From assembly GCF_028368975.1 (NCBI RefSeq), contig NZ_JAQNDM010000002.1, forward strand, positions 992,001-1,056,000: DNA of 64,000 nt, in the 5' to 3' direction. This DNA comes from Stigmatella ashevillena. GTDB lineage: Bacteria > Myxococcota > Myxococcia > Myxococcales > Myxococcaceae. Every line of letters begins with the position of its first letter. Position 1 is the first letter of the stretch. Of the stretch, positions 1 to 64,000 are shown piece after piece. A program made the position numbers and the translations under genes. The notes under the pieces were generated by a model, which saw nothing but the letters and a program-made list of their open reading frames with translations, made no database searches and was not told where the DNA came from.

Positions 1-282
1 CCCAGTGTCAGGGTAGAGCACGGCCTCGCTGAAGACCTGACCACCGCGAGCAATGGCCTCGGGGGAGACCCACTCGGCGTTCAGATGGGAGTCTTTGATG
101 AACGATTCGAGGATGCGTTGGCACTTCACCGGTTCGAACCGCGCGGTGACCCATTGATGGAGGAGCGCACCATAGGGGATTCGGGGACGAAGGGGCTCGA
201 AGAGGATGTTCAGGTCGCGGCGAAAGAGCATGGCGAGACAGGGGCGCATCTGATACCAGATTCCGGCAGTAACCGTGAGCAT
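1..282 (-). CDS. Partial hypothetical protein, runs off the left edge
   Basis: Reading the minus strand from an ATG at 282 gives 94 uninterrupted codons that leave the window at base 1, so only the N-terminus is present. Third codon positions are mostly G or C, as in genuine genes of this genome. The product begins MLTVTAGIWYQM and is rich in Arg, Leu and Phe; I recognise no family. The ATG lies only 17 bases from the divergent exporter start at 300, leaving little room for two ordinary promoters. A later ATG at 249 (MRPCLAMLF) would widen the gap. It could belong to the exporter/FkbH locus, but nothing visible proves that. Confidence 0.5.
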   Translation of the reverse strand, partial: MLTVTAGIWYQMRPCLAMLFRRDLNILFEPLRPRIPYGALLHQWVTARFEPVKCQRILESFIKDSHLNAEWVSPEAIARGGQVFSEAVLYPDTG

Positions 283-299
283 TCCCCGCGCCGAGCCTC

Positions 300-2543
300 A
301 TGTCAGAGCCGTCCCTTCCCGCTCGTTTGCTGCGCTGGCTGGCCGCGCAGCCCTGGCCCCGTCTACTCCCGCAGCGCAAGCGCATCCCCTTCATCCCCCA
401 GTTGACGGCCACGGAGTGCAGCGCAGCCTGTCTCGCCATGGTGCTTGGCTACCACGGCCGGGCCGTGCGGTTGGAGGAGGTGCGGCGCGTTTTTTCGCCG
501 TCCCGTGATGGGGCCACCGCACTGGCCATCATCGAGGCGGCCCAGACGTTCGGTCTGCACGCCCAGGCGGCTCGGCTGGAACTGGAGGCGCTGGAGTACT
601 TGGAGCCGGGAACCATCCTTCATTGGGAGTTCCGGCATTACGTCGTTCTCCAGCGCGTGCGCCGCACGGCGGTGGATATCATCGACCCCTCCGTCGGGCG
701 ACGGCGCATTCCCATGGCCAGCTTTGGCCGCTCCTTCACCGGAGTGGCGGTGCTGTTCGAACCAACGGATGACTTCGTCCCCACCCCAAGGCAGCGCCCG
801 TGGGACGTACGGGAAGTACTGAGGCTGCTGCCGCGCGGACTGATGGCGCGGCTGGTAGCCCTGTCCTTGCTGGTGCAGTTGTTACCACTGGGAATCCCTC
901 TCATTTCCCGCGCCATCATCGATCGCGTCGCGCCTTCCGGGGACACCCGGCTGCTGCTCGCGCTGAGCGCCTCCGGTGGGGTGCTGGTGCTCTTCCAGTT
1001 CCTTTCCGCACTGGTGCGTGGCCACCTCCTGGCGCGCCTGCGCAACGAGTTCGATGGGTTGCTGACCCGGAAGCTGTTCTCCCACTTGCTGGAGTTGCCC
1101 TATGGCTTCATCCAGCGCTGCTTCACGGGGGACCTGCTCTCGCGACTGACGGGCAACGCCTCGCTGCGGGAGATGCTCGCCACGGGAGTGCTCTCCAGCA
1201 TGCTGGACGGGGCGTTCGTCACGGCATCCCTGGTGGTACTGCTGGCCGTGAGTCCGTCGCTCGGAGCCCTCGTGTTGTGTCTGGGGGGACTACAGGGTGC
1301 CGTGTTGGCCCTGGTCCTGCGCAGGCAGAACGAGCTGGCCATGCAAAACCTGGAAGTGGAGGCGCGCGCGCAGGGTGTCCAGTTCGAGATGCTCAATGGC
1401 CTGGAGACGCTCAAAGCCATGGGCGCCGAGGCAGGCGCTCTGGGCCGCTGGGCACACTTCTACGTGGATGCGCTCAACGTGTCGCTCGAGCGAGGGCGGT
1501 TGTCAGCGCTCACCGAGTCCGTCATGAGCGTGCTGCGGGTGGGCTCGCCCGCCGTCCTCCTCCTCTTCGGCGCCTCGCAGGTGATGGCCGGACGGCTGTC
1601 CCTGGGAGACATGGTCGCCCTCAACACGCTCGGCATGGGTTTCCTCACCCCACTGTCCAGTTTGGTTTCCACGGGCATGCGGTTGCCCCTCTTGGGCAGC
1701 TATTTGGCACGCATGCAGGACCTCCTGGGCACCCGCCCGGAGCAGAGCGGAGGCACAGCCAAGCCAGCACCGAGGCTGACGGGCGCCATCACCCTGGAGC
1801 GGGTGTCTTTCCGGTACTGGGAGGGCGCGCCCTGGGTGCTCGACGGGGTCTCCGTGGAGATCCGGCCCGGACAGATGGTGGCCCTGGTGGGGCGCTCCGG
1901 CGCAGGTAAGTCCACCCTCGCCGACTTGCTGATGGGGCTGTATCCCCCCACCTCGGGGTGTATCCGCTACGACAGCATGAACCTGAGCGAGCTCGAACTG
2001 CGCACGGTCCGCCAACAATTGGGCGTCGTGCTGCAGAGCCCCTTCCTCTTCGCCGGGACGATTCGCGACAACATCGCCCAGGGCGATCCCTCGTTGTCGT
2101 TGGAGGACGTCATCGAAGCGGCGAAGCTGGCCCACCTCCACTCTGACATCGAGGCATTGCCAGCTGGCTATGACACCCTGCTGCCCGAGCGGGCCTCGTC
2201 CCTGTCAGGCGGGCAGCGCCAGCGGCTGGCACTCGCTCGAGCGCTCGTACGCAAACCGGCCATCCTGCTGTTGGACGAGGCCACCAGTTCGTTGGACGCG
2301 GTGACGGAACGCCACATCCAGATGGCCCTGACAGGGCTGGTGTGTACCCGCGTCGTCATCGCCCACCGGTTGAGCACCGTCAGGGCGGCGGATCTCATTC
2401 TCACCCTGGAGGGAGGACGCGTCGTCGAGTCTGGCAGACACGAGGAACTCCTGGCTCGTGGAGGACTCTACGCGGAGCTGGTCGCCGCGCAGCTCGCCCA
2501 GCCCACCTTTTCCCCGGACAAAGGGGCCAACGCGGTGGTTTGA
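300..2543 (+). CDS. Peptidase-containing ABC exporter (C39 leader peptidase, active)
   Basis: A 747-residue bacteriocin-type exporter that should cut a double-glycine leader from a peptide and export the core across the inner membrane. The N-terminal C39 peptidase (about residues 30-150) carries all catalytic positions: Cys40 in TECSAACLAM, His113 in FRHYVV and Asp129 in IIDPSVG, with the oxyanion Gln34. A six-helix ABC transmembrane domain follows (about 165-470), then an ATPase with Walker A GRSGAGKST (about 530), signature LSGGQRQR and Walker B ILLLDEAT. The size is normal for the family. It is followed after 30 bases by the adaptor stub and a second, peptidase-dead exporter, so the two probably form a pair. 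No good ribosome binding site is visible before the ATG at 300, and no precursor peptide with a GG motif was found in the window. Confidence 0.93.
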   Translation: MSEPSLPARLLRWLAAQPWPRLLPQRKRIPFIPQLTATECSAACLAMVLGYHGRAVRLEEVRRVFSPSRDGATALAIIEAAQTFGLHAQAARLELEALEYLEPGTILHWEFRHYVVLQRVRRTAVDIIDPSVGRRRIPMASFGRSFTGVAVLFEPTDDFVPTPRQRPWDVREVLRLLPRGLMARLVALSLLVQLLPLGIPLISRAIIDRVAPSGDTRLLLALSASGGVLVLFQFLSALVRGHLLARLRNEFDGLLTRKLFSHLLELPYGFIQRCFTGDLLSRLTGNASLREMLATGVLSSMLDGAFVTASLVVLLAVSPSLGALVLCLGGLQGAVLALVLRRQNELAMQNLEVEARAQGVQFEMLNGLETLKAMGAEAGALGRWAHFYVDALNVSLERGRLSALTESVMSVLRVGSPAVLLLFGASQVMAGRLSLGDMVALNTLGMGFLTPLSSLVSTGMRLPLLGSYLARMQDLLGTRPEQSGGTAKPAPRLTGAITLERVSFRYWEGAPWVLDGVSVEIRPGQMVALVGRSGAGKSTLADLLMGLYPPTSGCIRYDSMNLSELELRTVRQQLGVVLQSPFLFAGTIRDNIAQGDPSLSLEDVIEAAKLAHLHSDIEALPAGYDTLLPERASSLSGGQRQRLALARALVRKPAILLLDEATSSLDAVTERHIQMALTGLVCTRVVIAHRLSTVRAADLILTLEGGRVVESGRHEELLARGGLYAELVAAQLAQPTFSPDKGANAVV

Positions 2544-2573
2544 GAACCTGGGCTCTCCGGCATCCGGCAGGCT

Positions 2574-3191
2574 TTGACCGCCGAGCGCTGCTGGGTCCAT
2601 CTTGCGAAGCGGAGGCATCGGTTGGCCGAGGCAAACGACGAACTTTTCCGCAAGGAGGCGCTGGAGCACCTGTCGGGCGCCCGAGAGCTCGGGAGCGTGC
2701 TGCGGCTTTCTCCTGGCTGGGTGTATCGCGCCTCCTGGTTGATGGGGAGCTCGGCGATCCTGTGCACGGCCCTCGCCGTGTTCGTGCGCGTTCCCGTGTA
2801 CGTCAGCGGCCCGGCTGTCATCAGAACGGAGGGGGCACGTCCGGTGGTCATCGCCGTGCTGCCCGGTGAGCATCGCTCGCGGCTCATGGAAGTGAGTTCG
2901 CTGCGGCTCACGCTCCAAGCGCACCCCTCCTTCGCCCTGGAGCTGCCGCTTTGCGGCATGGGGGAGCAGATCGCGGGAACGGAGGAACTCCGGGCGCTGC
3001 GAGGGCCTGAGCCGGACGTGTCCGCAGCACCGGCACCCGTGCCGGTACGGGCTTGCCCACTGGCGCGCACCTTCGAAGTGGATGGCGGGCAGCGGGAGTA
3101 TGAACCAGGGATGCGAGGAAAAGTGGAGTTGGGGGTCGGCTCGCAGAGGTTGTTGAGCCTCGTTATCGGAAAGGACGGGCTACTGCCCTGA
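2574..3191 (+). CDS. Short HlyD-like adaptor stub of the exporter locus
   Basis: A 205-residue protein from a TTG start, between the two exporters (30 bases after the first, 6 before the second). The N-terminus has the phrase LFRKEALEHL that typifies membrane-fusion proteins of peptide-export loci, then one membrane helix (about residues 58-78) and a short periplasmic part with RVPVYVSGPAVI, the beta-strand entry of HlyD adaptors. A normal adaptor is about twice as long and has a long coiled-coil hairpin and lipoyl domains; here these are missing, and the rest is short beta-like sequence with an Ala/Pro-rich linker. It may be a reduced adaptor that works with the two exporters rather than with a TolC-type channel. 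The call rests on the N-terminus and context; the C-terminal half is not recognised. Confidence 0.72.
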   Translation: MTAERCWVHLAKRRHRLAEANDELFRKEALEHLSGARELGSVLRLSPGWVYRASWLMGSSAILCTALAVFVRVPVYVSGPAVIRTEGARPVVIAVLPGEHRSRLMEVSSLRLTLQAHPSFALELPLCGMGEQIAGTEELRALRGPEPDVSAAPAPVPVRACPLARTFEVDGGQREYEPGMRGKVELGVGSQRLLSLVIGKDGLLP

Positions 3192-3197
3192 AGTGCC

Positions 3198-5387
3198 ATG
3201 GCTGAAAAACGCTCCGCACTCCCAAGGCGGTTGCGGCTGCTCGCGCGCCTCATGACGGCTGCTCCGCGCGCGCCCGTGCCATACGTGGCGCAGCGCTCCG
3301 AGGCGGAGCGTGATGCCGCCTGCATGGTGATGGCACTGGGCTGTCTGGGCAGACAGGTGTCGCTCGACGGCATCCTGGCGAAGCTCCGAGAGCCTACCGA
3401 GCACTCCAAGGTGGACGCCCTGCACCATGCGGCCCGCGCACTCGGGCTGCGTGTCCGCAGCGTGGGGTGGAGGGCAGAGGAACTCGGGTACCTTGAGCCA
3501 GGGACGCTGTTGCACGACAGGCGGCAGGGCACCGTCGTCTTCGAGCGGCTGACGGCGCGCACCGTGGTGGTGGTGGACCCGGCCGTGGGGCGGCGGAGCA
3601 TCCCGCTGACGCGGGTGGAAGAAGTGCTCACCGGCGAAGCGCTCCTGCTCGAGCCAACGGCGGCCTTCCAGCAAGAGGACACCGAGAGCGTGCGCGTGAA
3701 AGAGCTGTGGTGGCGCATGTTGCGCTCCGGGTTGCTGTGGCGCATCCTGGGCGGCTCCGCACTGTTGCAGCTCTTCGCGATCGGCCCCCCCGCTCTCAGC
3801 GGCGTCATCATCGACCAGGTGGTGCCGCATGGCGACTGGCCTCTGCTCGGACTGCTGACGTCCGGACTGGCACTGATCCTGGGCTGCCTCCTGTTGGCCT
3901 CGCTGGTCCGAGCGCACCTGTTGCTGCAATTGCGCACTTGGCTTGAGGCGCGCATGACGTTCGGGCTGCTGGAGCATTTGGTGGAGCTTCCCATCTCCTT
4001 CTTTCAACGCCATTCGTTGGGGGATCTGATGGGCCGGGTGGGAAATGCCGCCAGTGTGCGCGAACTGCTGACGGCGGGAACACTCTCGGGAGCCCTGGAC
4101 GGAGTGCTGGTGAGTGTGTTCCTGGTGGTGCTGTTCGCCGTCAGCCTTCCCATGGGGTTGGTGGTGCTGGGGTTCGGGGCGCTGCAGGCCCTGGTGCTCT
4201 TCGCCGCCAGCACCCGCCAGCGGCAACTGCTCATGCGCAGCCTGGAGAGCGAGGCACGCTCAGAGAGCTTCCTGGTGGAGCTGCTCACCGGCATCCAGAC
4301 GGTGAAGGCCATGGGCAAAGAGCCCTGGGCCCTGGGAGAATGGTCCCGGCGTTTCTCCGAGGTGCTCGACGTCAGCCGTCACCGCGGCCGGTTGGGCGCT
4401 TGGGTGGAAGCAGCCATGGGGGCCTTGCAACTGGGCGCGCCACTCGCAGTGCTCTGCTTCGGAGCGTGGATGCTCCTTCAAGGAGCCTTTTCGCTGGGGA
4501 CGTTGCTGACCACCGAAGCGCTGGCGCTCGGGCTGCTGCGCCCGTTGTCCGGACTGCTCAGCACGGTCATGCAGTTCCAGCTCCTGGAAATGTACCTCTC
4601 GCGCGCCTCGGAACTGCTCGAGGCCGCTCCCGAGAAGGCCTTCGGGCGCCCAGCTCCACTGCTGCAGGGTGAGGTGGTCCTCGACTCGGTCTCGTTCCGT
4701 TACGAGGTGCAGGGTCCCCTGGTGGTGCAAGACGTCTCGGTGCGGATACAACCAGGGCAGATGGTGGCCATCGTGGGCTCGTCGGGCGCGGGCAAATCCA
4801 CTCTGGCAAGCCTGCTGATGGGCATGGTGCTCCCCACATCGGGGCGCATCCTCTACGATGGGATGGACTTGACGGAACTGGAGCTGCGCTCGGTGCGGCG
4901 GCAGCTCGGCATCGTCATGCAGTCCTCCACCCTGTTCGCCGCGAGCGTGAGGCAGAACATCACGCTTGGCTACCCGTCAGCCACGATGGATGAGGTGCGC
5001 GCGGCGGTCCGGCTCGCGCACCTCCAGGACGACATCCATCAGATGCCCATGCGCTATGAGACACCGTTGATTGATCGGGGAATGGCGCTCTCAGGTGGGC
5101 AGCGGCAGCGGTTGGCGCTCGCGCGGGCGCTGGTGCACGAACCCGCCATCCTGCTGCTGGATGAGGCCACCAGCTCGTTGGACGCCGTGACGGAGCATCA
5201 GGTACAGCAGACGCTCGAGCAGCTCCAGTGCACACGCATTGTGATTGCACACCGTCTCTCCACGGTACGACGCGCGGACCTCATCCTGTACATGGAGGGC
5301 GGCCGGATCATGGAAGCAGGAACGCACGAAGCCCTGCTTGCGAGGCAGGGGGCGTACGCAGCGCTGATCTCCGCACAACTTGGGTGA
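3198..5387 (+). CDS. C39-like ABC exporter with degenerate (inactive) peptidase domain
   Basis: A 729-residue homologue of the exporter at 300, with the same layout: N-terminal C39-like domain (about 28-145), transmembrane region (about 165-460) and ATPase with Walker A GSSGAGKST (about 528), LSGGQRQR and ILLLDEAT. In the peptidase domain the position of the nucleophile Cys40 of the partner is Arg38 (AERDAACMVM) and the catalytic His is Gly111 (RRQGTVV); only Asp127 remains. The domain therefore should not cut leaders and may act as a leader-binding C39-like domain, as in RTX exporters such as HlyB. The ATPase half looks fully functional. With the active exporter upstream this suggests a heterodimeric transporter or division of labour between cutting and exporting. 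Confidence 0.9.
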   Translation: MAEKRSALPRRLRLLARLMTAAPRAPVPYVAQRSEAERDAACMVMALGCLGRQVSLDGILAKLREPTEHSKVDALHHAARALGLRVRSVGWRAEELGYLEPGTLLHDRRQGTVVFERLTARTVVVVDPAVGRRSIPLTRVEEVLTGEALLLEPTAAFQQEDTESVRVKELWWRMLRSGLLWRILGGSALLQLFAIGPPALSGVIIDQVVPHGDWPLLGLLTSGLALILGCLLLASLVRAHLLLQLRTWLEARMTFGLLEHLVELPISFFQRHSLGDLMGRVGNAASVRELLTAGTLSGALDGVLVSVFLVVLFAVSLPMGLVVLGFGALQALVLFAASTRQRQLLMRSLESEARSESFLVELLTGIQTVKAMGKEPWALGEWSRRFSEVLDVSRHRGRLGAWVEAAMGALQLGAPLAVLCFGAWMLLQGAFSLGTLLTTEALALGLLRPLSGLLSTVMQFQLLEMYLSRASELLEAAPEKAFGRPAPLLQGEVVLDSVSFRYEVQGPLVVQDVSVRIQPGQMVAIVGSSGAGKSTLASLLMGMVLPTSGRILYDGMDLTELELRSVRRQLGIVMQSSTLFAASVRQNITLGYPSATMDEVRAAVRLAHLQDDIHQMPMRYETPLIDRGMALSGGQRQRLALARALVHEPAILLLDEATSSLDAVTEHQVQQTLEQLQCTRIVIAHRLSTVRRADLILYMEGGRIMEAGTHEALLARQGAYAALISAQLG

Positions 5388-5399
5388 GACTGGGTCACA

Positions 5400-7589
5400 A
5401 TGGGCGAGGAAGCATACACACTAAGCCAGTACGTTCAGATCCTTCGCATCGATGATTCCCAGGCAGTCGTCGGGAATCCATTTCGATTGCAGCGCCTCGT
5501 GCTCTCCACGGAGCTGGCTGATTTCCTTCAGCTGTTCCAAGGCGAGGCTCGCGCCTTGTCTCAGCTGAGGGAACTCGTCGACGCACCGCCACAGGCCATC
5601 GAAGGCTTGGTCGAGTTCTTCCGGTCAAAGGGGCTCATCGTCCTCACCGGGCTCGACGAGACCGCGACCCTTGGCTCGGAGCTTCGCCGACTGCTCGACA
5701 AGGGCAATGTGGATGACGTCCAGGACAGGAGCCGACTCTATCATGCGCCCATACGGCTTGAGGCCTCGCGGCTCCGGCCCCGGTATGGAACGGGCTCACT
5801 GACCCCCCTCACGATCCTTGTGCTCGGTGGCTGCTTCACCCAATTCACTGCGGATGCTCTCGAGGAATCTGGCGCCAACCATGGCTTCGATGTCCGGGTG
5901 GAAACGGGTTGGCCCGGGGATGTCGACATGATTGAGCGGATCCGCCCCGAGGTCGTCGTGCTTCAAGTCACGACGACCTGGTTACTCGCGCCACTCTGGG
6001 ACGAGGCGCCGTTCCTGGATGATAACGAGCGCGAGCGCCGACTCGAGGCGCTCAAGAATGCCACCGCCGTGACCGTTCAGAAGGTTCTCGATCAGTGTGC
6101 CGGCCGCCTGTTGCTCCTCCAAGGCTTCTCGACACCACAGATCTCTCCTCTCGGTATCACCGAATTCAGGCACCGATGTAATTTCCAGCGCATCGTCTAC
6201 GAGCTCAACACGTTGTTGGCCGAGCTGGCTCGGGACAATCCCAACGTACTGCTGGTAGATGAGGAACGGCTTGCCGCGAACTCTGGCCGATCGCGGCTTC
6301 TGGACGACGGGATCGTGCCTTTCAGCCACCATGCGCCGATCGATTTCTGCTGTGGCCCGATCCCTCCTGGCCCGAGCCGTGAGGAAACCTGGAGCATCCA
6401 GATGGCCTGCCACCTGCCGCGTCTGTTGGCAGCCGAGTACCTCGATCTCTACATCCTCTGGTCTGGCAGGTGGAAGATCAAATGCGTCGTCGTCGATCTC
6501 GATAATACTCTCTGGCCCGGTGTCGTTGGCGAGACTGGATTCTCGCTCAAGACGGAAAACAGCTTTCAAGCGCTGAGATACGGTCCGTTTGGCGGTCTGC
6601 ATCAAGCCCTTAAGATCTTGAAGCATCGAGGGGTTCTGCTCGCCACGTGTAGCAAGAACAATCCAAGCGATGTCGCGTCTGCGTGGGAATCGCTCCGAGA
6701 GACGGCGAAGACAGAGGGCATGAGCCATCTTCTGCTGCCGGAAGACTTCGTATTGCATAAAGTGAACTGGAAACCCAAGTCGCAAAACGTAGGGGAACTC
6801 ATCAGTGAACTCGGCATTGGCGAAGATGCAGTGCTCTTCATCGATGACAATCCGATCGAACGTGCCGAGGTGTCGGCTGCGCTTCCGTCAGTGCGCGTGC
6901 TCGGCGACAACCTGCACCGTGTCCGTGCGCAACTGCTGTCGGATCCGTGTCTGCAGAACAATGTCGCCAGTCACGAGAGTCAACGACGCACTGAAACGAC
7001 GCTCGCGCAGCTCACACGAGAGACGGCTCGCCGTCAAGCCCCCGACGAGGCCTCCTTCTTGCGCTCGCTGGAGATCCGTCTCCAAGTCAAGCGAGTCCGA
7101 TCCAGTGCGCACGTACCACGCCTCGTCGAATTGCTGCAACGCACGAACCAGTTCAACACGACACTGAAGCGCCACGATGCTGACCAGATGCGGAGTTTCC
7201 TTTTTTCGGAAGCAGCCCGCGTCTACACACTCGAAGCACAAGACCGATTCACGTCCTACGGCGTCGTGGGATTGTGCATCATCGCGGAACAGCAGATCGA
7301 TACACTGTTACTCAGTTGCCGGGTTCTCGGGCTCCAGCCAGCGATACCGTTCCTGGTCACCGTGCTGAATGATGTCGCGGAGTTTCCAATCACCGGCACC
7401 CTCGTGGAGGGTCCACGCAATCAGCCTAGCCGTGATGTCTATCGCCTCGCGGGTTTCTCGGCCCTTGGCGGCGGGCGGTTCATCGCGGAGCAGGCCAGTG
7501 CACTGACGGCCATCGATCAATCCATCTATTTGATCGACCTCATTCACGAGGCCTCCCCAGAGCCCCCCATTCCCAAACTCCAGCCCTGA
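5400..7589 (+). CDS. FkbH-type HAD glyceryl-transfer protein with PqqD/RRE-like N-terminus
   Basis: A 729-residue HAD-IIIC/FkbH family protein. Characterised FkbH enzymes take the glyceryl group of 1,3-bisphosphoglycerate and load it on a carrier protein. Visible parts: a winged-helix-like segment (about 10-90, ending EFFRSKGLIVL) that reads like PqqD or a RiPP recognition element; an SGNH-like region (about 135-345, starting ILVLGGCFT); the HAD core with nucleophile motif VVVDLDNTLWPG (about 360-370) and FIDDNPIERAEV (about 480); and a GNAT-like C-terminus (about 560-715). It starts 12 bases after the exporter pair, so it is probably co-transcribed. No PKS, NRPS or carrier protein lies nearby, which is odd for FkbH. 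A role on a ribosomal peptide bound by the N-terminal domain is inference. Codon usage is somewhat less GC-extreme than in neighbouring genes. Confidence 0.85.
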   Translation: MGEEAYTLSQYVQILRIDDSQAVVGNPFRLQRLVLSTELADFLQLFQGEARALSQLRELVDAPPQAIEGLVEFFRSKGLIVLTGLDETATLGSELRRLLDKGNVDDVQDRSRLYHAPIRLEASRLRPRYGTGSLTPLTILVLGGCFTQFTADALEESGANHGFDVRVETGWPGDVDMIERIRPEVVVLQVTTTWLLAPLWDEAPFLDDNERERRLEALKNATAVTVQKVLDQCAGRLLLLQGFSTPQISPLGITEFRHRCNFQRIVYELNTLLAELARDNPNVLLVDEERLAANSGRSRLLDDGIVPFSHHAPIDFCCGPIPPGPSREETWSIQMACHLPRLLAAEYLDLYILWSGRWKIKCVVVDLDNTLWPGVVGETGFSLKTENSFQALRYGPFGGLHQALKILKHRGVLLATCSKNNPSDVASAWESLRETAKTEGMSHLLLPEDFVLHKVNWKPKSQNVGELISELGIGEDAVLFIDDNPIERAEVSAALPSVRVLGDNLHRVRAQLLSDPCLQNNVASHESQRRTETTLAQLTRETARRQAPDEASFLRSLEIRLQVKRVRSSAHVPRLVELLQRTNQFNTTLKRHDADQMRSFLFSEAARVYTLEAQDRFTSYGVVGLCIIAEQQIDTLLLSCRVLGLQPAIPFLVTVLNDVAEFPITGTLVEGPRNQPSRDVYRLAGFSALGGGRFIAEQASALTAIDQSIYLIDLIHEASPEPPIPKLQP

Positions 7590-7590
7590 C

Positions 7591-7707
7591 ATGAAGAGGC
7601 TCGGGGCACTACCGATCCACCTGCGTCCCCCGCTCCGAAGCGGGCTGGAAGGTCCACTGGAGAGCCTGTACTCGCTCTGTGGTGAAAGGGTTGGAGAAGC
7701 ACTGTAG
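7591..7707 (+). CDS. Possible 38-residue small ORF directly after the FkbH gene
   Basis: An ATG one base after the TGA of the FkbH gene (TGACATG arrangement) opens a 38-codon frame closed by TAG at 7705-7707. The peptide starts MKRLGALPIHLRPP and ends CGERVGEAL, with one Cys. The position allows translational coupling to the upstream gene, which is where a modified-peptide precursor might be expected. Against it: there is no GG or GA cleavage motif of the kind C39 peptidases cut, no clear leader/core division, and a stretch of 38 codons without a stop is easily found by chance in GC-rich DNA. It ends 9 bases before the phosphorylase/NTPase gene. Confidence 0.2.
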   Translation: MKRLGALPIHLRPPLRSGLEGPLESLYSLCGERVGEAL

Positions 7708-7716
7708 GCTCTCGGG

Positions 7717-10700
7717 ATGGCGACGGGTGAAGGACATCAACGCAGCGCCGATGTGGTGATCCTGACGGCTATCACGCTGGAGTTTCAAGCGATGCTCCAG
7801 GTGGAGGCCGGGGCCTGCGAGGGCAGCCACTGGGAGCAGGAACAGGGGCCCAACGGTCTGCCGGTCGCGTTCCGGGAGTTCAAGACCCGGCAAGGACAAC
7901 GGCCCCTGCGCGTGGCCGTCGCACAAGCTGGAGACATGGGGGCAGTCGCGGCGACCAACGCGCTGCTGCCCCTGGTGATGCGCTATGCGCCCCGCTGCGT
8001 GGCGATGTGCGGTGTGTGCGCGGGCCGCCCTGGCAAGACGAACCTCGGAGACGTGGTCGCCGCCGAGCGCTTGTTCTTCCACGACACCGGCAAGCAACTG
8101 CCTGACCAGGTCCAGCAGGACCTCAAGACATACAACCTGCGCGATGACTGGAAGGTGGCGCTCGAGCACTTCGACTTCGCCGCGCGCTTCCAGCAAGAGC
8201 CCTGGTGGCAGCAGCGCCCCATTCCTTACGAGTGGCAGGAGAACTGGGTCCTGGCGAAGTTGCAGGAGGACGTCACCGATCCGTCCCAGCATCCCGAGTG
8301 CGAGCAGTTCTGCCTGCGGTGGGACTCGGTCATTGAGTCGCTCTGGAAGTCGGGCGCCGTCCAGGATGGCACGCTCCTGCTCACCGAACAGGGACGGAAG
8401 CGAATCGGCCGGGTGCTCATCAAGCATCGCAACCATCTGCCCGAGCTGTCTCCGGCGGGCTCAGTGCTTCCCTTCAAGGTCCACGTCGCCCCCATGGGCA
8501 GCGGCAACAAGGTCGTCGAGGACCACGAGGTGTGGAGCTTCGTGTCCGAGCACATGCGCAAGACCCTGGGTCTGGAGATGGAGGCCGTGGCGCTCGGCGC
8601 GCTGGCGCATGCGCAGCGGGAGAGGAAGCTCGATGCCCTGGTCCTCAAGGGCGTGATGGACTTCGCTAACCACGGGCGCGACGATCAGTTCAAGCAATAC
8701 GCCGCCCGAGCATCAGCGGAGTGCTTGCTGGCCTTCCTCCGAGAGACGCTGGACGTGGAAGTCGTGCCCGGAACGGACGACCTTCTGGAATCTGGAACGG
8801 AGAAGTTGCCCGAGAATCCCCCCCCCTCCGCCCTGCTCAACGCGCGCTATCAGGTCGTCCCCTTTCACGAGCAGGGACGGGAGGCCATACTCGCGGAGCT
8901 GGCGCGCTGGTGTGAAGAGGGTCCCGCAGTGGCGGTGCGGCTGCTGCACGCGCAAGGAGGCGCAGGCAAGACCCGGCTCGCCCTCGAAGCGGTGCGGCGT
9001 CAGGATCTGAAGGATTGGTCCACCGGTTTCCTCCCCAAGCAAGTGCCCGAGGATTGGCTTGAGCGCTTGTGGAAACGAGGGCGGCCCACGCTGGTGGTCA
9101 TCGACTACGCCGAGAGCCGTCCAGACCTGAGCTCGGTGCTGCTGCGATTGGTCCGCTACCGCCACCAGGAAGGTGGGGGGTTGATGCGCCGGATGCGGCT
9201 GCTGCTCCTGGCGCGCAACGCCGAGGACTGGTGGCAGTCATTACGAGACAAGACGGAGCTGAACACATGGCTGGATGAGACAAAGCCCTACGAACTCCCT
9301 TCCCTGACTCCACTCAAGACAGAGCGCGAGAGGGTATTTCAGGAGGCCGTGGCAGAATTCGCCCTGCGGTACAAGGTGAAAGCAAAGCCGCGAGGTGACC
9401 TCCAGTTCATGGACGATCGGTTCGAGCGAGTGCTCTATCTGCACATGGCCGCACTCGCCTGGGTGGAGGGCCTTGCATTTGATGCGACCACCTTGATGAA
9501 GGTGATCCTCGACCACGAGGAGCACTTCTGGGAAACGCAGGCCCCCCCGTCGGATACGGCGCTCTCGCTGCGGAAGTCCTTGGCGCGTCAGGTGGTGGCC
9601 GCCGCCACTCTTCGTGGAGGGATGGAGGACTCCTCCACGGCCGCTCACATTGTGACAAAGCTGCTGCCGCGATCCTTCAACGAGAAGGATCAGGAACTGC
9701 TCCAACTGCTGCATCGCATCTACCAGCGGAAGGAGCAGGAAGCGTCCATGTATCTCCCCGCCTTGGAGCCCGACCTCCTGGGCGAGGCCATGGTGCTTCG
9801 GGTCGCCTCGCCTGAACGCGAAGAAGACCGGGTGGCCCCGGACTGGATTGACCGGGTGCTTCCCTCGGATGCCGAGGAACGGATCGTGGGCAGCGGACTG
9901 GAGGTACTCGGCCGTGCATCCGCCGCGCATCCTGAGGCGGGGCGACAATGGCTGGAGAGACTCCTGACGGACCCCTTGCGACCACGTGCGCGCCTTGCAT
10001 TGGTGGCCGCAAAGAACGTGGGAATGCACACGGCGTTCTCCCTATTGGGAGAGGTCCTGGCTGAGCGGCTTCGCGCGGTCAGTGATGTCGAGTTGGCCCT
10101 TGAGCTCATGGCTGTAGGAATTCCTCAATCCACAGTGTCACTGGGAGAGGTCGACGTCTGGATTCTGACCACACTCCTACAAGTACCTGGATCAGCGATT
10201 GGAGAGGCCTCGGAGAGAACAAGAGCGTCGCTTCTCAATAACCTGGGCAACAGGTTGAGCGACCTGGGACGGCGAGAGGAGGCTCTGGAGGCCTCGTGCG
10301 AGGCGGTTGGACTCTATCGTGCGTTGGCGAAACGCAACCCCGATGCGTTCCGGCCTAACCTCGCCGCCGGTCTCAACAACCTGGGCGTCATGTTGAGCGC
10401 CCAGGGACGGCGAGAGGAGGCCCTGGAGGCCTCGCGCGAGGCGGTTGGACTGAGGCGTGAGTTGGCGAAGCACAACCCCGATGCGTTCCGGCCTGCCCTC
10501 GCCGCCAGTCTCCACAACCTGGGCGCCAGGTTGAGCGGCCTGGGGCAGCGAGAGGAGGCCCTGGAGACCACCCGTGAGGCGGTTACACTCTATCGCGAGT
10601 TGGCGAAGCGCAACTCCGATGCGTTTCGGCCGGACCTCGCCGCCAGCCTCCACAACCTGGGCAACAGGTTGAACGACCTGGGACAGCGGGAGGAGGCCCT

Positions 10701-11424
10701 GGAGGCCACGCACGAGGCGGTTGGACTGAGGCGTGAGTTAGCGAAGCACAACCCCGATGCGTTCCGGCCAGACCTCGCCGCCAGCCTCCACAACCTGAGC
10801 AACAGGTTGAACGACCTGGGACAGCGAGAGGAGGCCCTGGAGGCCTCGCGCGAGGCGGTTGGACTGAGGCGTGAGTGGGCGGAGCGCAACCCCGATGCGT
10901 TTCAGCCGAACCTCGCCGCCAGCCTCCACAACCTGGGCAACAGGTTGAACGACCTGGGACGGCCAGAGGAGGCCCTGGAGGCCACGCGCGAGGCGGTTGG
11001 ACTGAGGCGTGAGTTGGCGAAGCGCAACCCCGATGTGTTCCGGCCGGACCTCGCCGGCAGCCTCAACAATCTGGGCGCCGTGTTGAGCGCCCTGGGACGG
11101 CCAGAGGAGGCCCTGGAGGCCACGCGCGAGGCGGTTGGACTGAGGCGTGAGTTGGCGAAGCGCAACCCCGATGCGTTCCGGCCGGACCTCGCCGCCAGCC
11201 TCAGCAACCTGGGCGCCATGTTGAGCGCCCTGGGACAGCCAGAGGAGGCCCTGGAGGCCTCGCGCGAGGCGGTTGGACTGAGGCGTGAGTGGGCGGAGCG
11301 CAACCCCGATGCGTTTCAGCCGAACCTCGCCGCCAGCCTCTACAACCTGGGCGCCATGTTGAGCGCCCTGGGACGGCGAGAGGAGGCCCTGGAGGCCTCG
11401 AGCGAGGCTCTTGAGTACTCCTAA
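7717..11424 (+). CDS. Nucleoside phosphorylase - STAND-like NTPase - TPR protein (probable defence protein)
   Basis: A 1235-residue three-part protein. Residues about 10-345 are a nucleoside phosphorylase/nucleosidase domain: VVILTAITLEF at the start, the conserved LEMEAVALGA, and KGVMDFANHGRDD with the conserved Asp near the end. Residues about 375-830 are a P-loop ATPase with Walker A QGGAGKTRL (about 412) and Walker B TLVVIDYAES (about 465), then a helical region. Residues about 835-1235 are nine TPRs of 46 residues. Effector-NTPase-repeat is the layout of NLR-like immune proteins, and phosphorylase-fold effectors (for example in Detocs) are known to destroy ATP after phage infection. A role as an abortive-infection sensor is therefore likely by analogy but untested. 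The gene stands alone behind the FkbH gene and is convergent with the DUF2019 gene. Confidence 0.9.
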   Translation: MATGEGHQRSADVVILTAITLEFQAMLQVEAGACEGSHWEQEQGPNGLPVAFREFKTRQGQRPLRVAVAQAGDMGAVAATNALLPLVMRYAPRCVAMCGVCAGRPGKTNLGDVVAAERLFFHDTGKQLPDQVQQDLKTYNLRDDWKVALEHFDFAARFQQEPWWQQRPIPYEWQENWVLAKLQEDVTDPSQHPECEQFCLRWDSVIESLWKSGAVQDGTLLLTEQGRKRIGRVLIKHRNHLPELSPAGSVLPFKVHVAPMGSGNKVVEDHEVWSFVSEHMRKTLGLEMEAVALGALAHAQRERKLDALVLKGVMDFANHGRDDQFKQYAARASAECLLAFLRETLDVEVVPGTDDLLESGTEKLPENPPPSALLNARYQVVPFHEQGREAILAELARWCEEGPAVAVRLLHAQGGAGKTRLALEAVRRQDLKDWSTGFLPKQVPEDWLERLWKRGRPTLVVIDYAESRPDLSSVLLRLVRYRHQEGGGLMRRMRLLLLARNAEDWWQSLRDKTELNTWLDETKPYELPSLTPLKTERERVFQEAVAEFALRYKVKAKPRGDLQFMDDRFERVLYLHMAALAWVEGLAFDATTLMKVILDHEEHFWETQAPPSDTALSLRKSLARQVVAAATLRGGMEDSSTAAHIVTKLLPRSFNEKDQELLQLLHRIYQRKEQEASMYLPALEPDLLGEAMVLRVASPEREEDRVAPDWIDRVLPSDAEERIVGSGLEVLGRASAAHPEAGRQWLERLLTDPLRPRARLALVAAKNVGMHTAFSLLGEVLAERLRAVSDVELALELMAVGIPQSTVSLGEVDVWILTTLLQVPGSAIGEASERTRASLLNNLGNRLSDLGRREEALEASCEAVGLYRALAKRNPDAFRPNLAAGLNNLGVMLSAQGRREEALEASREAVGLRRELAKHNPDAFRPALAASLHNLGARLSGLGQREEALETTREAVTLYRELAKRNSDAFRPDLAASLHNLGNRLNDLGQREEALEATHEAVGLRRELAKHNPDAFRPDLAASLHNLSNRLNDLGQREEALEASREAVGLRREWAERNPDAFQPNLAASLHNLGNRLNDLGRPEEALEATREAVGLRRELAKRNPDVFRPDLAGSLNNLGAVLSALGRPEEALEATREAVGLRRELAKRNPDAFRPDLAASLSNLGAMLSALGQPEEALEASREAVGLRREWAERNPDAFQPNLAASLYNLGAMLSALGRREEALEASSEALEYS
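10233..11424 (+). repeat. 138-bp tandem repeats encoding 46-residue TPRs
   Basis: Eight full copies and a truncated ninth of a 138-base unit, in frame inside the phosphorylase/NTPase gene. The spacing is visible from the recurring GATGCGTT words (for example at about 10342, 10480 and 10618). Each unit encodes a TPR of the pattern L-NLG-RL-LG-REEALEA-REAVGLRREL plus the linker NPDAFRPDLA. The copies are nearly identical in DNA, with changes clustered at a few codons, as expected for units that expand, shrink and recombine. Confidence 0.95.
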
Positions 11425-11509
11425 CATTTCTCGGACTGCCCGAAAACGCCCGCCCGTCTCTACTCCCGCAGCTCAGCCTTGATATTGTTTAGGCGCGCTC
11501 GTCCCACAC

Positions 11510-11863
11510 CTATCCTGGATCTAATGCCCAGGTGCCATTTTCCCAGTTCGTCAAGGCCTGCTGTGCTTCAAGTGCCGCCACCCCTTTGCGCGCTGCGGCC
11601 TCTTCCAACACCGCTTTGGCATCCGCTGTTCGATGGCGCAATAAAAAGGCAGCGGTCATGACCCTCACCTCAATTCGATGATGTGTGAACAGCACAGCCA
11701 GCGCATCTCTCCCAGCATCTCCGTAGGCACACAACTTGTCGAATGCTCCAATGTAACGCTTTGCGTGACGGTTTCCCTTGGCAGCACTGCCGTGAGCGAT
11801 CTCCGCCGTCTGAGCGGCAACATTCTGGGCGAACGCCTCAACGAGCTTTTCCAATTCCGTCAT
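11510..11863 (-). CDS. DUF2019 family protein
   Basis: A 117-residue helical protein with the pattern of DUF2019: an N-terminal helix MTELEKLVEAFAQNVAAQ, a central basic NRHAKRYIGAFDKL, and a HEAT-like C-terminal part with VRVMTAAFLL and an ending of the form ALTNWENG. No signal peptide or membrane helix. The biochemical role of the family is not known to me. It is convergent with the phosphorylase/NTPase/TPR gene (85 bases between stops) and lies downstream of treS on the same strand, separated by 122 bases. A functional link to the defence-like neighbour, for instance as an antitoxin or immunity-type partner, is only a positional guess. Confidence 0.7.
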   Translation of the reverse strand: MTELEKLVEAFAQNVAAQTAEIAHGSAAKGNRHAKRYIGAFDKLCAYGDAGRDALAVLFTHHRIEVRVMTAAFLLRHRTADAKAVLEEAAARKGVAALEAQQALTNWENGTWALDPG

Positions 11864-11985
11864 TGCCAGACCCCATTCCGAACATTAGCAATGGCCTTCA
11901 GTCTAAACTCGAGCTGAGCTTCGTAGCGTTGAGTGCTGAGCCCCTGGCGCACGGTCAACGTCCGACGGCAGAGCAGCGCCCCATG

Positions 11986-13638
11986 TTACCGTGAGCGCTT
12001 GAGGATGTAGTCCAGGCCCCCCACGCGGTACCACCGGTAACCGTAGCCCTCAAGCTCTACCCGGTGCTGGCCCCGCCCGTCCGCGTGCGAGTGCTCTCCG
12101 GACAGGATGTTGGCGAGCATCGCTCCCTCGGAACTCCCGGCACCGAAGGTGACCCTGTGGCCCTTGGCATCGAAGTTGTGCAGAAACACAACGCCGTTGT
12201 TGCGCCAGTCGTAGCGCAGCGCGAGCACCTGGGGGGAACTCGTCTCCAAGACGCGCCACTGTCCCCAGCCAATCTCCGGACACTCCTTGCGCGCGCGGAT
12301 GAGGCGCTCGGTCCAGTTGAGCAGGGAGTTGGGATCTCTTCTCTGGTCGGCCACGTTCAGACGCGGGTAACCGAAGGGCCCCTGCGAAATGACCGGGAGG
12401 ACGGTCTTCTTCGCAGAGGAAAAGCCGGCATTCGCCTCGGTGGACCACTGCATGGGCGTACGGATGGCGCTGCGCTCCTTGAGAGACAGATCCTCGCCCA
12501 TACCGATCTCATCGCCGTAGCGCATCACGGGCGTACCCGGCAGCGTGAACATCAGGCTGTAGGCCAGCTCCTGGCGTCTGCGATCTCCCTCGAACATGGG
12601 GGCGAGCCGACGCCGCAGGCCGCGCCCATAGAGCTGCATGCGGGGCTCGGGGCCAAACTCCTCGAACACGCGCTGGCGCTGCGTCTCCTCAAGCCGACCG
12701 AGATCCAGCTCGTCGTTGTTGCGCATGAAGTGCGCCCACTGCGACGTCTCCTCATGAAGGCGCGTGCGCTCGAGCGCCCGGGCGAGCGGACGCGTGTCCG
12801 CGGTGGCCAGCGCGTAGAAAGCGGACTGGTTGACGAAGAAGTTGAACATCATGTGCATCCGGTCCCCTCCCTTGCCGAAATAGTCGAGGTTCTGTTTCGG
12901 CTCGACATTGGCCTCCGCGAGGAGGATGGCGTCACCCGCCCTCCACTGGAGAAAGGACCGCAGGTTCCTGAGCAGTTGGAACTGCTCTGAATGGACGGCG
13001 CGAGCCCCATCCCGCTGAATGACAAAGGGAACCGCGTCCATCCTGAAACCAGACACCCCCAGCTCCAGCCAGAAACCCACGATGCGCTGGATCTCCGTCT
13101 GGACATCGGGATTGGCGATGTTCAGGTCAGGCTGAAACTCGTAGAAGCGGTGGAAGTAGTACGCCTTGGCCTTGGAGTGATGAGTCCAGGTGCTCTTCTG
13201 CACACCGGGAAAGACCATGCCCTGGTGCGCGTCCCTCGGCTTCGTCTTCGACCAGAGGTACCAGTCACGGTACTTCGAGCCCTCGTCCTTCACCGCGGCC
13301 TTGAACCACGGGTGCTGATCCGAGGTGTGGTTCACCACCAGATCCATCAGGATCCGGATGCCGTGCTTCTTCGCCTCGTGGGTGAAGTCCACGAAGTCCC
13401 CAAGCGAGCCCAAGCTGGGGTGGACACCGTAATAGTCGGTGATGTCATAGCCATTGTCCCGCATAGGAGAGGGATTGAAGGGCAACAGCCAGATGGCATC
13501 GACGCCCATGCCCGCCAGATAGCCCAGACGGCGGGTGAGGCCCTCGAAGTCCCCCACCCCATCTCCGTTGGAGTCCATGAACGTCTTGACGTCCAGGCAG
13601 TAGACGATGGCGTTCTTGTACCAGAGGTCGTCGATCAT
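11986..13638 (-). CDS. treS: Trehalose synthase-like GH13 alpha-glucosyl isomerase
   Basis: A 550-residue GH13 enzyme that begins DLWYKNAIVYCLDVKTFMD, characteristic of trehalose synthase (maltose to trehalose interconversion). The (beta/alpha)8 motifs are intact: DLVVNHTSDQHPWF, GFRMDAVPF with the nucleophile Asp, ILLAEANVEP with the acid/base Glu, and MRNNDELDL with the third carboxylate. The length matches a TreS without a fused maltokinase. It follows hflX on the same strand after 12 bases, so it may share that promoter. Some GH13 relatives with this N-terminus are annotated only as alpha-amylase family, so substrate remains to be shown. The nearby glgC gene makes ADP-glucose, which fits a glycogen/trehalose network. 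Confidence 0.85.
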   Translation of the reverse strand: MIDDLWYKNAIVYCLDVKTFMDSNGDGVGDFEGLTRRLGYLAGMGVDAIWLLPFNPSPMRDNGYDITDYYGVHPSLGSLGDFVDFTHEAKKHGIRILMDLVVNHTSDQHPWFKAAVKDEGSKYRDWYLWSKTKPRDAHQGMVFPGVQKSTWTHHSKAKAYYFHRFYEFQPDLNIANPDVQTEIQRIVGFWLELGVSGFRMDAVPFVIQRDGARAVHSEQFQLLRNLRSFLQWRAGDAILLAEANVEPKQNLDYFGKGGDRMHMMFNFFVNQSAFYALATADTRPLARALERTRLHEETSQWAHFMRNNDELDLGRLEETQRQRVFEEFGPEPRMQLYGRGLRRRLAPMFEGDRRRQELAYSLMFTLPGTPVMRYGDEIGMGEDLSLKERSAIRTPMQWSTEANAGFSSAKKTVLPVISQGPFGYPRLNVADQRRDPNSLLNWTERLIRARKECPEIGWGQWRVLETSSPQVLALRYDWRNNGVVFLHNFDAKGHRVTFGAGSSEGAMLANILSGEHSHADGRGQHRVELEGYGYRWYRVGGLDYILKRSR

Positions 13639-13650
13639 CCCCGGTGCATA

Positions 13651-15024
13651 TCAAGTCCCAAAGGCCTGGGTCAGCTTGGCGATCGCCGCGGGGAGCGCCC
13701 GGATCTTCAGCCGCCGACCGTTCTCGTCGAAGACCTCGGAGAGGACCCGGGCATTCTCATAGACCTCGCCGATGCGCCCCTGACGGGCGTAAGGAATCAC
13801 CAGCTCCGCCTCGGTCATGGAGCGCTCGAAGAAATCCAGCACGCTCTGCCGGAGCGCGGCGACATCGTCCGGCGCGTGCGCCGAGAGGACGATCGCCTCG
13901 GGATGACGCTGAAGCAGGGCCTCCCGTGCTTCGGGAGAGAGCCGATCCGCCTTGTTGAACAACAGCTTGCTCGGGACGCTCTGCGCCCCGATGTCATGGA
14001 GCACACCGCGGGTGACCTCGAGTTGGGACTCCCAGGTAGGATCGGAGGCATCCACCACGTAAAGCAGCAGAGAGGCCTCCAGCGCCTCATCCAGCGTCGA
14101 ACGGAAGGAGGCCACGAGATCGTGCGGCAGCTTCTGGATGAAGCCCACGGTGTCCGAGACCAACACCCGGGGCCGAGTCTCCGGTTGCAGCGCCCGCACC
14201 GTGGTGTCCAGGGTGGCGAAGAGCTGATCGGCGACCAGCACCTCGCTGCCGGTCAGGGCGCGCATGAGCGAGGACTTTCCCGCGTTGGTGTACCCAACCA
14301 GCGCCACCCGGAGTTGGTCCCTCCGGGCATAGCGCCGCTGCTCCTGGTCCTGCTGAATGGACGCGAGCCCCTCGCGCAGCTCGGCGAGCCGGTCGCGGAT
14401 CTTGCGGCGATCGAGCTCTACCGCTGAATCACCGGAACCCCGGCCCTGTTGACGCTCGCGGGGGCCGGTCGACTCGCGCATGCGAGGGGCCAGGTAGTTA
14501 AGCCGGGCGATCTCGACCTGCATGCGCGCCTCGCGGCTGCGCGCATGGCGGTGGAAGATGTCCACGATGACGCCGGTGCGGTCGAGCACCTGGGCGCCCG
14601 TGGCCCGCTCGAGGTTGCTCAACTGGCTGGGCGAGAGTTCATGGTCGACCACCACGACCCGGGGCCTTGCCACGGCTTGCGCATCATCGTCCTCTTCGTC
14701 CAGCACCGCTGCGGGAGGTTCCTCCTCCTCTTCCTCGGTCTCCCAGCGCTCGCGGGCTTTCGACTTGCGCACCTGCGCTCCAGAAGCCACGGTGCCAGAG
14801 CCGCCGGTGAGCTGGGCCAGTTCCTTGAGCTTTCCGGTCCCCAGGACCGTCCCCGCCGCCACGCCTTCGCGGCGCTGGGTCACGGTCGCGACGACCTCGT
14901 AACCGAGGGTATGCACCAACCGGCCGAGCTCCGCGAGGTCGGCGGCGTGTTCCGTATCAGAGACGTTGGGGAGCTGGACGCCCACCAGCACAGCAAGGGG
15001 ACGTGCGGAGGAGGATTGCGACAT
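13651..15024 (-). CDS. hflX: GTPase HflX
   Basis: A 457-residue ribosome-associated GTPase that in other bacteria splits stalled ribosomes under stress. The N-terminal HflX domain contains LGTGKLKELAQL and VVVDHELSPSQLSNLE, followed by a coiled region. The G domain has G1 GYTNAGKSSL, the G2 region FATLDTTVR, G3 DTVGFI and G4 NKAD. An acidic insert of consecutive Glu and Asp residues (about 90-120) interrupts the N-terminal domain and is longer than usual. I place the start at MSQSSS (15024), with GAGG about five bases upstream; an in-frame ATG at 15042 would add six residues. It is divergent from the oxidoreductase gene at 15100 and probably co-transcribed with treS. Confidence 0.93.
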   Translation of the reverse strand: MSQSSSARPLAVLVGVQLPNVSDTEHAADLAELGRLVHTLGYEVVATVTQRREGVAAGTVLGTGKLKELAQLTGGSGTVASGAQVRKSKARERWETEEEEEEPPAAVLDEEDDDAQAVARPRVVVVDHELSPSQLSNLERATGAQVLDRTGVIVDIFHRHARSREARMQVEIARLNYLAPRMRESTGPRERQQGRGSGDSAVELDRRKIRDRLAELREGLASIQQDQEQRRYARRDQLRVALVGYTNAGKSSLMRALTGSEVLVADQLFATLDTTVRALQPETRPRVLVSDTVGFIQKLPHDLVASFRSTLDEALEASLLLYVVDASDPTWESQLEVTRGVLHDIGAQSVPSKLLFNKADRLSPEAREALLQRHPEAIVLSAHAPDDVAALRQSVLDFFERSMTEAELVIPYARQGRIGEVYENARVLSEVFDENGRRLKIRALPAAIAKLTQAFGT

Positions 15025-15099
15025 GCCCCCCTCGTAACACATCCCCTAGCGGCCCTGTGTCTCTCGACACGCCTTCGGGCGTCTGGAACATTCAGGATC

Positions 15100-18072
15100 A
15101 TGCACCACCCCCCTGTGGAGAAGATTGCCATCCTCGGAGGAGGCATGGCCTCGCTCTCAGCCGCCTTCGCGCTCACCAGCTCCCCCGCGCTTCGCGAACG
15201 CTATGAAATCACCGTCTATCAGGACGGGTGGCTGCTCGGCGGCAAGGGCGCGAGCGTGCGCAACCGGGAGGCGCATGGCCGCATCGAGGAGCATGGCCTT
15301 CACGTCTGGCTCGGGTATTACGAGAATGCCTTCACGTTGCTGTGCCGCTGCTACGAGGAGCTCGGCCGTCCTCCCGGCGCCGCGATGCGAACGCTGCGGG
15401 ACGCCTTCATCAAGCATGGCGCCATCGCCGTCGGAGAGCAGACGGCGCGCGGGTGGGAACACTGGAGCGTCTCCTTCCCCGAGACGGACGAATGGCCGGG
15501 TGAAGGGCGTCCGCTGCCCAGTGTCACGGAGTCCATCCGCGCCGCCGCGCTGCACGTGCTCCGGTATGCCCTCATCTGGTGGAAACAGCGACGGGGTGTC
15601 CAGCCCGAGTTCGACGGCGTGGCCCAGCAACTCCGCGGCCTGCTCAAGCGCATGCTCTCACCGCGAGGCGCCCGGCCCGACGGCATCCCGGCACGAGAAC
15701 TCGCCGACGGCCTCTCGTCGCTGCTCGATCGGCTCCGGTCCCTGGCCCGAGGGGACTTCGAGGCCGACACCCACTTGCGCCGGATGTGGATCGTCCTCGA
15801 GTTCGGCGCGATCACCGTGATCGGCATCCTGCGCGACGGCCTCCAGGGGCCCAGCGCCAACTTCGAGGCGCTGGACGAGTTGGAGTACTGCGATTGGCTC
15901 CGCAAGCACGGGGCCTCCGAGCGGATGGTCTCGAGCGGGCTGATCCGCGCCTTCTATCACCTCGCCTTCTGCGACGGCGCCGGTGCTGGCGCGGGACTCG
16001 CCATCCTCGGAATGCTGCGCATGTTCACGTGCTACCGCGGTGCCATCTTCTACAAGATGCGCGCGGGCATGGGCGAGACCGTCTTCGCGCCCCTGTACGA
16101 AGTGCTTCGGCGGCGCGGCGTCCGCTTCGAGTTCTTCCACCGGGTGCAACGGCTCGAACTCTCCGCCGATCAGGCGCGCATCGAGCGCGTCGTCATCGGA
16201 CGGCAAGCGACACCCCATTCGGGCGAGTACCACCCCCTCATCGAGGTGGGCGGGCTGCCATGCTGGCCCGAACAGCCCCTCTACCACCAGCTTGTCGAGG
16301 GCGAGGCGCTCGCCCGCCACGGCGCGACGCTCGCTTCCTTTTGGAGCAACGGGCCTCCCGTCGAGCAACGCACGCTGCACCTGGGCACGGACTTCCATCA
16401 TGTCCTGCTGGGAATCTCCGTGGGGGCGCTCCCCTTCATCGCCTCCGAGCTCATCGCGGCGAGCCCTCGTTGGCAGCGCATGGCCAAGAACCTCCAGACG
16501 GTCCGCACGGTGTCGCTCCAGCTCTGGGTGAACGCGCCCATCGGACCGCTCGCCACGAGCGTGGACGCCCCCGTCACGACCGCCTACCAGGTGCCGCTCG
16601 AGACCTGGGCGGACATGTCGCACCTCATCCCGATCGAGGGTTGGAAGAAGTCCAGCGGCGTCCAAGGCATCCTCTATGCCTGCGGCCAGCTCGGCCACGG
16701 CAACGATCCCGTCGCACAGAGCGATCCTCGCGCTTACGACCGCGCCGCTCTGGAGGAGACCGCTCGCAGCTTCCTGCAAGAGCACCTCACGCACATCTGG
16801 CCGGGCGGCGCGGACGCTCGCGGGGACCTGCGGTGGGAGAGGCTCTTTGATCCAGAAGGGCGTACCGGGCCCGAGCGCCTTCGCGCCCAATACCTGCGTG
16901 TCAACGCGGACCCTTCGGATCGCTACGTGCTGTCAGTGCCAGGCTCACAGAAGCACCGCATCGCGCCCGATGAGTCAGGGTTCGAGAACCTCGTGCTCGC
17001 AGGTGACTGGACCCGGACCGGCTATGATCTCGGCTGCATCGAGGCGGCGACGATGTCCGGTTTGATGGCGGCGCGAGCGCTGGGTGCCCCGGTCTCCATC
17101 GTCGGCGAGGTTCCACGACAGCGCCCCGAGCCCAGAATCACGCTGCCTCGCTACATCGACCGCCCCGGTGAGATGTCACTGCGCTCGCCTTACGTGATGG
17201 AAGACGTCTGGATGACCGCGCTCGTCTTGCAGGCCCGGCAGGCCTCCCTCGGTGCGCTGCTCGACAAGTACTTGAACGCCCCTGCGAGAGGACGCGTCCG
17301 GTACGTGCCAGCGGCTCCCTTCGTCGTGCTCGCCACTGCTTTTTCGGGGCGCTCCTTCTCGGGCGACCCCGAGCACCGGCGCCTCGGCTACATGCCCGAG
17401 ACGGATGTTGCCTTCTGGGTACCGGCCTGGGCCATGCGCTCCGGCAAGGGAGCGCTGATACCCGAGCGGCTGGTCTGGTTCCTGCCGCACGTCTTCGTCT
17501 CGACCGGCGCCGCCGCGGCTGCCGGGCGGGAGATCTACGGCTTTCCCAAGAGTGTGGTGGACATCCAGATGAGCCGCTCGGGACGTGCGTTGGATCACCT
17601 CTCGCTGGAGGGCGAAGTCCTCGCACAAAACACACCCGAGACTTGTGGCACGAAGGCCCGCATCCTCGAGGTGACACGGCGCGAGGGGGGGACGGACTCG
17701 CCGCGCTCCTTTGCCGAGCTGATCGGCGGTATCACCCGGCCGCTCGATGCCTCCGGCGCGTGGGCGTCATCGATCGCAAACAGGTTCGCCGTGAACGAGA
17801 TGACCCTCGCGTTCTTGAAGCAGTTCCGTGACGTCCAGCACACCGAGCGCGCCTGCTATCAAGCCATCATCGAGGCAAAGGCCACCGTGCGGACCCTGCG
17901 GGGCCAGGGTCCCATTCCTGGCACCTTCCATGTGCGCTGGGGCGATGACGCAAGCCACCCCTTCACAACCGATATGGGCCTCCAACCCGGGGGGCAGCAG
18001 GCCCTCGCGGCCATCTGGGCCGATTTTGACTTCGTCATGGAGTCTGGACGCGAGATCTTCCGTGCCAGCTGA
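15100..18072 (+). CDS. FAD-dependent oxidoreductase fused to an acetoacetate-decarboxylase-like domain
   Basis: A 990-residue fusion. Residues 1 to about 665 form a flavin amine-oxidase/desaturase-like domain: dinucleotide-binding loop KIAILGGGMASLSAA at the N-terminus, EEHGLHVWLGYYENAF in the FAD region, and a C-terminal FAD closure VLAGDWTRTGYDLGCIEAA (about 645). Residues about 690-990 resemble acetoacetate decarboxylase family proteins, with MSLRSPYV, VFVSTGAAAAAGREIYGFPK (GREIYGFPK is the recognisable part) and an ending FDFVMESGREIF. The start at 15100 has AGGA a few bases before it; the frame is open much further upstream, but that part is antisense to hflX and is not coding. Cytoplasmic; substrate unknown. 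The fusion suggests oxidation followed by decarboxylation or ring chemistry on one compound. Confidence 0.85.
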   Translation: MHHPPVEKIAILGGGMASLSAAFALTSSPALRERYEITVYQDGWLLGGKGASVRNREAHGRIEEHGLHVWLGYYENAFTLLCRCYEELGRPPGAAMRTLRDAFIKHGAIAVGEQTARGWEHWSVSFPETDEWPGEGRPLPSVTESIRAAALHVLRYALIWWKQRRGVQPEFDGVAQQLRGLLKRMLSPRGARPDGIPARELADGLSSLLDRLRSLARGDFEADTHLRRMWIVLEFGAITVIGILRDGLQGPSANFEALDELEYCDWLRKHGASERMVSSGLIRAFYHLAFCDGAGAGAGLAILGMLRMFTCYRGAIFYKMRAGMGETVFAPLYEVLRRRGVRFEFFHRVQRLELSADQARIERVVIGRQATPHSGEYHPLIEVGGLPCWPEQPLYHQLVEGEALARHGATLASFWSNGPPVEQRTLHLGTDFHHVLLGISVGALPFIASELIAASPRWQRMAKNLQTVRTVSLQLWVNAPIGPLATSVDAPVTTAYQVPLETWADMSHLIPIEGWKKSSGVQGILYACGQLGHGNDPVAQSDPRAYDRAALEETARSFLQEHLTHIWPGGADARGDLRWERLFDPEGRTGPERLRAQYLRVNADPSDRYVLSVPGSQKHRIAPDESGFENLVLAGDWTRTGYDLGCIEAATMSGLMAARALGAPVSIVGEVPRQRPEPRITLPRYIDRPGEMSLRSPYVMEDVWMTALVLQARQASLGALLDKYLNAPARGRVRYVPAAPFVVLATAFSGRSFSGDPEHRRLGYMPETDVAFWVPAWAMRSGKGALIPERLVWFLPHVFVSTGAAAAAGREIYGFPKSVVDIQMSRSGRALDHLSLEGEVLAQNTPETCGTKARILEVTRREGGTDSPRSFAELIGGITRPLDASGAWASSIANRFAVNEMTLAFLKQFRDVQHTERACYQAIIEAKATVRTLRGQGPIPGTFHVRWGDDASHPFTTDMGLQPGGQQALAAIWADFDFVMESGREIFRAS

Positions 18073-18083
18073 TCCAACGAGCG

Positions 18084-19895
18084 CTACGGAGAGCAGGTAG
18101 CCCACGTTGAAAGGGCCGCGCGGATGGGTTCGCGCAGCGGTTCGACCTTGGCGCTGTTGAAGGTGTTGCCTGCGGCGGTCGCATTGCTGGCGCCTTGGAT
18201 GAAGATGCCCCAAACGTAGTTCTGGTTCGCCACCAGTCCACCGGTGCACTTCGGCACCTCGGCCGAGCCCGCCACGGACAGATACTCGAGGCACCCACCA
18301 CTGCACAGGGTATAGCCCCCTGCCTTGTAGTGGGTGATGAGGCGGCTCTTGTACTGGCCAATGTCATTGGCACTCAGGTTGAAACTCGCCGCTTCTTGAT
18401 CCACCAGCGCCATCAGCTTGCTGCGGATGCCCGTGAAATCACCTGCCAGCTCCGGCATGCGCTGGTAAAGCGCGGTGCGGCTGGAGGCCGTCAGCAAGCT
18501 GCCATCGGCGATGCCCTCGTACATCACCGCGGCGTCCTCCAGCGTGAGCGCGTTCGCCACGGGGCCACCACAGCCGGGGTAATGGTTGAGGCGCGTGGAG
18601 TCCATGCCCACGGTGAGGGCCGTCTGGTTGATGGCGGTGAACCCAAACGCATTGATGACCGCCTTGGTGCGCTGGTTATCGGAGAACTCCAGCATGTGGT
18701 AGATGGCGTTCGCCAGCGTCTCCGTGCCCGTGATGGTGTTGGAGGGACAGCTGCTGTTCGCCGTCGGGGCGTAGAGATTGACGAGCTGATTCAAGGTGGC
18801 TCGGCCCGCGTCCACCTCGCGCATGGCATGCAGGGCGATGAGGGCCTTGATGCTGCTGGCGGGCTCGAAGACGAAGTCCTCCTGAAGGGAAGCCTGCACG
18901 GAGCCTCCCACCTGCTTCAGGTAGTGGCCCGTGACGCCGTCCGTCCCATCCCGCATCAGCTCGCCAATGCGCGTGGTGGCCGCGTTCGAGTTGTTGACCA
19001 GGATGGCAGCGAATTTGCGCACGCCACCCGAGGTGTACGTCTTCACATCCAGCAGCCGCGCCCCATTCTGGTTCAGGCGATCGCTGAGCTGCGAGGCCGT
19101 CACGCCGTAGTACCACCACCAGGCGACGCCCGGGTTCTGCTCCATGATAACGTTGAACGTGGAGCCGCTGGAATCCGCAGGCTGGATGCTCGTCAGGAAC
19201 GCCTGGTTCTGCGTCAGGTAGGTCGAGAGCTGGCTGCCGGTGATGCCGTAGTACCACCACCATCCCTTCGCATCGGCTCCCGTATTGGGAACCATGACGG
19301 CCACGTAGCGGGTGCCAGCGCTGGTCGCATAGCTGCGCAAGTCCACCAACCGGGCGTTATTCTGCGTCAGGTAGGTCGAAAGCTGCGCCGGGGTGACGGA
19401 GTGGTACCACCACCATCCCTTCGCATCGGCCCCCGTGTTGGAGATCATCACCGCGGCGAAATACGTCTGACCGCTCACCTCATAGGCATCCACACTGATG
19501 AGGCGTGCCTGGTTTGTGCTGAGCGCCGAAGCCAGTTGGCTGCTCGTTACTCCGACGTACCACCACCAACCCTTGGCATGACTGCCCGTGTTCTTGACGG
19601 TGGCCACGGTGAAGCGCAAGGGAGAGGTCTGCTCCACTTGCAGGCTGACAATGCGCGCCCCGTTATCGTTCACCAAGGCCGAGACCTGCTCGATCGTCTG
19701 ACCATAGGCCCACCACCAGGCCGCGGGGGTGGTGTTCAGCGCCTCACCGAGGGCGGCATCCTTCCGTTGGGACCACCCGTTCTCCGCCAGGGGCTCCGTC
19801 CTCTCGGAGCTCTCGAGGGGGCCACCACAGGCGGTGGAGAAAAGGACGCTGAAGCAGGTGAAGGCGGCAAGCCGCCGCGAACGCATCGATGACAT
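18084..19895 (-). CDS. Lipoprotein with WWW-motif repeats and serine beta-lactamase-like domain
   Basis: A 603-residue lipoprotein: signal peptide ending in the lipobox STAC, then five repeats of about 48 residues (about 55-310), each with a WWW cluster (AWWWAYG, GWWWYVG, GWWWYHS, GWWWYYG, AWWWYYG) and a Gln/Asn-Ala/Gly-Arg turn. The rest is a penicillin-binding/beta-lactamase-type serine hydrolase with S-x-x-K as SSIK (ASSIKALIALHAM), an SDN motif (FSDNQRTKA) and a KAGG at the K-T-G position. This is the layout of fungal polyglycine hydrolases, whose repeats form a propeller and whose lactamase fold cuts peptide bonds. The bacterial target is unknown; a protease or cell-wall role outside the cytoplasm fits. 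Its stop is 11 bases from the convergent oxidoreductase. The start has GGAGA at proper distance. Confidence 0.82.
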   Translation of the reverse strand: MSSMRSRRLAAFTCFSVLFSTACGGPLESSERTEPLAENGWSQRKDAALGEALNTTPAAWWWAYGQTIEQVSALVNDNGARIVSLQVEQTSPLRFTVATVKNTGSHAKGWWWYVGVTSSQLASALSTNQARLISVDAYEVSGQTYFAAVMISNTGADAKGWWWYHSVTPAQLSTYLTQNNARLVDLRSYATSAGTRYVAVMVPNTGADAKGWWWYYGITGSQLSTYLTQNQAFLTSIQPADSSGSTFNVIMEQNPGVAWWWYYGVTASQLSDRLNQNGARLLDVKTYTSGGVRKFAAILVNNSNAATTRIGELMRDGTDGVTGHYLKQVGGSVQASLQEDFVFEPASSIKALIALHAMREVDAGRATLNQLVNLYAPTANSSCPSNTITGTETLANAIYHMLEFSDNQRTKAVINAFGFTAINQTALTVGMDSTRLNHYPGCGGPVANALTLEDAAVMYEGIADGSLLTASSRTALYQRMPELAGDFTGIRSKLMALVDQEAASFNLSANDIGQYKSRLITHYKAGGYTLCSGGCLEYLSVAGSAEVPKCTGGLVANQNYVWGIFIQGASNATAAGNTFNSAKVEPLREPIRAALSTWATCSP

Positions 19896-20001
19896 GGGAA
19901 TCTCCGGCCAGAGACCCGCCTGGGATGTTCGGCGGGCTGCTCTCTTAACGACACGCCTGTCGAATCTTCCCGGTGTGCGCGTTTTTCCGGTCTCACCGTG
20001 C

Positions 20002-20796
20002 TCAATGGGCTGCCAACAACACCAACAGCTCGATGGGAAGCGAGTTGATTCCGATGCCGATGGACGCGTGGAGGGGGCTGGCCACCGAGGAGCCCACGCC
20101 CGTGCGAAGATGTCCGAACGGACCCAGGCACCATTTCATGCCCACCTCCCCTCCCACATTGAAGGTGTGCTTTTGGAACGCACCGCCCAGCAGCAAGGTG
20201 GCGTACGGCACGAGAGAGGACGTCATGAAGTGCTGGTAGCCCATGACGGCATTGAACTCGTCGCCCCCTTGCGCGTTCCACGCAAAGTGGAGGCCCAGCA
20301 TCAACCGGCGTGAGGCGAGCGCCATGGGCTGAAAAGCGTATGTCAGAGAATAGGAGGTCCGTCCCGAGGAAGCCGGGCGCCACTCGAAGAAGAACTCGCG
20401 GTCCGGCTTGTCGATGGCAGGCGCCTCATACCGGAGCCGCGCCGCCTGTTCGCTGTCACCCGCCGCGCCACGGGCCTGGTAGAGGTCCGCCAGCGCCCAA
20501 GTGGCCTCTTCGCTCTCTTGCTGGTAGGCGGTGCTCAGCGGCGCCTCGGCTCCGGAGAGCTCGCCGCGCGCCATCATGAGCTTCCCCGCGGAGATGCAAT
20601 CGTCGGTGTAGCCCCCCTCACATGCGCGGACGAAAGCGTTCTCGGCCTGCTGCGGCTCGCCTTGCCGCAAGAGCTCCGGGCCCCACTGGCTGCAGGCATC
20701 GGCTTCGCCGCGCTCGCATTCCAAGGGGATGTTGCCGCGAGAGGTGGCGCACGCTCCAGCCAGGAGCGGCACCACCACCGCGAAGAGCCTCGTCAC
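20002..20796 (-). CDS. Lipoprotein with Sel1/TPR-like helices and a C-terminal domain
   Basis: About 264 residues from a GTG at 20796, chosen because it places a compact signal peptide (VTRLFAVVVPLLAGAC) with lipobox LAGAC at the N-terminus; upstream in-frame ATGs at 20853 and 20892 would add an untypical Cys/Pro-rich extension. After the lipid Cys come short Cys-containing helical repeats of Sel1/TPR kind (CERGEADACSQWG, ACEGGYTDDCISAG), then a beta-rich C-terminal half with alternating hydrophobics (LMLGLHFAW, YATLLLGGAF, VGGEVGMKW), which may be a small barrel or sandwich. Family not recognised. It lies 106 bases upstream of the WWW-repeat lipoprotein gene on the same strand. Confidence 0.62.
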   Translation of the reverse strand: MTRLFAVVVPLLAGACATSRGNIPLECERGEADACSQWGPELLRQGEPQQAENAFVRACEGGYTDDCISAGKLMMARGELSGAEAPLSTAYQQESEEATWALADLYQARGAAGDSEQAARLRYEAPAIDKPDREFFFEWRPASSGRTSYSLTYAFQPMALASRRLMLGLHFAWNAQGGDEFNAVMGYQHFMTSSLVPYATLLLGGAFQKHTFNVGGEVGMKWCLGPFGHLRTGVGSSVASPLHASIGIGINSLPIELLVLLAAH

Positions 20797-20937
20797 CCGC
20801 CGCGCATGACACGCAGCGGGCCACGGAGGGGCGGCACAGCAAGGGGACTCCATGGGCGTTCTCCAGGACAACACCCCTGGAGAATACCGCACCTGTCTCT
20901 TCTCGCTCCGGCGCGCCTTGTCCCTCCAGCAAGCGGG

Positions 20938-21366
20938 CTACTCCACGACGTGCGCGTGGGTGGTGCCCGTCGAATCCAGGAAGAAGAGCGTGAAGCCCAC
21001 GGGCGTCTCCGCTCCCCACTTCTCAACATAGACGTTCCACTGCAGCCCTCCCGGTGCATCGTGCTTGAAGACCACCATCGGCCAGCGGCCCGGCCCGTCA
21101 CAGATGGCAACCCCGGCATTGCCCCCCATGCGCCAGATGGCCCCGCCGGAGCCGACCAGAAGCACCGGCACCCAGTCATTGGGAACCGTGTCGGACGAGA
21201 TCAGCCAATCGGGCTGATCACCGGCACCCCCAATCGGATTCGCACACGACGTCCCCGCGAACCCGCTCGTCGACAAAGGCTCGTACCGCGAACCCGCCTG
21301 CGCGCTGCCTGCCAGCGCAAGGGTTGCCACCACGCTGAGAATGCAACCCAATCGAACCTGTGCCAT
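20938..21366 (-). CDS. Small secreted protein, unknown
   Basis: A 142-residue protein starting at the ATG at 21366, which follows AGGAGA and gives a clean signal peptide MAQVRLGCILSVVATLALAG with AQA cleavage. The open frame continues upstream to 21552 but without signal features. The mature part has two Cys and several Trp and is beta-like (WVPVLLVGSGGAIWRM, WNVYVEKWG). No family recognised. It is probably exported to the periplasm or outside. Confidence 0.6.
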   Translation of the reverse strand: MAQVRLGCILSVVATLALAGSAQAGSRYEPLSTSGFAGTSCANPIGGAGDQPDWLISSDTVPNDWVPVLLVGSGGAIWRMGGNAGVAICDGPGRWPMVVFKHDAPGGLQWNVYVEKWGAETPVGFTLFFLDSTGTTHAHVVE

Positions 21367-21656
21367 CACGTTGTCTCCTATCGGTGGATGCGTCCATCCC
21401 TGGGCAGCGCCGGTGACGGCACCCCGCAGGCACCACCCATGATCGTCAAAACCGGGCACACGGCATCGGACCGAGGAAGGGGGGGAACCTACGACCAAAG
21501 TCGAAGCTCGACCGAGCCATGGACGCCGCGCCCCATTTGCTTCGGGCACCAATGACCCCGTTTTGACGCTCTGCGTCTGCCATCACCCGCGGCACTTCGG
21601 ATCTTCCCGGTTCGCGGCCTGCTGATATGACGGGGCCCGGAGAGGGACCCCGACAT

Positions 21657-22901
21657 ATGGCGAAGCACATCCTCGGCATGATCCTGGCCGGAGGCCAGGG
21701 AACTCGTCTCGCACCACTCACCGCGAAGCGCTCGAAGCCCGCCGTTCCCTTCGGCTCGAAGTTCCGCATCATCGACTTCGCACTCAACAACTTCATCAAC
21801 TCAGGCATCTACTCCATCTATGTCCTGACGCAGTTCAAGGCGCAGTCGCTCACCGAGCACATCCAGCGGGGCTGGCGCTTCGGCTCGTTCCTCTCGGACT
21901 ACTTCATCACGCTGGTGCCGGCGCAGATGTACCGCTTCGAGGAGCTGGGGCCTGTCTGGTACCGAGGCACGGCGGACGCCATCTACCAGAACCTCCACCT
22001 GGTGGAGAACAACGCGGCGGAGCACGTGGCCATCTTCTCCGGTGACCACATCTACAAGATGAACGTCGCGCACATGGTGGAGATGCACGAGTCCCAGCGC
22101 GCGGACATCACCATCGCCGCGTACCCGACGCCGCTGGCGGACGCCCATCGCTTCGGCATCATGCAGGTGGACGAGCGGGGCCGCGTCACCGAGTTCCAGG
22201 AGAAGCCCAAGGACGCCAAGCCGATGCCAGACCGGCCCACCATGGCCCTGGCCAGCATGGGCAACTACATCTTCCGTCGGCAGGTGCTCCAGGATCTGCT
22301 GGAGGAGGATGCGCGCCAGGAGAGCTCACAGCACGACTTCGGCAAGAACATCCTCCCCAAGGCGCTGAAGGACGGCTACCACATCCAGTATTACGACTTC
22401 ACCCGCAACCCCATCCCGGGACGGGACGCGCCGAACACGTACTGGCGGGACGTGGGCACGCTGGAGGCCTACCACGAGGCCTCCATGGATCTGGTCTCGG
22501 TGAACCCGGAGTTCGACCTGTACAACCCCGGCTGGGCGCTGCGGACGGCCAACGAGTACAGCCCGCCGGCGAAGTTCGTCCACGAGGCCGGGGACCGGAT
22601 GGGCCGAGCCCTCAACTCGCTGGTGGCGGGGGGCTGCATCATCTCCGGCGGCGTGACACGCGAGAGCATCCTCTTCCGCTGGGCCCGGGTGAACTCGTAC
22701 GCGGAGGTCACCCGCTCGGTGCTCTTCGATGGGGTGGACATCGGCCGTCACGCCAAGGTGAAGAACGCCATCATCGACAAGGGGGTGCGCGTCCCGCCCA
22801 ACGCGACCGTCGGTTATGATCTGGAACAGGACAAGGCGCGCGGCTTCACCGTGACCGACTCGGGCATCGTCGTCGTTCCGAAGAACTACCGGTTCGCCTG
22901 A
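21657..22901 (+). CDS. glgC: Glucose-1-phosphate adenylyltransferase
   Basis: A 414-residue ADP-glucose pyrophosphorylase, the committed step of bacterial glycogen synthesis (glucose-1-phosphate plus ATP to ADP-glucose). The nucleotidyltransferase signature [20 protein letters not shown] is at the N-terminus, with substrate-site segments [17 protein letters not shown] and YWRDVGT, and a C-terminal left-handed beta-helix ([18 protein letters not shown]). I start at the ATG at 21657, which has GGAGAGGGA upstream, rather than at the in-frame ATG at 21627. Length is normal. With treS nearby it links storage polysaccharide and trehalose metabolism. Confidence 0.96.
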
Positions 22902-22932
22902 GGTTCTGGCAGGAGGCACCACGGGACGGAAC

Positions 22933-24087
22933 ATGAGGCGGAGACTCTGGAGGGTACTCCCGGCGCTGCTGGCGCTGGGCCTGCTGGGGCTCCTCCTCGC
23001 CACACCGGATGCGCTGCGCGGCCTCTCCCTGGTGCTCCGGGCTTCGGGAAGGCAGGACGGCTGGGCAGGAACCCTCACCTCCTGGAGAACCCAGCCCGTC
23101 GAGGTCTCCAACCTCCAGATTCCCTCCCGGCACGGCCCCCTGCGGGCCCGCCTCTACTGGCCCCAGGAGCACCGGGGCCACACGGTGGTGCTGACGTCCG
23201 GTGTCCACGCGGATGGCATCGACGAGCCCCGGCTGGTGACGCTGGCAAGAGCCCTCGCCACGGAAGGCCTTCCCGTGCTCACCCCCGAACCGGTGGATCT
23301 GCTCCGCTATGAAATCACCCCGCGCCTCACGGACATGCTCGAGGACGCGGCCGTCTGGACCGCCCAACAGCCCCACCTTGCGCCCGACGGCAAGGTGAGC
23401 CTCTTTGGAATCAGCTTCTCGGGCGGGCTCTCCGTGGTGGCGGCCGGACGGCCCCGCCTGAAGGACAAGGTGGCGGCCACGTTGTCGCTTGGGGGCCATG
23501 GAGATCTCTCGCGCGTGCTGGCCTTCCTCTGCACGGGGGTCACACCCGATGGCCAGCCCCTGAAGCCTCATGACTACGGCGTGGTCATCATCCTTCTCAA
23601 CGTGGCCGGTCAGCTCGTCCCGCCGGAGCAGGTGGAGCCTCTGCGCGCGGCCATCCGCACCTTCCTGCGCGCATCCCACCTCACCCTGACGGACACGAGG
23701 CGGGCCGAGGAGACCTTCGATGAGGCCCGGCGGATGCAGGCCCGGATGCCAGAGCCCTCCTCTCGCCTGATGGAATACGTCAACACGCGCGATGTGGCCG
23801 CGCTGGGCCCGCTGCTGCTGCCTCACGTCCAATCCTTCGCGGAGAACCCCGCCGTCTCCCCCGAACGCTCCCCGGCCCCCACGTCACCCGTCTATCTGCT
23901 GCACGGAGCGGACGACACGGTCATTCCCGCGATCGAGTCGGCGCTCTTGCTCCGAGCGCTGAAGCCTCACACCGAGGTTCACCGCCTCGCCACCCCACTC
24001 ATCACCCATGCCGAATTCGATCGGAGCGCGGGCATGAGGGATGTCTGGAGACTCATCGCCTTCTGGGCGGGGCTGCTCGCGGAATAG
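22933..24087 (+). CDS. Alpha/beta hydrolase with N-terminal membrane anchor
   Basis: A 384-residue protein with an N-terminal hydrophobic segment (about 5-25, LLALGLLGLLLA) that acts as a signal or anchor, then an alpha/beta hydrolase. The nucleophile elbow is GISFSGG (about residue 160), the acid is likely Asp in HGADDTVIP (about 320) and the base His in ITHAEF (about 357). The fold resembles dienelactone-hydrolase-type enzymes. The substrate cannot be read from the sequence. It starts 31 bases after glgC on the same strand and could be co-transcribed. Confidence 0.75.
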   Translation: MRRRLWRVLPALLALGLLGLLLATPDALRGLSLVLRASGRQDGWAGTLTSWRTQPVEVSNLQIPSRHGPLRARLYWPQEHRGHTVVLTSGVHADGIDEPRLVTLARALATEGLPVLTPEPVDLLRYEITPRLTDMLEDAAVWTAQQPHLAPDGKVSLFGISFSGGLSVVAAGRPRLKDKVAATLSLGGHGDLSRVLAFLCTGVTPDGQPLKPHDYGVVIILLNVAGQLVPPEQVEPLRAAIRTFLRASHLTLTDTRRAEETFDEARRMQARMPEPSSRLMEYVNTRDVAALGPLLLPHVQSFAENPAVSPERSPAPTSPVYLLHGADDTVIPAIESALLLRALKPHTEVHRLATPLITHAEFDRSAGMRDVWRLIAFWAGLLAE

Positions 24088-24281
24088 AGCGGGAGGGGAT
24101 GAGCGGCTACAGGCCCCCATGAGCCCCCATGTGGGCATGGGAGCCCCTCGTGTACGAAGAGCAGACAGCATGTCGCCCGTTGCATCACCGTCCCTCGGGA
24201 TGAGTCCACTTGTTGGAGGATCCCCGCGTGGAGAACTTCGGTTCCGCGACAGGGTCATGTAGACAACGGGGAGAGAAAAGG

Positions 24282-25724
24282 ATGACACAAGGTATGAGCA
24301 GTCAGCGAGTCTTCAAGAGCGCAGTCGGCGTGCTCTCCTGCCTCTTCCTGCTGGCATGCGACACTGAAGGGGAGTGGTCCTCCGAGGACTACTTCCCTCA
24401 GGACGAGCCGCTTCAAGCGCAGGATCCGGCCCCCTCGGCGCCCACGGGGAAGAACTGGTTTGTCAGCCCCCAGGGCTCGGATGAGGGCCGTGGCACGCGC
24501 GAGTCTCCGCTGCGCACCCTCGTCCGGGCCACGGCGCTCGCCAAGGCAGGCGATGCCATCCGGGTGCTTCCCGGCGTGTACGCTGAGACCCTGGTCCTCG
24601 AGTCCAAGGGCTCCGGCGACCCGGTCTTCCTCCTCGGCGAAGGCTCACCTCGTCCCACCCTGGTGCCCAACCGTCAGGACCGGGGCTCGCTCATCCGCGT
24701 GAAGGGGCGTTGGCGGCTGGAGAACCTTCACATCGACCTAGGCGGGGCCCCGATGGTGGCCGTCGTCTTCGAGAACGGCGGCCACCACTCGGTTCTGTCC
24801 AAGAGTGAGCTTCACCATGGGACCGCGGGCACGGGGGTGCTCGTGGACGGCGCGGAGAACGTCACGATCCAGCACAACACCCTCCACCACTTCATCAAGC
24901 CGGGAGACGACTCCCACGGCGTGACGGTGGTGGGCCCCTCGCGCAACGTCGTCATCTGGGACAACGACATCCACCACAACTCGGGCGATTCCATCCAGTG
25001 TCAGGCGGGCAAGGGCCCCGCCGAGGCCGTGCTCATCGACGGCAACACGCTGCACGAGGATGGAGAGAACGGGGTGGACATCAAGCGGTGCCACGAGGTC
25101 ACCGTCCGCAACAACCGCCTGTTCGGCTTTCCCAACCAGGACATCCGCAACGCGGGGACTTCCGCCGGAGAGGCCGTCGTCATCCACGAGGCCGCCCGCG
25201 GCATCAAGATCCAGAACAACGACATTTCCGATGCGGGCCGTGGCATCTCCGTGGTGGGGGACAGCACGTTTCCCGAAGGCGTGTGGCTGGAGAGCAACAC
25301 CATCCAGGACATCCACAGCCGCACGAAGGGCAACGGCCATGGCATCCGCATCGAGGTGGCCAAGCACGTGAAGCTGTTGGACAACACCCTGGCGAACACG
25401 GCCAGCTACGGGATGATGGTGGCCGCCGATGGCAAGGAAGTCCAAGGGCTCATCATCCGCAACAACACCCTCCGGGGAGGGGCTCAGTCCCTGCTGCTCC
25501 GCCTGGGGCACGAGCGCCTCCGCCCCGGTCTCATCCTGGAAGGCAACCGCTATGCCCGCGGTGGCATCCTCCAGGCCGATGGGGTGAAGGAGAAGCTCAG
25601 CGGCACGAACGCTCACCTCGAGGAGAATTTCTCTGGAGAGCGGCTGACCCTCTCCTCTCAGGCAAGCCTCGATGCGTGGCGGCAAGTGCTCGAGGCGGAC
25701 GTCGGGGCGGGCCTACTGGAATGA
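24282..25724 (+). CDS. Parallel beta-helix lipoprotein
   Basis: A 480-residue lipoprotein from the ATG at 24282, which has GGAGAG upstream; an in-frame ATG at 24210 gives no signal peptide. The signal peptide ends in LFLLAC. After an acidic/Pro linker comes the domain opening WFVSPQGSDEGRGT...PLRTLVRAT with GDAIRVLPGVY, the entry typical of right-handed beta-helix proteins (DUF1565/NosD-like), followed by many rungs of the pattern V-I-NN-I (for example VTIQHNTLHH, VVIWDNDIHH, IKIQNNDISD). Proteins of this fold bind or cleave polysaccharides, but no lyase active site is obvious. Probably outer-membrane or surface attached. A second, unrelated-length beta-helix lipoprotein is at 56774. Confidence 0.8.
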   Translation: MTQGMSSQRVFKSAVGVLSCLFLLACDTEGEWSSEDYFPQDEPLQAQDPAPSAPTGKNWFVSPQGSDEGRGTRESPLRTLVRATALAKAGDAIRVLPGVYAETLVLESKGSGDPVFLLGEGSPRPTLVPNRQDRGSLIRVKGRWRLENLHIDLGGAPMVAVVFENGGHHSVLSKSELHHGTAGTGVLVDGAENVTIQHNTLHHFIKPGDDSHGVTVVGPSRNVVIWDNDIHHNSGDSIQCQAGKGPAEAVLIDGNTLHEDGENGVDIKRCHEVTVRNNRLFGFPNQDIRNAGTSAGEAVVIHEAARGIKIQNNDISDAGRGISVVGDSTFPEGVWLESNTIQDIHSRTKGNGHGIRIEVAKHVKLLDNTLANTASYGMMVAADGKEVQGLIIRNNTLRGGAQSLLLRLGHERLRPGLILEGNRYARGGILQADGVKEKLSGTNAHLEENFSGERLTLSSQASLDAWRQVLEADVGAGLLE

Positions 25725-25739
25725 GGGCGCCTCCCGGAT

Positions 25740-26735
25740 TCACTCCGGCTCGGAGATGGGAAACCGGAGGAGCCCCAGCCGCGGTGTGCCCCCCTGATTC
25801 GCGGTCATGAAACCGAAGTTGGTGACATACATCCAGCGGCGGCCGTCCTGCTCGACGATGGCCAGGCTGGCGGGGCCATCGAATACACCAGCCGCCTCCA
25901 CCGTGTGAATGCGCTTGTCCGGGGTGATCCGGAGGATGCGGTTGGCCCGGTTCATCGACACCCACAGGCTGCCGTCCTTCGGGTCCCTCAGCACGTCATC
26001 GGCCCCGAAGAAGCCCTTGCAATCCGGACCGAGCACGGGCTCCGGGGTCCCCGCCCGGCCGTCGGGCATGACCGGAATGCGCACCAGCGAAGCCCGGTCG
26101 CTGCTGACGACCAACACGCTGTCCCCATCGAACGTCAGGCCATTGGCGCCAATGGGAAAGGGAATCTCCGCCGCTCCACAGAAGGCGTTGTCTCCCTGGA
26201 GCGAGGGGGCCGCGGCCCACTTCTCGCCCTGCCCTTCTGGACCAAACACGAACACGGCCCCGGTGGCGGAATCCGTGACGAACAGGCGCCCCTTCGCGTC
26301 GAACTTCAGTCCATTGGGGAAGGCCAACTCCGGGTGGCTGGCAAAGAGGGTGGCCTCTTCTTCCTGGGCCGCGAGCCGGTAGATGCCCGTGCGAATCTGC
26401 GGTGAATATGAGGCCAGCCCCGCGTAGAGGTTGCCCTTCGCATCGAAGACCAGGCCGGTGAGGAAGCCTGCCTTCGGCGGAATCGCGGGCCAGCGCCCAT
26501 AGGGCGTCACCGCCCCCGAGGAAGAGATCCGGAGCACCTGTCCCGTGGGCGCCATGCCGACATAGGCATCCCCGCCCTGCACGGCGAGCCCTTCGGGAAA
26601 TTGGCCTTGGGCCACATCAAAAGCGAGGAGCAGGCTGACAGGAGGCGGCGCGCCCCCCGAAGCCTCTTGAGGCCGCTGCCGGGCGGCACACCCCACCGCG
26701 AGGACGGCCAGAACGACAGCATGGTGCAGCTTCAT
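25740..26735 (-). CDS. SMP-30/gluconolactonase-like beta-propeller lipoprotein
   Basis: A 331-residue lipoprotein with signal peptide and lipobox LAVGC, started by an ATG that follows GGGAGGGA. The mature part is a six-bladed propeller with repeated phrases FPEGLAVQGGDAYVG, LTGLVFDAKGNLYAG, FPNGLKFDAKGRLFVTD and GANGLTFDGDSVLVV, typical of SMP-30/NHL-like proteins. Enzymes in this superfamily hydrolyse lactones or organophosphates, but the metal ligands cannot be assigned with certainty here. Its stop is only 15 bases from the convergent beta-helix lipoprotein stop. Confidence 0.75.
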   Translation of the reverse strand: MKLHHAVVLAVLAVGCAARQRPQEASGGAPPPVSLLLAFDVAQGQFPEGLAVQGGDAYVGMAPTGQVLRISSSGAVTPYGRWPAIPPKAGFLTGLVFDAKGNLYAGLASYSPQIRTGIYRLAAQEEEATLFASHPELAFPNGLKFDAKGRLFVTDSATGAVFVFGPEGQGEKWAAAPSLQGDNAFCGAAEIPFPIGANGLTFDGDSVLVVSSDRASLVRIPVMPDGRAGTPEPVLGPDCKGFFGADDVLRDPKDGSLWVSMNRANRILRITPDKRIHTVEAAGVFDGPASLAIVEQDGRRWMYVTNFGFMTANQGGTPRLGLLRFPISEPE

Positions 26736-26895
26736 GGTATTCCCTCCCAGATCCCTCCACGACTCTAGTGGATCCTGTCCGGCTCCAGGAGCCAGACTTC
26801 TGGAAAGGGCCTTCAGCCCGGCAGCCCAGGGCCGAGCCCGCCAGCGGCTTGTTCACCGTGGCGGGCACTCGTTGACGGCGGCGCGGCGTGCCGAC

Positions 26896-27585
26896 TCACA
26901 AATCCGGCGGCGGCCGCACACCCAGATGGCAGGCGCGCAGGGCGAGCTGGGTCCGGTTCTCGGCTCCCAGCTTGCGGTACAGCTGCGTCACGTGAGACTT
27001 CACCGTGCGCTCGGCGATCTGCAGGTGCGCGGCGATCTTCAGATTGTCCGCGCCGCCCGCCACATAGCCCAGCACCTCGCGCTCACGCTGTGTGAGCGCA
27101 TTCAGCACGCTGGCTGGCTGCGTGGCCACGGGCGGATGCTCGAAGTCATTGCGCAGCAGTTGCACGGGGAACAGCCGCTCGCCCCGGATCAGCCCGTGAA
27201 TGGCGGTCGCCACCGCGCCCACGCCCAGGCCGGCGCGGAACAGATAGCCCGAGGCCCCCTCATCGAAGCACTGGGAGATGATGTCTGGAGCGCTGACCGC
27301 CGACAGCATCAGCATCCGGACCTCCAAGCGGCGCTTGCGCGCCTCGCGCAGGAGGTTGAGCCCCTCCGTGACCGAGCACCCGACCGTGGCCTCGTGATCC
27401 GGCTCGACATCCAGAATGGTGACCTGCGGTGGATCCGTTCCCAGGCTGTCGAGCAGGGTCCTCACGTCACGCGTGACGGACATGACGTTCAGTCCCTCAC
27501 TGCGCAATCCGTCGGCGAGCCCCTGCCACGCGGACCATGGACCTTCAAGAACGGAAATACGAACCGATAGCTGATTTTGTGCCAT
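26896..27585 (-). CDS. LuxR/NarL-type response regulator with atypical receiver
   Basis: A 229-residue two-domain regulator. The receiver-like N-terminus has the phospho-acceptor position as Asp59 in VTILDVEP, but the acidic pair near strand 1 is reduced to a single Glu (SVLEGP) and the conserved Lys before the last helix reads Arg (GYLFRAG), so phosphorylation may be weak or absent. The C-terminal LuxR helix-turn-helix is complete: LTQREREVLGYVAGG, LKIAAHL, ERTVKSHVTQLYRKLG. The start at 27585 has a G-rich Shine-Dalgarno about six bases upstream; in-frame ATGs at 27606 and 27666 are less likely. No histidine kinase is adjacent, so it is an orphan here. Confidence 0.85.
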   Translation of the reverse strand: MAQNQLSVRISVLEGPWSAWQGLADGLRSEGLNVMSVTRDVRTLLDSLGTDPPQVTILDVEPDHEATVGCSVTEGLNLLREARKRRLEVRMLMLSAVSAPDIISQCFDEGASGYLFRAGLGVGAVATAIHGLIRGERLFPVQLLRNDFEHPPVATQPASVLNALTQREREVLGYVAGGADNLKIAAHLQIAERTVKSHVTQLYRKLGAENRTQLALRACHLGVRPPPDL

Positions 27586-28024
27586 GCTAAGCCCCCCAGC
27601 TGCCATGGCGTACGACTGGCTTTTTGAGACTACGACTTCAAGGTCTGCTTCGACGGGATGTTTCAACCCGAGTGTCGATACGGGTCCGACGAATGTCCTG
27701 AAGCCAACCTTGTTCTGAGCAACCGACCGCGGTGCTGCTGAAAGTGATTCGTCTCCGGCTCACACCTCCTGGCATTGCGGACCCAGTGGCCTTACCCCGA
27801 AAGAGACTCTACCACTGAATCCCTGCTTTGAGCGAGTCAACTCGCGACGGACTGTCAAGTGCTCACGCATCGGCCTGAAGTCTAGAGAGTCCATACCCTG
27901 GGGCATGCATCCATCCAGTGGAAGACAAGGGGGGCCCCCCCCCGGGTAATGCCCTCTTGCAAAGAGCGTCCCGTGCTCGCCAGAGCGCGTTCCGGAGAGC
28001 AGGCGGCATATGCTGGAGGCCGCG
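27586..28024 (+). other. Intergenic region between divergent LuxR and RDD genes
   Basis: About 440 bases between divergent starts. It must hold the promoters of the regulator (minus) and the RDD/SpoIIM pair (plus), but I see no convincing -35/-10 or sigma-54 motif. A run of G then C forms a short palindrome near 27930-27946. The 113-residue minus frame here lacks coding character. Confidence 0.5.
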
Positions 28025-28786
28025 ATGGCGTTTTCCCCCTCCCCCAGCCTTGACGTGGCCACCCCTGAGCGCGTGGCCCTCACCCTGCCAGTGGCTGGCA
28101 TCGGCTACCGATGCCTTGCCTGGCTCCTCGATGCGGCGATCCTCTTCTTCTTCTGGGTCATCGCCTACTTCGTCTTTTCGCTGCTCGTCTCGGATGTGCT
28201 CGGGGCCTTCCGGGCCTTGTCCGGGCTGGGGCAGACCCTGCTCGTCGTGGGGATCTTCGCCACCCAGTGGCTGTACTGGACGGTGGCCGAGGTCGTCTCT
28301 CACGGGCAGACGCCAGGCAAGCGGCTGACGGGTATCCGGGTCGTCCGCTCGGATGGCTCGCCCGTGGGGGTGTACGAGAGCGCCGTACGGAACCTGCTGC
28401 GGGCGGTGGATTTTCTGCCCCTGCTCTACGCCACTGGCTGCATCACCATGCTCTTCACCCCGCAGCACCGCCGACTGGGAGATCTGCTGGCCGGGACCGT
28501 CCTGGTGCGCGAGGAGCGCATCAACCTGGACCGGTACACGGCGTCGGCCGCCGCCGTGCCCGCCGGGGTCCCGTCCGGGGCCGTGCGCCTGGGGCCCGAG
28601 GACGTGGACCTCATCCTCGACTTCCTCGAGCGCACCCCGTGGCTGGAGCCTGAGGCCCGGCAGCGGCTGGGAGCGCGGCTGGTGGAGCGCTTCGGGGGGC
28701 TGGAGGAAGCCGAGCGCGCCAGGGTGCTTGCGTCTCCAGAGACGCTCGAGGGGTTTCTCCGGGCACGGGCCCAGGCGGTGAGCTGA
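28025..28786 (+). CDS. RDD family membrane protein
   Basis: A 253-residue inner-membrane protein. GGAGG five bases before the ATG at 28025 decides the start. The RDD domain is visible as Arg in GYRCLAWLLDAAILFF (first helix), a second helix LLVVGIFATQWLYW, the conserved HGQTPGKRLTGIRVV, and a third hydrophobic segment after NLLRAVDF. A soluble C-terminal tail of about 90 residues follows (SGAVRLGPEDVDLILDFLER). The next gene, SpoIIM-like, begins one base after its stop; this pairing is common in bacteria and suggests a shared membrane function, which is not known. Confidence 0.88.
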   Translation: MAFSPSPSLDVATPERVALTLPVAGIGYRCLAWLLDAAILFFFWVIAYFVFSLLVSDVLGAFRALSGLGQTLLVVGIFATQWLYWTVAEVVSHGQTPGKRLTGIRVVRSDGSPVGVYESAVRNLLRAVDFLPLLYATGCITMLFTPQHRRLGDLLAGTVLVREERINLDRYTASAAAVPAGVPSGAVRLGPEDVDLILDFLERTPWLEPEARQRLGARLVERFGGLEEAERARVLASPETLEGFLRARAQAVS

Positions 28787-28787
28787 C

Positions 28788-29768
28788 GTGGCCACGCCCC
28801 TGCCCGCCTTCGTCGCGCGTCGGCGTCCGGATTGGGATGCCCTGCGGGCGCTGCTGGCCCGGCAACGGGCGGGCACCTTGCGGCTGGACGAGCTGCGCAC
28901 GCTCGATACCCTCTACCGCCGAGCCGCCTCGGACCTGGCGCACGCGCAGACCTTCTACCCCGCCACGGACGCCCACCGCTTCCTCAACCAACTCTGTGGC
29001 CAGGCCTACGCCGCCATCTACCAGCCACCTCGGGAGCGTTGGGAGGCCGTGCGGGGCTTCTTCTGGCGCGATTTTCCCGCCACCCTGCGGACCGAGGGGC
29101 GCTTTGTCGCCACGAGCGGAGGGCTCTTTGTCCTGGGGCTGCTGCTGGGCGCGCTGGTGGTGCTGCTGGAGCCCCGGGGCGCGGAGCTGCTCGTGCCGGA
29201 AGGGGTCCGCTCCTACGTGGCCCAGGGGCGGATGTGGACGGACGATCTGCTCTCCGTGGCACCGCCCAACGCGGTGTCCTCCAGCATCGCCACCAACAAC
29301 CTCACCGTCATCATCTTCACCTTCGCCTCGGGCATCCTCTTGGGCCTGGGCACGGTGTTCACCCTCGTCAACAACGGGGTGCAGATCGGCGCCATCGCCG
29401 CCCTCTGTTCCCGCGAAGGCCTGGGAGGGGCGCTGCTGGACTTCGTGTCCGCTCACGGCCCGGTGGAGCTGTCCATCATCGTTATCGCGGGCGGCGCGGG
29501 GTTGATGCTGGGCCAAGCGCTCATCGATCCGGGAGAACTGCCCCGGGGCCAGGCGCTGGCCCTGCGTGGCAAGGCCGCCGTGAAGCTGGTGCTGGGCTGC
29601 GCGCCCTTCCTGGCCGCGATTGGCGCCGTCGAGGGCTTCATCTCCCCGGGCAGCCTGTTCCCCACCTGGCTCAAGGCGGGGCTCGGGCTGACGCTGGGAA
29701 CGCTCTTCTGGACCTACCTGCTCCGGGCCGGCAGGGGCGAAGCGCTCTCCTCGACGAGGCTTCGCTGA
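28788..29768 (+). CDS. Stage II sporulation protein M-like membrane protein
   Basis: A 326-residue SpoIIM-family protein from a GTG at 28788, directly after the RDD gene. About 100 N-terminal soluble residues are followed by four or five membrane helices (FVLGLLLGALVVLLE, IIFTFASGILLGLGTVF, LSIIVIAGGAGLMLG, VLGCAPFLAAIGAVEGF, and a last one near the end). The conserved NNLTVIIFTFASGILLG and the HGPVELSIIVIAGGAG motifs identify the family. In sporulating Firmicutes SpoIIM remodels septal wall; in myxobacteria the role is open. Its last 55 bases overlap the 3' end of the convergent DnaJ-like gene. Confidence 0.87.
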   Translation: MATPLPAFVARRRPDWDALRALLARQRAGTLRLDELRTLDTLYRRAASDLAHAQTFYPATDAHRFLNQLCGQAYAAIYQPPRERWEAVRGFFWRDFPATLRTEGRFVATSGGLFVLGLLLGALVVLLEPRGAELLVPEGVRSYVAQGRMWTDDLLSVAPPNAVSSSIATNNLTVIIFTFASGILLGLGTVFTLVNNGVQIGAIAALCSREGLGGALLDFVSAHGPVELSIIVIAGGAGLMLGQALIDPGELPRGQALALRGKAAVKLVLGCAPFLAAIGAVEGFISPGSLFPTWLKAGLGLTLGTLFWTYLLRAGRGEALSSTRLR

Positions 29769-30232
29769 ACCATGGACTCCGCGCGCTTGCGCTGCCGGTG
29801 GCGGAGGATCTTCTCGTAGGCACCGTTCAGCTCGCGCATCTTCTCCACCGAGCCACCCCGGTCCGGGTGCCGCTCCAGCGCCAGCTCGCGGTAGCGCGTG
29901 CGCACCGCCTCCGCCGAGTCCAGGGGCGACACCCCCAGCACGTGGTACGGGTCCTGCTCTTCCAGGGCGTTGAGCCAGCGATCCAGCCGGTCCTTCACCT
30001 CCAGGAAGCGCGCATCCTGCGCGGAGGTATCCTTCGCCGGGTGGGTGCGCATCTTGGCATCCGAGCGGAAGATGTCCGTGTAGGTGCTGGAGACCCAGCG
30101 GTGACAGGAGCCGCAGCGGAAGTACTTCACCCGCCGTCCGCTTCCTTCATGTAGGGTCATCCGAACGCCGCAGTGCGTGCACTCGACTTCGACGTTCTCC
30201 AGGGTCTGCCAACTCACCACCGCCGGATTCAT
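29714..30232 (-). CDS. Zinc-ribbon plus J-domain protein
   Basis: A 172-residue protein starting MNPAVVSWQTLENVEV. It has an N-terminal zinc ribbon (CTHCGV and CGSCHRW), a linker, and a J domain (about 108-160) with DPYHVLGVSPLDSAEAVRTRY and the HPD tripeptide in ALERHPDRGG. J domains stimulate Hsp70 ATPase; here the zinc ribbon probably selects the client. The start at 30232 has AGAAG-type Shine-Dalgarno sequence; an in-frame ATG at 30283 adds a Cys-rich extension that looks non-coding. The 3' end overlaps spoIIM-like on the other strand by 55 bases. Confidence 0.82.
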   Translation of the reverse strand: MNPAVVSWQTLENVEVECTHCGVRMTLHEGSGRRVKYFRCGSCHRWVSSTYTDIFRSDAKMRTHPAKDTSAQDARFLEVKDRLDRWLNALEEQDPYHVLGVSPLDSAEAVRTRYRELALERHPDRGGSVEKMRELNGAYEKILRHRQRKRAESMVQRSLVEESASPLPARSR

Positions 30233-30389
30233 GGCTGCTTCTCGCTCTCCTGTGTGGGCGCAACACGCCTGTAGCACCCACAAGGTCTCACGAGAAAAGC
30301 ACCCGTCAAGAATTCAACCGTCTGGCTGCCGTGGCGAGGAAGGCAGTGGTGGTAGAACCCCGAGGCCTCCTCCCCCCTTCGGGCCCGCC

Positions 30390-30920
30390 ATGCGTCACCT
30401 GCTGTTCGCCAGCCTCTTGCTCTCCCCCGTCGCGGCGTTCGCCCAGGGCGCGCCTCCGGCCCCCTCGGCCCTTCAGACCCACGAGGGGCCTCCGGCCTCC
30501 AGTGGGGGGGCGACGAGCGAGGACACAGCGCTGCTGCGCGGCCTGCTGTGGGCCACCGAGCCTACCCCGGACGAGATTCGGGCCATGGCCATCGAGGATC
30601 TGGCGCTCCTGGGAGATCCCCGTGCCCTCAACCCGCTGGCCTTGCTGCTGGGGGATCCCAACCCCCGGGTCCAGGCTTCCGCCCTGCGCGCCGTGGCCCT
30701 CTTCCAGCATCCGCGCGCCGAGGAGCTCCTCACCCAGGTGGTCCGCCACCCCCGCCTGCCGGATGCCCTGAAGATCCAAGCCCTGGACGGACTGCTCTAC
30801 CAGCGCACCGCCTCCGCGCGCGCGACCGTGGTGGCCGCCTCGAAAGACCCCCGCCTGCCCTCCGCCCTCCAGTCCGCCGCGCTCGCCGTGGTAGCCCGAT
30901 GGGACAGCCCCCGAAAGTAG
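30390..30920 (+). CDS. Secreted HEAT-repeat protein
   Basis: A 176-residue exported protein. The ATG at 30390 gives a clear signal peptide MRHLLFASLLLSPVAAFAQG; the frame is open to 30177 without signal features. The mature part contains two or three HEAT-like helix pairs (AIEDLALLGDPRALNPLALLLGD is the first, with VQASALRAVALF next). Such periplasmic repeats serve as protein-binding scaffolds; partner unknown. Confidence 0.72.
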   Translation: MRHLLFASLLLSPVAAFAQGAPPAPSALQTHEGPPASSGGATSEDTALLRGLLWATEPTPDEIRAMAIEDLALLGDPRALNPLALLLGDPNPRVQASALRAVALFQHPRAEELLTQVVRHPRLPDALKIQALDGLLYQRTASARATVVAASKDPRLPSALQSAALAVVARWDSPRK

Positions 30921-30980
30921 CCCTCCCCGGCAGGCGACTTCTCGGCGGGAGTCCTTCGGTCAGCCCAGGTGCGTGCTGTT

Positions 30981-31712
30981 TCAGGCCGCGGGGGTACGTG
31001 TAGCGACCTCACCATCCACGGGAGCGTCCTCGATGCCCAGCCGCCGCTCGAGTATCTGCTCCAGGTAGAGGACGTGATCCTTCTCGGTGAGTCCGGTGAG
31101 CAGCTTCACCGTCTGGCCCGAACGCTCCATCCCCATGAGCTCGTAAGTGAAGGTGGCTCGGCCATCGTTCGAGGTGACTTTTTCCCTGCCATAGAGCTGG
31201 GTCAACCGGCGGCCCAGCACGTTCAGGTTGCCATGCCAAGGCAAAGGGCCATGGCGAATGATGAGCCGGTCGCGGCTGACTTCGATCGTCGTGCGATTCA
31301 CCAGCCCCGCCAGTGTGTAGTAGCTGAGCCCCACTCCCACGGCAACGTGCGCAATGGGGAAGATGATCGCGATGAGCGGCGTGTTCTCCGTCGAAAACGC
31401 GATGCCGTACCAGGTGAAGAGGAAGCTGTCCCACGCGATGCAGAAGAAGATCAGGATGATGTGGACGAAGGAGAACCAGCGCCAGGAGATGCGCGTCCTC
31501 GTGCCGTCATCATCGAACCGGAACTTGGGAGGAAGCGGGGCCTTGGCGCGGACGAGCCTGGGCTTGTCCTGCGCCGGCATCGTGAGCCCCTTCGCTTTGC
31601 GTCCGGACAGATCGTAGACCGCATTGCACGCGTGGCACTTGGCCACGGCAATGTCCAGCCGGACATCCTCCGGTCTCAAGGGGGCGCGGCAGACTTCACA
31701 GACGAGCTGCAT
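30981..31712 (-). CDS. Membrane protein with N-terminal zinc ribbon, unknown
   Basis: A 243-residue protein. CEVCRAPL and CHACNAVYDL form a zinc-ribbon at the N-terminus, followed by two membrane helices (about 80-100, FVHIILIFFCIAWDSFLF, and 115-135, LIAIIFPIAHVAVGVGLSYY) and a C-terminal domain with NRTTIEVSRDRLIIRHGPLPW. Such ribbon-two-helix proteins are widespread but unnamed; I cannot assign a function. The start has GGAGT at the usual distance. Confidence 0.68.
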   Translation of the reverse strand: MQLVCEVCRAPLRPEDVRLDIAVAKCHACNAVYDLSGRKAKGLTMPAQDKPRLVRAKAPLPPKFRFDDDGTRTRISWRWFSFVHIILIFFCIAWDSFLFTWYGIAFSTENTPLIAIIFPIAHVAVGVGLSYYTLAGLVNRTTIEVSRDRLIIRHGPLPWHGNLNVLGRRLTQLYGREKVTSNDGRATFTYELMGMERSGQTVKLLTGLTEKDHVLYLEQILERRLGIEDAPVDGEVATRTPAA

Positions 31713-31944
31713 GATCCGGGGACTCCAAGTGAGCTTTCCCAGAGTCTATGGCACTTTGTGGCCTACCTCCTACCGAGCCAGTGACGATGCTCAACCAGGA
31801 TGTGTTTGAAGCGAACCGGCGAACAACGGAGACCTTTGTCTTTCATGGCGTGCGCTTCACCTTGGAAAAGCAAGGAGTTTTTTCGGCTCTTTCCTGCTGT
31901 AATCTGTTTGAAAGATTTCCCAGCTAGACCGAGGAGCCTTGAAG

Positions 31945-32541
31945 ATGCGCCAGTATCGAATGAAGTCCTTGCTGAGTCCTTTGTTCGCTGGGTTTCTTGG
32001 GATGGCCTGTGGCGGTGCCGAGGAATCTCCGCCCAGCCCCTCCTCGCCGACCCTTGGGGTCCAGGAGTCAGCACTGTGCTCCGCCGTCAGCGTCACCTCG
32101 CTGACCCTGACGGGGGCAAGTACCTATCAAGGTGAGCTGGCCGGAAACGGAACCTGGGCGGTCTCCACTTTCTCCAACGCGGTACGACTGGAGTACTACC
32201 TGGACGGCGTCATGTTTGCCTACGAAGAGCGGCCCGGACACTCCGGCCTCTTCTATTTCAGCCGGAACGGTGTCTCCTGCGATGTCTTGCACCCTCTCCA
32301 GGTGAAGGCGTTCCCCATGATCATCGACAGCAATGGCGTCCGCACCACATGCGTGACGGGTTCCAGGACGCTGTCGAAGGATGACCTGGGCGAGTCATGC
32401 TCCGGCTACCTTCCGTGTGATCGATGCCACATCGGTGGTTCCTTCACGGGACGCTCCGCGCAGGAGATGGCCGGTCATTGCCCGCAGAGTGCCCTGGACG
32501 GTCCGAGCATGATGAAACTGTTGGAGCGCATCAGCCACTGA
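31945..32541 (+). CDS. Cys-rich lipoprotein, unknown
   Basis: A 198-residue lipoprotein. GAGGAG eight bases before the ATG at 31945 decides the start over a TTG at 31939. The signal peptide ends in FLGMAC. The mature part has a beta-sandwich-like first half (TSLTLTGASTYQGELAGNG) and a Cys-rich C-terminal half (CDVLHPL, CVTGS, CSGYLPCDRCHIGG). No family recognised. The upstream 230 bases include an AT-rich stretch with T runs at about 31867-31920, probably the promoter. Confidence 0.6.
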   Translation: MRQYRMKSLLSPLFAGFLGMACGGAEESPPSPSSPTLGVQESALCSAVSVTSLTLTGASTYQGELAGNGTWAVSTFSNAVRLEYYLDGVMFAYEERPGHSGLFYFSRNGVSCDVLHPLQVKAFPMIIDSNGVRTTCVTGSRTLSKDDLGESCSGYLPCDRCHIGGSFTGRSAQEMAGHCPQSALDGPSMMKLLERISH

Positions 32542-32617
32542 GGCCCCGGGCCCAGCGGTTCTTCTTCCGACGCAGCACCGAGGGCCAACAGCCCTCGGTG
32601 CCACCTGAACCGGCCGA

Positions 32618-35353
32618 CTAGTAGACCAGCACCTCGACGTTATCCAAGCCCCACGTCTCCTCCTTCAGCCCGCGGGCGAAGAAGTTCAGCTTCAGCTCCG
32701 AGCTCTTGTGCGAGAGCGTGAACTTCAGCCGGTAGAGCGAGTCGCCTTTGCCGTAGCCCAGCGTATTGAGAGCGTCGGCGCCCGTTCCCGGCAGGCTGCC
32801 CCGGGAGGGATACGACTGCTTGCTGTTCGTGTTCGAGAACGTGGTTTCCAGTTGGGCCTTGCCATCGACGGCCAGGCCCCAGGCATGCGGTCCGGCCGAA
32901 CCATCGCCATCCCACGTCCCGGCCAGGACCAGATCAAAGCTCACGACGACGGTGCTGTGCGCGGGCAGCTTGGTCAGGGCCAGGTCGACGGTGCCATTGC
33001 CAAACTCACCGAGGAAGAACTTCTCGGCATTGGGGGACTTGCCCCAGCGCCACTCGCTCCACTCATACCGCGGCTCTTCGCTCTGGAAGTTGGCGAAGTA
33101 CACCCGCGTTCCGCTCAGATTCTGGGACGGAAGATCACCGCCCCGTTGGGTGAGGACCTGCCCTTCGAGCTGGGCAGCCGTCACGGCGAAACCCTTCTCA
33201 CCCGTCAACCCGACATCCAGGATGCACCGATCGAGGAAGGCGGCGGTCTTGACCTTGCGCTCACGGCACGCGGCCAGCCCCAGCTCCTGCTGGGCCGGGG
33301 TGAGATCGGCCACGGTGATGGGCGACCAGGGGAAGTTCACGTCCGTGAACGTCCCAGTCTCCTCGTTCTCCCCGTAGTCGAACAGCGACTCCTCCTTCTT
33401 GATGCGCCAACTGGCCGCCAGGCTCGAGGAGCTGGTGTACAGCTGCGCGAAGGTCAGCGGCTGCGTGAGAACCGCCCCGGTGCGAAGGGCGAGATCATCG
33501 TTGTTCTTCCCGTTGAAGTTGCCGAGCAATCCGCGCAGGGCCCCCTGACGGGAGGTGGGCAGCGCGAAGTTGACGTCGATGTACCCGTTGTTCAGGGTGA
33601 CGATCAGCCGGTCGTGGCCCGGGTAGTAGACGACATAGGACGATGCATCCTTGCGGCGCAGGCGCCCCCCGCCAGACAGGGGGACCGTGTTGCCGACGGC
33701 CAAGGAGACGACGGCCCCGTTGACCTTCACCTGCGGGGTGGTGCCCAGGTAGAAGCCCACGCGGCTGGTCCCCACCAGGGTCGCCAACGCCGTCATCACG
33801 CTGACGTCATTGCTCCCGTTCCAGGGGCTCATCCGCGCCTGGACCGTGAGCGGGGTACCCCGGATGCTCTCGACGAGGATGAACTCGCCGACACCCTGGA
33901 AGTCGTAGGCCAGCCCGTCGAAGGTCCCCAGGTGCGGGTCGCCCCATCCGTAGGAGATGCCGCACTCGCCCGGGGTGTTCACCTGGCAGCCATCCTTGTA
34001 TTGCATCACCAGGACGTCCTTCTCTCCTCCGTTCATCGTCACCGGGTTGGTGAACTCCCCTTCGGTGAAACCCGCGATGTAGACCCGGTCGTTGATGTCG
34101 GCGGCGATGCCGTTGCCGCTCTCCATCACCTTGGTGGGGTCCAGCGCATTGACCGAGCCGAGCTGCCGCGTCACGACCTTCGCGCCGGCCGCGTCGTACT
34201 TCATCATGAAGATGTTGTCGCTGTTCGCGGGGGTATTGGTCTCGAGATCGTAATTGGTGCGGCCCGTGATGTAGACGTTGGCCCCGCCGTCGGAGGCGAT
34301 GGCCTGCGCCATGTCATTGCCCGCGCTGCCCATCTGCCTCGACCACACCCGGGTGCCGTCCGCGGCGAACTTCACCACGATGGCATCGAGCCCGCCCATG
34401 TGGGGCTGCCCATCGAAGGAGGCCCCGGTGTATCCCACGACATACACGTCAACGGTATTGTCGAGTCGGCGCGAAGTGGCCACCCCATAGATGGAGTCCG
34501 GCTGATTCGTGCCCATCTGCTTGACCCACGAGAGGGTTCCCGCGGAGTTGTACTTGGCCAGGAACAGGTCCGTGCCCCCCGCGTTCGTTCCGTTCAGACT
34601 CCCATCGGTGTGCCCCGCGACGTAGACGTTGTCGTTGGCATCCGTGGCCACCCCTCGCACCTGCTCCATGCTGGGCGTCCCCAACTGCCGGGTCCACAGC
34701 CAGGTCCCCGCCGAGTTGTACTTGGTCAGGAACATGTCGAAGCCGCCGGCATTCGTCTGGCCGTGGATGGAGCCCATGGTGTGGCCCGTGACGTAGATGG
34801 CACCGTTCTTGTCGGTCGTCACCGCCATGACCAGCTCTGTGGCCGTCGAGCCGAACTGGCGCGACCAGACGGGTTCACCGGAGGCCGGGTCCACCCGCAG
34901 CAGGACCGCGTCCATCATCCCTTGGTTTGCCCCCCCGAATGCACCAGCGGTATAGCCCGCCAGGTAGACTTGATGCGGCGTTGTCCCCATGTACGTGGCA
35001 ACGCCCATCCCATAGTCCTGGGCGGCCGTGCCGTACTGCTTGGACCAGCGCTTGGCCCCAGCGGCGTCGTGCTTGATGAGGATGAAGTCGTTCTGGCCGA
35101 ACGGGGTTTTGCCGTCGAAGCTGCTGTTGGCCTGGCCCACCGTGTAAGAGCCCTCGTCCGTCGCCGCGATGGCCTGGCCCTGGTCCTGGTCGAAGCCTCC
35201 GATCTGTTGGAGCCAGTTCAGGGTATCCCCGATGCCCGTGGGCACCATCTGGGTCGACACACCGGAGGACGACACCGCAGGGGGCTCGGCGCCCGCGGAC
35301 GAACCAACGGTGACACAGACACACACCAACCAATCCAATGCACGCATCTTCAT
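32618..35353 (-). CDS. Large secreted SBBP beta-propeller protein with VWD domain
   Basis: A 911-residue exported protein with a signal peptide (MKMRALDWLVCVCVTVGSSAG) preceded by GGAGGGGA. Residues about 45-455 hold beta-propeller (SBBP-type) repeats with the phrase WSRQMGS or WTRQLGT followed by DANDNVYVAGHTDGS. Residues about 465-620 form a von Willebrand type D domain with GWGDPHLGTFDGLAYDFQGVGE at its start (GDPHLGTFDG is the hallmark). The C-terminal 200 residues look like a jelly-roll carbohydrate or calcium-binding domain. Surface adhesion or matrix protein is the likely role. An overlapping 938-codon plus-strand frame is an antisense artefact. Confidence 0.8.
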   Translation of the reverse strand: MKMRALDWLVCVCVTVGSSAGAEPPAVSSSGVSTQMVPTGIGDTLNWLQQIGGFDQDQGQAIAATDEGSYTVGQANSSFDGKTPFGQNDFILIKHDAAGAKRWSKQYGTAAQDYGMGVATYMGTTPHQVYLAGYTAGAFGGANQGMMDAVLLRVDPASGEPVWSRQFGSTATELVMAVTTDKNGAIYVTGHTMGSIHGQTNAGGFDMFLTKYNSAGTWLWTRQLGTPSMEQVRGVATDANDNVYVAGHTDGSLNGTNAGGTDLFLAKYNSAGTLSWVKQMGTNQPDSIYGVATSRRLDNTVDVYVVGYTGASFDGQPHMGGLDAIVVKFAADGTRVWSRQMGSAGNDMAQAIASDGGANVYITGRTNYDLETNTPANSDNIFMMKYDAAGAKVVTRQLGSVNALDPTKVMESGNGIAADINDRVYIAGFTEGEFTNPVTMNGGEKDVLVMQYKDGCQVNTPGECGISYGWGDPHLGTFDGLAYDFQGVGEFILVESIRGTPLTVQARMSPWNGSNDVSVMTALATLVGTSRVGFYLGTTPQVKVNGAVVSLAVGNTVPLSGGGRLRRKDASSYVVYYPGHDRLIVTLNNGYIDVNFALPTSRQGALRGLLGNFNGKNNDDLALRTGAVLTQPLTFAQLYTSSSSLAASWRIKKEESLFDYGENEETGTFTDVNFPWSPITVADLTPAQQELGLAACRERKVKTAAFLDRCILDVGLTGEKGFAVTAAQLEGQVLTQRGGDLPSQNLSGTRVYFANFQSEEPRYEWSEWRWGKSPNAEKFFLGEFGNGTVDLALTKLPAHSTVVVSFDLVLAGTWDGDGSAGPHAWGLAVDGKAQLETTFSNTNSKQSYPSRGSLPGTGADALNTLGYGKGDSLYRLKFTLSHKSSELKLNFFARGLKEETWGLDNVEVLVY

Positions 35354-35593
35354 GCTCCCCTCCGACTCAACCTGGATGGAACCTCCCTCTCATCCAGAGG
35401 GAGTCAGTCCTGTCAGAGGGTCGCGGCACGAGCGGTTCGAGACGCTCCGAAGAGCGCATCCGAGGGCGCACCACGCGGCTCCCTCCGACAAGACTTATTT
35501 TACTGGCTTGAAGGATATTTCTAGATTCAAACGAATTATTATGCAAGCAGGTTGAACAAAATCAGATGGAGTGCAGCAGGTTGAGAAAATGAA
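35354..35593 (-). promoter_or_regulatory. AT-rich upstream region of the propeller-VWD gene
   Basis: Between about 35490 and 35590 base composition drops sharply in GC. Read on the minus strand it contains AACCTGCTTG followed by ATTCGTTTG, words that recur upstream of the subtilase gene at about 36853-36900. A -10-like TAATAAT or CATAAT lies between them. Two direct copies of GCAGGTTGA with AAAAT follow at about 35547 and 35575 on the plus strand. Likely a promoter/operator region, but not resolved to a transcription start. Confidence 0.35.
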
Positions 35594-35627
35594 ACGGGGG
35601 CCATGGCGCACTGGCCAAGGCCCCCGT
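35594..35627 (-). terminator. Hairpin terminator of the subtilase gene
   Basis: A perfect nine-base stem (ACGGGGGCC pairing with GGCCCCCGT) with a 16-base loop, 23 bases beyond the TAA of the subtilase gene. On the minus strand it is followed by TTTCATTTTC, a T-rich tail consistent with intrinsic termination. Confidence 0.65.
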
Positions 35628-35649
35628 CGGGTTCAACCACGATCCTTAT

Positions 35650-36819
<1,170 letters not shown>

Positions 36820-36967
36820 GGGTCTTCCTTCCAAAAGTCTCTGAGTGGGAGAAGCAAACGAATATATACGAAAATCTACATTTTCCCACAAGCAGGTTTA
36901 GCCGGCTTATACGAACTAAATAGCCAGCCCGGAATCCCTGCGATTTAAACAATTTGAGTATCGAGTC

Positions 36968-38245
36968 TTAATAAAGAACGGATTGGGGGGCAGACGCCTC
37001 CTCCTCCTCTGCGAGGCACGGCACGGGAATGGGGCAGGCCATGTTGGCGGGACACACCGCTTGCTTCAGACAGCTGGGAGGCTCCTGCGCCATCTCGACG
37101 TAGCTGGCGGAGAGCGTCACGCCGGAGTACCTGCTCCAGGCCCGGACCATGACGTGATAGGTCCCGGCGCTGGGGTAGGAGAACGTGCATGTCTCGGTAT
37201 TGCCGCCAATGTAGGGGCGGCAGCTGTACTCCGTCTGGGTGGGCGGAGCACCGTAGCGGACGTAGAGATCCGCGTCTCCTGTGCCGCCCGAGAGGCTGAA
37301 CGTGGCGCTGGAGGCATTTCCGGGAACATAGAAGGTGTAGGACTTCTCGGTCCCCAAGCCCGCATAGAGGTTGGAAACGGGGCTGTAGCGCGAGAGCGCA
37401 TTCCAGTACGCCACCACCGAGAGGTTGGAGTAGGCCGTCACGCCCTTCACCAGCACGTAGTAGGTGCCCTCGGCGGCCGCGACGTAGCACGCGTCATAGT
37501 TGCCACTGGAGCGCGAAGCACAGTCGTAGGAGGACTCTGTCGGCACGGCACCGCGCTTGATGTACAGGTCCGCGTTCCCTGCCCCCCCACTCAAGGAGAT
37601 GGACAGACCCACCGAGCCCTCGGGAATGGCCACCGTGAAGTGCTTCTCGCCCCCGGCGCCCTGGCTCAGTCCGGTGACCGGAGCCCCATTGGCGAGGGCC
37701 GCGGCGGTCGAGTTGCAGTACATGTTCACATGGAATGTCGGCGCCGCATTGTACCCGCTCCGGTCCGTATAGAGGTTGCAGTCCTTCAGCTGGGGATGGG
37801 GGTAGAGCTGGCTGCCCACGCCGGGCGTGGGCGTCGTGCCAAAGAGCGGGTAGTACGGGTTGGGCCGCCTGTTCGCCGAGGTCCACTGGTAGAAGCCATA
37901 GGCGTCCATCACCTGCGTGGAAGGCATGCTGTAGAAGAGCGCATACGCGTAGGTTCCGTTGATCTCAAAGTTTGCGATGTCCCCGTGGAAGGCGTTCTGG
38001 CCGGAGGGATTGGTCAGAGGGTCCACCTCCTGGTAATCGATCATCGGGTTGGGGCCGTCGGTGACGGAAAACCCCTGCACGGTGGCCAGCTTGTTCAGCG
38101 CGCACCGCCGCGCCCACTCGACCCGGTTTGCCGCATCCGCTTGGCTGATGGCATCCATCCCGCACTGTCCGAACTGGGCCTGGGCCTCCACGGGAACAAA
38201 GACGCACCCAGTCAGAACAGCCACGGCGCAAAGCGCGATCCGCAT
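36968..38245 (-). CDS. Secreted protein with N-terminal RCAL-type module and two PPC domains
   Basis: A 425-residue exported protein from the ATG at 38245, which has GAGAGGA ten bases upstream; the TTG six codons earlier is inside that site. The signal sequence contains LTGC (possible lipobox) followed by EAQAQ (possible peptidase I site). Residues about 25-180 form a module shared with the two Hint proteins at 41972 and 47156: CGMDAISQADAANRVEWARRCAL, NPSGQNAFHG, and YPLFGTT are the matching marks. Two bacterial pre-peptidase C-terminal (PPC) domains follow (about 185-285 and 290-390, with GGAGNADLYIKRGAVP and GGTGDADLYVRYGAPP), then a short Cys-rich tail. No protease domain is present, unlike most PPC proteins. 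Confidence 0.8.
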   Translation of the reverse strand: MRIALCAVAVLTGCVFVPVEAQAQFGQCGMDAISQADAANRVEWARRCALNKLATVQGFSVTDGPNPMIDYQEVDPLTNPSGQNAFHGDIANFEINGTYAYALFYSMPSTQVMDAYGFYQWTSANRRPNPYYPLFGTTPTPGVGSQLYPHPQLKDCNLYTDRSGYNAAPTFHVNMYCNSTAAALANGAPVTGLSQGAGGEKHFTVAIPEGSVGLSISLSGGAGNADLYIKRGAVPTESSYDCASRSSGNYDACYVAAAEGTYYVLVKGVTAYSNLSVVAYWNALSRYSPVSNLYAGLGTEKSYTFYVPGNASSATFSLSGGTGDADLYVRYGAPPTQTEYSCRPYIGGNTETCTFSYPSAGTYHVMVRAWSRYSGVTLSASYVEMAQEPPSCLKQAVCPANMACPIPVPCLAEEEEASAPQSVLY

Positions 38246-38334
38246 ATGGTTTTTTCCTCTCAAACATTCACTAGAGCTGGAATTCTACCGTAATACGGAA
38301 GTCAAGAACAGCATCCAAGCCTTCCATAACTTTC

Positions 38335-38340
38335 TATAAT
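38335..38340 (+). promoter_or_regulatory. Candidate -10 box (TATAAT) before the vitellogenin-N-like gene
   Basis: A perfect TATAAT lies 46 bases before the ATG at 38386 inside an AT-rich stretch (38275-38350) between divergent genes. No good -35 hexamer is seen 16-18 bases upstream, so it may depend on an alternative sigma factor or activator. Confidence 0.4.
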
Positions 38341-38385
38341 CGTTTTCCTTGCTTCGTCTCAGGCAGGAGGCGTATCCGGAAAGCC

Positions 38386-40347
38386 ATGCACGGGACGCTC
38401 GCGCGAAAGGCATGGGGGTCTCTGGCCGTCGTCTTGCTAGGGCTGGGCGCATGGTGGGCCGTGGCGGGGCGAGGACAGCCTGGGGCGTCGGCCTCGCCCG
38501 GAGCCTCGGTCTCGCAACCCTTGCCCTCGCAGGGAGGCCAGGAGACAACTGCTTCTGCTCAGCCTTTGCAGAGCTCCCGCACGTGGCGCCCTGGCAGCCT
38601 CTATCGCTATGAGGTGAGCAGCGACCAGGATGTCACTCTGCGTCAACCCCAAACAGCGGCCCCCGCCATGCCAGGCATGCGGTTCCGGCTGAAGGGCGAG
38701 TGGCAGGTAGGTCTCGTCTCCGCGCACGAGAACCGAGTCGAGGCCCGTGTCCACCTTCGCCTGGCCTCGTTCTCCGCGAATGTGGAGGGCCAGGAGCGGC
38801 TGGCCCCCGATGCCGAGCGCATCCTCTCGGCGGGCCTGGAAACCCCCTTCTTCCTCACGCTGGACAAGAGCGGCGCGGTCAAGGTTGTCCACTTCGAGCG
38901 GGACATCGATGGCCTGGCACAAGGGCTCCTGCGCTCCATCGTGGCCTCCACCCAATTCGTCACGGCGGGCGGGCTGGGCGCCTCCTGGCAGACAGAAGAA
39001 TCCGACTCCACGGGCCAATACCTGGCCGCCTACCGCCGCCTGGCCCCCGCCCGCTTCGAGAAGACCAAACGCCACTATTCCCATCTGGCGTCGGCACAAG
39101 GGCTGGTGCCGATCGAGCCAGGCATCCGCCTCCAGGTGCGCTCGGTCACCACCGCTGAGCTGGCGGAAGATCTCTGGGTCCGCTCCCTGGAGGGAAACGA
39201 GCTGCTGGAGGCCGAGTTGGGCACGGGGATGCCCACCGCCTCCACCACCCTTACCGTGACGCTGCGCCTGCTGGGGCGCAGCGAGGACCCCTCGCTCCTG
39301 GGCGCACTGGCCGCGCGGCAGGCAGTGCTCATCTCTCAGCCACTGGGCAGCTTCGCGGGGCAGGCACAGGACCCCATGACCCACCACCGGCAGATCCTGG
39401 GAAACAGGCGCTTCGAGGACATCATCCAGGACTTGCGCTCGCTGCCCAAGGACGGAAAGGACCGGGATGACGCGCGCACGGCGGCGCTCGAGCGGCTGCG
39501 TGCGCTCTTCGTGCTCCAGCCCGCAGAGGCGCTCAAGGTCTCCGATATTCTGCGCTCGGGCCTGGAGCCGAGCGCGGCCAGCCCCTTGATTGGCGCGCTG
39601 TCGGCAGCCAGCACCCCCGAGGCCCTCCAAACCCTGTCGCGCACCATCGAGGACGCCACCCTGGCCCCTCCCGTCCGCACAGATGCCGTGGCCGCCCTGG
39701 GCATGGCCGAGTCTCCCTCTCAAGAGGGCGTGGACACGCTGTGGCGCACCACCCGGGACGGCGCCCCGGAGCTGCGCGACACGGCGGCGTTGGCCCTCGG
39801 CAACGCGGCCATGAACTTGCAAGACGAGGACCCCCGCCGCGCGGACGCCTTGGTGGGTGAGCTGATCAGTGCCTATCGCTCGGCAACGACTCCCGAGCAG
39901 CAAGCCCTGGTGCTGCAAGCCCTGGGCAATACCCATTCCGCCAGCGCGCACCCCCTCTTGCTGGAAGGACTCCGCTCTCCCAGCCCCATCGTCCGCTCGG
40001 CGGCCGTCGTCTCGCTGCGTTTCTCTTCAGAGCCCTCCACCGACCGGCTCCTGAGTGAGGTGCTCGTCGCCGACCCCGCCTCCGAGGTCCGCAAGAGCGC
40101 GGTCTTTGCTTGCAGTTTCCGCCCCCTCCCGCCCCTGCTCGTGGGGCTCCAGCGCGCGTTGCAAAGCGATCCAGCGGACGCCGTGCGCGCGGAGATTGTC
40201 TTCTTGCTCGGGAGAAACCGCGCCGCCCTGCCTCAGGTGGATGCCCTGCTCACCTGGTCCAGCCAGAACGATCGCAGCGCGGACGTCCGGCAGGCCGCGA
40301 TGTCCTTTCTTCGCCCTTCCGCGCAACCTCTTCCTCCTTCCCCCTGA
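38386..40347 (+). CDS. Exported HEAT-repeat protein with vitellogenin-N-like domain
   Basis: A 653-residue protein with an N-terminal membrane segment (LAVVLLGLGAWWAVAG) and a Gly/Ser/Gln linker. From about residue 65, TWRPGSLYRYEVSSDQDVTL opens a beta-rich domain that resembles the lipoprotein N-terminal region of vitellogenin/apoB lipid-transfer proteins, and residues about 330-650 are helical HEAT-type repeats (for example ELRDTAALALGNAA, IVRSAAVVSLRFSS). In animals this combination makes the lipid-binding cavity of large lipid transfer proteins. The next gene encodes a secreted protein and may be a partner. The domain assignment comes from pattern reading only. A role in moving lipids or lipoproteins across the periplasm or into matrix vesicles is inference. 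Confidence 0.68.
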   Translation: MHGTLARKAWGSLAVVLLGLGAWWAVAGRGQPGASASPGASVSQPLPSQGGQETTASAQPLQSSRTWRPGSLYRYEVSSDQDVTLRQPQTAAPAMPGMRFRLKGEWQVGLVSAHENRVEARVHLRLASFSANVEGQERLAPDAERILSAGLETPFFLTLDKSGAVKVVHFERDIDGLAQGLLRSIVASTQFVTAGGLGASWQTEESDSTGQYLAAYRRLAPARFEKTKRHYSHLASAQGLVPIEPGIRLQVRSVTTAELAEDLWVRSLEGNELLEAELGTGMPTASTTLTVTLRLLGRSEDPSLLGALAARQAVLISQPLGSFAGQAQDPMTHHRQILGNRRFEDIIQDLRSLPKDGKDRDDARTAALERLRALFVLQPAEALKVSDILRSGLEPSAASPLIGALSAASTPEALQTLSRTIEDATLAPPVRTDAVAALGMAESPSQEGVDTLWRTTRDGAPELRDTAALALGNAAMNLQDEDPRRADALVGELISAYRSATTPEQQALVLQALGNTHSASAHPLLLEGLRSPSPIVRSAAVVSLRFSSEPSTDRLLSEVLVADPASEVRKSAVFACSFRPLPPLLVGLQRALQSDPADAVRAEIVFLLGRNRAALPQVDALLTWSSQNDRSADVRQAAMSFLRPSAQPLPPSP

Positions 40348-40470
40348 TGATGTCACGCGGCCCCGCGTTTTCGCTTCTCAGCCCTCTGGTCTGAGAAGCC
40401 TTCACGCGGAGTGTACATTTCCGACCAAATGTATTACGCTGCCAAACCCGCTATTCCCGAAAGGAAGGCC

Positions 40471-41682
40471 ATGACACACCCGATGCTCAAGGCAGTATGG
40501 ATGATGACGGTGGTCGTACCGGGGCTTGCTCTCGCAGACGCCCCGCCCCCCCACTACACCGATCCGAACACCTACCAAGTCGAGGTGATGTACCCACCGG
40601 CCTCCTACGCGACCGGCTACGTGATGAACGACAGACTCCCGTGGGAGTCGTCCTACCCGTTCCTCGTGGGCGGCATCTACACCTCGGCGGACCAGACGGC
40701 GATCGTCAATGAAGAGTTGGACGTGACGGGCGGCACCCTGTCCACCGAGGCAGGGACTCCGCTGGTCACGATCAACCAAGGCAACATCCCCGAGGCGGTC
40801 CGGCCCAACGTGCCGCCGGTCGTGGAGCACTTCCCGTCCCCGGACTCGATGCAAGTCCAGACCCCGTCGTACAACAAGTCGTACTCGCGCACCCAGAGCT
40901 TCGGTAACAACATCTTTGGAGGGGGTTACTCCATCGACACCGCCGTCACGGCCACCGACGGCACGCTGGCCGAGGCCAAGAAGGTGGAGGCCTTCGCGGA
41001 TGGCAAGGTCTTCGGCACCGCCTTCAACTCGCAGAAAGAGCTGGTGCGAGGCCGCGTGGATATCAAGGGCCAGGCCAGCGGTACCAACACCAGCAAGGCC
41101 ACGCTCTACGCGGTGGGACAGCAGATCTGGTCCTCCAACCTCACCGCGAAGTTCGAGCCCACCCCGATTGACTGGAGCCGCACGTTCTTCTCAGCCTCCA
41201 AGACTTTCATGGTCGGCCCCGTGCCGATCACCGTCAAGGCCTCGCTGGCGGGCGGCGTCAAGCTCAAGGTGCTCGGCGAGATCAACCCGACGTTCGCCCG
41301 GCTGACCGCGGAGCCCGGAGGGTTCTCCAACGTCACGGCTTCCGCCTCGGTCAACATCATCATCGCCAGCTTTGGTGTCGAGGGCAATCTCACCCTCATC
41401 AACGCCAAGATGCCCGCGCTGGGCCAACTCTCCTGGCCGCTCTGCACCGTCAACTGGGAGCTCAGCTCTAAGCTGAACCTGAATACGCTCTCGGGCACCT
41501 TGAGCCTGTTCGCGAAGATCAAATTCCTCTTCTTCAGCAAGAAGTGGACGGTGACCATCGCCCGGTGGAATGGGCTCACCTACGACTGGACCCTCCTGGG
41601 AGTGAATGGCAGCAAGGATCTCGGCATCTGCACCTCTGTCGACAACGCCGGGCCGCCTCTCCTGTCGGCCAGCACGTACTGA
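40471..41682 (+). CDS. Secreted beta-rich protein, companion of the HEAT protein
   Basis: A 403-residue exported protein from the ATG at 40471, which follows AAAGGAAGG; an earlier in-frame ATG at 40411 gives no signal peptide. The signal peptide is MTHPMLKAVWMMTVVVPGLA with cleavage near ALA. The mature part is rich in beta strands and Ser/Thr/Lys, with alternating patterns (VPITVKASLAGGVKLKVLGEI, and NVTASASVNIIIASFG) like a large beta sheet or barrel and few Cys. No family recognised. It lies 123 bases after the vitellogenin-N-like gene and ends in a strong terminator, so the two probably form a transcription unit. Confidence 0.6.
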   Translation: MTHPMLKAVWMMTVVVPGLALADAPPPHYTDPNTYQVEVMYPPASYATGYVMNDRLPWESSYPFLVGGIYTSADQTAIVNEELDVTGGTLSTEAGTPLVTINQGNIPEAVRPNVPPVVEHFPSPDSMQVQTPSYNKSYSRTQSFGNNIFGGGYSIDTAVTATDGTLAEAKKVEAFADGKVFGTAFNSQKELVRGRVDIKGQASGTNTSKATLYAVGQQIWSSNLTAKFEPTPIDWSRTFFSASKTFMVGPVPITVKASLAGGVKLKVLGEINPTFARLTAEPGGFSNVTASASVNIIIASFGVEGNLTLINAKMPALGQLSWPLCTVNWELSSKLNLNTLSGTLSLFAKIKFLFFSKKWTVTIARWNGLTYDWTLLGVNGSKDLGICTSVDNAGPPLLSASTY

Positions 41683-41704
41683 CCCCTCGGTAGAGGGTGC
41701 TGTC

Positions 41705-41736
41705 GAAGCCTTGCCCTAGGGCGAGGCTTCTTTTTT
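41705..41736 (+). terminator. Strong intrinsic terminator
   Basis: GAAGCCTTGCCC pairs with GGGCGAGGCTTC around a TA loop and is followed by TTTTTT. It lies 22 bases after the stop of the companion gene, and separates it from the Hint block downstream. Confidence 0.9.
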
Positions 41737-41971
41737 GGGCTGACGAAGGGACAAAGCACACAAATACTCAGAGTGTGGCGAAACCCAATCCTCAAGCCGT
41801 CTACCGGGTTTTCGTAAAAATACATGACATTTCACATGAAAGCCGTATACCGTTTAACCCTCTAAAATACGTGACAGCAAGTTTAGTACGGGGACTCGAG
41901 TGCCGCCTCCCGCGGCATTGAGGCGCAGTGGTTCGTCTGAAGCATGGGAGTTCAACGTCTAAGGAGTCAGC

Positions 41972-43051
41972 ATGAACAAGATTCAAATCCTGGGTGCCAT
42001 GGCCGTTGTCGCCGGCGTATCGCTGGTTTCCACGGAGGCTGAGGCGCAGCCAATCCTTCTCCAGCGCTGCAGCGCGGACAACCTGAACCCTGCCCAAGCG
42101 CTTGCACGCATCGAGTGGGCTCGCAAGTGCGCGCTCACGCAGCGTGTCGGCAGCCCGGGCGCCGGGTTCGACACGGGGATCCCGGCCGCGAACGGCGGGG
42201 GCAACCTCATCGAGTACATCGAGACCGACTCGGCCACCAACCCCAGCGGCAAGAACGCGTTCTCGGGGCCTGCCTATGGCTTCGAGGTCAACTACGCCAA
42301 CGTCAACACCGCCTTCCTGAGCGGTGCCACCAGCCAGAGCCCGGATCCGGACGGCTTCCTGAAGTGGACGCGCCCCGCCACCCGCGCGCGCCCCCGTCCG
42401 CTGTACCCCACCTTCGGGACCACCGCCAACCTGGCGGACGCGAACAACTCCCAGCTCATTCCCAGCACCACCAGCTGCCAGGTCCTGAACGGCGGGGCCC
42501 CGGCCGCGACCTTCTACGTGAACGGCTACTGCGAGGCGAGCTGCTACTCGGGTGACCAGAATCTCCTGTTCGAGGGCGGCGAGATGCCCATCCTCGACGC
42601 GGTGAACTCGCGCCGCGAGGACCTGGTGACCCTGTCGCCGGACTCCACCCTGGACAACGTCCGGCTGGCCAAGAACAAGACCTACGGCTACACCGTGGAG
42701 ACGCGCGACACCACGCACGAGCTCTTCGCCCTCTCCACCGCATCCGGTGGCACGCTGCGCGTGACGGATGAGCACCCGCTCATCAACGGCGAAGGCCGCA
42801 TGGTGCAGGCGAAGACGCTCAAGATCGGTGACGAGCTGGTGCGGGCGGATGGAAGCCGCGACCCCATCGTGAGCATCGAGCGGGTCAAGCACTTCGGCAA
42901 GGTGTACAACATCCGCCCGGTGAGCGAGGACCTGGTCTCCAACGTCCTGGTGGCCCAGGGCTTCCTTGTCGGCTCCTCGCGGTTCCAGAACGATGACGTG
43001 AGCTACATCAACCGCGTCATCCTCTACAGCGACGTGCCGCACATCCCGTAG
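41972..43051 (+). CDS. Secreted Hint-domain protein 1
   Basis: A 359-residue exported protein with AAGGAGTC before the ATG and a signal peptide cut near AEAQ. Residues 27-190 form the RCAL-type module (RCSADNLNPAQALARIEWARKCAL, NPSGKNAFSG, LYPTFGTT). Residues 191 to about 340 are a Hint (hedgehog/intein) domain: it opens at Cys191 (EASCY), has the block B motif T-x-x-H as Thr265 to His268 (VTDEHPLIN), then KTLKIGDELV and the late strands KVYNIRP and VLVAQGFLVGS. The terminal His-Asn needed for splicing is absent, so hedgehog-like self-cleavage at Cys191 is possible, splicing is not. The protein would be cut into a 160-residue secreted N-part and the Hint part. A paralogue lies at 47156. Confidence 0.82.
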   Translation: MNKIQILGAMAVVAGVSLVSTEAEAQPILLQRCSADNLNPAQALARIEWARKCALTQRVGSPGAGFDTGIPAANGGGNLIEYIETDSATNPSGKNAFSGPAYGFEVNYANVNTAFLSGATSQSPDPDGFLKWTRPATRARPRPLYPTFGTTANLADANNSQLIPSTTSCQVLNGGAPAATFYVNGYCEASCYSGDQNLLFEGGEMPILDAVNSRREDLVTLSPDSTLDNVRLAKNKTYGYTVETRDTTHELFALSTASGGTLRVTDEHPLINGEGRMVQAKTLKIGDELVRADGSRDPIVSIERVKHFGKVYNIRPVSEDLVSNVLVAQGFLVGSSRFQNDDVSYINRVILYSDVPHIP

Positions 43052-43071
43052 TCCATCTGTCTGAAGAGGGT

Positions 43072-43102
43072 CAGGAGCCCGCCGCGCACCGACGGGCTCC
43101 TG
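43072..43102 (+). terminator. Hairpin after Hint protein 1
   Basis: CAGGAGCCCG pairs perfectly with CGGGCTCCTG around an 11-base loop, 20 bases after the stop. No T run follows, so it may only protect the 3' end or attenuate read-through to the next gene. Confidence 0.45.
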
Positions 43103-43172
43103 GCTGGACTCCCTACCCTCTCGGGTGGGAGGCATTGCGCTTCTTCCGCTCTGCTGGAGGCCTGGGATTTCG

Positions 43173-43985
43173 ATGAAGCCCTTCCGAATCACGCTTGTCG
43201 TCGCGGTGCTCATCCTGGCTGCCGTTGTCGCGGTCGAGTTCGTCCTGTCGGGACCGCCCGAGGTGCCGCTGCTGGCCGCGTCCGAAGGGGCCGCCGTCAC
43301 GCCCTCCGCCCCGCAGGCCCCTGCCCCTTCCCGGCCTCTGCCCAAGCCCCCCCCTGCCGCGGAGATCGCCCCTCCGGCCCTGCTCGCGGCCCCCGAGAAA
43401 CCTTATCTGCCCGAGGATGACGGGGAACATGGCGAGTTCACCACCTCGACGGACATCCTCAAGCAGCGCCTCTTCAAGCGCGAGCCCAAGCTGGCGCAGT
43501 TCGACTACTTCCGCGAGCACGTCCTGCTCGACTCCGTCAGCCGGGAGAGCTACCGCAAGCTGCTCTTGGACAAGGAGATGATCGCGCAGACGCGCGATGA
43601 CCTGTTGCACCCGAAAGACCCCAAGGACACGACCGAGACCAACGTCAAGCGCTTGATGCAGATCGACTACCTGCGCGAGGGCATGAGCTGGAAGGAGAAC
43701 CCGGAGGGCGACCACCTGCTCGCCACGGTGGAGGCCATCATCCTAGAGGACTCCTTCACGGAGCAGATGAACCCCGGCGTCAAACGCTCCCTCGCCGCGA
43801 CCAAGATGGAACTGTACGAGCTGCTCTCCAACCGCGACCCCGCCCGCGCGATGGCGCTGGTGGACAAGGCCCGGGGAACCCGTCTGGAGAAAATGCTCCA
43901 GTACTTCGCTGAGCACAACCAGCGCCGCCTGGCCAAGGAGCGCGAGCTGAGCTTGCAGGCGCAAACATCCAACCCCAAGCCATAG
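43173..43985 (+). CDS. Membrane-anchored Pro-rich/helical protein, unknown
   Basis: A 270-residue protein from the ATG at 43173; the frame opens at 43125 but the start adopted gives MKPFRITLVVAVLILAAVVA, a signal anchor. A Pro/Ala-rich spacer (about 30-85) precedes an all-helical domain with many charged residues (STDILKQRLFKREPKLAQFD, ESYRKLLLDKEMIAQ, AMALVDKARGTRLEKMLQYF). It is probably periplasmic and tethered to the inner membrane. No family recognised. It sits between the Hint gene and the first propeller lipoprotein, 14 bases before the latter, so it is likely part of the same unit. Confidence 0.62.
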   Translation: MKPFRITLVVAVLILAAVVAVEFVLSGPPEVPLLAASEGAAVTPSAPQAPAPSRPLPKPPPAAEIAPPALLAAPEKPYLPEDDGEHGEFTTSTDILKQRLFKREPKLAQFDYFREHVLLDSVSRESYRKLLLDKEMIAQTRDDLLHPKDPKDTTETNVKRLMQIDYLREGMSWKENPEGDHLLATVEAIILEDSFTEQMNPGVKRSLAATKMELYELLSNRDPARAMALVDKARGTRLEKMLQYFAEHNQRRLAKERELSLQAQTSNPKP

Positions 43986-43999
43986 TGGGAAGAGCGTTC

Positions 44000-45391
44000 A
44001 TGTCCGTCTTCATCTCCTTCAGAAACCTCCTGGCTGCCACCACGGTGGGCACGCTGGCGGTCGGCTGTAGCCCCGAGGATCTCCCTCAAACCCCCACCCG
44101 CAACGGCTTCGAATGGGCCACCCAGGGCTGGGATCTCATCGGCACCAACTTCGGAACGGGCCAGAGCGATGAGGCCACGGACCTCTGGGTCAACCCCTTC
44201 ACGGGCGCTGTCTATGTCTCAGGTTACGAGAACGGCTCGTTGGGACAGTCCTCGGTCGAACCCGCAGGCAGCGCGGACGGCCTGATCATCTCTTTCTCCT
44301 CGAACCTGGTCCAGGACAAGATCCTCAAGTTCAACAGCCTCGATGGGAAGGCGGAGGTCATCGAGGCGATCAGCGCCAAGCCCGTTCAAGGACAGGATCA
44401 GTTTGATCTGTACTTCGCGGGGCGGACCACGGGCAAATTCAACAGCTCGACCCCCAACGCCGGCCAGTTCGACACCTTCGTGGGCTGGACCAACCGCAGG
44501 CTCAGCTCGCAGAAAATCTTCCAGTTTGGCACGGAGCGTCCACAGCACCCGCGGCGGCTGGCGCTCGATGGCGCGGGAGGGATCGTCGTCTCCGGGTACG
44601 ACGATATCTACGTCCCCACCAACTACGTGGAGGCTTGGGAAGATCCGTTCGTCATGAAGTTGCAGCGCACGAACGACACCCTGACCGCGGCCGCCGGGTG
44701 GCCGGTCCAGTTCTCCACCGTCTACACAGACTTGCTGCCTGGCATGGCGATGAAGGCCGAAGTGAATGCTCCCATCTATGTCACGGGAGCCAACGCCGCC
44801 GGCAACGGCCGCGGCATGTTCGTGAAGAAGATCCGGCCCGACGGCTTCATCGAATGGACTGCCCAGCAGTCTCCCATTTCCCTGGACATGGGGGCGGCGC
44901 TCCATGTGCTGCCAGACAACACCGTGCTCTTCGCCGGCTCCAGCTATGCGGACTTCGGGCAGGGCACCATCGGCGAGCAAGACGTGGTGGTGCGTCGGCT
45001 GAGTCCGGACAACGGCGGGCAGCCGCTCTGGACCAGGACGTATGGCACCACAAGCTCCGAGTGGGTCACGGACCTGACCGTCGACACGAACGGCAACATC
45101 TACGTGGTCGGCCAGACGCTGGGCTCGTTTGATCCCAACATCCCGCCCAACCAGGAGGAGAGCGACATCTTCCTGCTCAAGCTGGCGCCCGATGGAAGCT
45201 CGCCGCAGTACTTCCAGATCGGCTCACCGGGAGACGACTACCCCTCCTCCGTCGCGGTGAATGCGAACGGCGACATCTACGTGGCGGGCTACACCACGGG
45301 CACTCTCTTCACGGGCAAGCCGCACAAGGGAGGCCGCGATGGCTTCGTGTTCCGCGTGACGCCTCCTGGATTCGGAACGGGCTCCTTCTAG
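44000..45391 (+). CDS. SBBP beta-propeller lipoprotein 1
   Basis: A 463-residue lipoprotein from the ATG at 44000, with GGAAGAG upstream and lipobox LAVGC. The mature part is a beta-propeller of SBBP type with repeated phrases VNPFTGAVYVSGYENGSLGQ, VDTNGNIYVVGQTLGS and VNANGDIYVAGYTTGTLF, in which the core NGNIYVVGQT recurs. The segment DDIYVPTNYVEAWEDPFV is shared almost exactly with the next gene, so the two are paralogues (tandem duplication). Expected at the outer membrane or surface. Confidence 0.8.
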   Translation: MSVFISFRNLLAATTVGTLAVGCSPEDLPQTPTRNGFEWATQGWDLIGTNFGTGQSDEATDLWVNPFTGAVYVSGYENGSLGQSSVEPAGSADGLIISFSSNLVQDKILKFNSLDGKAEVIEAISAKPVQGQDQFDLYFAGRTTGKFNSSTPNAGQFDTFVGWTNRRLSSQKIFQFGTERPQHPRRLALDGAGGIVVSGYDDIYVPTNYVEAWEDPFVMKLQRTNDTLTAAAGWPVQFSTVYTDLLPGMAMKAEVNAPIYVTGANAAGNGRGMFVKKIRPDGFIEWTAQQSPISLDMGAALHVLPDNTVLFAGSSYADFGQGTIGEQDVVVRRLSPDNGGQPLWTRTYGTTSSEWVTDLTVDTNGNIYVVGQTLGSFDPNIPPNQEESDIFLLKLAPDGSSPQYFQIGSPGDDYPSSVAVNANGDIYVAGYTTGTLFTGKPHKGGRDGFVFRVTPPGFGTGSF

Positions 45392-45460
45392 GCAAGGTCT
45401 GCCCGCAGTCACCTCCTGTTTCAGCACAGAACACGCAGCTCCCTTGGAGAAGCCCCGTCT

Positions 45461-47047
45461 ATGTCCCTGCGTCCGAGCGTGGTGCTCCTGGTGTCTGCCC
45501 TGATGCTGGCGGCCTGTGATGAGACCCCGCCAGATGGGGGGACGCCCGACAGCGGGGTCATCACGCCAGATGGGGGAGAGGACGGCGGCCTTCCAGCGGA
45601 TGGTGGCACGCCCGAGGACGGCGGCCTCCCAGCGGATGGTGGCACGCCCGAGGACGGTGGCACACCGGAAGATGGCGGGACGCCCGAGGACGGTGGCACA
45701 CCAGAAGATGGCGGCACACCCGACGGTGGAGGTACGCCTCACTGTGTCGTCCCACCCGCAGGGTGGATCAACGGGGGGGTGATGTGGGGAACGGCGCGCA
45801 GCGATGAAGTCCTGGACGTGGTCATTGACAGCGAAGCGAATGTCTTTGTCGCAGGTTATGAGAATGGCATCACGGGACAGACCAACATCGATCCCTCCGG
45901 AGACGCCCGCGCGGTCCTCTTGAAGCTCGCGCCAAGTACCTCCGGGCTGGTGCCGGCCTGGACGAAGGTGTTCGATACCGCAGGAACGGACACCCTCGAA
46001 GCGCTCGCCTTCCACCCGGATACCGGCAAGCTGTACTTCACGGGCCGCACCACCGGCGCCTTCCCAGGCTTCACCCACCAGGGCCAGCAGGATCTCTTCC
46101 TGGGTGGGCCGACCAGCGCCTCGGACCTCGAGGTTCTCTACCAGGGAGGCTCGGAGACGCCCCAGCACCCGCGCCGACTCCACTTCGATGCCGCGCGGGA
46201 CATCGTCGTTAGTGGGTTCGACGACATCTACATCCCAACCAACTACGTCGATAGGTGGGAGGATCCCTTCGTCGCCAAGCTGCGCCGGGAAGGAGACGCG
46301 TTCTCGGTGCAGTGGTGGTGGCAGTTCAATACCGTCCACACCGATATGTTGGGAGGGGCAGCGGTCGATTCCCGAGACTCGTCGTCCATCTACATCACGG
46401 GCGTCAACGCCGCCGGTGCTCAGCGAGGCACCTTCGCACAAAAGATCGACACGACCGGCCAGAGCCTGTGGTTCCAGCGCCAGTCACCCGTTGGCATCGA
46501 CATGATGCAGGCGGCGGAATTCCTGCCGGACGGACACGTGGCCATCGCGGGCTCAACCTTCGCCTTGCTGGGCGATCAGTCCTATGGCCAGCAGGACATC
46601 GTTGTCAGGAAGTTGGACGCCGCGACCGGCGCGCCCCTCTGGACGTTCCAGTTTGGCTCCGAAGAGTCTGACTGGGTCACGGACCTGGCGGTGGATGCCC
46701 AGGGCAACCTCTTCGTGGTGGGACAGACGCCCATGGCGCTGCGTGAAGGCTACGAGAGCATGGGAGAGATGGATGTATTCCTGGTGAAGCTGAGCCCGGA
46801 AGGAAGACTGCTCAATGTCTTCCAGTGGGGCAGCGCCGGAGAGGACTATCCCTCCACCGTGGCCGTCGATGCATGTGGAGAGGCTGTCATCGGTGGCTTT
46901 ACGACCGGTGACCTCTTCGGCCAAGTCCAAGGGGCCCGGGATGCCTTCCTCGTCACCACCGCACCCGCCGCACCCGCTCCTGGCGGCGCGCAAAGGATGC
47001 CAATCCTTCCCCGAGAGGCAGGATGGTGTGGGGGCGCGCTGCCCTAG
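45461..47047 (+). CDS. SBBP beta-propeller lipoprotein 2 with Gly-Gly-Thr-Pro-Glu-Asp linker
   Basis: A 528-residue paralogue of the previous gene. The signal peptide ends in MLAAC. Residues about 24-92 are a repetitive Pro/Gly/Asp linker built from GGTPED and GGLPAD units. The propeller follows with ANVFVAGYENGITGQT, DDIYIPTNYVDRWEDPFV and AQGNLFVVGQTPMA. The linker probably holds the propeller away from the membrane and is the main difference from the paralogue. A C-terminal Pro/Ala stretch follows the last blade. The gene is followed by Hint protein 2 after 108 bases. Confidence 0.8.
   Translation: MSLRPSVVLLVSALMLAACDETPPDGGTPDSGVITPDGGEDGGLPADGGTPEDGGLPADGGTPEDGGTPEDGGTPEDGGTPEDGGTPDGGGTPHCVVPPAGWINGGVMWGTARSDEVLDVVIDSEANVFVAGYENGITGQTNIDPSGDARAVLLKLAPSTSGLVPAWTKVFDTAGTDTLEALAFHPDTGKLYFTGRTTGAFPGFTHQGQQDLFLGGPTSASDLEVLYQGGSETPQHPRRLHFDAARDIVVSGFDDIYIPTNYVDRWEDPFVAKLRREGDAFSVQWWWQFNTVHTDMLGGAAVDSRDSSSIYITGVNAAGAQRGTFAQKIDTTGQSLWFQRQSPVGIDMMQAAEFLPDGHVAIAGSTFALLGDQSYGQQDIVVRKLDAATGAPLWTFQFGSEESDWVTDLAVDAQGNLFVVGQTPMALREGYESMGEMDVFLVKLSPEGRLLNVFQWGSAGEDYPSTVAVDACGEAVIGGFTTGDLFGQVQGARDAFLVTTAPAAPAPGGAQRMPILPREAGWCGGALP
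45583..45738 (+). repeat. 18-base repeats encoding the GGTPED linker
   Basis: Tandem units of 18 bases of the form GGTGGCACGCCCGAGGAC, partly alternating with a GGCCTYCCAGCGGAT variant, encode the hexapeptide linker of the lipoprotein. The near identity of units suggests length variation by slippage. Confidence 0.85.
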
Positions 47048-47066
47048 ATTGCAGGCAACATTTTCT

Positions 47067-47103
47067 CTCCCAGTGAAAAACACCCTATGCAAGTGTTTGG
47101 GAG
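47067..47103 (+). promoter_or_regulatory. Inverted repeat upstream of Hint protein 2
   Basis: CTCCCA pairs with TGGGAG, and inside it AACAC pairs with GTGTT, in an AT-rich stretch 53 bases before the ATG at 47156. No T run follows on the plus strand, so a protein-binding site or leader hairpin is more likely than a terminator. Confidence 0.35.
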
Positions 47104-47155
47104 ATCTCCAAAATAAAGTCCGTTTCCATAAGCAACCACCAGCAAGGAGTCTGAA

Positions 47156-48280
47156 ATGAAGGGTTTGTTCGGGGCATGCGCCACTTTGTTCGCAGCCGGT
47201 TTTCTGCTCCCCGGGCTTGCAGAAGCCCAGCCGATCCTCCAGCAGCGCTGCAACGCGGACAGCCTGGATCCCGCACAAGCAGAGCGGCGCCTGGCCTGGG
47301 CCCGCCGCTGCGGCTTGCTGACACACGTTGGGAGCACAGGGAACTGGTTCGACACCTACGTCCCCTCGGCGAACAACGCGGGAACCTTGAAGGACTACGC
47401 CGAGGACAACATCAACTACAACGGGGCCGGCCAGAACACCTACACCGGCCAGAGTGACATCTTCGAAATCAACTCCTCGCTCGTCTCCAAGCTCTACCAG
47501 AGCGGCCCTACCTCGCAGTTCACGGATGGCGATGGGTTCTTCCGCTGGGAGCGCCCCCTGGCCCGCAAGAAGGCACGCCCACTCTACCCGACCTTCGGCA
47601 ATATGGGCGACATCTACAACCCCAACAACAAGCAGCTGTTCCCCCACCCCAGCCAAGTGGTCGACGGCAGCCCGCTTAACTGCAACTTCTATCTCAACCA
47701 GGCCGGCACCCTCTCGGCGGCGGGCAATAACTTCTTCGTCAACGGCTACTGCGAGGCGTCGTGCTACACGCCCGAGCAGAAGATCCGCTTCCCCGAGGGA
47801 GATGTCGCCATCGTTGAAGCCGTCGCAGGCATGAAGAAGAACGTCGTGACGCTGACGCCGGAGTCCAGCCTCGACGCCATCGCGCTGCAGACGAACAAGA
47901 CCTACAGCTACACGGCGGAGTTCCGCGACACCGAGCACCCGATCGTGAACCTGCTGATGGCCTCGGGTGGCAAGCTGACCGTGACGAAGGAGCACCCCCT
48001 CATCAACAGCGAGGGCCGCCTGGTCGCCGCGCAGACGGTCAAGGTGGGCGATGAGCTGGTCAAGGTGGACGGCTCGTTCGATCCGGTCGTGAGGGTGGAG
48101 CACACGACGCACTTCGGCAAGGTGTACAACCTGCGGCCGGACACCGACGACCGCGTCTCCAACATCCTGGTGGCGGAGGGCTACCTCGTGGGCTCGTCGC
48201 TCTTCCAGAACGACGAGGTCGGCTACGTCAACCGCATCATCCTCAACCGGCAGGTGGTGCCGGAATCGCTGATTCCGTGA
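47156..48280 (+). CDS. Secreted Hint-domain protein 2
   Basis: A 374-residue paralogue of the protein at 41972, with the same AAGGAGTC Shine-Dalgarno and a signal peptide ending LAEAQ. The RCAL-type module (about 25-200) has RCNADSLDPAQAERRLAWAR and LYPTFGNM. The Hint domain starts at Cys203 (EASCY); block B is Thr277 to His280 (VTKEHPLIN), followed by QTVKVGDELVKVDGS, GKVYNLRP and ILVAEGYLVGS. There is no terminal His-Asn, as in paralogue 1. The two proteins are much more alike in the Hint part than in the N-terminal module. Self-processing is expected from the motif set, but the product of cleavage is unknown. Confidence 0.82.
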   Translation: MKGLFGACATLFAAGFLLPGLAEAQPILQQRCNADSLDPAQAERRLAWARRCGLLTHVGSTGNWFDTYVPSANNAGTLKDYAEDNINYNGAGQNTYTGQSDIFEINSSLVSKLYQSGPTSQFTDGDGFFRWERPLARKKARPLYPTFGNMGDIYNPNNKQLFPHPSQVVDGSPLNCNFYLNQAGTLSAAGNNFFVNGYCEASCYTPEQKIRFPEGDVAIVEAVAGMKKNVVTLTPESSLDAIALQTNKTYSYTAEFRDTEHPIVNLLMASGGKLTVTKEHPLINSEGRLVAAQTVKVGDELVKVDGSFDPVVRVEHTTHFGKVYNLRPDTDDRVSNILVAEGYLVGSSLFQNDEVGYVNRIILNRQVVPESLIP

Positions 48281-48357
48281 GCACTGCGTCAGCACCGGGC
48301 CCCCGGGCTGGATAGAAAGCCCCGAAGCGCCTGATGGCGCCCGGGGCCTTGCTCCCG

Positions 48358-48388
48358 TCTCCCGGAAAGCAGCGTCCTTTCCGGGAGA
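48358..48388 (+). terminator. Intrinsic-type terminator after Hint protein 2
   Basis: TCTCCCGGAAAG pairs perfectly with CTTTCCGGGAGA around a seven-base loop. It is the second of two hairpins after the stop; the first (about 48319-48347) pairs GCCCCG with CGGGGC. No long T run directly follows. Confidence 0.6.
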
Positions 48389-48441
48389 TGAGGCGGCCAT
48401 TTTGCATTACGCTAGGGGCTTCACCCGGAGCCCCTTCTTCA

Positions 48442-49275
48442 ATGCTCGAACGCACCATCGCTTTTCTCGGAGCCGGCAACATGGCGGAAGCCCTCATCAA
48501 GGGCCTCCTGCGCTCCGGCACCGCCCGCCCAGACGCCGTCATCGCCACGGGCCGCCGCGCCGACCGTTTGCAGGGACTCCAGAGCACCTACGGCGTGCGC
48601 ACCCTGACAGACAATGTGGCCGCCGCCCGGGAAGCGGGCATCATCGTGCTCTCCGTCAAGCCGCAGGCCATGGACAAGCTGCTCGTCCAGGTGGCGCCCG
48701 TGCTGGACTCGAGCAAGCTGGTCATCTCCGTCGCCGCGGGCGTCCCCATCGCCGCGCTGGAGCGGCGGCTGGGGGCCGGGGCTCGCATCGTCCGCACCAT
48801 GCCCAACACCCCCTCCCTGGTCGGCGCGGGCGCCTGCGCCCTGGCCCGGGGCGAGCATGCCAGCGAGGAGGATCTCGCCGTGGCCAGCCGCATCTTCCAG
48901 GCCGTGGGCACCACCACCGTGGTGGATGAAAACCTGCTGGACGCGGTGACGGGGCTGTCCGGCAGCGGACCCGCCTACATCTTCCTGGTCATCGAAGCGC
49001 TCTCGGATGCGGGGGTGAAAGTGGGCCTTCCCCGTTACACCGCCCTCAAGCTCGCCGCGCAGACGGTACTCGGCAGCGCCCAGCTGCTCATCGAGACCAA
49101 CGCCCACCCCGGCCAGCTCAAGGACCAAGTGACAAGCCCCGGAGGCACCGCGATCGCTGGCTTGCATACCCTGGAAGCAGGCGGGCTGCGCACCACCCTC
49201 ATCAACGCGGTGGAGGCCGCCACCCGCCGCGCCAAGGAGCTGGGAGAGCAGTTCCTGGAGAAGTCCGAGCGCTGA
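48442..49275 (+). CDS. proC: Pyrroline-5-carboxylate reductase
   Basis: A 277-residue enzyme of proline synthesis (NAD(P)H reduction of pyrroline-5-carboxylate). The Rossmann motif is IAFLGAGNMAEALIKGLL directly after the start; the C-terminal dimerisation domain has DAVTGLSGSGPAYIF and VTSPGGTAIAGLHTLE. The true start is 48442 (MLERTI), not the in-frame ATG at 48334, which precedes the terminator region. It begins a plus-strand cluster with divIVA, a DUF167 gene and a peptidase. Confidence 0.95.
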   Translation: MLERTIAFLGAGNMAEALIKGLLRSGTARPDAVIATGRRADRLQGLQSTYGVRTLTDNVAAAREAGIIVLSVKPQAMDKLLVQVAPVLDSSKLVISVAAGVPIAALERRLGAGARIVRTMPNTPSLVGAGACALARGEHASEEDLAVASRIFQAVGTTTVVDENLLDAVTGLSGSGPAYIFLVIEALSDAGVKVGLPRYTALKLAAQTVLGSAQLLIETNAHPGQLKDQVTSPGGTAIAGLHTLEAGGLRTTLINAVEAATRRAKELGEQFLEKSER

Positions 49276-49291
49276 CCTATAATCGGCGCCC

Positions 49292-49819
49292 ATGAAGATC
49301 ACCCCGCTCGACATCCGGCAGAAGCGGTTTGACACCGCCGTCCGTGGCTTCTCCCGCCGTGAGGTGGAGGCCTACCTGGAGCTGCTGGCCGGAGAGTTCG
49401 AGGAGGTGGTGAAGGAGAACATCTCCCTCAAGGAAGAGCTCCGGCGCGCCCAGCTGCGCATCGAGCAGTACCAGGAGCGCGAGCGCACCCTCCAGGAGAC
49501 GATGGTCACCGCCCAGCGCATCAGCGAGGACCTGAAGTCCGCCGCCAAGAAAGAGGCGGAGATCATCATCGCGGACGCCGAGCACCAAGCGGAGAAGATT
49601 GTCCACGGCGCCCACCAGAAGCTCGTCCAGGTGGTGGAGGACATCAACGAGCTCAAGCGCCAGCGCACCCAGTTCGAATCCCAGGTGCGCTCGGTGGTGG
49701 AGGCCCACCGCAAGCTGCTGGAGACCTTCAGCGGCCCCAGCTTCGCGGACCGCGACTACGCCCGTGTCGAGGACAACGTGGCCTACCTCTCGCAGAAGAA
49801 AGCCACCCACGGCGAGTAG
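49292..49819 (+). CDS. divIVA: DivIVA domain coiled-coil protein
   Basis: A 175-residue protein with the N-terminal DivIVA membrane-curvature motif (ITPLDIRQKRFDTAVRGFSR, then EVEAYLELL) and a long coiled coil (about 35-150). In other bacteria it marks cell poles or septa and recruits division or wall enzymes. It follows proC by 16 bases, an arrangement also common in Gram-positive bacteria. Confidence 0.9.
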   Translation: MKITPLDIRQKRFDTAVRGFSRREVEAYLELLAGEFEEVVKENISLKEELRRAQLRIEQYQERERTLQETMVTAQRISEDLKSAAKKEAEIIIADAEHQAEKIVHGAHQKLVQVVEDINELKRQRTQFESQVRSVVEAHRKLLETFSGPSFADRDYARVEDNVAYLSQKKATHGE

Positions 49820-49823
49820 GCCC

Positions 49824-50120
49824 GTGCCCACTTGGCTGAAAGTCCTGCCGGAGGGCGTGGAGCTGGCGGTGCTCGTCCAGCCCCGCGCCTCGCGCACCCG
49901 CGTGGTGGGCGAACATGACGGGATGCTGAAACTCCAGCTCGCCGCGCCCCCGGTGGATGGAGAAGCCAATGCAGCCCTGGTGGAATTTCTCGCCAAGCGC
50001 TTGGGCCTCCCCCGCCGTCAGGTGACGCTGGTGGCGGGTGACGCGGCGCGGCGCAAGCGGGTGTTTTTGGAGGGAGTTGATGCCGCACGGGTCGAGGCTG
50101 TTATGTCTCAGACCTCGTGA
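49824..50120 (+). CDS. DUF167 (YggU) family protein
   Basis: A 98-residue protein from a GTG four bases after the divIVA stop codon. The family signature is visible: VELAVLVQPRASRTRVVGEHDG, LKLQLAAPPVDGEANAALVEFLAKRLG, and VTLVAGDAARRKRV. Function of YggU is unknown; it is small, cytoplasmic and conserved. Its last four bases overlap the GTG start of the next gene, which indicates translational coupling. Confidence 0.88.
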   Translation: MPTWLKVLPEGVELAVLVQPRASRTRVVGEHDGMLKLQLAAPPVDGEANAALVEFLAKRLGLPRRQVTLVAGDAARRKRVFLEGVDAARVEAVMSQTS

Positions 50121-51244
50121 GTCCGCTGATGCGCTTGCTCCTCCTGATGTTCCTGCTGCTGTTGGCCCCCCGGGCTTCCGCCCAGGAGGGCAGTGTGAGT
50201 GCCCACGGCGTCGGTGAGCCCGCCCTGCTGCCCACCTCCCGCCCGGAGCAGGTGGCGGGCGAGATCGCCACCCCGCGCTTCCGCCTCCTTTATACGCAAG
50301 CCTCGGAAGGAACCGCCCGGGCCCTCTCGGAGAACATCGAGGCGGTGCGCGAGTCCTTCGTGAAGGTGCTCGGACGGGACTGGCCGGGCACCACGGAGAT
50401 CCGCATCGGCCTGGGCCGAGAGGAGTACGAGGCCTTGGCGCTGCCGGGAGGCCAGCCACCGGGTTGGGCCGTGGCGCTCGCCTACCCCACCCATGGCATC
50501 ATCCTGCTGGAGGCACGCAGCCTCAACACCCCGGAGGGGCCGGTGACGCTGCGCCACGAGCTGGCCCACGTGGCCCTGGGACAGATTGGTGGCACCTGGC
50601 CCCGCTGGTTCCAGGAGGGCATGGCCCAGCACCTCACCGGGGAGCGCATTGCCCTCACGCACTATGCGGCCATCTTCCGGGCCGTGGCCCAGCAGCGCGT
50701 CTTCGAGTTCGAGGATCTCGCCCAGGGGTGGCCCGACATGCGCTCGGATGTGGAGATTGCCTACGCCCAGAGCGCGGACTTCGTGGCCTACCTCGCCTCG
50801 GTTCATGGGGCTCAGTCCATGAGCCATCTCCTCAACGCGGTGGCCGCGGGCGAGCCCTTCGAAAAGGCGTTCGGCAAGGCCTTCCACTCCTCGCTGACGG
50901 TGGAGGAGAACGCCTGGCGCGGGGGACTGGCCACGCGCTTCGGCTGGTTGCCACTGACCACCAGCATGCAGCTGGCGTGGATGGTGGCCCCCGCGCTCTG
51001 CGTGGTGGCCTACCTGCGCCGCCGCCAGCAGCAGGCCGCGCGCCTGGAGGCCATGTCTCAGGAAGAGGCGGCCGAGGATGCCGAAATGGAGCGCCTCGCC
51101 GCCGAGGCCGCCCTCCAGCAACAGCCTCCCGCTCAGGAAGGCATCCTCGTGCCCTGGCCCGCGCCCCTCTCCGAGGAACAGCGCGAGGCCATGGACGAGG
51201 AAGAGGCGCGAGACCCGAGTCTGCCCAAGCCCACGCTGCACTGA
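50117..51244 (+). CDS. Exported metallopeptidase (peptidase MA-like)
   Basis: A 375-residue protein with signal peptide MRLLLLMFLLLLAPRASAQ (start GTG at 50117 or ATG at 50129). The gluzincin zinc site is HELAHVALG, with the downstream Glu in WFQEGMAQHL. A C-terminal membrane helix (about 285-305) is followed by a charged cytoplasmic tail rich in Gln and Glu. It is probably a membrane-bound periplasmic peptidase; the substrate is unknown. The start overlaps the DUF167 gene by four bases. Confidence 0.82.
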   Translation: MSPLMRLLLLMFLLLLAPRASAQEGSVSAHGVGEPALLPTSRPEQVAGEIATPRFRLLYTQASEGTARALSENIEAVRESFVKVLGRDWPGTTEIRIGLGREEYEALALPGGQPPGWAVALAYPTHGIILLEARSLNTPEGPVTLRHELAHVALGQIGGTWPRWFQEGMAQHLTGERIALTHYAAIFRAVAQQRVFEFEDLAQGWPDMRSDVEIAYAQSADFVAYLASVHGAQSMSHLLNAVAAGEPFEKAFGKAFHSSLTVEENAWRGGLATRFGWLPLTTSMQLAWMVAPALCVVAYLRRRQQQAARLEAMSQEEAAEDAEMERLAAEAALQQQPPAQEGILVPWPAPLSEEQREAMDEEEARDPSLPKPTLH

Positions 51245-51453
51245 GCCTCGCTCCAACGTCGCTTCCTCTCCCAGCAGCCAGCCAGTCAGAGGGCTGTCAT
51301 GCGCCCCCCTCCCGTGCGCGCTCCCAGCCGCTGAAACCGCCTTCCCTTCCTTCGGACGTCCGACCGGAGAAATTACGGCCTGGAGGGCTCCCCTGGGTCT
51401 GACCCATCCGTCCAAAGCGCTGATTTTCTTGAGGCTTGGGAGTCCAAAGGCGC

Positions 51454-51468
51454 TGGCAAAGGACTTGC
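51454..51468 (+). promoter_or_regulatory. Sigma-54 (-24/-12) promoter
   Basis: TGGCAAAGGACTTGC matches the consensus TGGCAC-N5-TTGC with the exact 11-base spacing from GG to GC. Transcription would start near 51480, 23 bases before the ATG at 51503, with GGAGG at 51489 in between. This means activation by an enhancer-binding protein. Confidence 0.65.
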
Positions 51469-51502
51469 TCTGTCTGGGGGAGGAATGCGGAGGACACCAG
51501 AC

Positions 51503-52018
51503 ATGACGGAGCGTGGAAAGCGGGCAGCAGGCGTGGCGCGGGTCTTCACCCAGCAGCCGGACCGGCTCGCCGCCGCTTGGAGGCGGGTGCGGTGCACGGG
51601 AAGCGCGCAGCACACGCCTCCCCAGGGATTGCTGGATGCGCTGGTGGAGCCCTTCATCCGCGAGGTGGGGTTGAGCCTGGCGGGCAATGAATCGAGTGCC
51701 TGGAGCCGCACCCGGGCGGTGCTGCGGCTGTCGCCGGAGCGGGGCGCACGGAGCCTCTACGAAGAGTTCGCCGTCCTGCGGCGCTGCATGGTGGACGCCG
51801 TGGAAGTCCTGGGAGGCGGAGACGCGGAGCGTGCGGTGGTGAACCGCGCCGTGGACGAGGCCGTGGACTCCGCGGTGGCGCTGCTGCAGCGGCTGATGGA
51901 CGCGGCAGCCGACGGCCCGCGCGTGCCCTTTGGAGGTTTGGTGGTGGAGTGGTTCGAGCGTCCTTCGGAGGCCCGGATTCAGCCGGCCTCCAGCGGAGAG
52001 CGCGCCGCGCTTCATTGA
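51503..52018 (+). CDS. Helical cytoplasmic protein, unknown, sigma-54 controlled
   Basis: A 171-residue protein from the ATG at 51503, with GGAGG nine bases upstream. It is mostly helical, without signal peptide or membrane helix. Central segments LLDALVEPFIREVGLSLAG and LYEEFAVLRRCMVDAVEVL, and the C-terminal VNRAVDEAVDSAVALLQRLM, resemble the globin-like or RsbR-type four-helix N-terminal domains found in sensor proteins, but the resemblance is weak. The promoter before it predicts regulation by starvation or development. Confidence 0.6.
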   Translation: MTERGKRAAGVARVFTQQPDRLAAAWRRVRCTGSAQHTPPQGLLDALVEPFIREVGLSLAGNESSAWSRTRAVLRLSPERGARSLYEEFAVLRRCMVDAVEVLGGGDAERAVVNRAVDEAVDSAVALLQRLMDAAADGPRVPFGGLVVEWFERPSEARIQPASSGERAALH

Positions 52019-52027
52019 AGAAGTGCC

Positions 52028-52220
52028 GACCCGTCCGGCTTGACACTCCCGCGAGGGAGCGTCCGAGGGCCGACGGTTGATGGGGGCGTGCCGCGGGGCA
52101 AGGGGGCTCCAGTGGCGCGAAACGGGGGGCGTGCTCCCGGCATGGGGGCTGGTGAGCGCGCAGGAAGGCCGCGTGGGACGTGGGGACGGGGGTCCTCACG
52201 CCTCGTCGGCCGGACGGGTC
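52028..52220 (+). ncRNA. Candidate structured non-coding RNA (6S-like features)
   Basis: The 293-base gap between the helical protein and polA holds a multi-stem structure. A perfect 12-base outer stem joins 52028-52039 (GACCCGTCCGGC) to 52209-52220. A hairpin CTCCC-GCGA-GGGAG at 52046-52059 has a GNRA tetraloop. A long arm has GGCCGACG (52068-52075) pairing with CGTCGGCC (52204-52211, sharing three bases with the outer stem), then GGCGTG (52085-52090) with CACGCC (52197-52202), and inner stems up to an apical hairpin at 52133-52149. The apical part GCTCCC...GGCTGGTGAGC resembles the corresponding part of E. coli 6S RNA. A terminator follows at 52249. A TTGACA at 52040 has no clear -10 partner. 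The identity as 6S is uncertain. Confidence 0.45.
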
Positions 52221-52248
52221 GGCTGTGTTTTCTACGGAGAGGGCACGG

Positions 52249-52288
52249 GAGGAAGCGTCCTCGGGGGTGGACGCTTCCTCCTGTTTTT
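52249..52288 (+). terminator. Strong intrinsic terminator
   Basis: GAGGAAGCGTCC pairs perfectly with GGACGCTTCCTC around an eight-base loop and is followed by CTGTTTTTT. It works for plus-strand transcription, which here can only come from the gene at 51503 or from the RNA candidate; on the minus strand there is no T run. Confidence 0.88.
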
Positions 52289-52311
52289 TGGAGGAACGGG
52301 CCCAGAGGCCC

Positions 52312-55011
52312 TCAGTGGGCGTCCGCCCACGTCTTGCCCGCGCCCACGTCCACCTTGAGGGGGACCTTGAGGGTGGCCACCGAGGACATGCACTGGCGCG
52401 CCAGTTCCTTCACCCGGTCCACTTCGGCGTCGGGCGCCTCGAAGAGCAATTCGTCGTGCACCTGGAGCAGCATCACCGTGGACAGACGCTCCTTTGTCAG
52501 CGCCTCATCCACCGCCAGCATGGCCTTCTTGATGAGATCCGCCGCAGTGCCCTGAATGGGCATGTTGATGGCGGCACGCTCGGCGGCCTGGGCCACGGCG
52601 CGGTTCTTCGAGTTCAGATCCGCCATCAGCCGCCGACGGCCGAACATCGTCTCCACGTAGCCTGTCTTTCGCGCCCGCTCGACGGTGTCCTCCAGATAGC
52701 GGCGGATGCCCGCATAGCGGGTGAAGTAGCGCTCGATGATGTCTCGCGCCTCCTCGACGGAGATGCTCAGGCGGGTGGACAGCCCGTGGGGTGACAGGCC
52801 GTAGGCAATACCGAAGTTGACCGTCTTGGCCACGCGGCGTTGATCTCGGTCCACCTTGTCCGGCGGCACGCCGAAGATCTCCGCGGCCGTGCGGCTGTGA
52901 ATGTCCTCGTCATGCTGGAAGGCCTCCAGGAGGACGGGATCCTCGGCGATGTGCGCCAGCAGCCGCAGCTCGACTTGGCTGTAGTCCGCGGAGACGAGCT
53001 GGTAACCGGCCTCCGCCACGAAGGCGCGCCGGATCTCCCGCCCCAACTCCGTGCGCACGGGGATGTTCTGGAGGTTCGGGTCCGACGAGGAGAGCCGCCC
53101 GGTGGCGGTCGCCGCCTGGTGGTAGGTGGTGTGGATGCGCCCATCCTTCGCCACGAGCCCCGGCAACGTGTCCAGGTAGGTGCTCTTGAGCTTGGACAGG
53201 GAGCGGTACTCGAGGATGGCGCCCGGCAGGGGGTGCTGCTCGGCCAACTTCTCCAGCACCTCCTGATCCGTGGACGGGCCCGTCTTGCCCTTCTTGAGGA
53301 TGGGCAGCCCGAGTTTGTCGTAGAGCACCTGCGCCAGTTGGGGGTTGGAGCCCACGTTGAACTCCTGCCCCGCGAGCGTGTGGATGTTCTTGAGCTTCGT
53401 CTCGCACTCGGCATCCACCTGGGTGGAGAGGGTCTTGAACACGGCCGTGTCCAGCTTCACCCCCCGTTGCTCCATCCGAGCCAGGATGGGCAGCAGCGGC
53501 AGTTCCATGTCGCGTGCCAGCGCCGCCAGCCCGATCGCCTCCAACTCCTCCCAGAGCCGGGGGGCCAGCCTCCGTGCTGCCTCCGCGCGAGCACCGTAGG
53601 CAGCGGCCACCTCCTCCGCGCTGTGCTCCCCCAGGGGCCGGCCCTTCTTCCCCTCCGCCGTGGCGGGCAACGCGGGCAATTCCAGCCCCAGCCGCTCGCG
53701 GCTCAGGTCCGGGAGCGCATGCTCCCTTCGCGAGGGATTGAGCAGGTAGCTCAGCAACTCCACGTCGTCGGAGGCGCCCTGAAGCGTCAGCTTCATGCTC
53801 CCGAGCAACAACGAGAGCACCTTGAGATCATGCCCTCCCTTCTTCACGGCGGGGTCTGCGAGCAACCCGCCCATGACGTGGGCAAAGCGCGCCTCTGGCA
53901 CCTGCGTCGAGCCGAGCACGTCATGGCGCAAGGGCACATACGCGGTGCGCCCATCCGGCAGCGCGATCCCCAACCCCACCAGGGGCGTGGCGAAGGGAGG
54001 CCCCGCGTAGGCCGGCACCAGGAAGAGCGCGCCTGCCTCGCGGGCCGCCTCCGCCAGGGCCTTCAGCTCTTCCTCGGTGGTGATGACCTTCACGGGGGCC
54101 GCAGGCACCGCGGGCTCTGCGGGCTTCGGCGTGGAGGTGTCCGCGGGCAGATCATTCACGAGCCGGAAGAACTCCAGCTCCGTGAAGAGCTGCCGCGCAC
54201 GGGCGTTATCGATGGGACGGCGAATCAGCTCCGGGATGGTGACCTTCAGGTCCAGGTGGGTGTTGAACGTCACCAGTTGCCGGGCGCGGAGCAGGCTCTC
54301 GCGGTGGGAAGCGATCGCCTCACGGATCTTCGGCTTCTTCACTTCATCCAGCCGGGCAAGCATCGTGTCCACGTCTCCGAACTGCTGGAGCAGCGCCGCC
54401 GCCGTCTTGTCGCCGATGCCGGGAACCTTGGGAACGTTGTCCACCGCGTCGCCGATGAGAGACAGGTAGTCGCGCATCTGCCGGGGCTCGATGCCCAGCC
54501 GTTCCTTCACCTCCGCGGGCCCGGTGTGTACATCCTTCATCGGATCGAAGAGGCGCACGTCCTCGTCGACGATCTGAATGAAGTCCTTGTCCCCCGTCAC
54601 CACCTGGACGCAGAACCCCTCGGCCTTGGCGCGAGCGGCCAGCGTGCCAATGACGTCGTCCGCCTCCCACCCGGGAACCTCAAGGATGGGGAGATTGAGC
54701 GCCTCCACCACCTTGCGGATGAGGGCGAACTGGGGAACCAGGTCCTCGGGGGGGCCCTCGCGGTGGGCCTTGTAGTTGGGGTCGATCTTCTGGCGTTCGA
54801 CGCGGCTGTCCTTGTCGAAGGCGAGCGCGATGTGGGTGGGCTCCAGGTCCTTCAGGGACTTGAGCACCATGCGCGTGAAGCCCAGCACCGCGTTGGTGGG
54901 CACCCCTTTGCTCGTGGAGAGAGGGGGCACCGCGTGGTAGGCGCGGAAGATGAAGCTGGAAGCGTCGATCAGCGTGAGGACGGGGGCGGAGCGCAGGGGG
55001 CTCGAAACCAT
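52312..55011 (-). CDS. polA: DNA polymerase I
   Basis: An 899-residue polymerase for repair and Okazaki-fragment processing. The 5' nuclease domain (about 1-290) has TLIDASSFIFRAYHA, GWEADDVIGTLA and YLSLIGDAVDNVPKVPGIG. The middle 3'-5' exonuclease domain (about 310-490) lacks the metal-binding residues: the D-x-E motif is replaced by LFLVPAYAGPP, and the later Tyr-x3-Asp reads YGARA, so proofreading is probably lost. The polymerase domain (about 500-899) has motif A VSADYSQVELR, motif B RRVAKTVNFGIAYGLS and motif C LQVHDELLFEAP. The start at 55011 is consistent with a full 5' nuclease domain. It is monocistronic as far as visible. Confidence 0.96.
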   Translation of the reverse strand: MVSSPLRSAPVLTLIDASSFIFRAYHAVPPLSTSKGVPTNAVLGFTRMVLKSLKDLEPTHIALAFDKDSRVERQKIDPNYKAHREGPPEDLVPQFALIRKVVEALNLPILEVPGWEADDVIGTLAARAKAEGFCVQVVTGDKDFIQIVDEDVRLFDPMKDVHTGPAEVKERLGIEPRQMRDYLSLIGDAVDNVPKVPGIGDKTAAALLQQFGDVDTMLARLDEVKKPKIREAIASHRESLLRARQLVTFNTHLDLKVTIPELIRRPIDNARARQLFTELEFFRLVNDLPADTSTPKPAEPAVPAAPVKVITTEEELKALAEAAREAGALFLVPAYAGPPFATPLVGLGIALPDGRTAYVPLRHDVLGSTQVPEARFAHVMGGLLADPAVKKGGHDLKVLSLLLGSMKLTLQGASDDVELLSYLLNPSRREHALPDLSRERLGLELPALPATAEGKKGRPLGEHSAEEVAAAYGARAEAARRLAPRLWEELEAIGLAALARDMELPLLPILARMEQRGVKLDTAVFKTLSTQVDAECETKLKNIHTLAGQEFNVGSNPQLAQVLYDKLGLPILKKGKTGPSTDQEVLEKLAEQHPLPGAILEYRSLSKLKSTYLDTLPGLVAKDGRIHTTYHQAATATGRLSSSDPNLQNIPVRTELGREIRRAFVAEAGYQLVSADYSQVELRLLAHIAEDPVLLEAFQHDEDIHSRTAAEIFGVPPDKVDRDQRRVAKTVNFGIAYGLSPHGLSTRLSISVEEARDIIERYFTRYAGIRRYLEDTVERARKTGYVETMFGRRRLMADLNSKNRAVAQAAERAAINMPIQGTAADLIKKAMLAVDEALTKERLSTVMLLQVHDELLFEAPDAEVDRVKELARQCMSSVATLKVPLKVDVGAGKTWADAH

Positions 55012-55097
55012 GCCCCGGCCTTAGCGCGGCTCTCCCGCCCTGTCCACGCGGCACATGGGGGGAGCGGTCCAACACCCGCCCATTCGCCTCCCCAGGC

Positions 55098-55742
55098 TCA
55101 CTTCTTCGGTGCGTCGTCCCCCCAAAGTGCCTTCAGGTGAGCATCGCGGCCGCACCCCAGCCGGTAGGCCTGGTAATGCTCCGGGTTCTTTTGAGCGTAG
55201 TCCTGGTGGTAATCCTCGGCGGGGTAGAAGGCGGAGGCGGCAACGATCTGGGTCACGATCGGCTGCTGGAAGCGCCCCGAACGCTCGAGCCGCCGCTTGG
55301 AGTCTTCGGCGAGCCGATGCTGCTCCGCATCGCGAAAGAAAATGGCGGAGCGATACTCGGTTCCCCTGTCACAGAACTGGGCATTGGCCGTGAGGGGGTC
55401 CACGTTGTGCCAGAAGACCTCGAGCAGCTGCGCGTAGCTCACCTTGCCCGGATCGTAGACCACCTGCACGGACTCGGCATGACCCGTGGTTCCGCTGGAG
55501 ACCATGCCATAGGTGGGGTGGGCCTTCGTTCCCCCGGAGTAGCCCGAGGTGGCGGACACCACGCCCGGCGTCTTGTCGAAGGCCAGCTCCATGGACCAGA
55601 AGCAGCCTCCCGCGAAGAGGGCGGTGGCAAGCGGGGGCTCCTTCGGTAAGCCCTTGGGGGAGGGATCGGAGGCCAGGGCCCCCATTCCCAAGAGGGTGGT
55701 GCTCACAGCGAACAGCGCGAGGCGTGTGGAGCGAGACGTCAT
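55098..55742 (-). CDS. msrA: Peptide methionine sulfoxide reductase A, exported
   Basis: A 214-residue MsrA that reduces the S-form of methionine sulfoxide in proteins. The catalytic motif is GGCFW (FAGGCFWSMELAF), followed by SGYSGGTKAHPTY, GHAESVQVVYD and EDYHQDY. The ATG at 55742 follows AAAGGAAGA and gives a signal peptide (LALFAVSTTLLGMGALA), so this copy probably works in the periplasm. A possible resolving Cys lies near the C-terminus (RLGCGRD). It lies downstream of no other minus gene within 80 bases and may be transcribed alone. Confidence 0.94.
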   Translation of the reverse strand: MTSRSTRLALFAVSTTLLGMGALASDPSPKGLPKEPPLATALFAGGCFWSMELAFDKTPGVVSATSGYSGGTKAHPTYGMVSSGTTGHAESVQVVYDPGKVSYAQLLEVFWHNVDPLTANAQFCDRGTEYRSAIFFRDAEQHRLAEDSKRRLERSGRFQQPIVTQIVAASAFYPAEDYHQDYAQKNPEHYQAYRLGCGRDAHLKALWGDDAPKK

Positions 55743-55899
55743 GAGGGGTCTTCCTTTCCCCGTCCCTACGCACCAGCGCCCGCCGACGTTACAGCCCGTC
55801 CTACCGTCATCCACCCAACACGTTCCAGGACGCACGCTGGTCCTTGCAATCCCCTCCCCCTCATCCTTTCCACCAGTTCAACACTGCCGGGGGGGCGGA

Positions 55900-56709
55900 A
55901 TGAATCAATCCATCCAGAAGCGCAACCATGTTCATGTGACAGGCAAGGGCCAGGAAACGCTCCTCTTCGCGCATGGGTTCGGCGCCAATCAGAATGCTTG
56001 GCGCCACCAGGTGGCGGCATTCCAGGACCGGTACCGCATCGTCCTCTTCGACCATGTGGGATGTGGCCAGTCCGACGTCAACGCCTACAACCCGCAGCGC
56101 TACAGCAGCCTTCACGCCTACGCGGCGGACGTGCTGGAGTTGTGCGAGGAGCTGAATCTCTCCGGCTGTACCTGGGTGGGCCACTCCTTCAGCGGCATGG
56201 TGGGGGTGTTGGCGGCCTCGAAAGCGCCCAGCCGGTTCCGGAGACTCGTCCTCGTGGGCACCTCTCCGCGCTACCTCAATGATCCCACCGAGGACTACTA
56301 CGGGGGTTCCGAGCAGCCGCAGTTGGAAGCGATGTATGCCACCGTGTCTTCCCAATACGATGCCTGGGCGAGCAGCTTCGCGGCAGCGTCCATTCCCGGA
56401 AGGCCCGAGCTGGTCCAGGAATACTCCCGAGGCCTTCACGCGATGCGCCCAGACATCGCGCTCTCTCTGATCCGCACCATCTTGCAGTCAGACCACCGCG
56501 CGGATTTGCCCCAGTTGAAGCTGCCCGCGCTCGTTGTCCAGACCGCGGAAGACTTCGTCGTGCCTGAAGCGGTGGCCAGGTACCTGGTCCGCCGCCTTCC
56601 CCACGCGCACTGGGCCCCTTTGGAGGAAGCGGTGGGGCACCACCCCCACCTGGCGGCCCCTGCGGCGCTGAACAAGCTCATCGACTCCTATCTCTCCTCG
56701 GCCCCATGA
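55900..56709 (+). CDS. RsbQ-like alpha/beta hydrolase
   Basis: A 269-residue hydrolase from the ATG at 55900, preceded by a G-run Shine-Dalgarno; the frame is open to 55549 but that part is antisense to msrA. It matches RsbQ: FAHGFGANQNAWRHQVAAF, LFDHVGCGQSD, nucleophile Ser in WVGHSFSGMVGVLA, acid Asp in TAEDFVVP and base His in AVGHHPHL. In Bacillus RsbQ works with RsbP in energy-stress signalling; no RsbP-like gene lies nearby. Close relatives include plant D14/KAI2-type receptors, so small-ligand binding is also possible. Confidence 0.85.
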   Translation: MNQSIQKRNHVHVTGKGQETLLFAHGFGANQNAWRHQVAAFQDRYRIVLFDHVGCGQSDVNAYNPQRYSSLHAYAADVLELCEELNLSGCTWVGHSFSGMVGVLAASKAPSRFRRLVLVGTSPRYLNDPTEDYYGGSEQPQLEAMYATVSSQYDAWASSFAAASIPGRPELVQEYSRGLHAMRPDIALSLIRTILQSDHRADLPQLKLPALVVQTAEDFVVPEAVARYLVRRLPHAHWAPLEEAVGHHPHLAAPAALNKLIDSYLSSAP

Positions 56710-56773
56710 ACCCCCTCCGGGAGTCCCGCCTCCTCGCGTGAACTCCCGGCCCCCCTCCGCGAGACGCCAGCCC

Positions 56774-58453
56774 CTACGGCGAGGGGCTCAACAGGCCCAC
56801 CCCTCGCTGCGACCACTCGGTCCCGGGGGCCGTGCGCAAGTCGTCCACCGGCAGGGGCAATTGCTCCCACACCGTCAGGTTCGAGGGGGGGATCTTGTTG
56901 GTGTTCGCCGAACGTGCCCGGTAGAGCTGACCGTCGTGCATCACCAACGACCCCGCCGCATACGTCACCTCGGGAGCGTCAGCAGCCAGAGTGGCCTTGT
57001 CCGTCCACATCTCGAGCTGCCGGGTCGCGGTCCCTGCGGGCAAGCCTGAGGCCACGAATTGCAGGACCGGAACGGGGCCATTCACGTTGCCCGTCGCGGT
57101 CACCTTCCCCGCGCTGCCGCTCCCGCCCGTGATGCCCTGGACAATCTTACGGCTCCCCTCCCAGACGTTGTCTTTCAACGTGGTGGGTGAGTTGATCGTG
57201 GAACTCAGCCTGAAGACAACGCCCGGATCCGTCGTGGACGGGTAGATACTCGTGTACCCAAAGTCGAGCCCCCGGAACGCGTTGCGCTCCCAAAGGAACG
57301 CCGCATCGGGTCCAGACGTGCCACCGACATAGATGCCGAGGTTCAGCGTGTCCGCGAAGTAGTTGTCCGAGAACTTCACACTCAGCGGAGCATCTCCACT
57401 CTCGGAGCCAGCAAAGAAATTCAGCAGCGCTGCGGCGCCCCCCAAAAAGACGTTGTGGTGAAAGTGGATGAGCCCACCCCGGACCTGCGCTTGCGAATTA
57501 TTGTCCTGGTACATCTGGAAGGCAGCACGCCAGTCGAGTGCGCCATAAGCAAACACGTTGTGGTGGACCTCCGCACCGTCACCGAGGTTCTGCACCTGGA
57601 GGGATTCCGTCCCCGTGCGCACGAGCCGGTTGTTGTAGACCTTCAGACCAGAACCCAGAGGCGTGGGAGCGCCTTGCGTCGATCCGAAGTAGATGGCCTC
57701 GCTGGCGGTGTCGTGGATGTACAGATCATGCAGGCGGATCCCATCGAGGGGCGGCACCGTTCCCCCGGTGGCCGACTGGTTGATGCGAAGTCCCGCGAAG
57801 CCAGCCCGTGTGATTTCCACGAACTCCACCTCGAAGCTGCGGGCCTGGCCAATGCCGAGCCCCATATGCCCACCATTCAGGAACACGTCGTCGCTCAGGA
57901 AGCCATACCGGGAGCGAGAGGTGGCATAGGCACCACACCGATGGCCCGGGAAGTCCGCGTGGCCGGTGCCGGAATCCGGATCATACCGGCCGGTGAGGAT
58001 CCAGTTCGCCCCCCCACCCATCGACCAGATGTAACCCTGGGTACTTCCCGCGGGAGGACGGATGACCACCTGCCCTCCTTGGTTCGTGATGATCAGCGGC
58101 CGGGCCGCGGTGCGCGCCGGAAGATTGCCCAAGTTGATGAGCGTGTAGTTCCCCGCCACCACGTAGAGCCGATCCAGGGTGCTCCAATCCACCGCCGGGA
58201 AGCGCGCCTGCACATCCGGGATGTAAAGCTCGCCCTTGCTGTTGGGGCCGGGGAGCGTGAAGGTGCTTGCCGGCACACCGAAGTGGCCAAAGCGCTCGCA
58301 AGTGTCTGCGGTGCCCCCATCCCCACCGGTCCCTCCATCCTGGGGGCCCGGTCCCTCCATGCCCCCGTCTTCAGGAGGCCCTTCCTTGGAAGACTCCCCA
58401 CACGCCGTGGTGATGAGGACAAAGACAGCGCAGGTGAGCAAGATCCGGTGCAT
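56774..58453 (-). CDS. Beta-helix lipoprotein with C-terminal carbohydrate-binding-like module
   Basis: A 559-residue lipoprotein from the ATG at 58453 (AAGGAG upstream), lipobox ITTAC, then a Gly/Pro/Asp linker. Residues about 60-450 form a right-handed parallel beta-helix (NWILTGRYD, FEVEFVEITRAGFAGLRI, LKVYNNRLVRTGTESLQV, IHFHHNVFLGG). The last 60 residues (YAAGSLVMHDGQLYRARSA then W) look like a CBM5/12-type chitin or cellulose-binding module. A polysaccharide-directed role outside the cell is likely; no lyase residues can be assigned. Confidence 0.78.
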   Translation of the reverse strand: MHRILLTCAVFVLITTACGESSKEGPPEDGGMEGPGPQDGGTGGDGGTADTCERFGHFGVPASTFTLPGPNSKGELYIPDVQARFPAVDWSTLDRLYVVAGNYTLINLGNLPARTAARPLIITNQGGQVVIRPPAGSTQGYIWSMGGGANWILTGRYDPDSGTGHADFPGHRCGAYATSRSRYGFLSDDVFLNGGHMGLGIGQARSFEVEFVEITRAGFAGLRINQSATGGTVPPLDGIRLHDLYIHDTASEAIYFGSTQGAPTPLGSGLKVYNNRLVRTGTESLQVQNLGDGAEVHHNVFAYGALDWRAAFQMYQDNNSQAQVRGGLIHFHHNVFLGGAAALLNFFAGSESGDAPLSVKFSDNYFADTLNLGIYVGGTSGPDAAFLWERNAFRGLDFGYTSIYPSTTDPGVVFRLSSTINSPTTLKDNVWEGSRKIVQGITGGSGSAGKVTATGNVNGPVPVLQFVASGLPAGTATRQLEMWTDKATLAADAPEVTYAAGSLVMHDGQLYRARSANTNKIPPSNLTVWEQLPLPVDDLRTAPGTEWSQRGVGLLSPSP

Positions 58454-58581
58454 GCACGCACTCCTTGAGGGAACCCGAGCCAGCCTAGCCCCAGCAAGCA
58501 CGGAGCACGGCCCCATTCCTCCCTCCGCCACATCGCAGTAGGGTTCCAGGGGAGTCCATCTCCGCCAGTGGGAGCACCGGA

Positions 58582-59016
58582 ATGTCCCAGCAGAAGCCGC
58601 GTCTGACGCGCCCTGTAGAAAATGTCCGAGCCGAGTTGCTTGCTGATCCCGACACGCAACGCATCGCGAAGGCCGTGGGGATGGAACTGGCCGCGTACGT
58701 AGAACTGGTGCTCGACTACGCGCAAAACCCAGACAAGCAACCGATGCTCCAGGTGGCTTCGGACGAGGACCTGCGGGAAGCGGGCTACAATCCCCCCTCG
58801 GCCGAAGACGTCGCGAACTTCTTCATCTCCGCATCCAAGGGAGAGCTGGGCCTCGGTCCTCCTCAAGTCTACAAAACCGGGTTCGAGACCCCCTCGGGAG
58901 ACGCGGGCAAGCCCTCTCTCCGAGGCGATGAAAACCAGGATCCTGTGAACGTGGATGGAGAGACGAGCCAGAAGCTAAGCCAACACGTGCCCAAAGGCGG
59001 CCCGGACAGAATGTAG
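58582..59016 (+). CDS. Small hydrophilic protein, unknown
   Basis: A 144-residue protein from ATG. The N-terminal 85 residues are helical (LLADPDTQRIAKAVGMEL, AYVELVLDYAQNP, SAEDVANFFISASKGELG), the rest is polar and probably disordered. No signal peptide. I recognise no family. It lies 81 bases before the Gly-rich protein and may be its cytoplasmic partner or chaperone. Confidence 0.6.
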   Translation: MSQQKPRLTRPVENVRAELLADPDTQRIAKAVGMELAAYVELVLDYAQNPDKQPMLQVASDEDLREAGYNPPSAEDVANFFISASKGELGLGPPQVYKTGFETPSGDAGKPSLRGDENQDPVNVDGETSQKLSQHVPKGGPDRM

Positions 59017-59096
59017 GTCTTGAGCAACTCCCCACCTTCATTGTCCGATACTTCCTACGTCCACCCCCTGATGGGGCAACCAGTGAGGTCTGACAC

Positions 59097-59795
59097 ATGG
59101 GCGTAGGCGGAGCAGGCGGAGCAGGTGGCGGCAGGGGCACGGGCGGGGCGGGCGGCGCGGGTGGGGCGAGCAAGGGCGCAAGCAGCACGGGCGGCGCGAG
59201 CAAGGGCACGGCGGGCAAGAGCAGCACGAGCGCGGCGGGCAAGAGCACGGCCAGCAAGGCCGCGAGCGGCATCAGCGGCGCCGTGGGCAGCATCGGCAAG
59301 GCCATTGGCGGTGCCGTGAGCGGGATTGGCAAAGCCGTGGGCAGCATTGGCAAAGCCGTGGGCCAGGCCGCGCGGGGCGTGAGCAACGCCGCAGGCAAGT
59401 TCTCGGGCGCGCTGGGCCATGTCACGAGCGCGCTGGGCAAGGTCTCCGGTCTGGTCCAGAAGGGACTCGACGCGCTGACCTCCCCCGTCAAGAGCCTGGT
59501 GGGCAAGGCGCTCGACAAGATGCCGTTTGGGCTCGGCCAGTTGGCCAAGCCGTTCGCCGACAAGTTCATCGACAATGCCCTGTCCACGGTGGCCGCAGGC
59601 CCGCTGGGCGGCGTGGCCACCTTGCTGGGATCCGCCAACAGCGTGAGCAAGCTCGCCGACATGGTCGAGAACGTCCGCAAGACGGCCGACGTGGTGGGGG
59701 ATGTGGCCGAGGGCAAGGTCAACATCCAGAACATCGCCGCCTCCGCGCATGCGCAGAAGATGGTGGCGGAGCGGCTGGCAGGCGCTCTGTTCTAA
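59097..59795 (+). CDS. Gly/Ala/Ser-rich protein with amphipathic repeats
   Basis: A 232-residue protein. The first 55 residues are almost only Gly, Ala, Ser, Thr and Lys. Then come repeats of about 11 residues such as SGIGKAVGSIGKAVG (about 58-100), and a more ordinary helical part with LVGKALDKMPFGLGQLAKPF and VSKLADMVENVRKT. The pattern suits a membrane-active or surface-layer helix rather than an enzyme. It lacks a Sec signal peptide, so export, if any, would use another route. The gene ends in a hairpin terminator, and pairs with the small gene upstream. Confidence 0.6.
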   Translation: MGVGGAGGAGGGRGTGGAGGAGGASKGASSTGGASKGTAGKSSTSAAGKSTASKAASGISGAVGSIGKAIGGAVSGIGKAVGSIGKAVGQAARGVSNAAGKFSGALGHVTSALGKVSGLVQKGLDALTSPVKSLVGKALDKMPFGLGQLAKPFADKFIDNALSTVAAGPLGGVATLLGSANSVSKLADMVENVRKTADVVGDVAEGKVNIQNIAASAHAQKMVAERLAGALF

Positions 59796-59821
59796 CGCTT
59801 CGACGATCGATCGCTGGCCGA

Positions 59822-59868
59822 CCCGCCCGCCGCTTCCAGCTCCCGCCGGGGAACTGGAAGCAGGCGGG
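59822..59868 (+). terminator. Hairpin terminator after the Gly-rich gene
   Basis: CCCGCC and GCTTCCAG pair with CTGGAAGC and GGCGGG across a 13-base loop with one bulged A. The tail CTTTGCTATTTG is only moderately T-rich. Confidence 0.6.
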
Positions 59869-60318
59869 CTTTGCTATTTGAAGGGGGGCTGAGAGAGTCT
59901 TTAGGTCTTTCCAAACACAGACATTCACTGCGTCCTGTGGCCCTGGGAAATAAACAAAGACATCCATTGGAGGGCCCCCGTCCACTCGAACGCCTGCCCT
60001 CCCCTCAAACGAGCAAGACCCGTGCGCTCCCGCACGTGCTCCTTGCTCACGGGCCCTCTCTGCGCTGCCTGGGCCCCTGAGCGCCAAGTCTTATGCCCTT
60101 CAAAAGGTGCCGTCATAAGTCCCGGCAACGTCACAAAAGCCGGGCAGAGACTCTCTTCCCATGGCGCGCAAACCGAGATGGCATTGGACACAGGAGTCGA
60201 GGAATATGACCGCCCTGCATGAGATTGTTGGAAGCGTGGAAGCCCCTCGCCAGGACTGAGATTCCAGCCACGCCACACAATTCATCAGCCGCAATTACGG
60301 AACTCTAGAAATCGTGGC
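59869..60318 (+). other. Intergenic region before the lipid operon
   Basis: About 450 bases without a convincing gene; all frames are short and lack codon bias. GC is lower than in the surrounding genes. Two small hairpins are visible: CTTATG with CATAAG near 60092-60120, and CCCGGC with GCCGGG at 60121-60144. I see no known riboswitch. Confidence 0.5.
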
Positions 60319-60348
60319 TTGACGCCCAAATCACCCGTCGCCTATATG
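60319..60348 (+). promoter_or_regulatory. Sigma-70-type promoter of the lipid operon
   Basis: TTGACG (60319-60324) and TATATG (60343-60348) are separated by 18 bases. The start would be near 60355, 15 bases before the GTG of the first desaturase, with GAGGA in between. Confidence 0.65.
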
Positions 60349-60369
60349 ACGGTTTGAAAGAGGAATGCC

Positions 60370-61293
60370 GTGGCGAACATCCCCGAGCACGCTCGACTCG
60401 ACCAAATCCTGGCCATTGTTGTCACGATCGTTCCGACCCTGGGAACACTCGCTGCGGGACTTCTCTGGTGGGCAGGCCATGCCCCCACAGCGCCAGAGCT
60501 GATCACGGCGGCGATCCTATACATCATCACCGTCATTGGCCTGGAGGTCGGTTTTCACCGGCATCTGGCCCACCTTGCATTCAAGGCGCGGCCGGGCTTG
60601 CGCACGGCGCTCCTCGCGGCCGGCTCCATGGCCTTCCACGGCCCCGCGATCTGGTGGTGTGCCATCCATCGCCGCCACCACACGCTGAGTGATTTGGAGG
60701 GAGATCCGCACTCCCCCCGCCTCTCGGGAGACGGGGTGTGGGGCAAACTGAAAGGCTTCTATCACAGCCACATGGGCTGGCTCTTCACCGCGGGTTCGAC
60801 GCGGCCCGAGAACTGGCGTGACCGCGTCCGGGACCTTTACGAAGATGATCTGGTCCTGCGCATGCATCTGCAATACTATGTCTGGCTGGTCCTGGGCTTG
60901 ATCATTCCCACCGCAGTGAGCGGCTTCGCGCACGGCAGCCTGTTCGGCGCCCTGATGGGATTTCTCTGGGGCGGCATGGTCCGGATTTTTCTGGTCAATC
61001 AGTGCATCTGGTCCCTGAACTCGCTGTGCCACCTGATTGGAAAGCCCTATTTCCGCACCCGGGATTACAGCAAGAACAGCTTCGCCCTGGCACTGTTTAC
61101 CTTTGGCCAGGGCTGGCACAACAACCACCATGCCTTTCCGAGCTCTGCCTACACCGGACTCAAATGGTGGCAGATCGACTTTGGAGGGTGGGTCGTCTGG
61201 ACGCTGAAATCCGTCAGGCTGGTCTGGGATGTCCGCAAACCGACGCCCAAGATGATTGCCCTCAAAGAACTCTACACCAACCCGAAGAACTAG
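60370..61293 (+). CDS. Membrane fatty acid desaturase 1
   Basis: A 307-residue acyl-CoA/acyl-lipid desaturase from a GTG with GAGGA six bases upstream. The three His clusters of the di-iron site are present: HRHLAH (about 58-63), HRRHH (about 99-103) and HNNHH (about 252-256). Hydrophobic segments near 12-33, 40-58 and 165-205 match the four-helix membrane fold. It is most like the Delta-9 (DesC/SCD) type. It is the first gene of a five-gene operon (gaps of 12, 39, 12 and 5 bases) that includes a second desaturase and a carrier protein, so the substrate may be carrier-bound acyl chains. Confidence 0.92.
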   Translation: MANIPEHARLDQILAIVVTIVPTLGTLAAGLLWWAGHAPTAPELITAAILYIITVIGLEVGFHRHLAHLAFKARPGLRTALLAAGSMAFHGPAIWWCAIHRRHHTLSDLEGDPHSPRLSGDGVWGKLKGFYHSHMGWLFTAGSTRPENWRDRVRDLYEDDLVLRMHLQYYVWLVLGLIIPTAVSGFAHGSLFGALMGFLWGGMVRIFLVNQCIWSLNSLCHLIGKPYFRTRDYSKNSFALALFTFGQGWHNNHHAFPSSAYTGLKWWQIDFGGWVVWTLKSVRLVWDVRKPTPKMIALKELYTNPKN

Positions 61294-61305
61294 GGAGAAC
61301 CGACC

Positions 61306-61569
61306 GTGAGCAATCCCGCCGTCGCCAAGCAGCCGTCCGCAGGCAGCCGTGATTGGATGTGTCACTATCTGGCCAAGAAGCTGGGCGTCTCGCCCGATCA
61401 GGTGGACACCAAGAAGACCTTTGACAGCTTCGGACTCGACTCGGCCGAGGCCGTGCGCATGGTCGGTGATCTGGAGGACTTCGTTGGCCGCCGGCTGTCT
61501 CCCAGCCTGCCCTACAAGTACCCGACCATCGAAGCACTCTCCCAGCACCTGGATGCGGGCAAGAGCTGA
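61306..61569 (+). CDS. Acyl carrier protein
   Basis: An 87-residue carrier from a GTG with GGAGA upstream. The phosphopantetheine site is Ser in FGLDSAEAVRM. The surrounding sequence (KKTFDSFGLDS and PTIEALSQHLDAG) is more like PKS-type carrier domains than the FabF/AcpP carrier of primary fatty acid synthesis. Its place between desaturase and methyltransferase suggests a dedicated acyl carrier for this pathway. Confidence 0.9.
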   Translation: MSNPAVAKQPSAGSRDWMCHYLAKKLGVSPDQVDTKKTFDSFGLDSAEAVRMVGDLEDFVGRRLSPSLPYKYPTIEALSQHLDAGKS

Positions 61570-61608
61570 GCGCGTCACCCCTTCATTTCCCGGGACAGAG
61601 ACCTAGCC

Positions 61609-62493
61609 ATGTCAACCAGCGGAGCACAGGCGCAGGTGGGCGCCTCCAAAGAATCCATCCAGTATCACTACGATATCGGGAATGACTTCCTGGCCCTCGC
61701 GCAGGAAGAGACCCGTACGTACTCGTCCGCCATGTGGGAGGAAGGGGACACCCACGAGCAGGCCCAGATTCGCAAGCTGGACTACCACATCGGTCAAATC
61801 CGCGCGAAGGGCGCCGAGCGGGTCCTCGACATCGGCTGCGGCTGGGGTTCGCTGGTCAAGCGGCTGGCCGCGAACCACGGCGTCAAGCAGGTCGTGGGGC
61901 TCACGCTCAGCCAGGAGCAGAAGCGCTACATTCACCAGGCGATCAACCTGCCCCAGATCGAGGTGCGGTTGGAGAACTGGCAGGACTACCAGCCGAGCGA
62001 GCCGTTTGACGGCATCATCTCGCTGGGCGCCTTCGAGCACTTCGCCAAGATCGACGAGGACAAGATCGAGGCGTACCGGCGCTACTTCAAGCGCTGCTAC
62101 GATTTCCTGAAGCCTGGCGGCCGCATGTCCCTCCAGACCATGGCCTACGGCGACGTCCCTCGCGACCGCAAGCACAAGGACCTGTTCATTGCCCGCGAGG
62201 TGTTCCCCGAGTCGGACCTGCCGTACCTGGCCGACATCGTCCGCTCCAGCGAGATGCTCTTCGAAGTGGAGTTCATGCGCAACGACCGGCACGACTACGT
62301 CAAGACGATGCGGGCCTGGTTCGAGAACCTGCGCAGCAACCGCGAGAAGGCGCTGAAGCTGGTTCCGCTCGAGGTGATTGAGCGCTACGAGCGGATGTAC
62401 CGGACGATGAGCTACTCGTTCGACCTGGGGGCCTTCCACCTCTACCGCATCACCTTCCGGCGCATCGAACCCAACCGTTTCGGCAAAGACTGA
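61609..62493 (+). CDS. Cyclopropane-fatty-acid-synthase-like methyltransferase
   Basis: A 294-residue SAM-dependent methyltransferase of the CFA synthase family. It has QYHYDIGNDFLALAQEET and TYSSAMWEEGDT at the N-terminus, the SAM-binding motif VLDIGCGWGSLVKRLA (about 72-87), VVGLTLSQEQ and FDGIISLGAFEHF. Family members methylate or cyclopropanate double bonds of acyl chains. It lacks the N-terminal extension of E. coli Cfa and is closer in length to mycolic-acid type enzymes. In this operon the double bonds could come from the two desaturases. Confidence 0.9.
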   Translation: MSTSGAQAQVGASKESIQYHYDIGNDFLALAQEETRTYSSAMWEEGDTHEQAQIRKLDYHIGQIRAKGAERVLDIGCGWGSLVKRLAANHGVKQVVGLTLSQEQKRYIHQAINLPQIEVRLENWQDYQPSEPFDGIISLGAFEHFAKIDEDKIEAYRRYFKRCYDFLKPGGRMSLQTMAYGDVPRDRKHKDLFIAREVFPESDLPYLADIVRSSEMLFEVEFMRNDRHDYVKTMRAWFENLRSNREKALKLVPLEVIERYERMYRTMSYSFDLGAFHLYRITFRRIEPNRFGKD

Positions 62494-62505
62494 CCCCCGT
62501 GCCCC

Positions 62506-63465
62506 ATGAGCGAGAACATCCAGGCCGCGGCCCTTTCTGGCTCAGGGGGGCATGAGCGGCTTTCCAAATCGTCCCTGCTGCGCCACAGCCTCGTCATCCT
62601 CGTGCCGGTCCTCGGAACGTGCGCGGCGCTTGCCCTGTGGTGGAGCGGACTCGCGGTGCCGAAGACGGCGGACTTCATCTTGCTCGGGGTGTTCTATGTC
62701 CTGAACATCCTGGGAATGGAGTTGGCGTTCCACCGCTACTTCGCGCACCGGTCCTTCCGGGCGCCCCGGGCGGTGGAGATCGCCCTGGCGGCCCTCGGCT
62801 CCCTGGCGTACGTGGGGCCGATCATCTGGTGGGTGGCCATTCACCGCATCCACCACAAGAACACGGACCAGGAAGGTGATCCGCACTCGCCTTGGTGGCC
62901 CCAGTATCCTGGCCGCCTCCGGAGGCTCTACCACGCCCACGTGGGGTGGCTCCTGGATGCCCGGTGCGCGCGGCCGGAGCAGTGGGGCCGGTACGCGATG
63001 GACTTGTACAAGGATCCGGTCCTCTTCAAGTTCCACATGATGTACGACTACTGGCTGGTGCTCGGCCTGGCGCTTCCGGCGGCCATCGGCGGACTCATCC
63101 ATGGCTCGCTCCAGGGGGTGCTGCTCGGGTTTCTCTGGGGCGGGACGGTGCGGGTCTTCCTGGCCACCAACGCCATCTGGAGCGTCAACTCGCTGGGGCA
63201 TGCACTCGGGGGGCGCAGTCCCCTGGAGACCCGGGACAACAGCCGCAACTCGTTCTGGCAGGCCCTCGTCACGCTGGGCGCGGGCTGGCACAACAACCAC
63301 CACACCTTCCCTTCCTACGCGGTCACGTCCCTGCGCTGGTGGCAGGTCGATCTGACGGGCCTGCTCATCCGGACGCTGTCGCTGTTCCGGCTCACACGCG
63401 ACGTGCACATGCCCAACCCCGCCTCCGTGGAAGCCAAGAAGAAGAAACCCCTGGCGACGACCTGA
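62506..63465 (+). CDS. Membrane fatty acid desaturase 2
   Basis: A 319-residue paralogue of the first desaturase, with HRYFAH (about 76), HRIHHKN (about 118) and HNNHHTFP (about 265) and the same membrane pattern. The N-terminus is longer and more polar. Sequence differences around the second His box suggest different regiospecificity. It starts 12 bases after the methyltransferase. Confidence 0.92.
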   Translation: MSENIQAAALSGSGGHERLSKSSLLRHSLVILVPVLGTCAALALWWSGLAVPKTADFILLGVFYVLNILGMELAFHRYFAHRSFRAPRAVEIALAALGSLAYVGPIIWWVAIHRIHHKNTDQEGDPHSPWWPQYPGRLRRLYHAHVGWLLDARCARPEQWGRYAMDLYKDPVLFKFHMMYDYWLVLGLALPAAIGGLIHGSLQGVLLGFLWGGTVRVFLATNAIWSVNSLGHALGGRSPLETRDNSRNSFWQALVTLGAGWHNNHHTFPSYAVTSLRWWQVDLTGLLIRTLSLFRLTRDVHMPNPASVEAKKKKPLATT

Positions 63466-63470
63466 GCCTC

Positions 63471-64000
63471 ATGGCCACGCAAGAACTTCCCGCCGCTGCC
63501 CCTCGCCCCCTGCGCGCCTTCGACGTGCACGTGCACCTCTTCCCCGCCATGCTGGCGCGCTTCATCTGGAAGTGGTTCGAGGGAAACGCCTGGCAGATCC
63601 GACACAAGCCCGCGCCCGAGGAGACGTTTGATCTCCTGGCGCGCTACGGCATCGAGCGCATGGTCGGGCTCTGCTACACGCACCAGCCCGGCGTCGCCGG
63701 CATGCTCAACGACTTCATGGCGGAGATGGTCGCCGCCCATCCCGGGCGGCTCGTCGGCTTCGGCACCGTCCTGCCCGGGGAAGAAGGGTTCGAGGACGAA
63801 CTCCGGCGTGCGCTCGGGGAACTCCATCTCTCTGGCATCAAGATTCACTGCCACGTGCAGAAGATCGCGCCGGACGACGACCGCATGCTGCCGGTGTTCG
63901 ACACCCTCGCGGAGACGGGCAAGGTCCTGCAGATCCACTGCGGCCCGGTCTCCGAGAGCAAGGCGCACAAGAGCGAGATCGACGAGCTGTGCGCCGTCCC
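63471..64000 (+). CDS. Partial amidohydrolase-2 family metal-dependent hydrolase
   Basis: The first 176 codons of a gene cut by the right edge, starting five bases after the second desaturase. The metal-binding HxH is in RAFDVHVHLF (near residue 20), a further His is in GIKIHCHVQK, and the next is in LQIHCGP. This is the TIM-barrel amidohydrolase-2 type (ACMSD/gamma-resorcylate decarboxylase relatives), which hydrolyse or decarboxylate small acids. The role in the lipid operon is unclear. Confidence 0.82.
   Translation, partial: MATQELPAAAPRPLRAFDVHVHLFPAMLARFIWKWFEGNAWQIRHKPAPEETFDLLARYGIERMVGLCYTHQPGVAGMLNDFMAEMVAAHPGRLVGFGTVLPGEEGFEDELRRALGELHLSGIKIHCHVQKIAPDDDRMLPVFDTLAETGKVLQIHCGPVSESKAHKSEIDELCAV

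Follow-up and report, generated by a model that had tools for sequence, protein, structure and literature searches.

An FkbH enzyme with an N-terminal RRE, encoded by the last gene of a class I lanthipeptide cluster in Stigmatella ashevillena: a candidate glyceryl-transferring tailoring enzyme

In this work, the last gene of a biosynthetic locus in Stigmatella ashevillena was found to encode an FkbH enzyme that carries an RRE at its N-terminus, and the locus itself is, by its predicted gene content, a class I lanthipeptide cluster. We hold it somewhat more probable than the reverse that this enzyme, guided by its RRE, takes a C3 (glyceryl) unit from 1,3-bisphosphoglycerate and acylates the lanthipeptide with it. 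There is good support for a role of FkbH in lanthipeptide biosynthesis, and the novelty lies in the type of tailoring enzyme that this lanthipeptide cluster contains.

The window (the whole stretch of DNA analysed, 64,000 nucleotides, with base 1 at C2:992001 of the contig) begins inside the biosynthetic cluster, and the genes for the precursor, LanB1, LanB2 and LanC are located upstream of it. The gene order is precursor, LanB1, LanB2, LanC, a gene for a metallo-beta-lactamase-fold (MBL) protein, the exporter block and FkbH. The earlier note, written from the window alone, had proposed a RiPP system and had pointed upstream of base 1 for its precursor. A 55-aa precursor with a GG leader was indeed found there together with LanB1, LanB2 and LanC, so the RiPP is a lanthipeptide, a class that had not been foreseen. 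The precursor gene (C2:983592-983759, + strand) encodes the leader MNEKQEKQVVEAKKLKLKIDPKSFRFLTNVEASKISGG, which ends in SKISGG, and the core LPTTTDGTSGQCNGSTC with seven Ser/Thr, two Cys and no Lys; the peptide matched none of the family models. LanB1 (C2:983967-987179, L003:11967-15179, + strand) contains by Pfam both the N (glutamylation) domain (PF04738, 6.4e-139) and the C (elimination) domain (PF14028, 9.8e-62). LanB2 (C2:987189-989516, L003:15189-17516, + strand) is a tandem duplicate of LanB1, 77% identical, in which Pfam finds the N domain only, and because the elimination domain is absent this protein may only glutamylate. LanC (C2:989503-990816, + strand; PF05147, 1.5e-42) carries the zinc-ligand motifs WCYG and CHG. 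The MBL-fold gene (491 aa, C2:990807-992282, - strand; Lactamase_B_2, 8e-8) reaches with its 5' part into window positions 1-282. Because genome G045 and Nannocystis pusilla also pair MBL with FkbH, the protein was initially considered a dedicated partner of FkbH. This idea was dropped, since MBL is a common member of the LanB-MFP-C39-MBL operons of other myxobacteria, mostly without FkbH.

The exporter block begins with a C39 peptidase/ABC exporter (300-2543, + strand; Peptidase_C39, 2.9e-31, with ABC domains) that scores 593 bits with the NHLP exporter model TIGR03796, under its cut-off. Its peptidase Cys and His are intact, and it is predicted to cut the leader at GG and to export the peptide. 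A probable membrane-fusion protein of 205 aa (2574-3191, + strand) is placed between the two exporter genes; it matched nothing in Pfam or NCBIfam and is short, and related operons carry MFP homologues at the matching position. The second C39/ABC transporter (3198-5387, + strand; Peptidase_C39, 1.3e-12) has a degenerate peptidase domain, in which the alignment places Arg at the position of the peptidase Cys and the His is lost, and is probably a transport-only partner. The start codon of FkbH follows 12 bp after the stop of this gene. The earlier note had placed FkbH 12 bases behind C39-type exporters; the gap is as described, but only the first of the two transporters retains the peptidase Cys and His. 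Directly after FkbH, at 7717-11424, there is a 1235-aa protein of NLR-like architecture, whose N-domain is nucleoside-phosphorylase-like (PNP_UDP_1) and which also has a P-loop/STAND-like region and some nine TPR repeats that are nearly identical.

The FkbH gene occupies positions 5400-7589 of the + strand as an exact open reading frame of 729 aa. Its protein passes TIGR01686 (FkbH) with 209.7 bits over residues 360-687, against a curated cut-off of 146.65 bits, which confirms the enzyme assignment that had been made from the letters. FkbH_N (PF21211) gives a weak match of 13 bits at residues 141-304, under its cut-off. The full-length AlphaFold2 model (pLDDT 83.4) matches the FkbH-like protein BF1531 (3SLR, 1e-44) and MDP-1 phosphatases. 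Three parts can be delimited: the RRE (residues 1-95, 5400-5684), an N-domain of SGNH/GDSL-like fold (residues about 135-310, 5802-6329), for which the Foldseek matches are the GDSL esterases 7E16 and 8IK1, and the FkbH domain with the HAD phosphatase and the C-terminal transferase part (residues 360-687, 6477-7460), all on the + strand. The HAD residues D366, D368, S418, K460, D482 and D483 are all present. In an alignment of 100 FkbH proteins, C640 of the S-C640-R motif is kept in 99, and the HAD residues and Cys640 are conserved in the RRE-bearing and canonical sets alike. On the other hand, the RRE-FkbH set reads W-P-G at a HAD motif where most canonical FkbH proteins read W-G-G, and Cys145 and His310 of the SGNH-like domain are invariant among RRE-FkbH and mostly absent from canonical FkbH. 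This SGNH-like domain with Cys145/His310 (residues 135-310, window 5802-6329) might be a second acyl-transfer site.

By profile and by model, residues 1-95 of FkbH are a real RRE fold, a winged-helix peptide clamp, as the earlier note had suspected from its PqqD/RRE-like look. A profile built from 20 aligned homologues sharing the N-terminal region retrieved one credible PDB sequence, the radical SAM maturase TigE (8VPO, residues 5-95, E 2.4e-6). Residues 1-117 were modelled by AlphaFold2 with a pLDDT of 90.5 as a small beta sheet with three helices, as in solved RREs, and the best PDB structural matches of this model are almost exclusively RRE domains, with TigE, LynD/TruD, MccB, TbiB1, PbtF, ThcOx, TbtB, MadB and MibB ranked highest or nearly so by Foldseek. 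VIA-align superposed it on TigE with Z 13.0 and an rmsd of 1.7 Å across 89 residues; the Z values for other RREs were 9.1 (MccB), 8.9 (MibB), 8.8 (TbiB1), 8.5 (NisB) and 6.5 (PqqD). Taken together, the TigE profile match, the model and the RRE structural matches identify the winged helix as an RRE. With hhalign, the N-terminal profile aligned to the PqqD alignment in the correct register (E 5e-5, probability 67%; 42% in the reverse direction). A search of the whole genome with PF05402 (PqqD) at E<=0.001 found two other sites only and gave no match at the FkbH N-terminus, so the RRE assignment draws its support from the profile of homologues and from the model.

Homologues that share this N-terminus were found in genomes G045 and G155, Paraliomyxa miuraensis, Nannocystis pusilla, three Streptomyces and an alphaproteobacterial clade. 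In other Myxococcota they occur in one class II (LanM) cluster and one further class I cluster. The former is that of G045, where a full-length homologue (39%) lies next to MBL, a class II precursor, LanM and a C39 exporter. The latter is that of Paraliomyxa miuraensis (L092:9884-21946), with FkbH, a precursor, LanC, an arginase-family protein, two JmjC oxygenases and LanB; by gene content it would be a heavily tailored lanthipeptide, and the first 90 residues of its arginase-family protein also look RRE-like. In G318, an FkbH relative whose N-terminus is cut off by the end of its 6.7 kb contig (L154) adjoins a RiPP-maturation radical SAM C-methyltransferase (TIGR03975, 549.7 bits). A LanC-like gene lies within 10 kb of three of the five myxobacterial RRE-FkbH genes and of none of 20 canonical myxobacterial FkbH genes (Fisher p 0.004), and, given the density of LanC-like genes, the chance of at least three such linkages within 20 kb is about 7e-6; both figures come from a small set that includes the query and a control limited by draft contigs. 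Linkage of relatives to lanthipeptide genes is found in G045 and Paraliomyxa, but the members linked in this way are few, and the RRE-FkbH family extends beyond RiPP clusters. Nannocystis pusilla pairs its FkbH with MBL only, the neighbourhood in G155 contains no RiPP genes, none were recognised near the Streptomyces genes, which belong to ATP-grasp/condensation-type clusters, and none are recognisable at about 14 alphaproteobacterial loci. At three alphaproteobacterial loci (L043, L047 and L048) RRE-FkbH stands beside a 2OG-Fe(II) oxygenase, which at two of them is fused to a redoxin domain, and no RiPP enzymes are seen nearby; loci of this type could possibly represent another, unrecognised peptide pathway.

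Since RRE-FkbH also occurs outside RiPP clusters, possession of an RRE does not have to imply that a leader is bound. The domain could be vestigial or serve another partner, and RRE-FkbH could be a general family which some lanthipeptide clusters have captured and which does not act on the precursor. The oxygenase-linked alphaproteobacterial genes and the Streptomyces genes without RiPP neighbours fit this explanation, as does the precedent of BmdC, an NRPS tailoring oxidase with a remnant RRE (PMC8795117). It is nevertheless rather unlikely in our estimation, as the linkage in Myxococcota recurs with two lanthipeptide classes and separates RRE-FkbH from canonical FkbH (3/5 vs 0/20).

Described FkbH domains load 1,3-bisphosphoglycerate and dephosphorylate it, so that a carrier ends up bearing glyceryl (PMC8949500, PMC7489565, PMC10099666). 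It may therefore be asked whether the present enzyme serves a distant assembly-line carrier, its place behind the exporter being incidental, given that the described enzymes act on ACP/PCP carriers (PMC8949500, PMC7489565) and the genome holds 137 carrier domains. However, a search of the whole genome with PF00550 found no carrier domain closer than 54 kb to FkbH; the nearest lies 54 kb downstream, and the next are at 96 kb and at 106 kb upstream. No PKS/NRPS was found directly upstream of the window. The earlier note had named such an assembly line and an N-terminus lacking RRE similarity as the two findings that would overturn its idea; both were looked for, and neither was obtained. The nearest carrier is a standalone 91-aa open frame at window positions 61306-61569, with two desaturase-like genes and a gene resembling cyclopropane-fatty-acid synthase on either side; it was checked as a partner of FkbH and rejected, sitting as it does among desaturases and the cyclopropane synthase. 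The sole other FkbH of the genome is part of a 4649-aa assembly line, where it precedes a T domain of its own in cis. The 12 bp gap to the exporter operon and the linkage to lanthipeptide genes in two more genomes also argue against service to a distant carrier, which we consider very improbable.

We hypothesize that glyceryl acylation of the lanthipeptide proceeds as follows. The RRE (residues 1-95) would bind the leader of the 55-aa precursor, and the FkbH part would take 1,3-bisphosphoglycerate, so that the invariant Cys640, the presumed acyl carrier of the enzyme, becomes loaded with (phospho)glyceryl as a thioester. The HAD domain would strip the 3-phosphate, and the C3 acyl unit would pass to the core rather than to a phosphopantetheine carrier. 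As the core lacks Lys and the leader stays on the peptide in the cytosol, the unit would be accepted by the hydroxyl of a Ser/Thr or the thiol of a Cys in the core. The other Ser/Thr would be dehydrated by LanB1/LanB2, LanC would close the lanthionine rings, and the intact C39 exporter would cleave after GG and export the product together with the second transporter. That the ribosomal precursor replaces the phosphopantetheine carrier in this manner, with FkbH O- or S-acylating the core with glyceryl from glycolytic 1,3-bisphosphoglycerate, is a proposition to which we assign even chances. The glyceryl (C3) unit on the peptide is predicted from FkbH chemistry and the conserved catalytic residues. 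A comparison of core peptides from FkbH-containing clusters with those from clusters lacking FkbH revealed no obvious or conserved acceptor motif. A lactyl or glyceryl cap at the N-terminus was considered and discounted, since the leader comes off only at export.

The context and the RRE would be equally well explained if the enzyme tailored the lanthipeptide under RRE guidance by other chemistry: the phosphoglyceryl group could be left on, another acyl phosphate could be used, or the enzyme could open an alternative dehydration route, in which a glyceryl ester of Ser/Thr is formed and then eliminated by LanB1, LanB2 having no elimination domain. The W-P-G motif in place of W-G-G, the invariant Cys145 and His310 of the SGNH-like N-domain, and the presence of LanB2 as a 77% identical LanB1 duplicate without an elimination domain are consistent with such a departure. 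Yet every canonical HAD phosphatase residue and Cys640 are retained, so unchanged donor chemistry is the simplest reading, and we regard other chemistry as unlikely, though deserving of some weight.

The presence of RRE-FkbH in a lanthipeptide cluster points to a chemical decoration that has not yet been described for lanthipeptides. We know of no experiment demonstrating peptide acylation by any FkbH, and glyceryl decoration is, to our knowledge, not known for lanthipeptides. In the open-access literature that was searched, no case of an FkbH acting on a RiPP or lanthipeptide was found. The main text of the RRE-Finder study lists glycosyltransferase and GST fusions as new and is without FkbH (PMC7470986). 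If the acylation hypothesis holds, the tailoring of a peptide antibiotic draws directly on an acyl phosphate of glycolysis, FkbH enzymes are not confined to carrier proteins, and lanthipeptides gain a glyceryl decoration. Furthermore, RRE-FkbH offers a genome-mining handle for further such clusters.

By comparison with known systems, the enzyme shares its HAD residues and S-C-R motif with the FkbH-like glyceryl transferase/phosphatases (FkbH, OzmB, Mad7/Mad14 and the vioprolide and corramycin FkbH domains), and likewise passes the TIGR01686 cut-off. It differs from them in its N-terminal RRE, in WPG instead of WGG, in having no carrier nearby and in its place in a lanthipeptide cluster. With class I lanthipeptide clusters the locus has in common the GG-leader precursor, a two-domain LanB, the zinc-ligand motifs of LanC and the C39 exporter, and it resembles the LanB-MFP-C39-MBL operons of other myxobacteria, whereas the duplicated LanB without an elimination domain, the inverted MBL gene and the terminal RRE-FkbH set it apart. 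In RRE-containing RiPP enzymes (TigE, TruD/LynD, MccB, TbiB1, NisB) the RRE is likewise borne by the modifying enzyme, and here it is fused to FkbH. BmdC, too, has its RRE on a tailoring enzyme, but BmdC acts on an NRPS, whereas the candidate substrate here is a precursor peptide and no NRPS is nearby.
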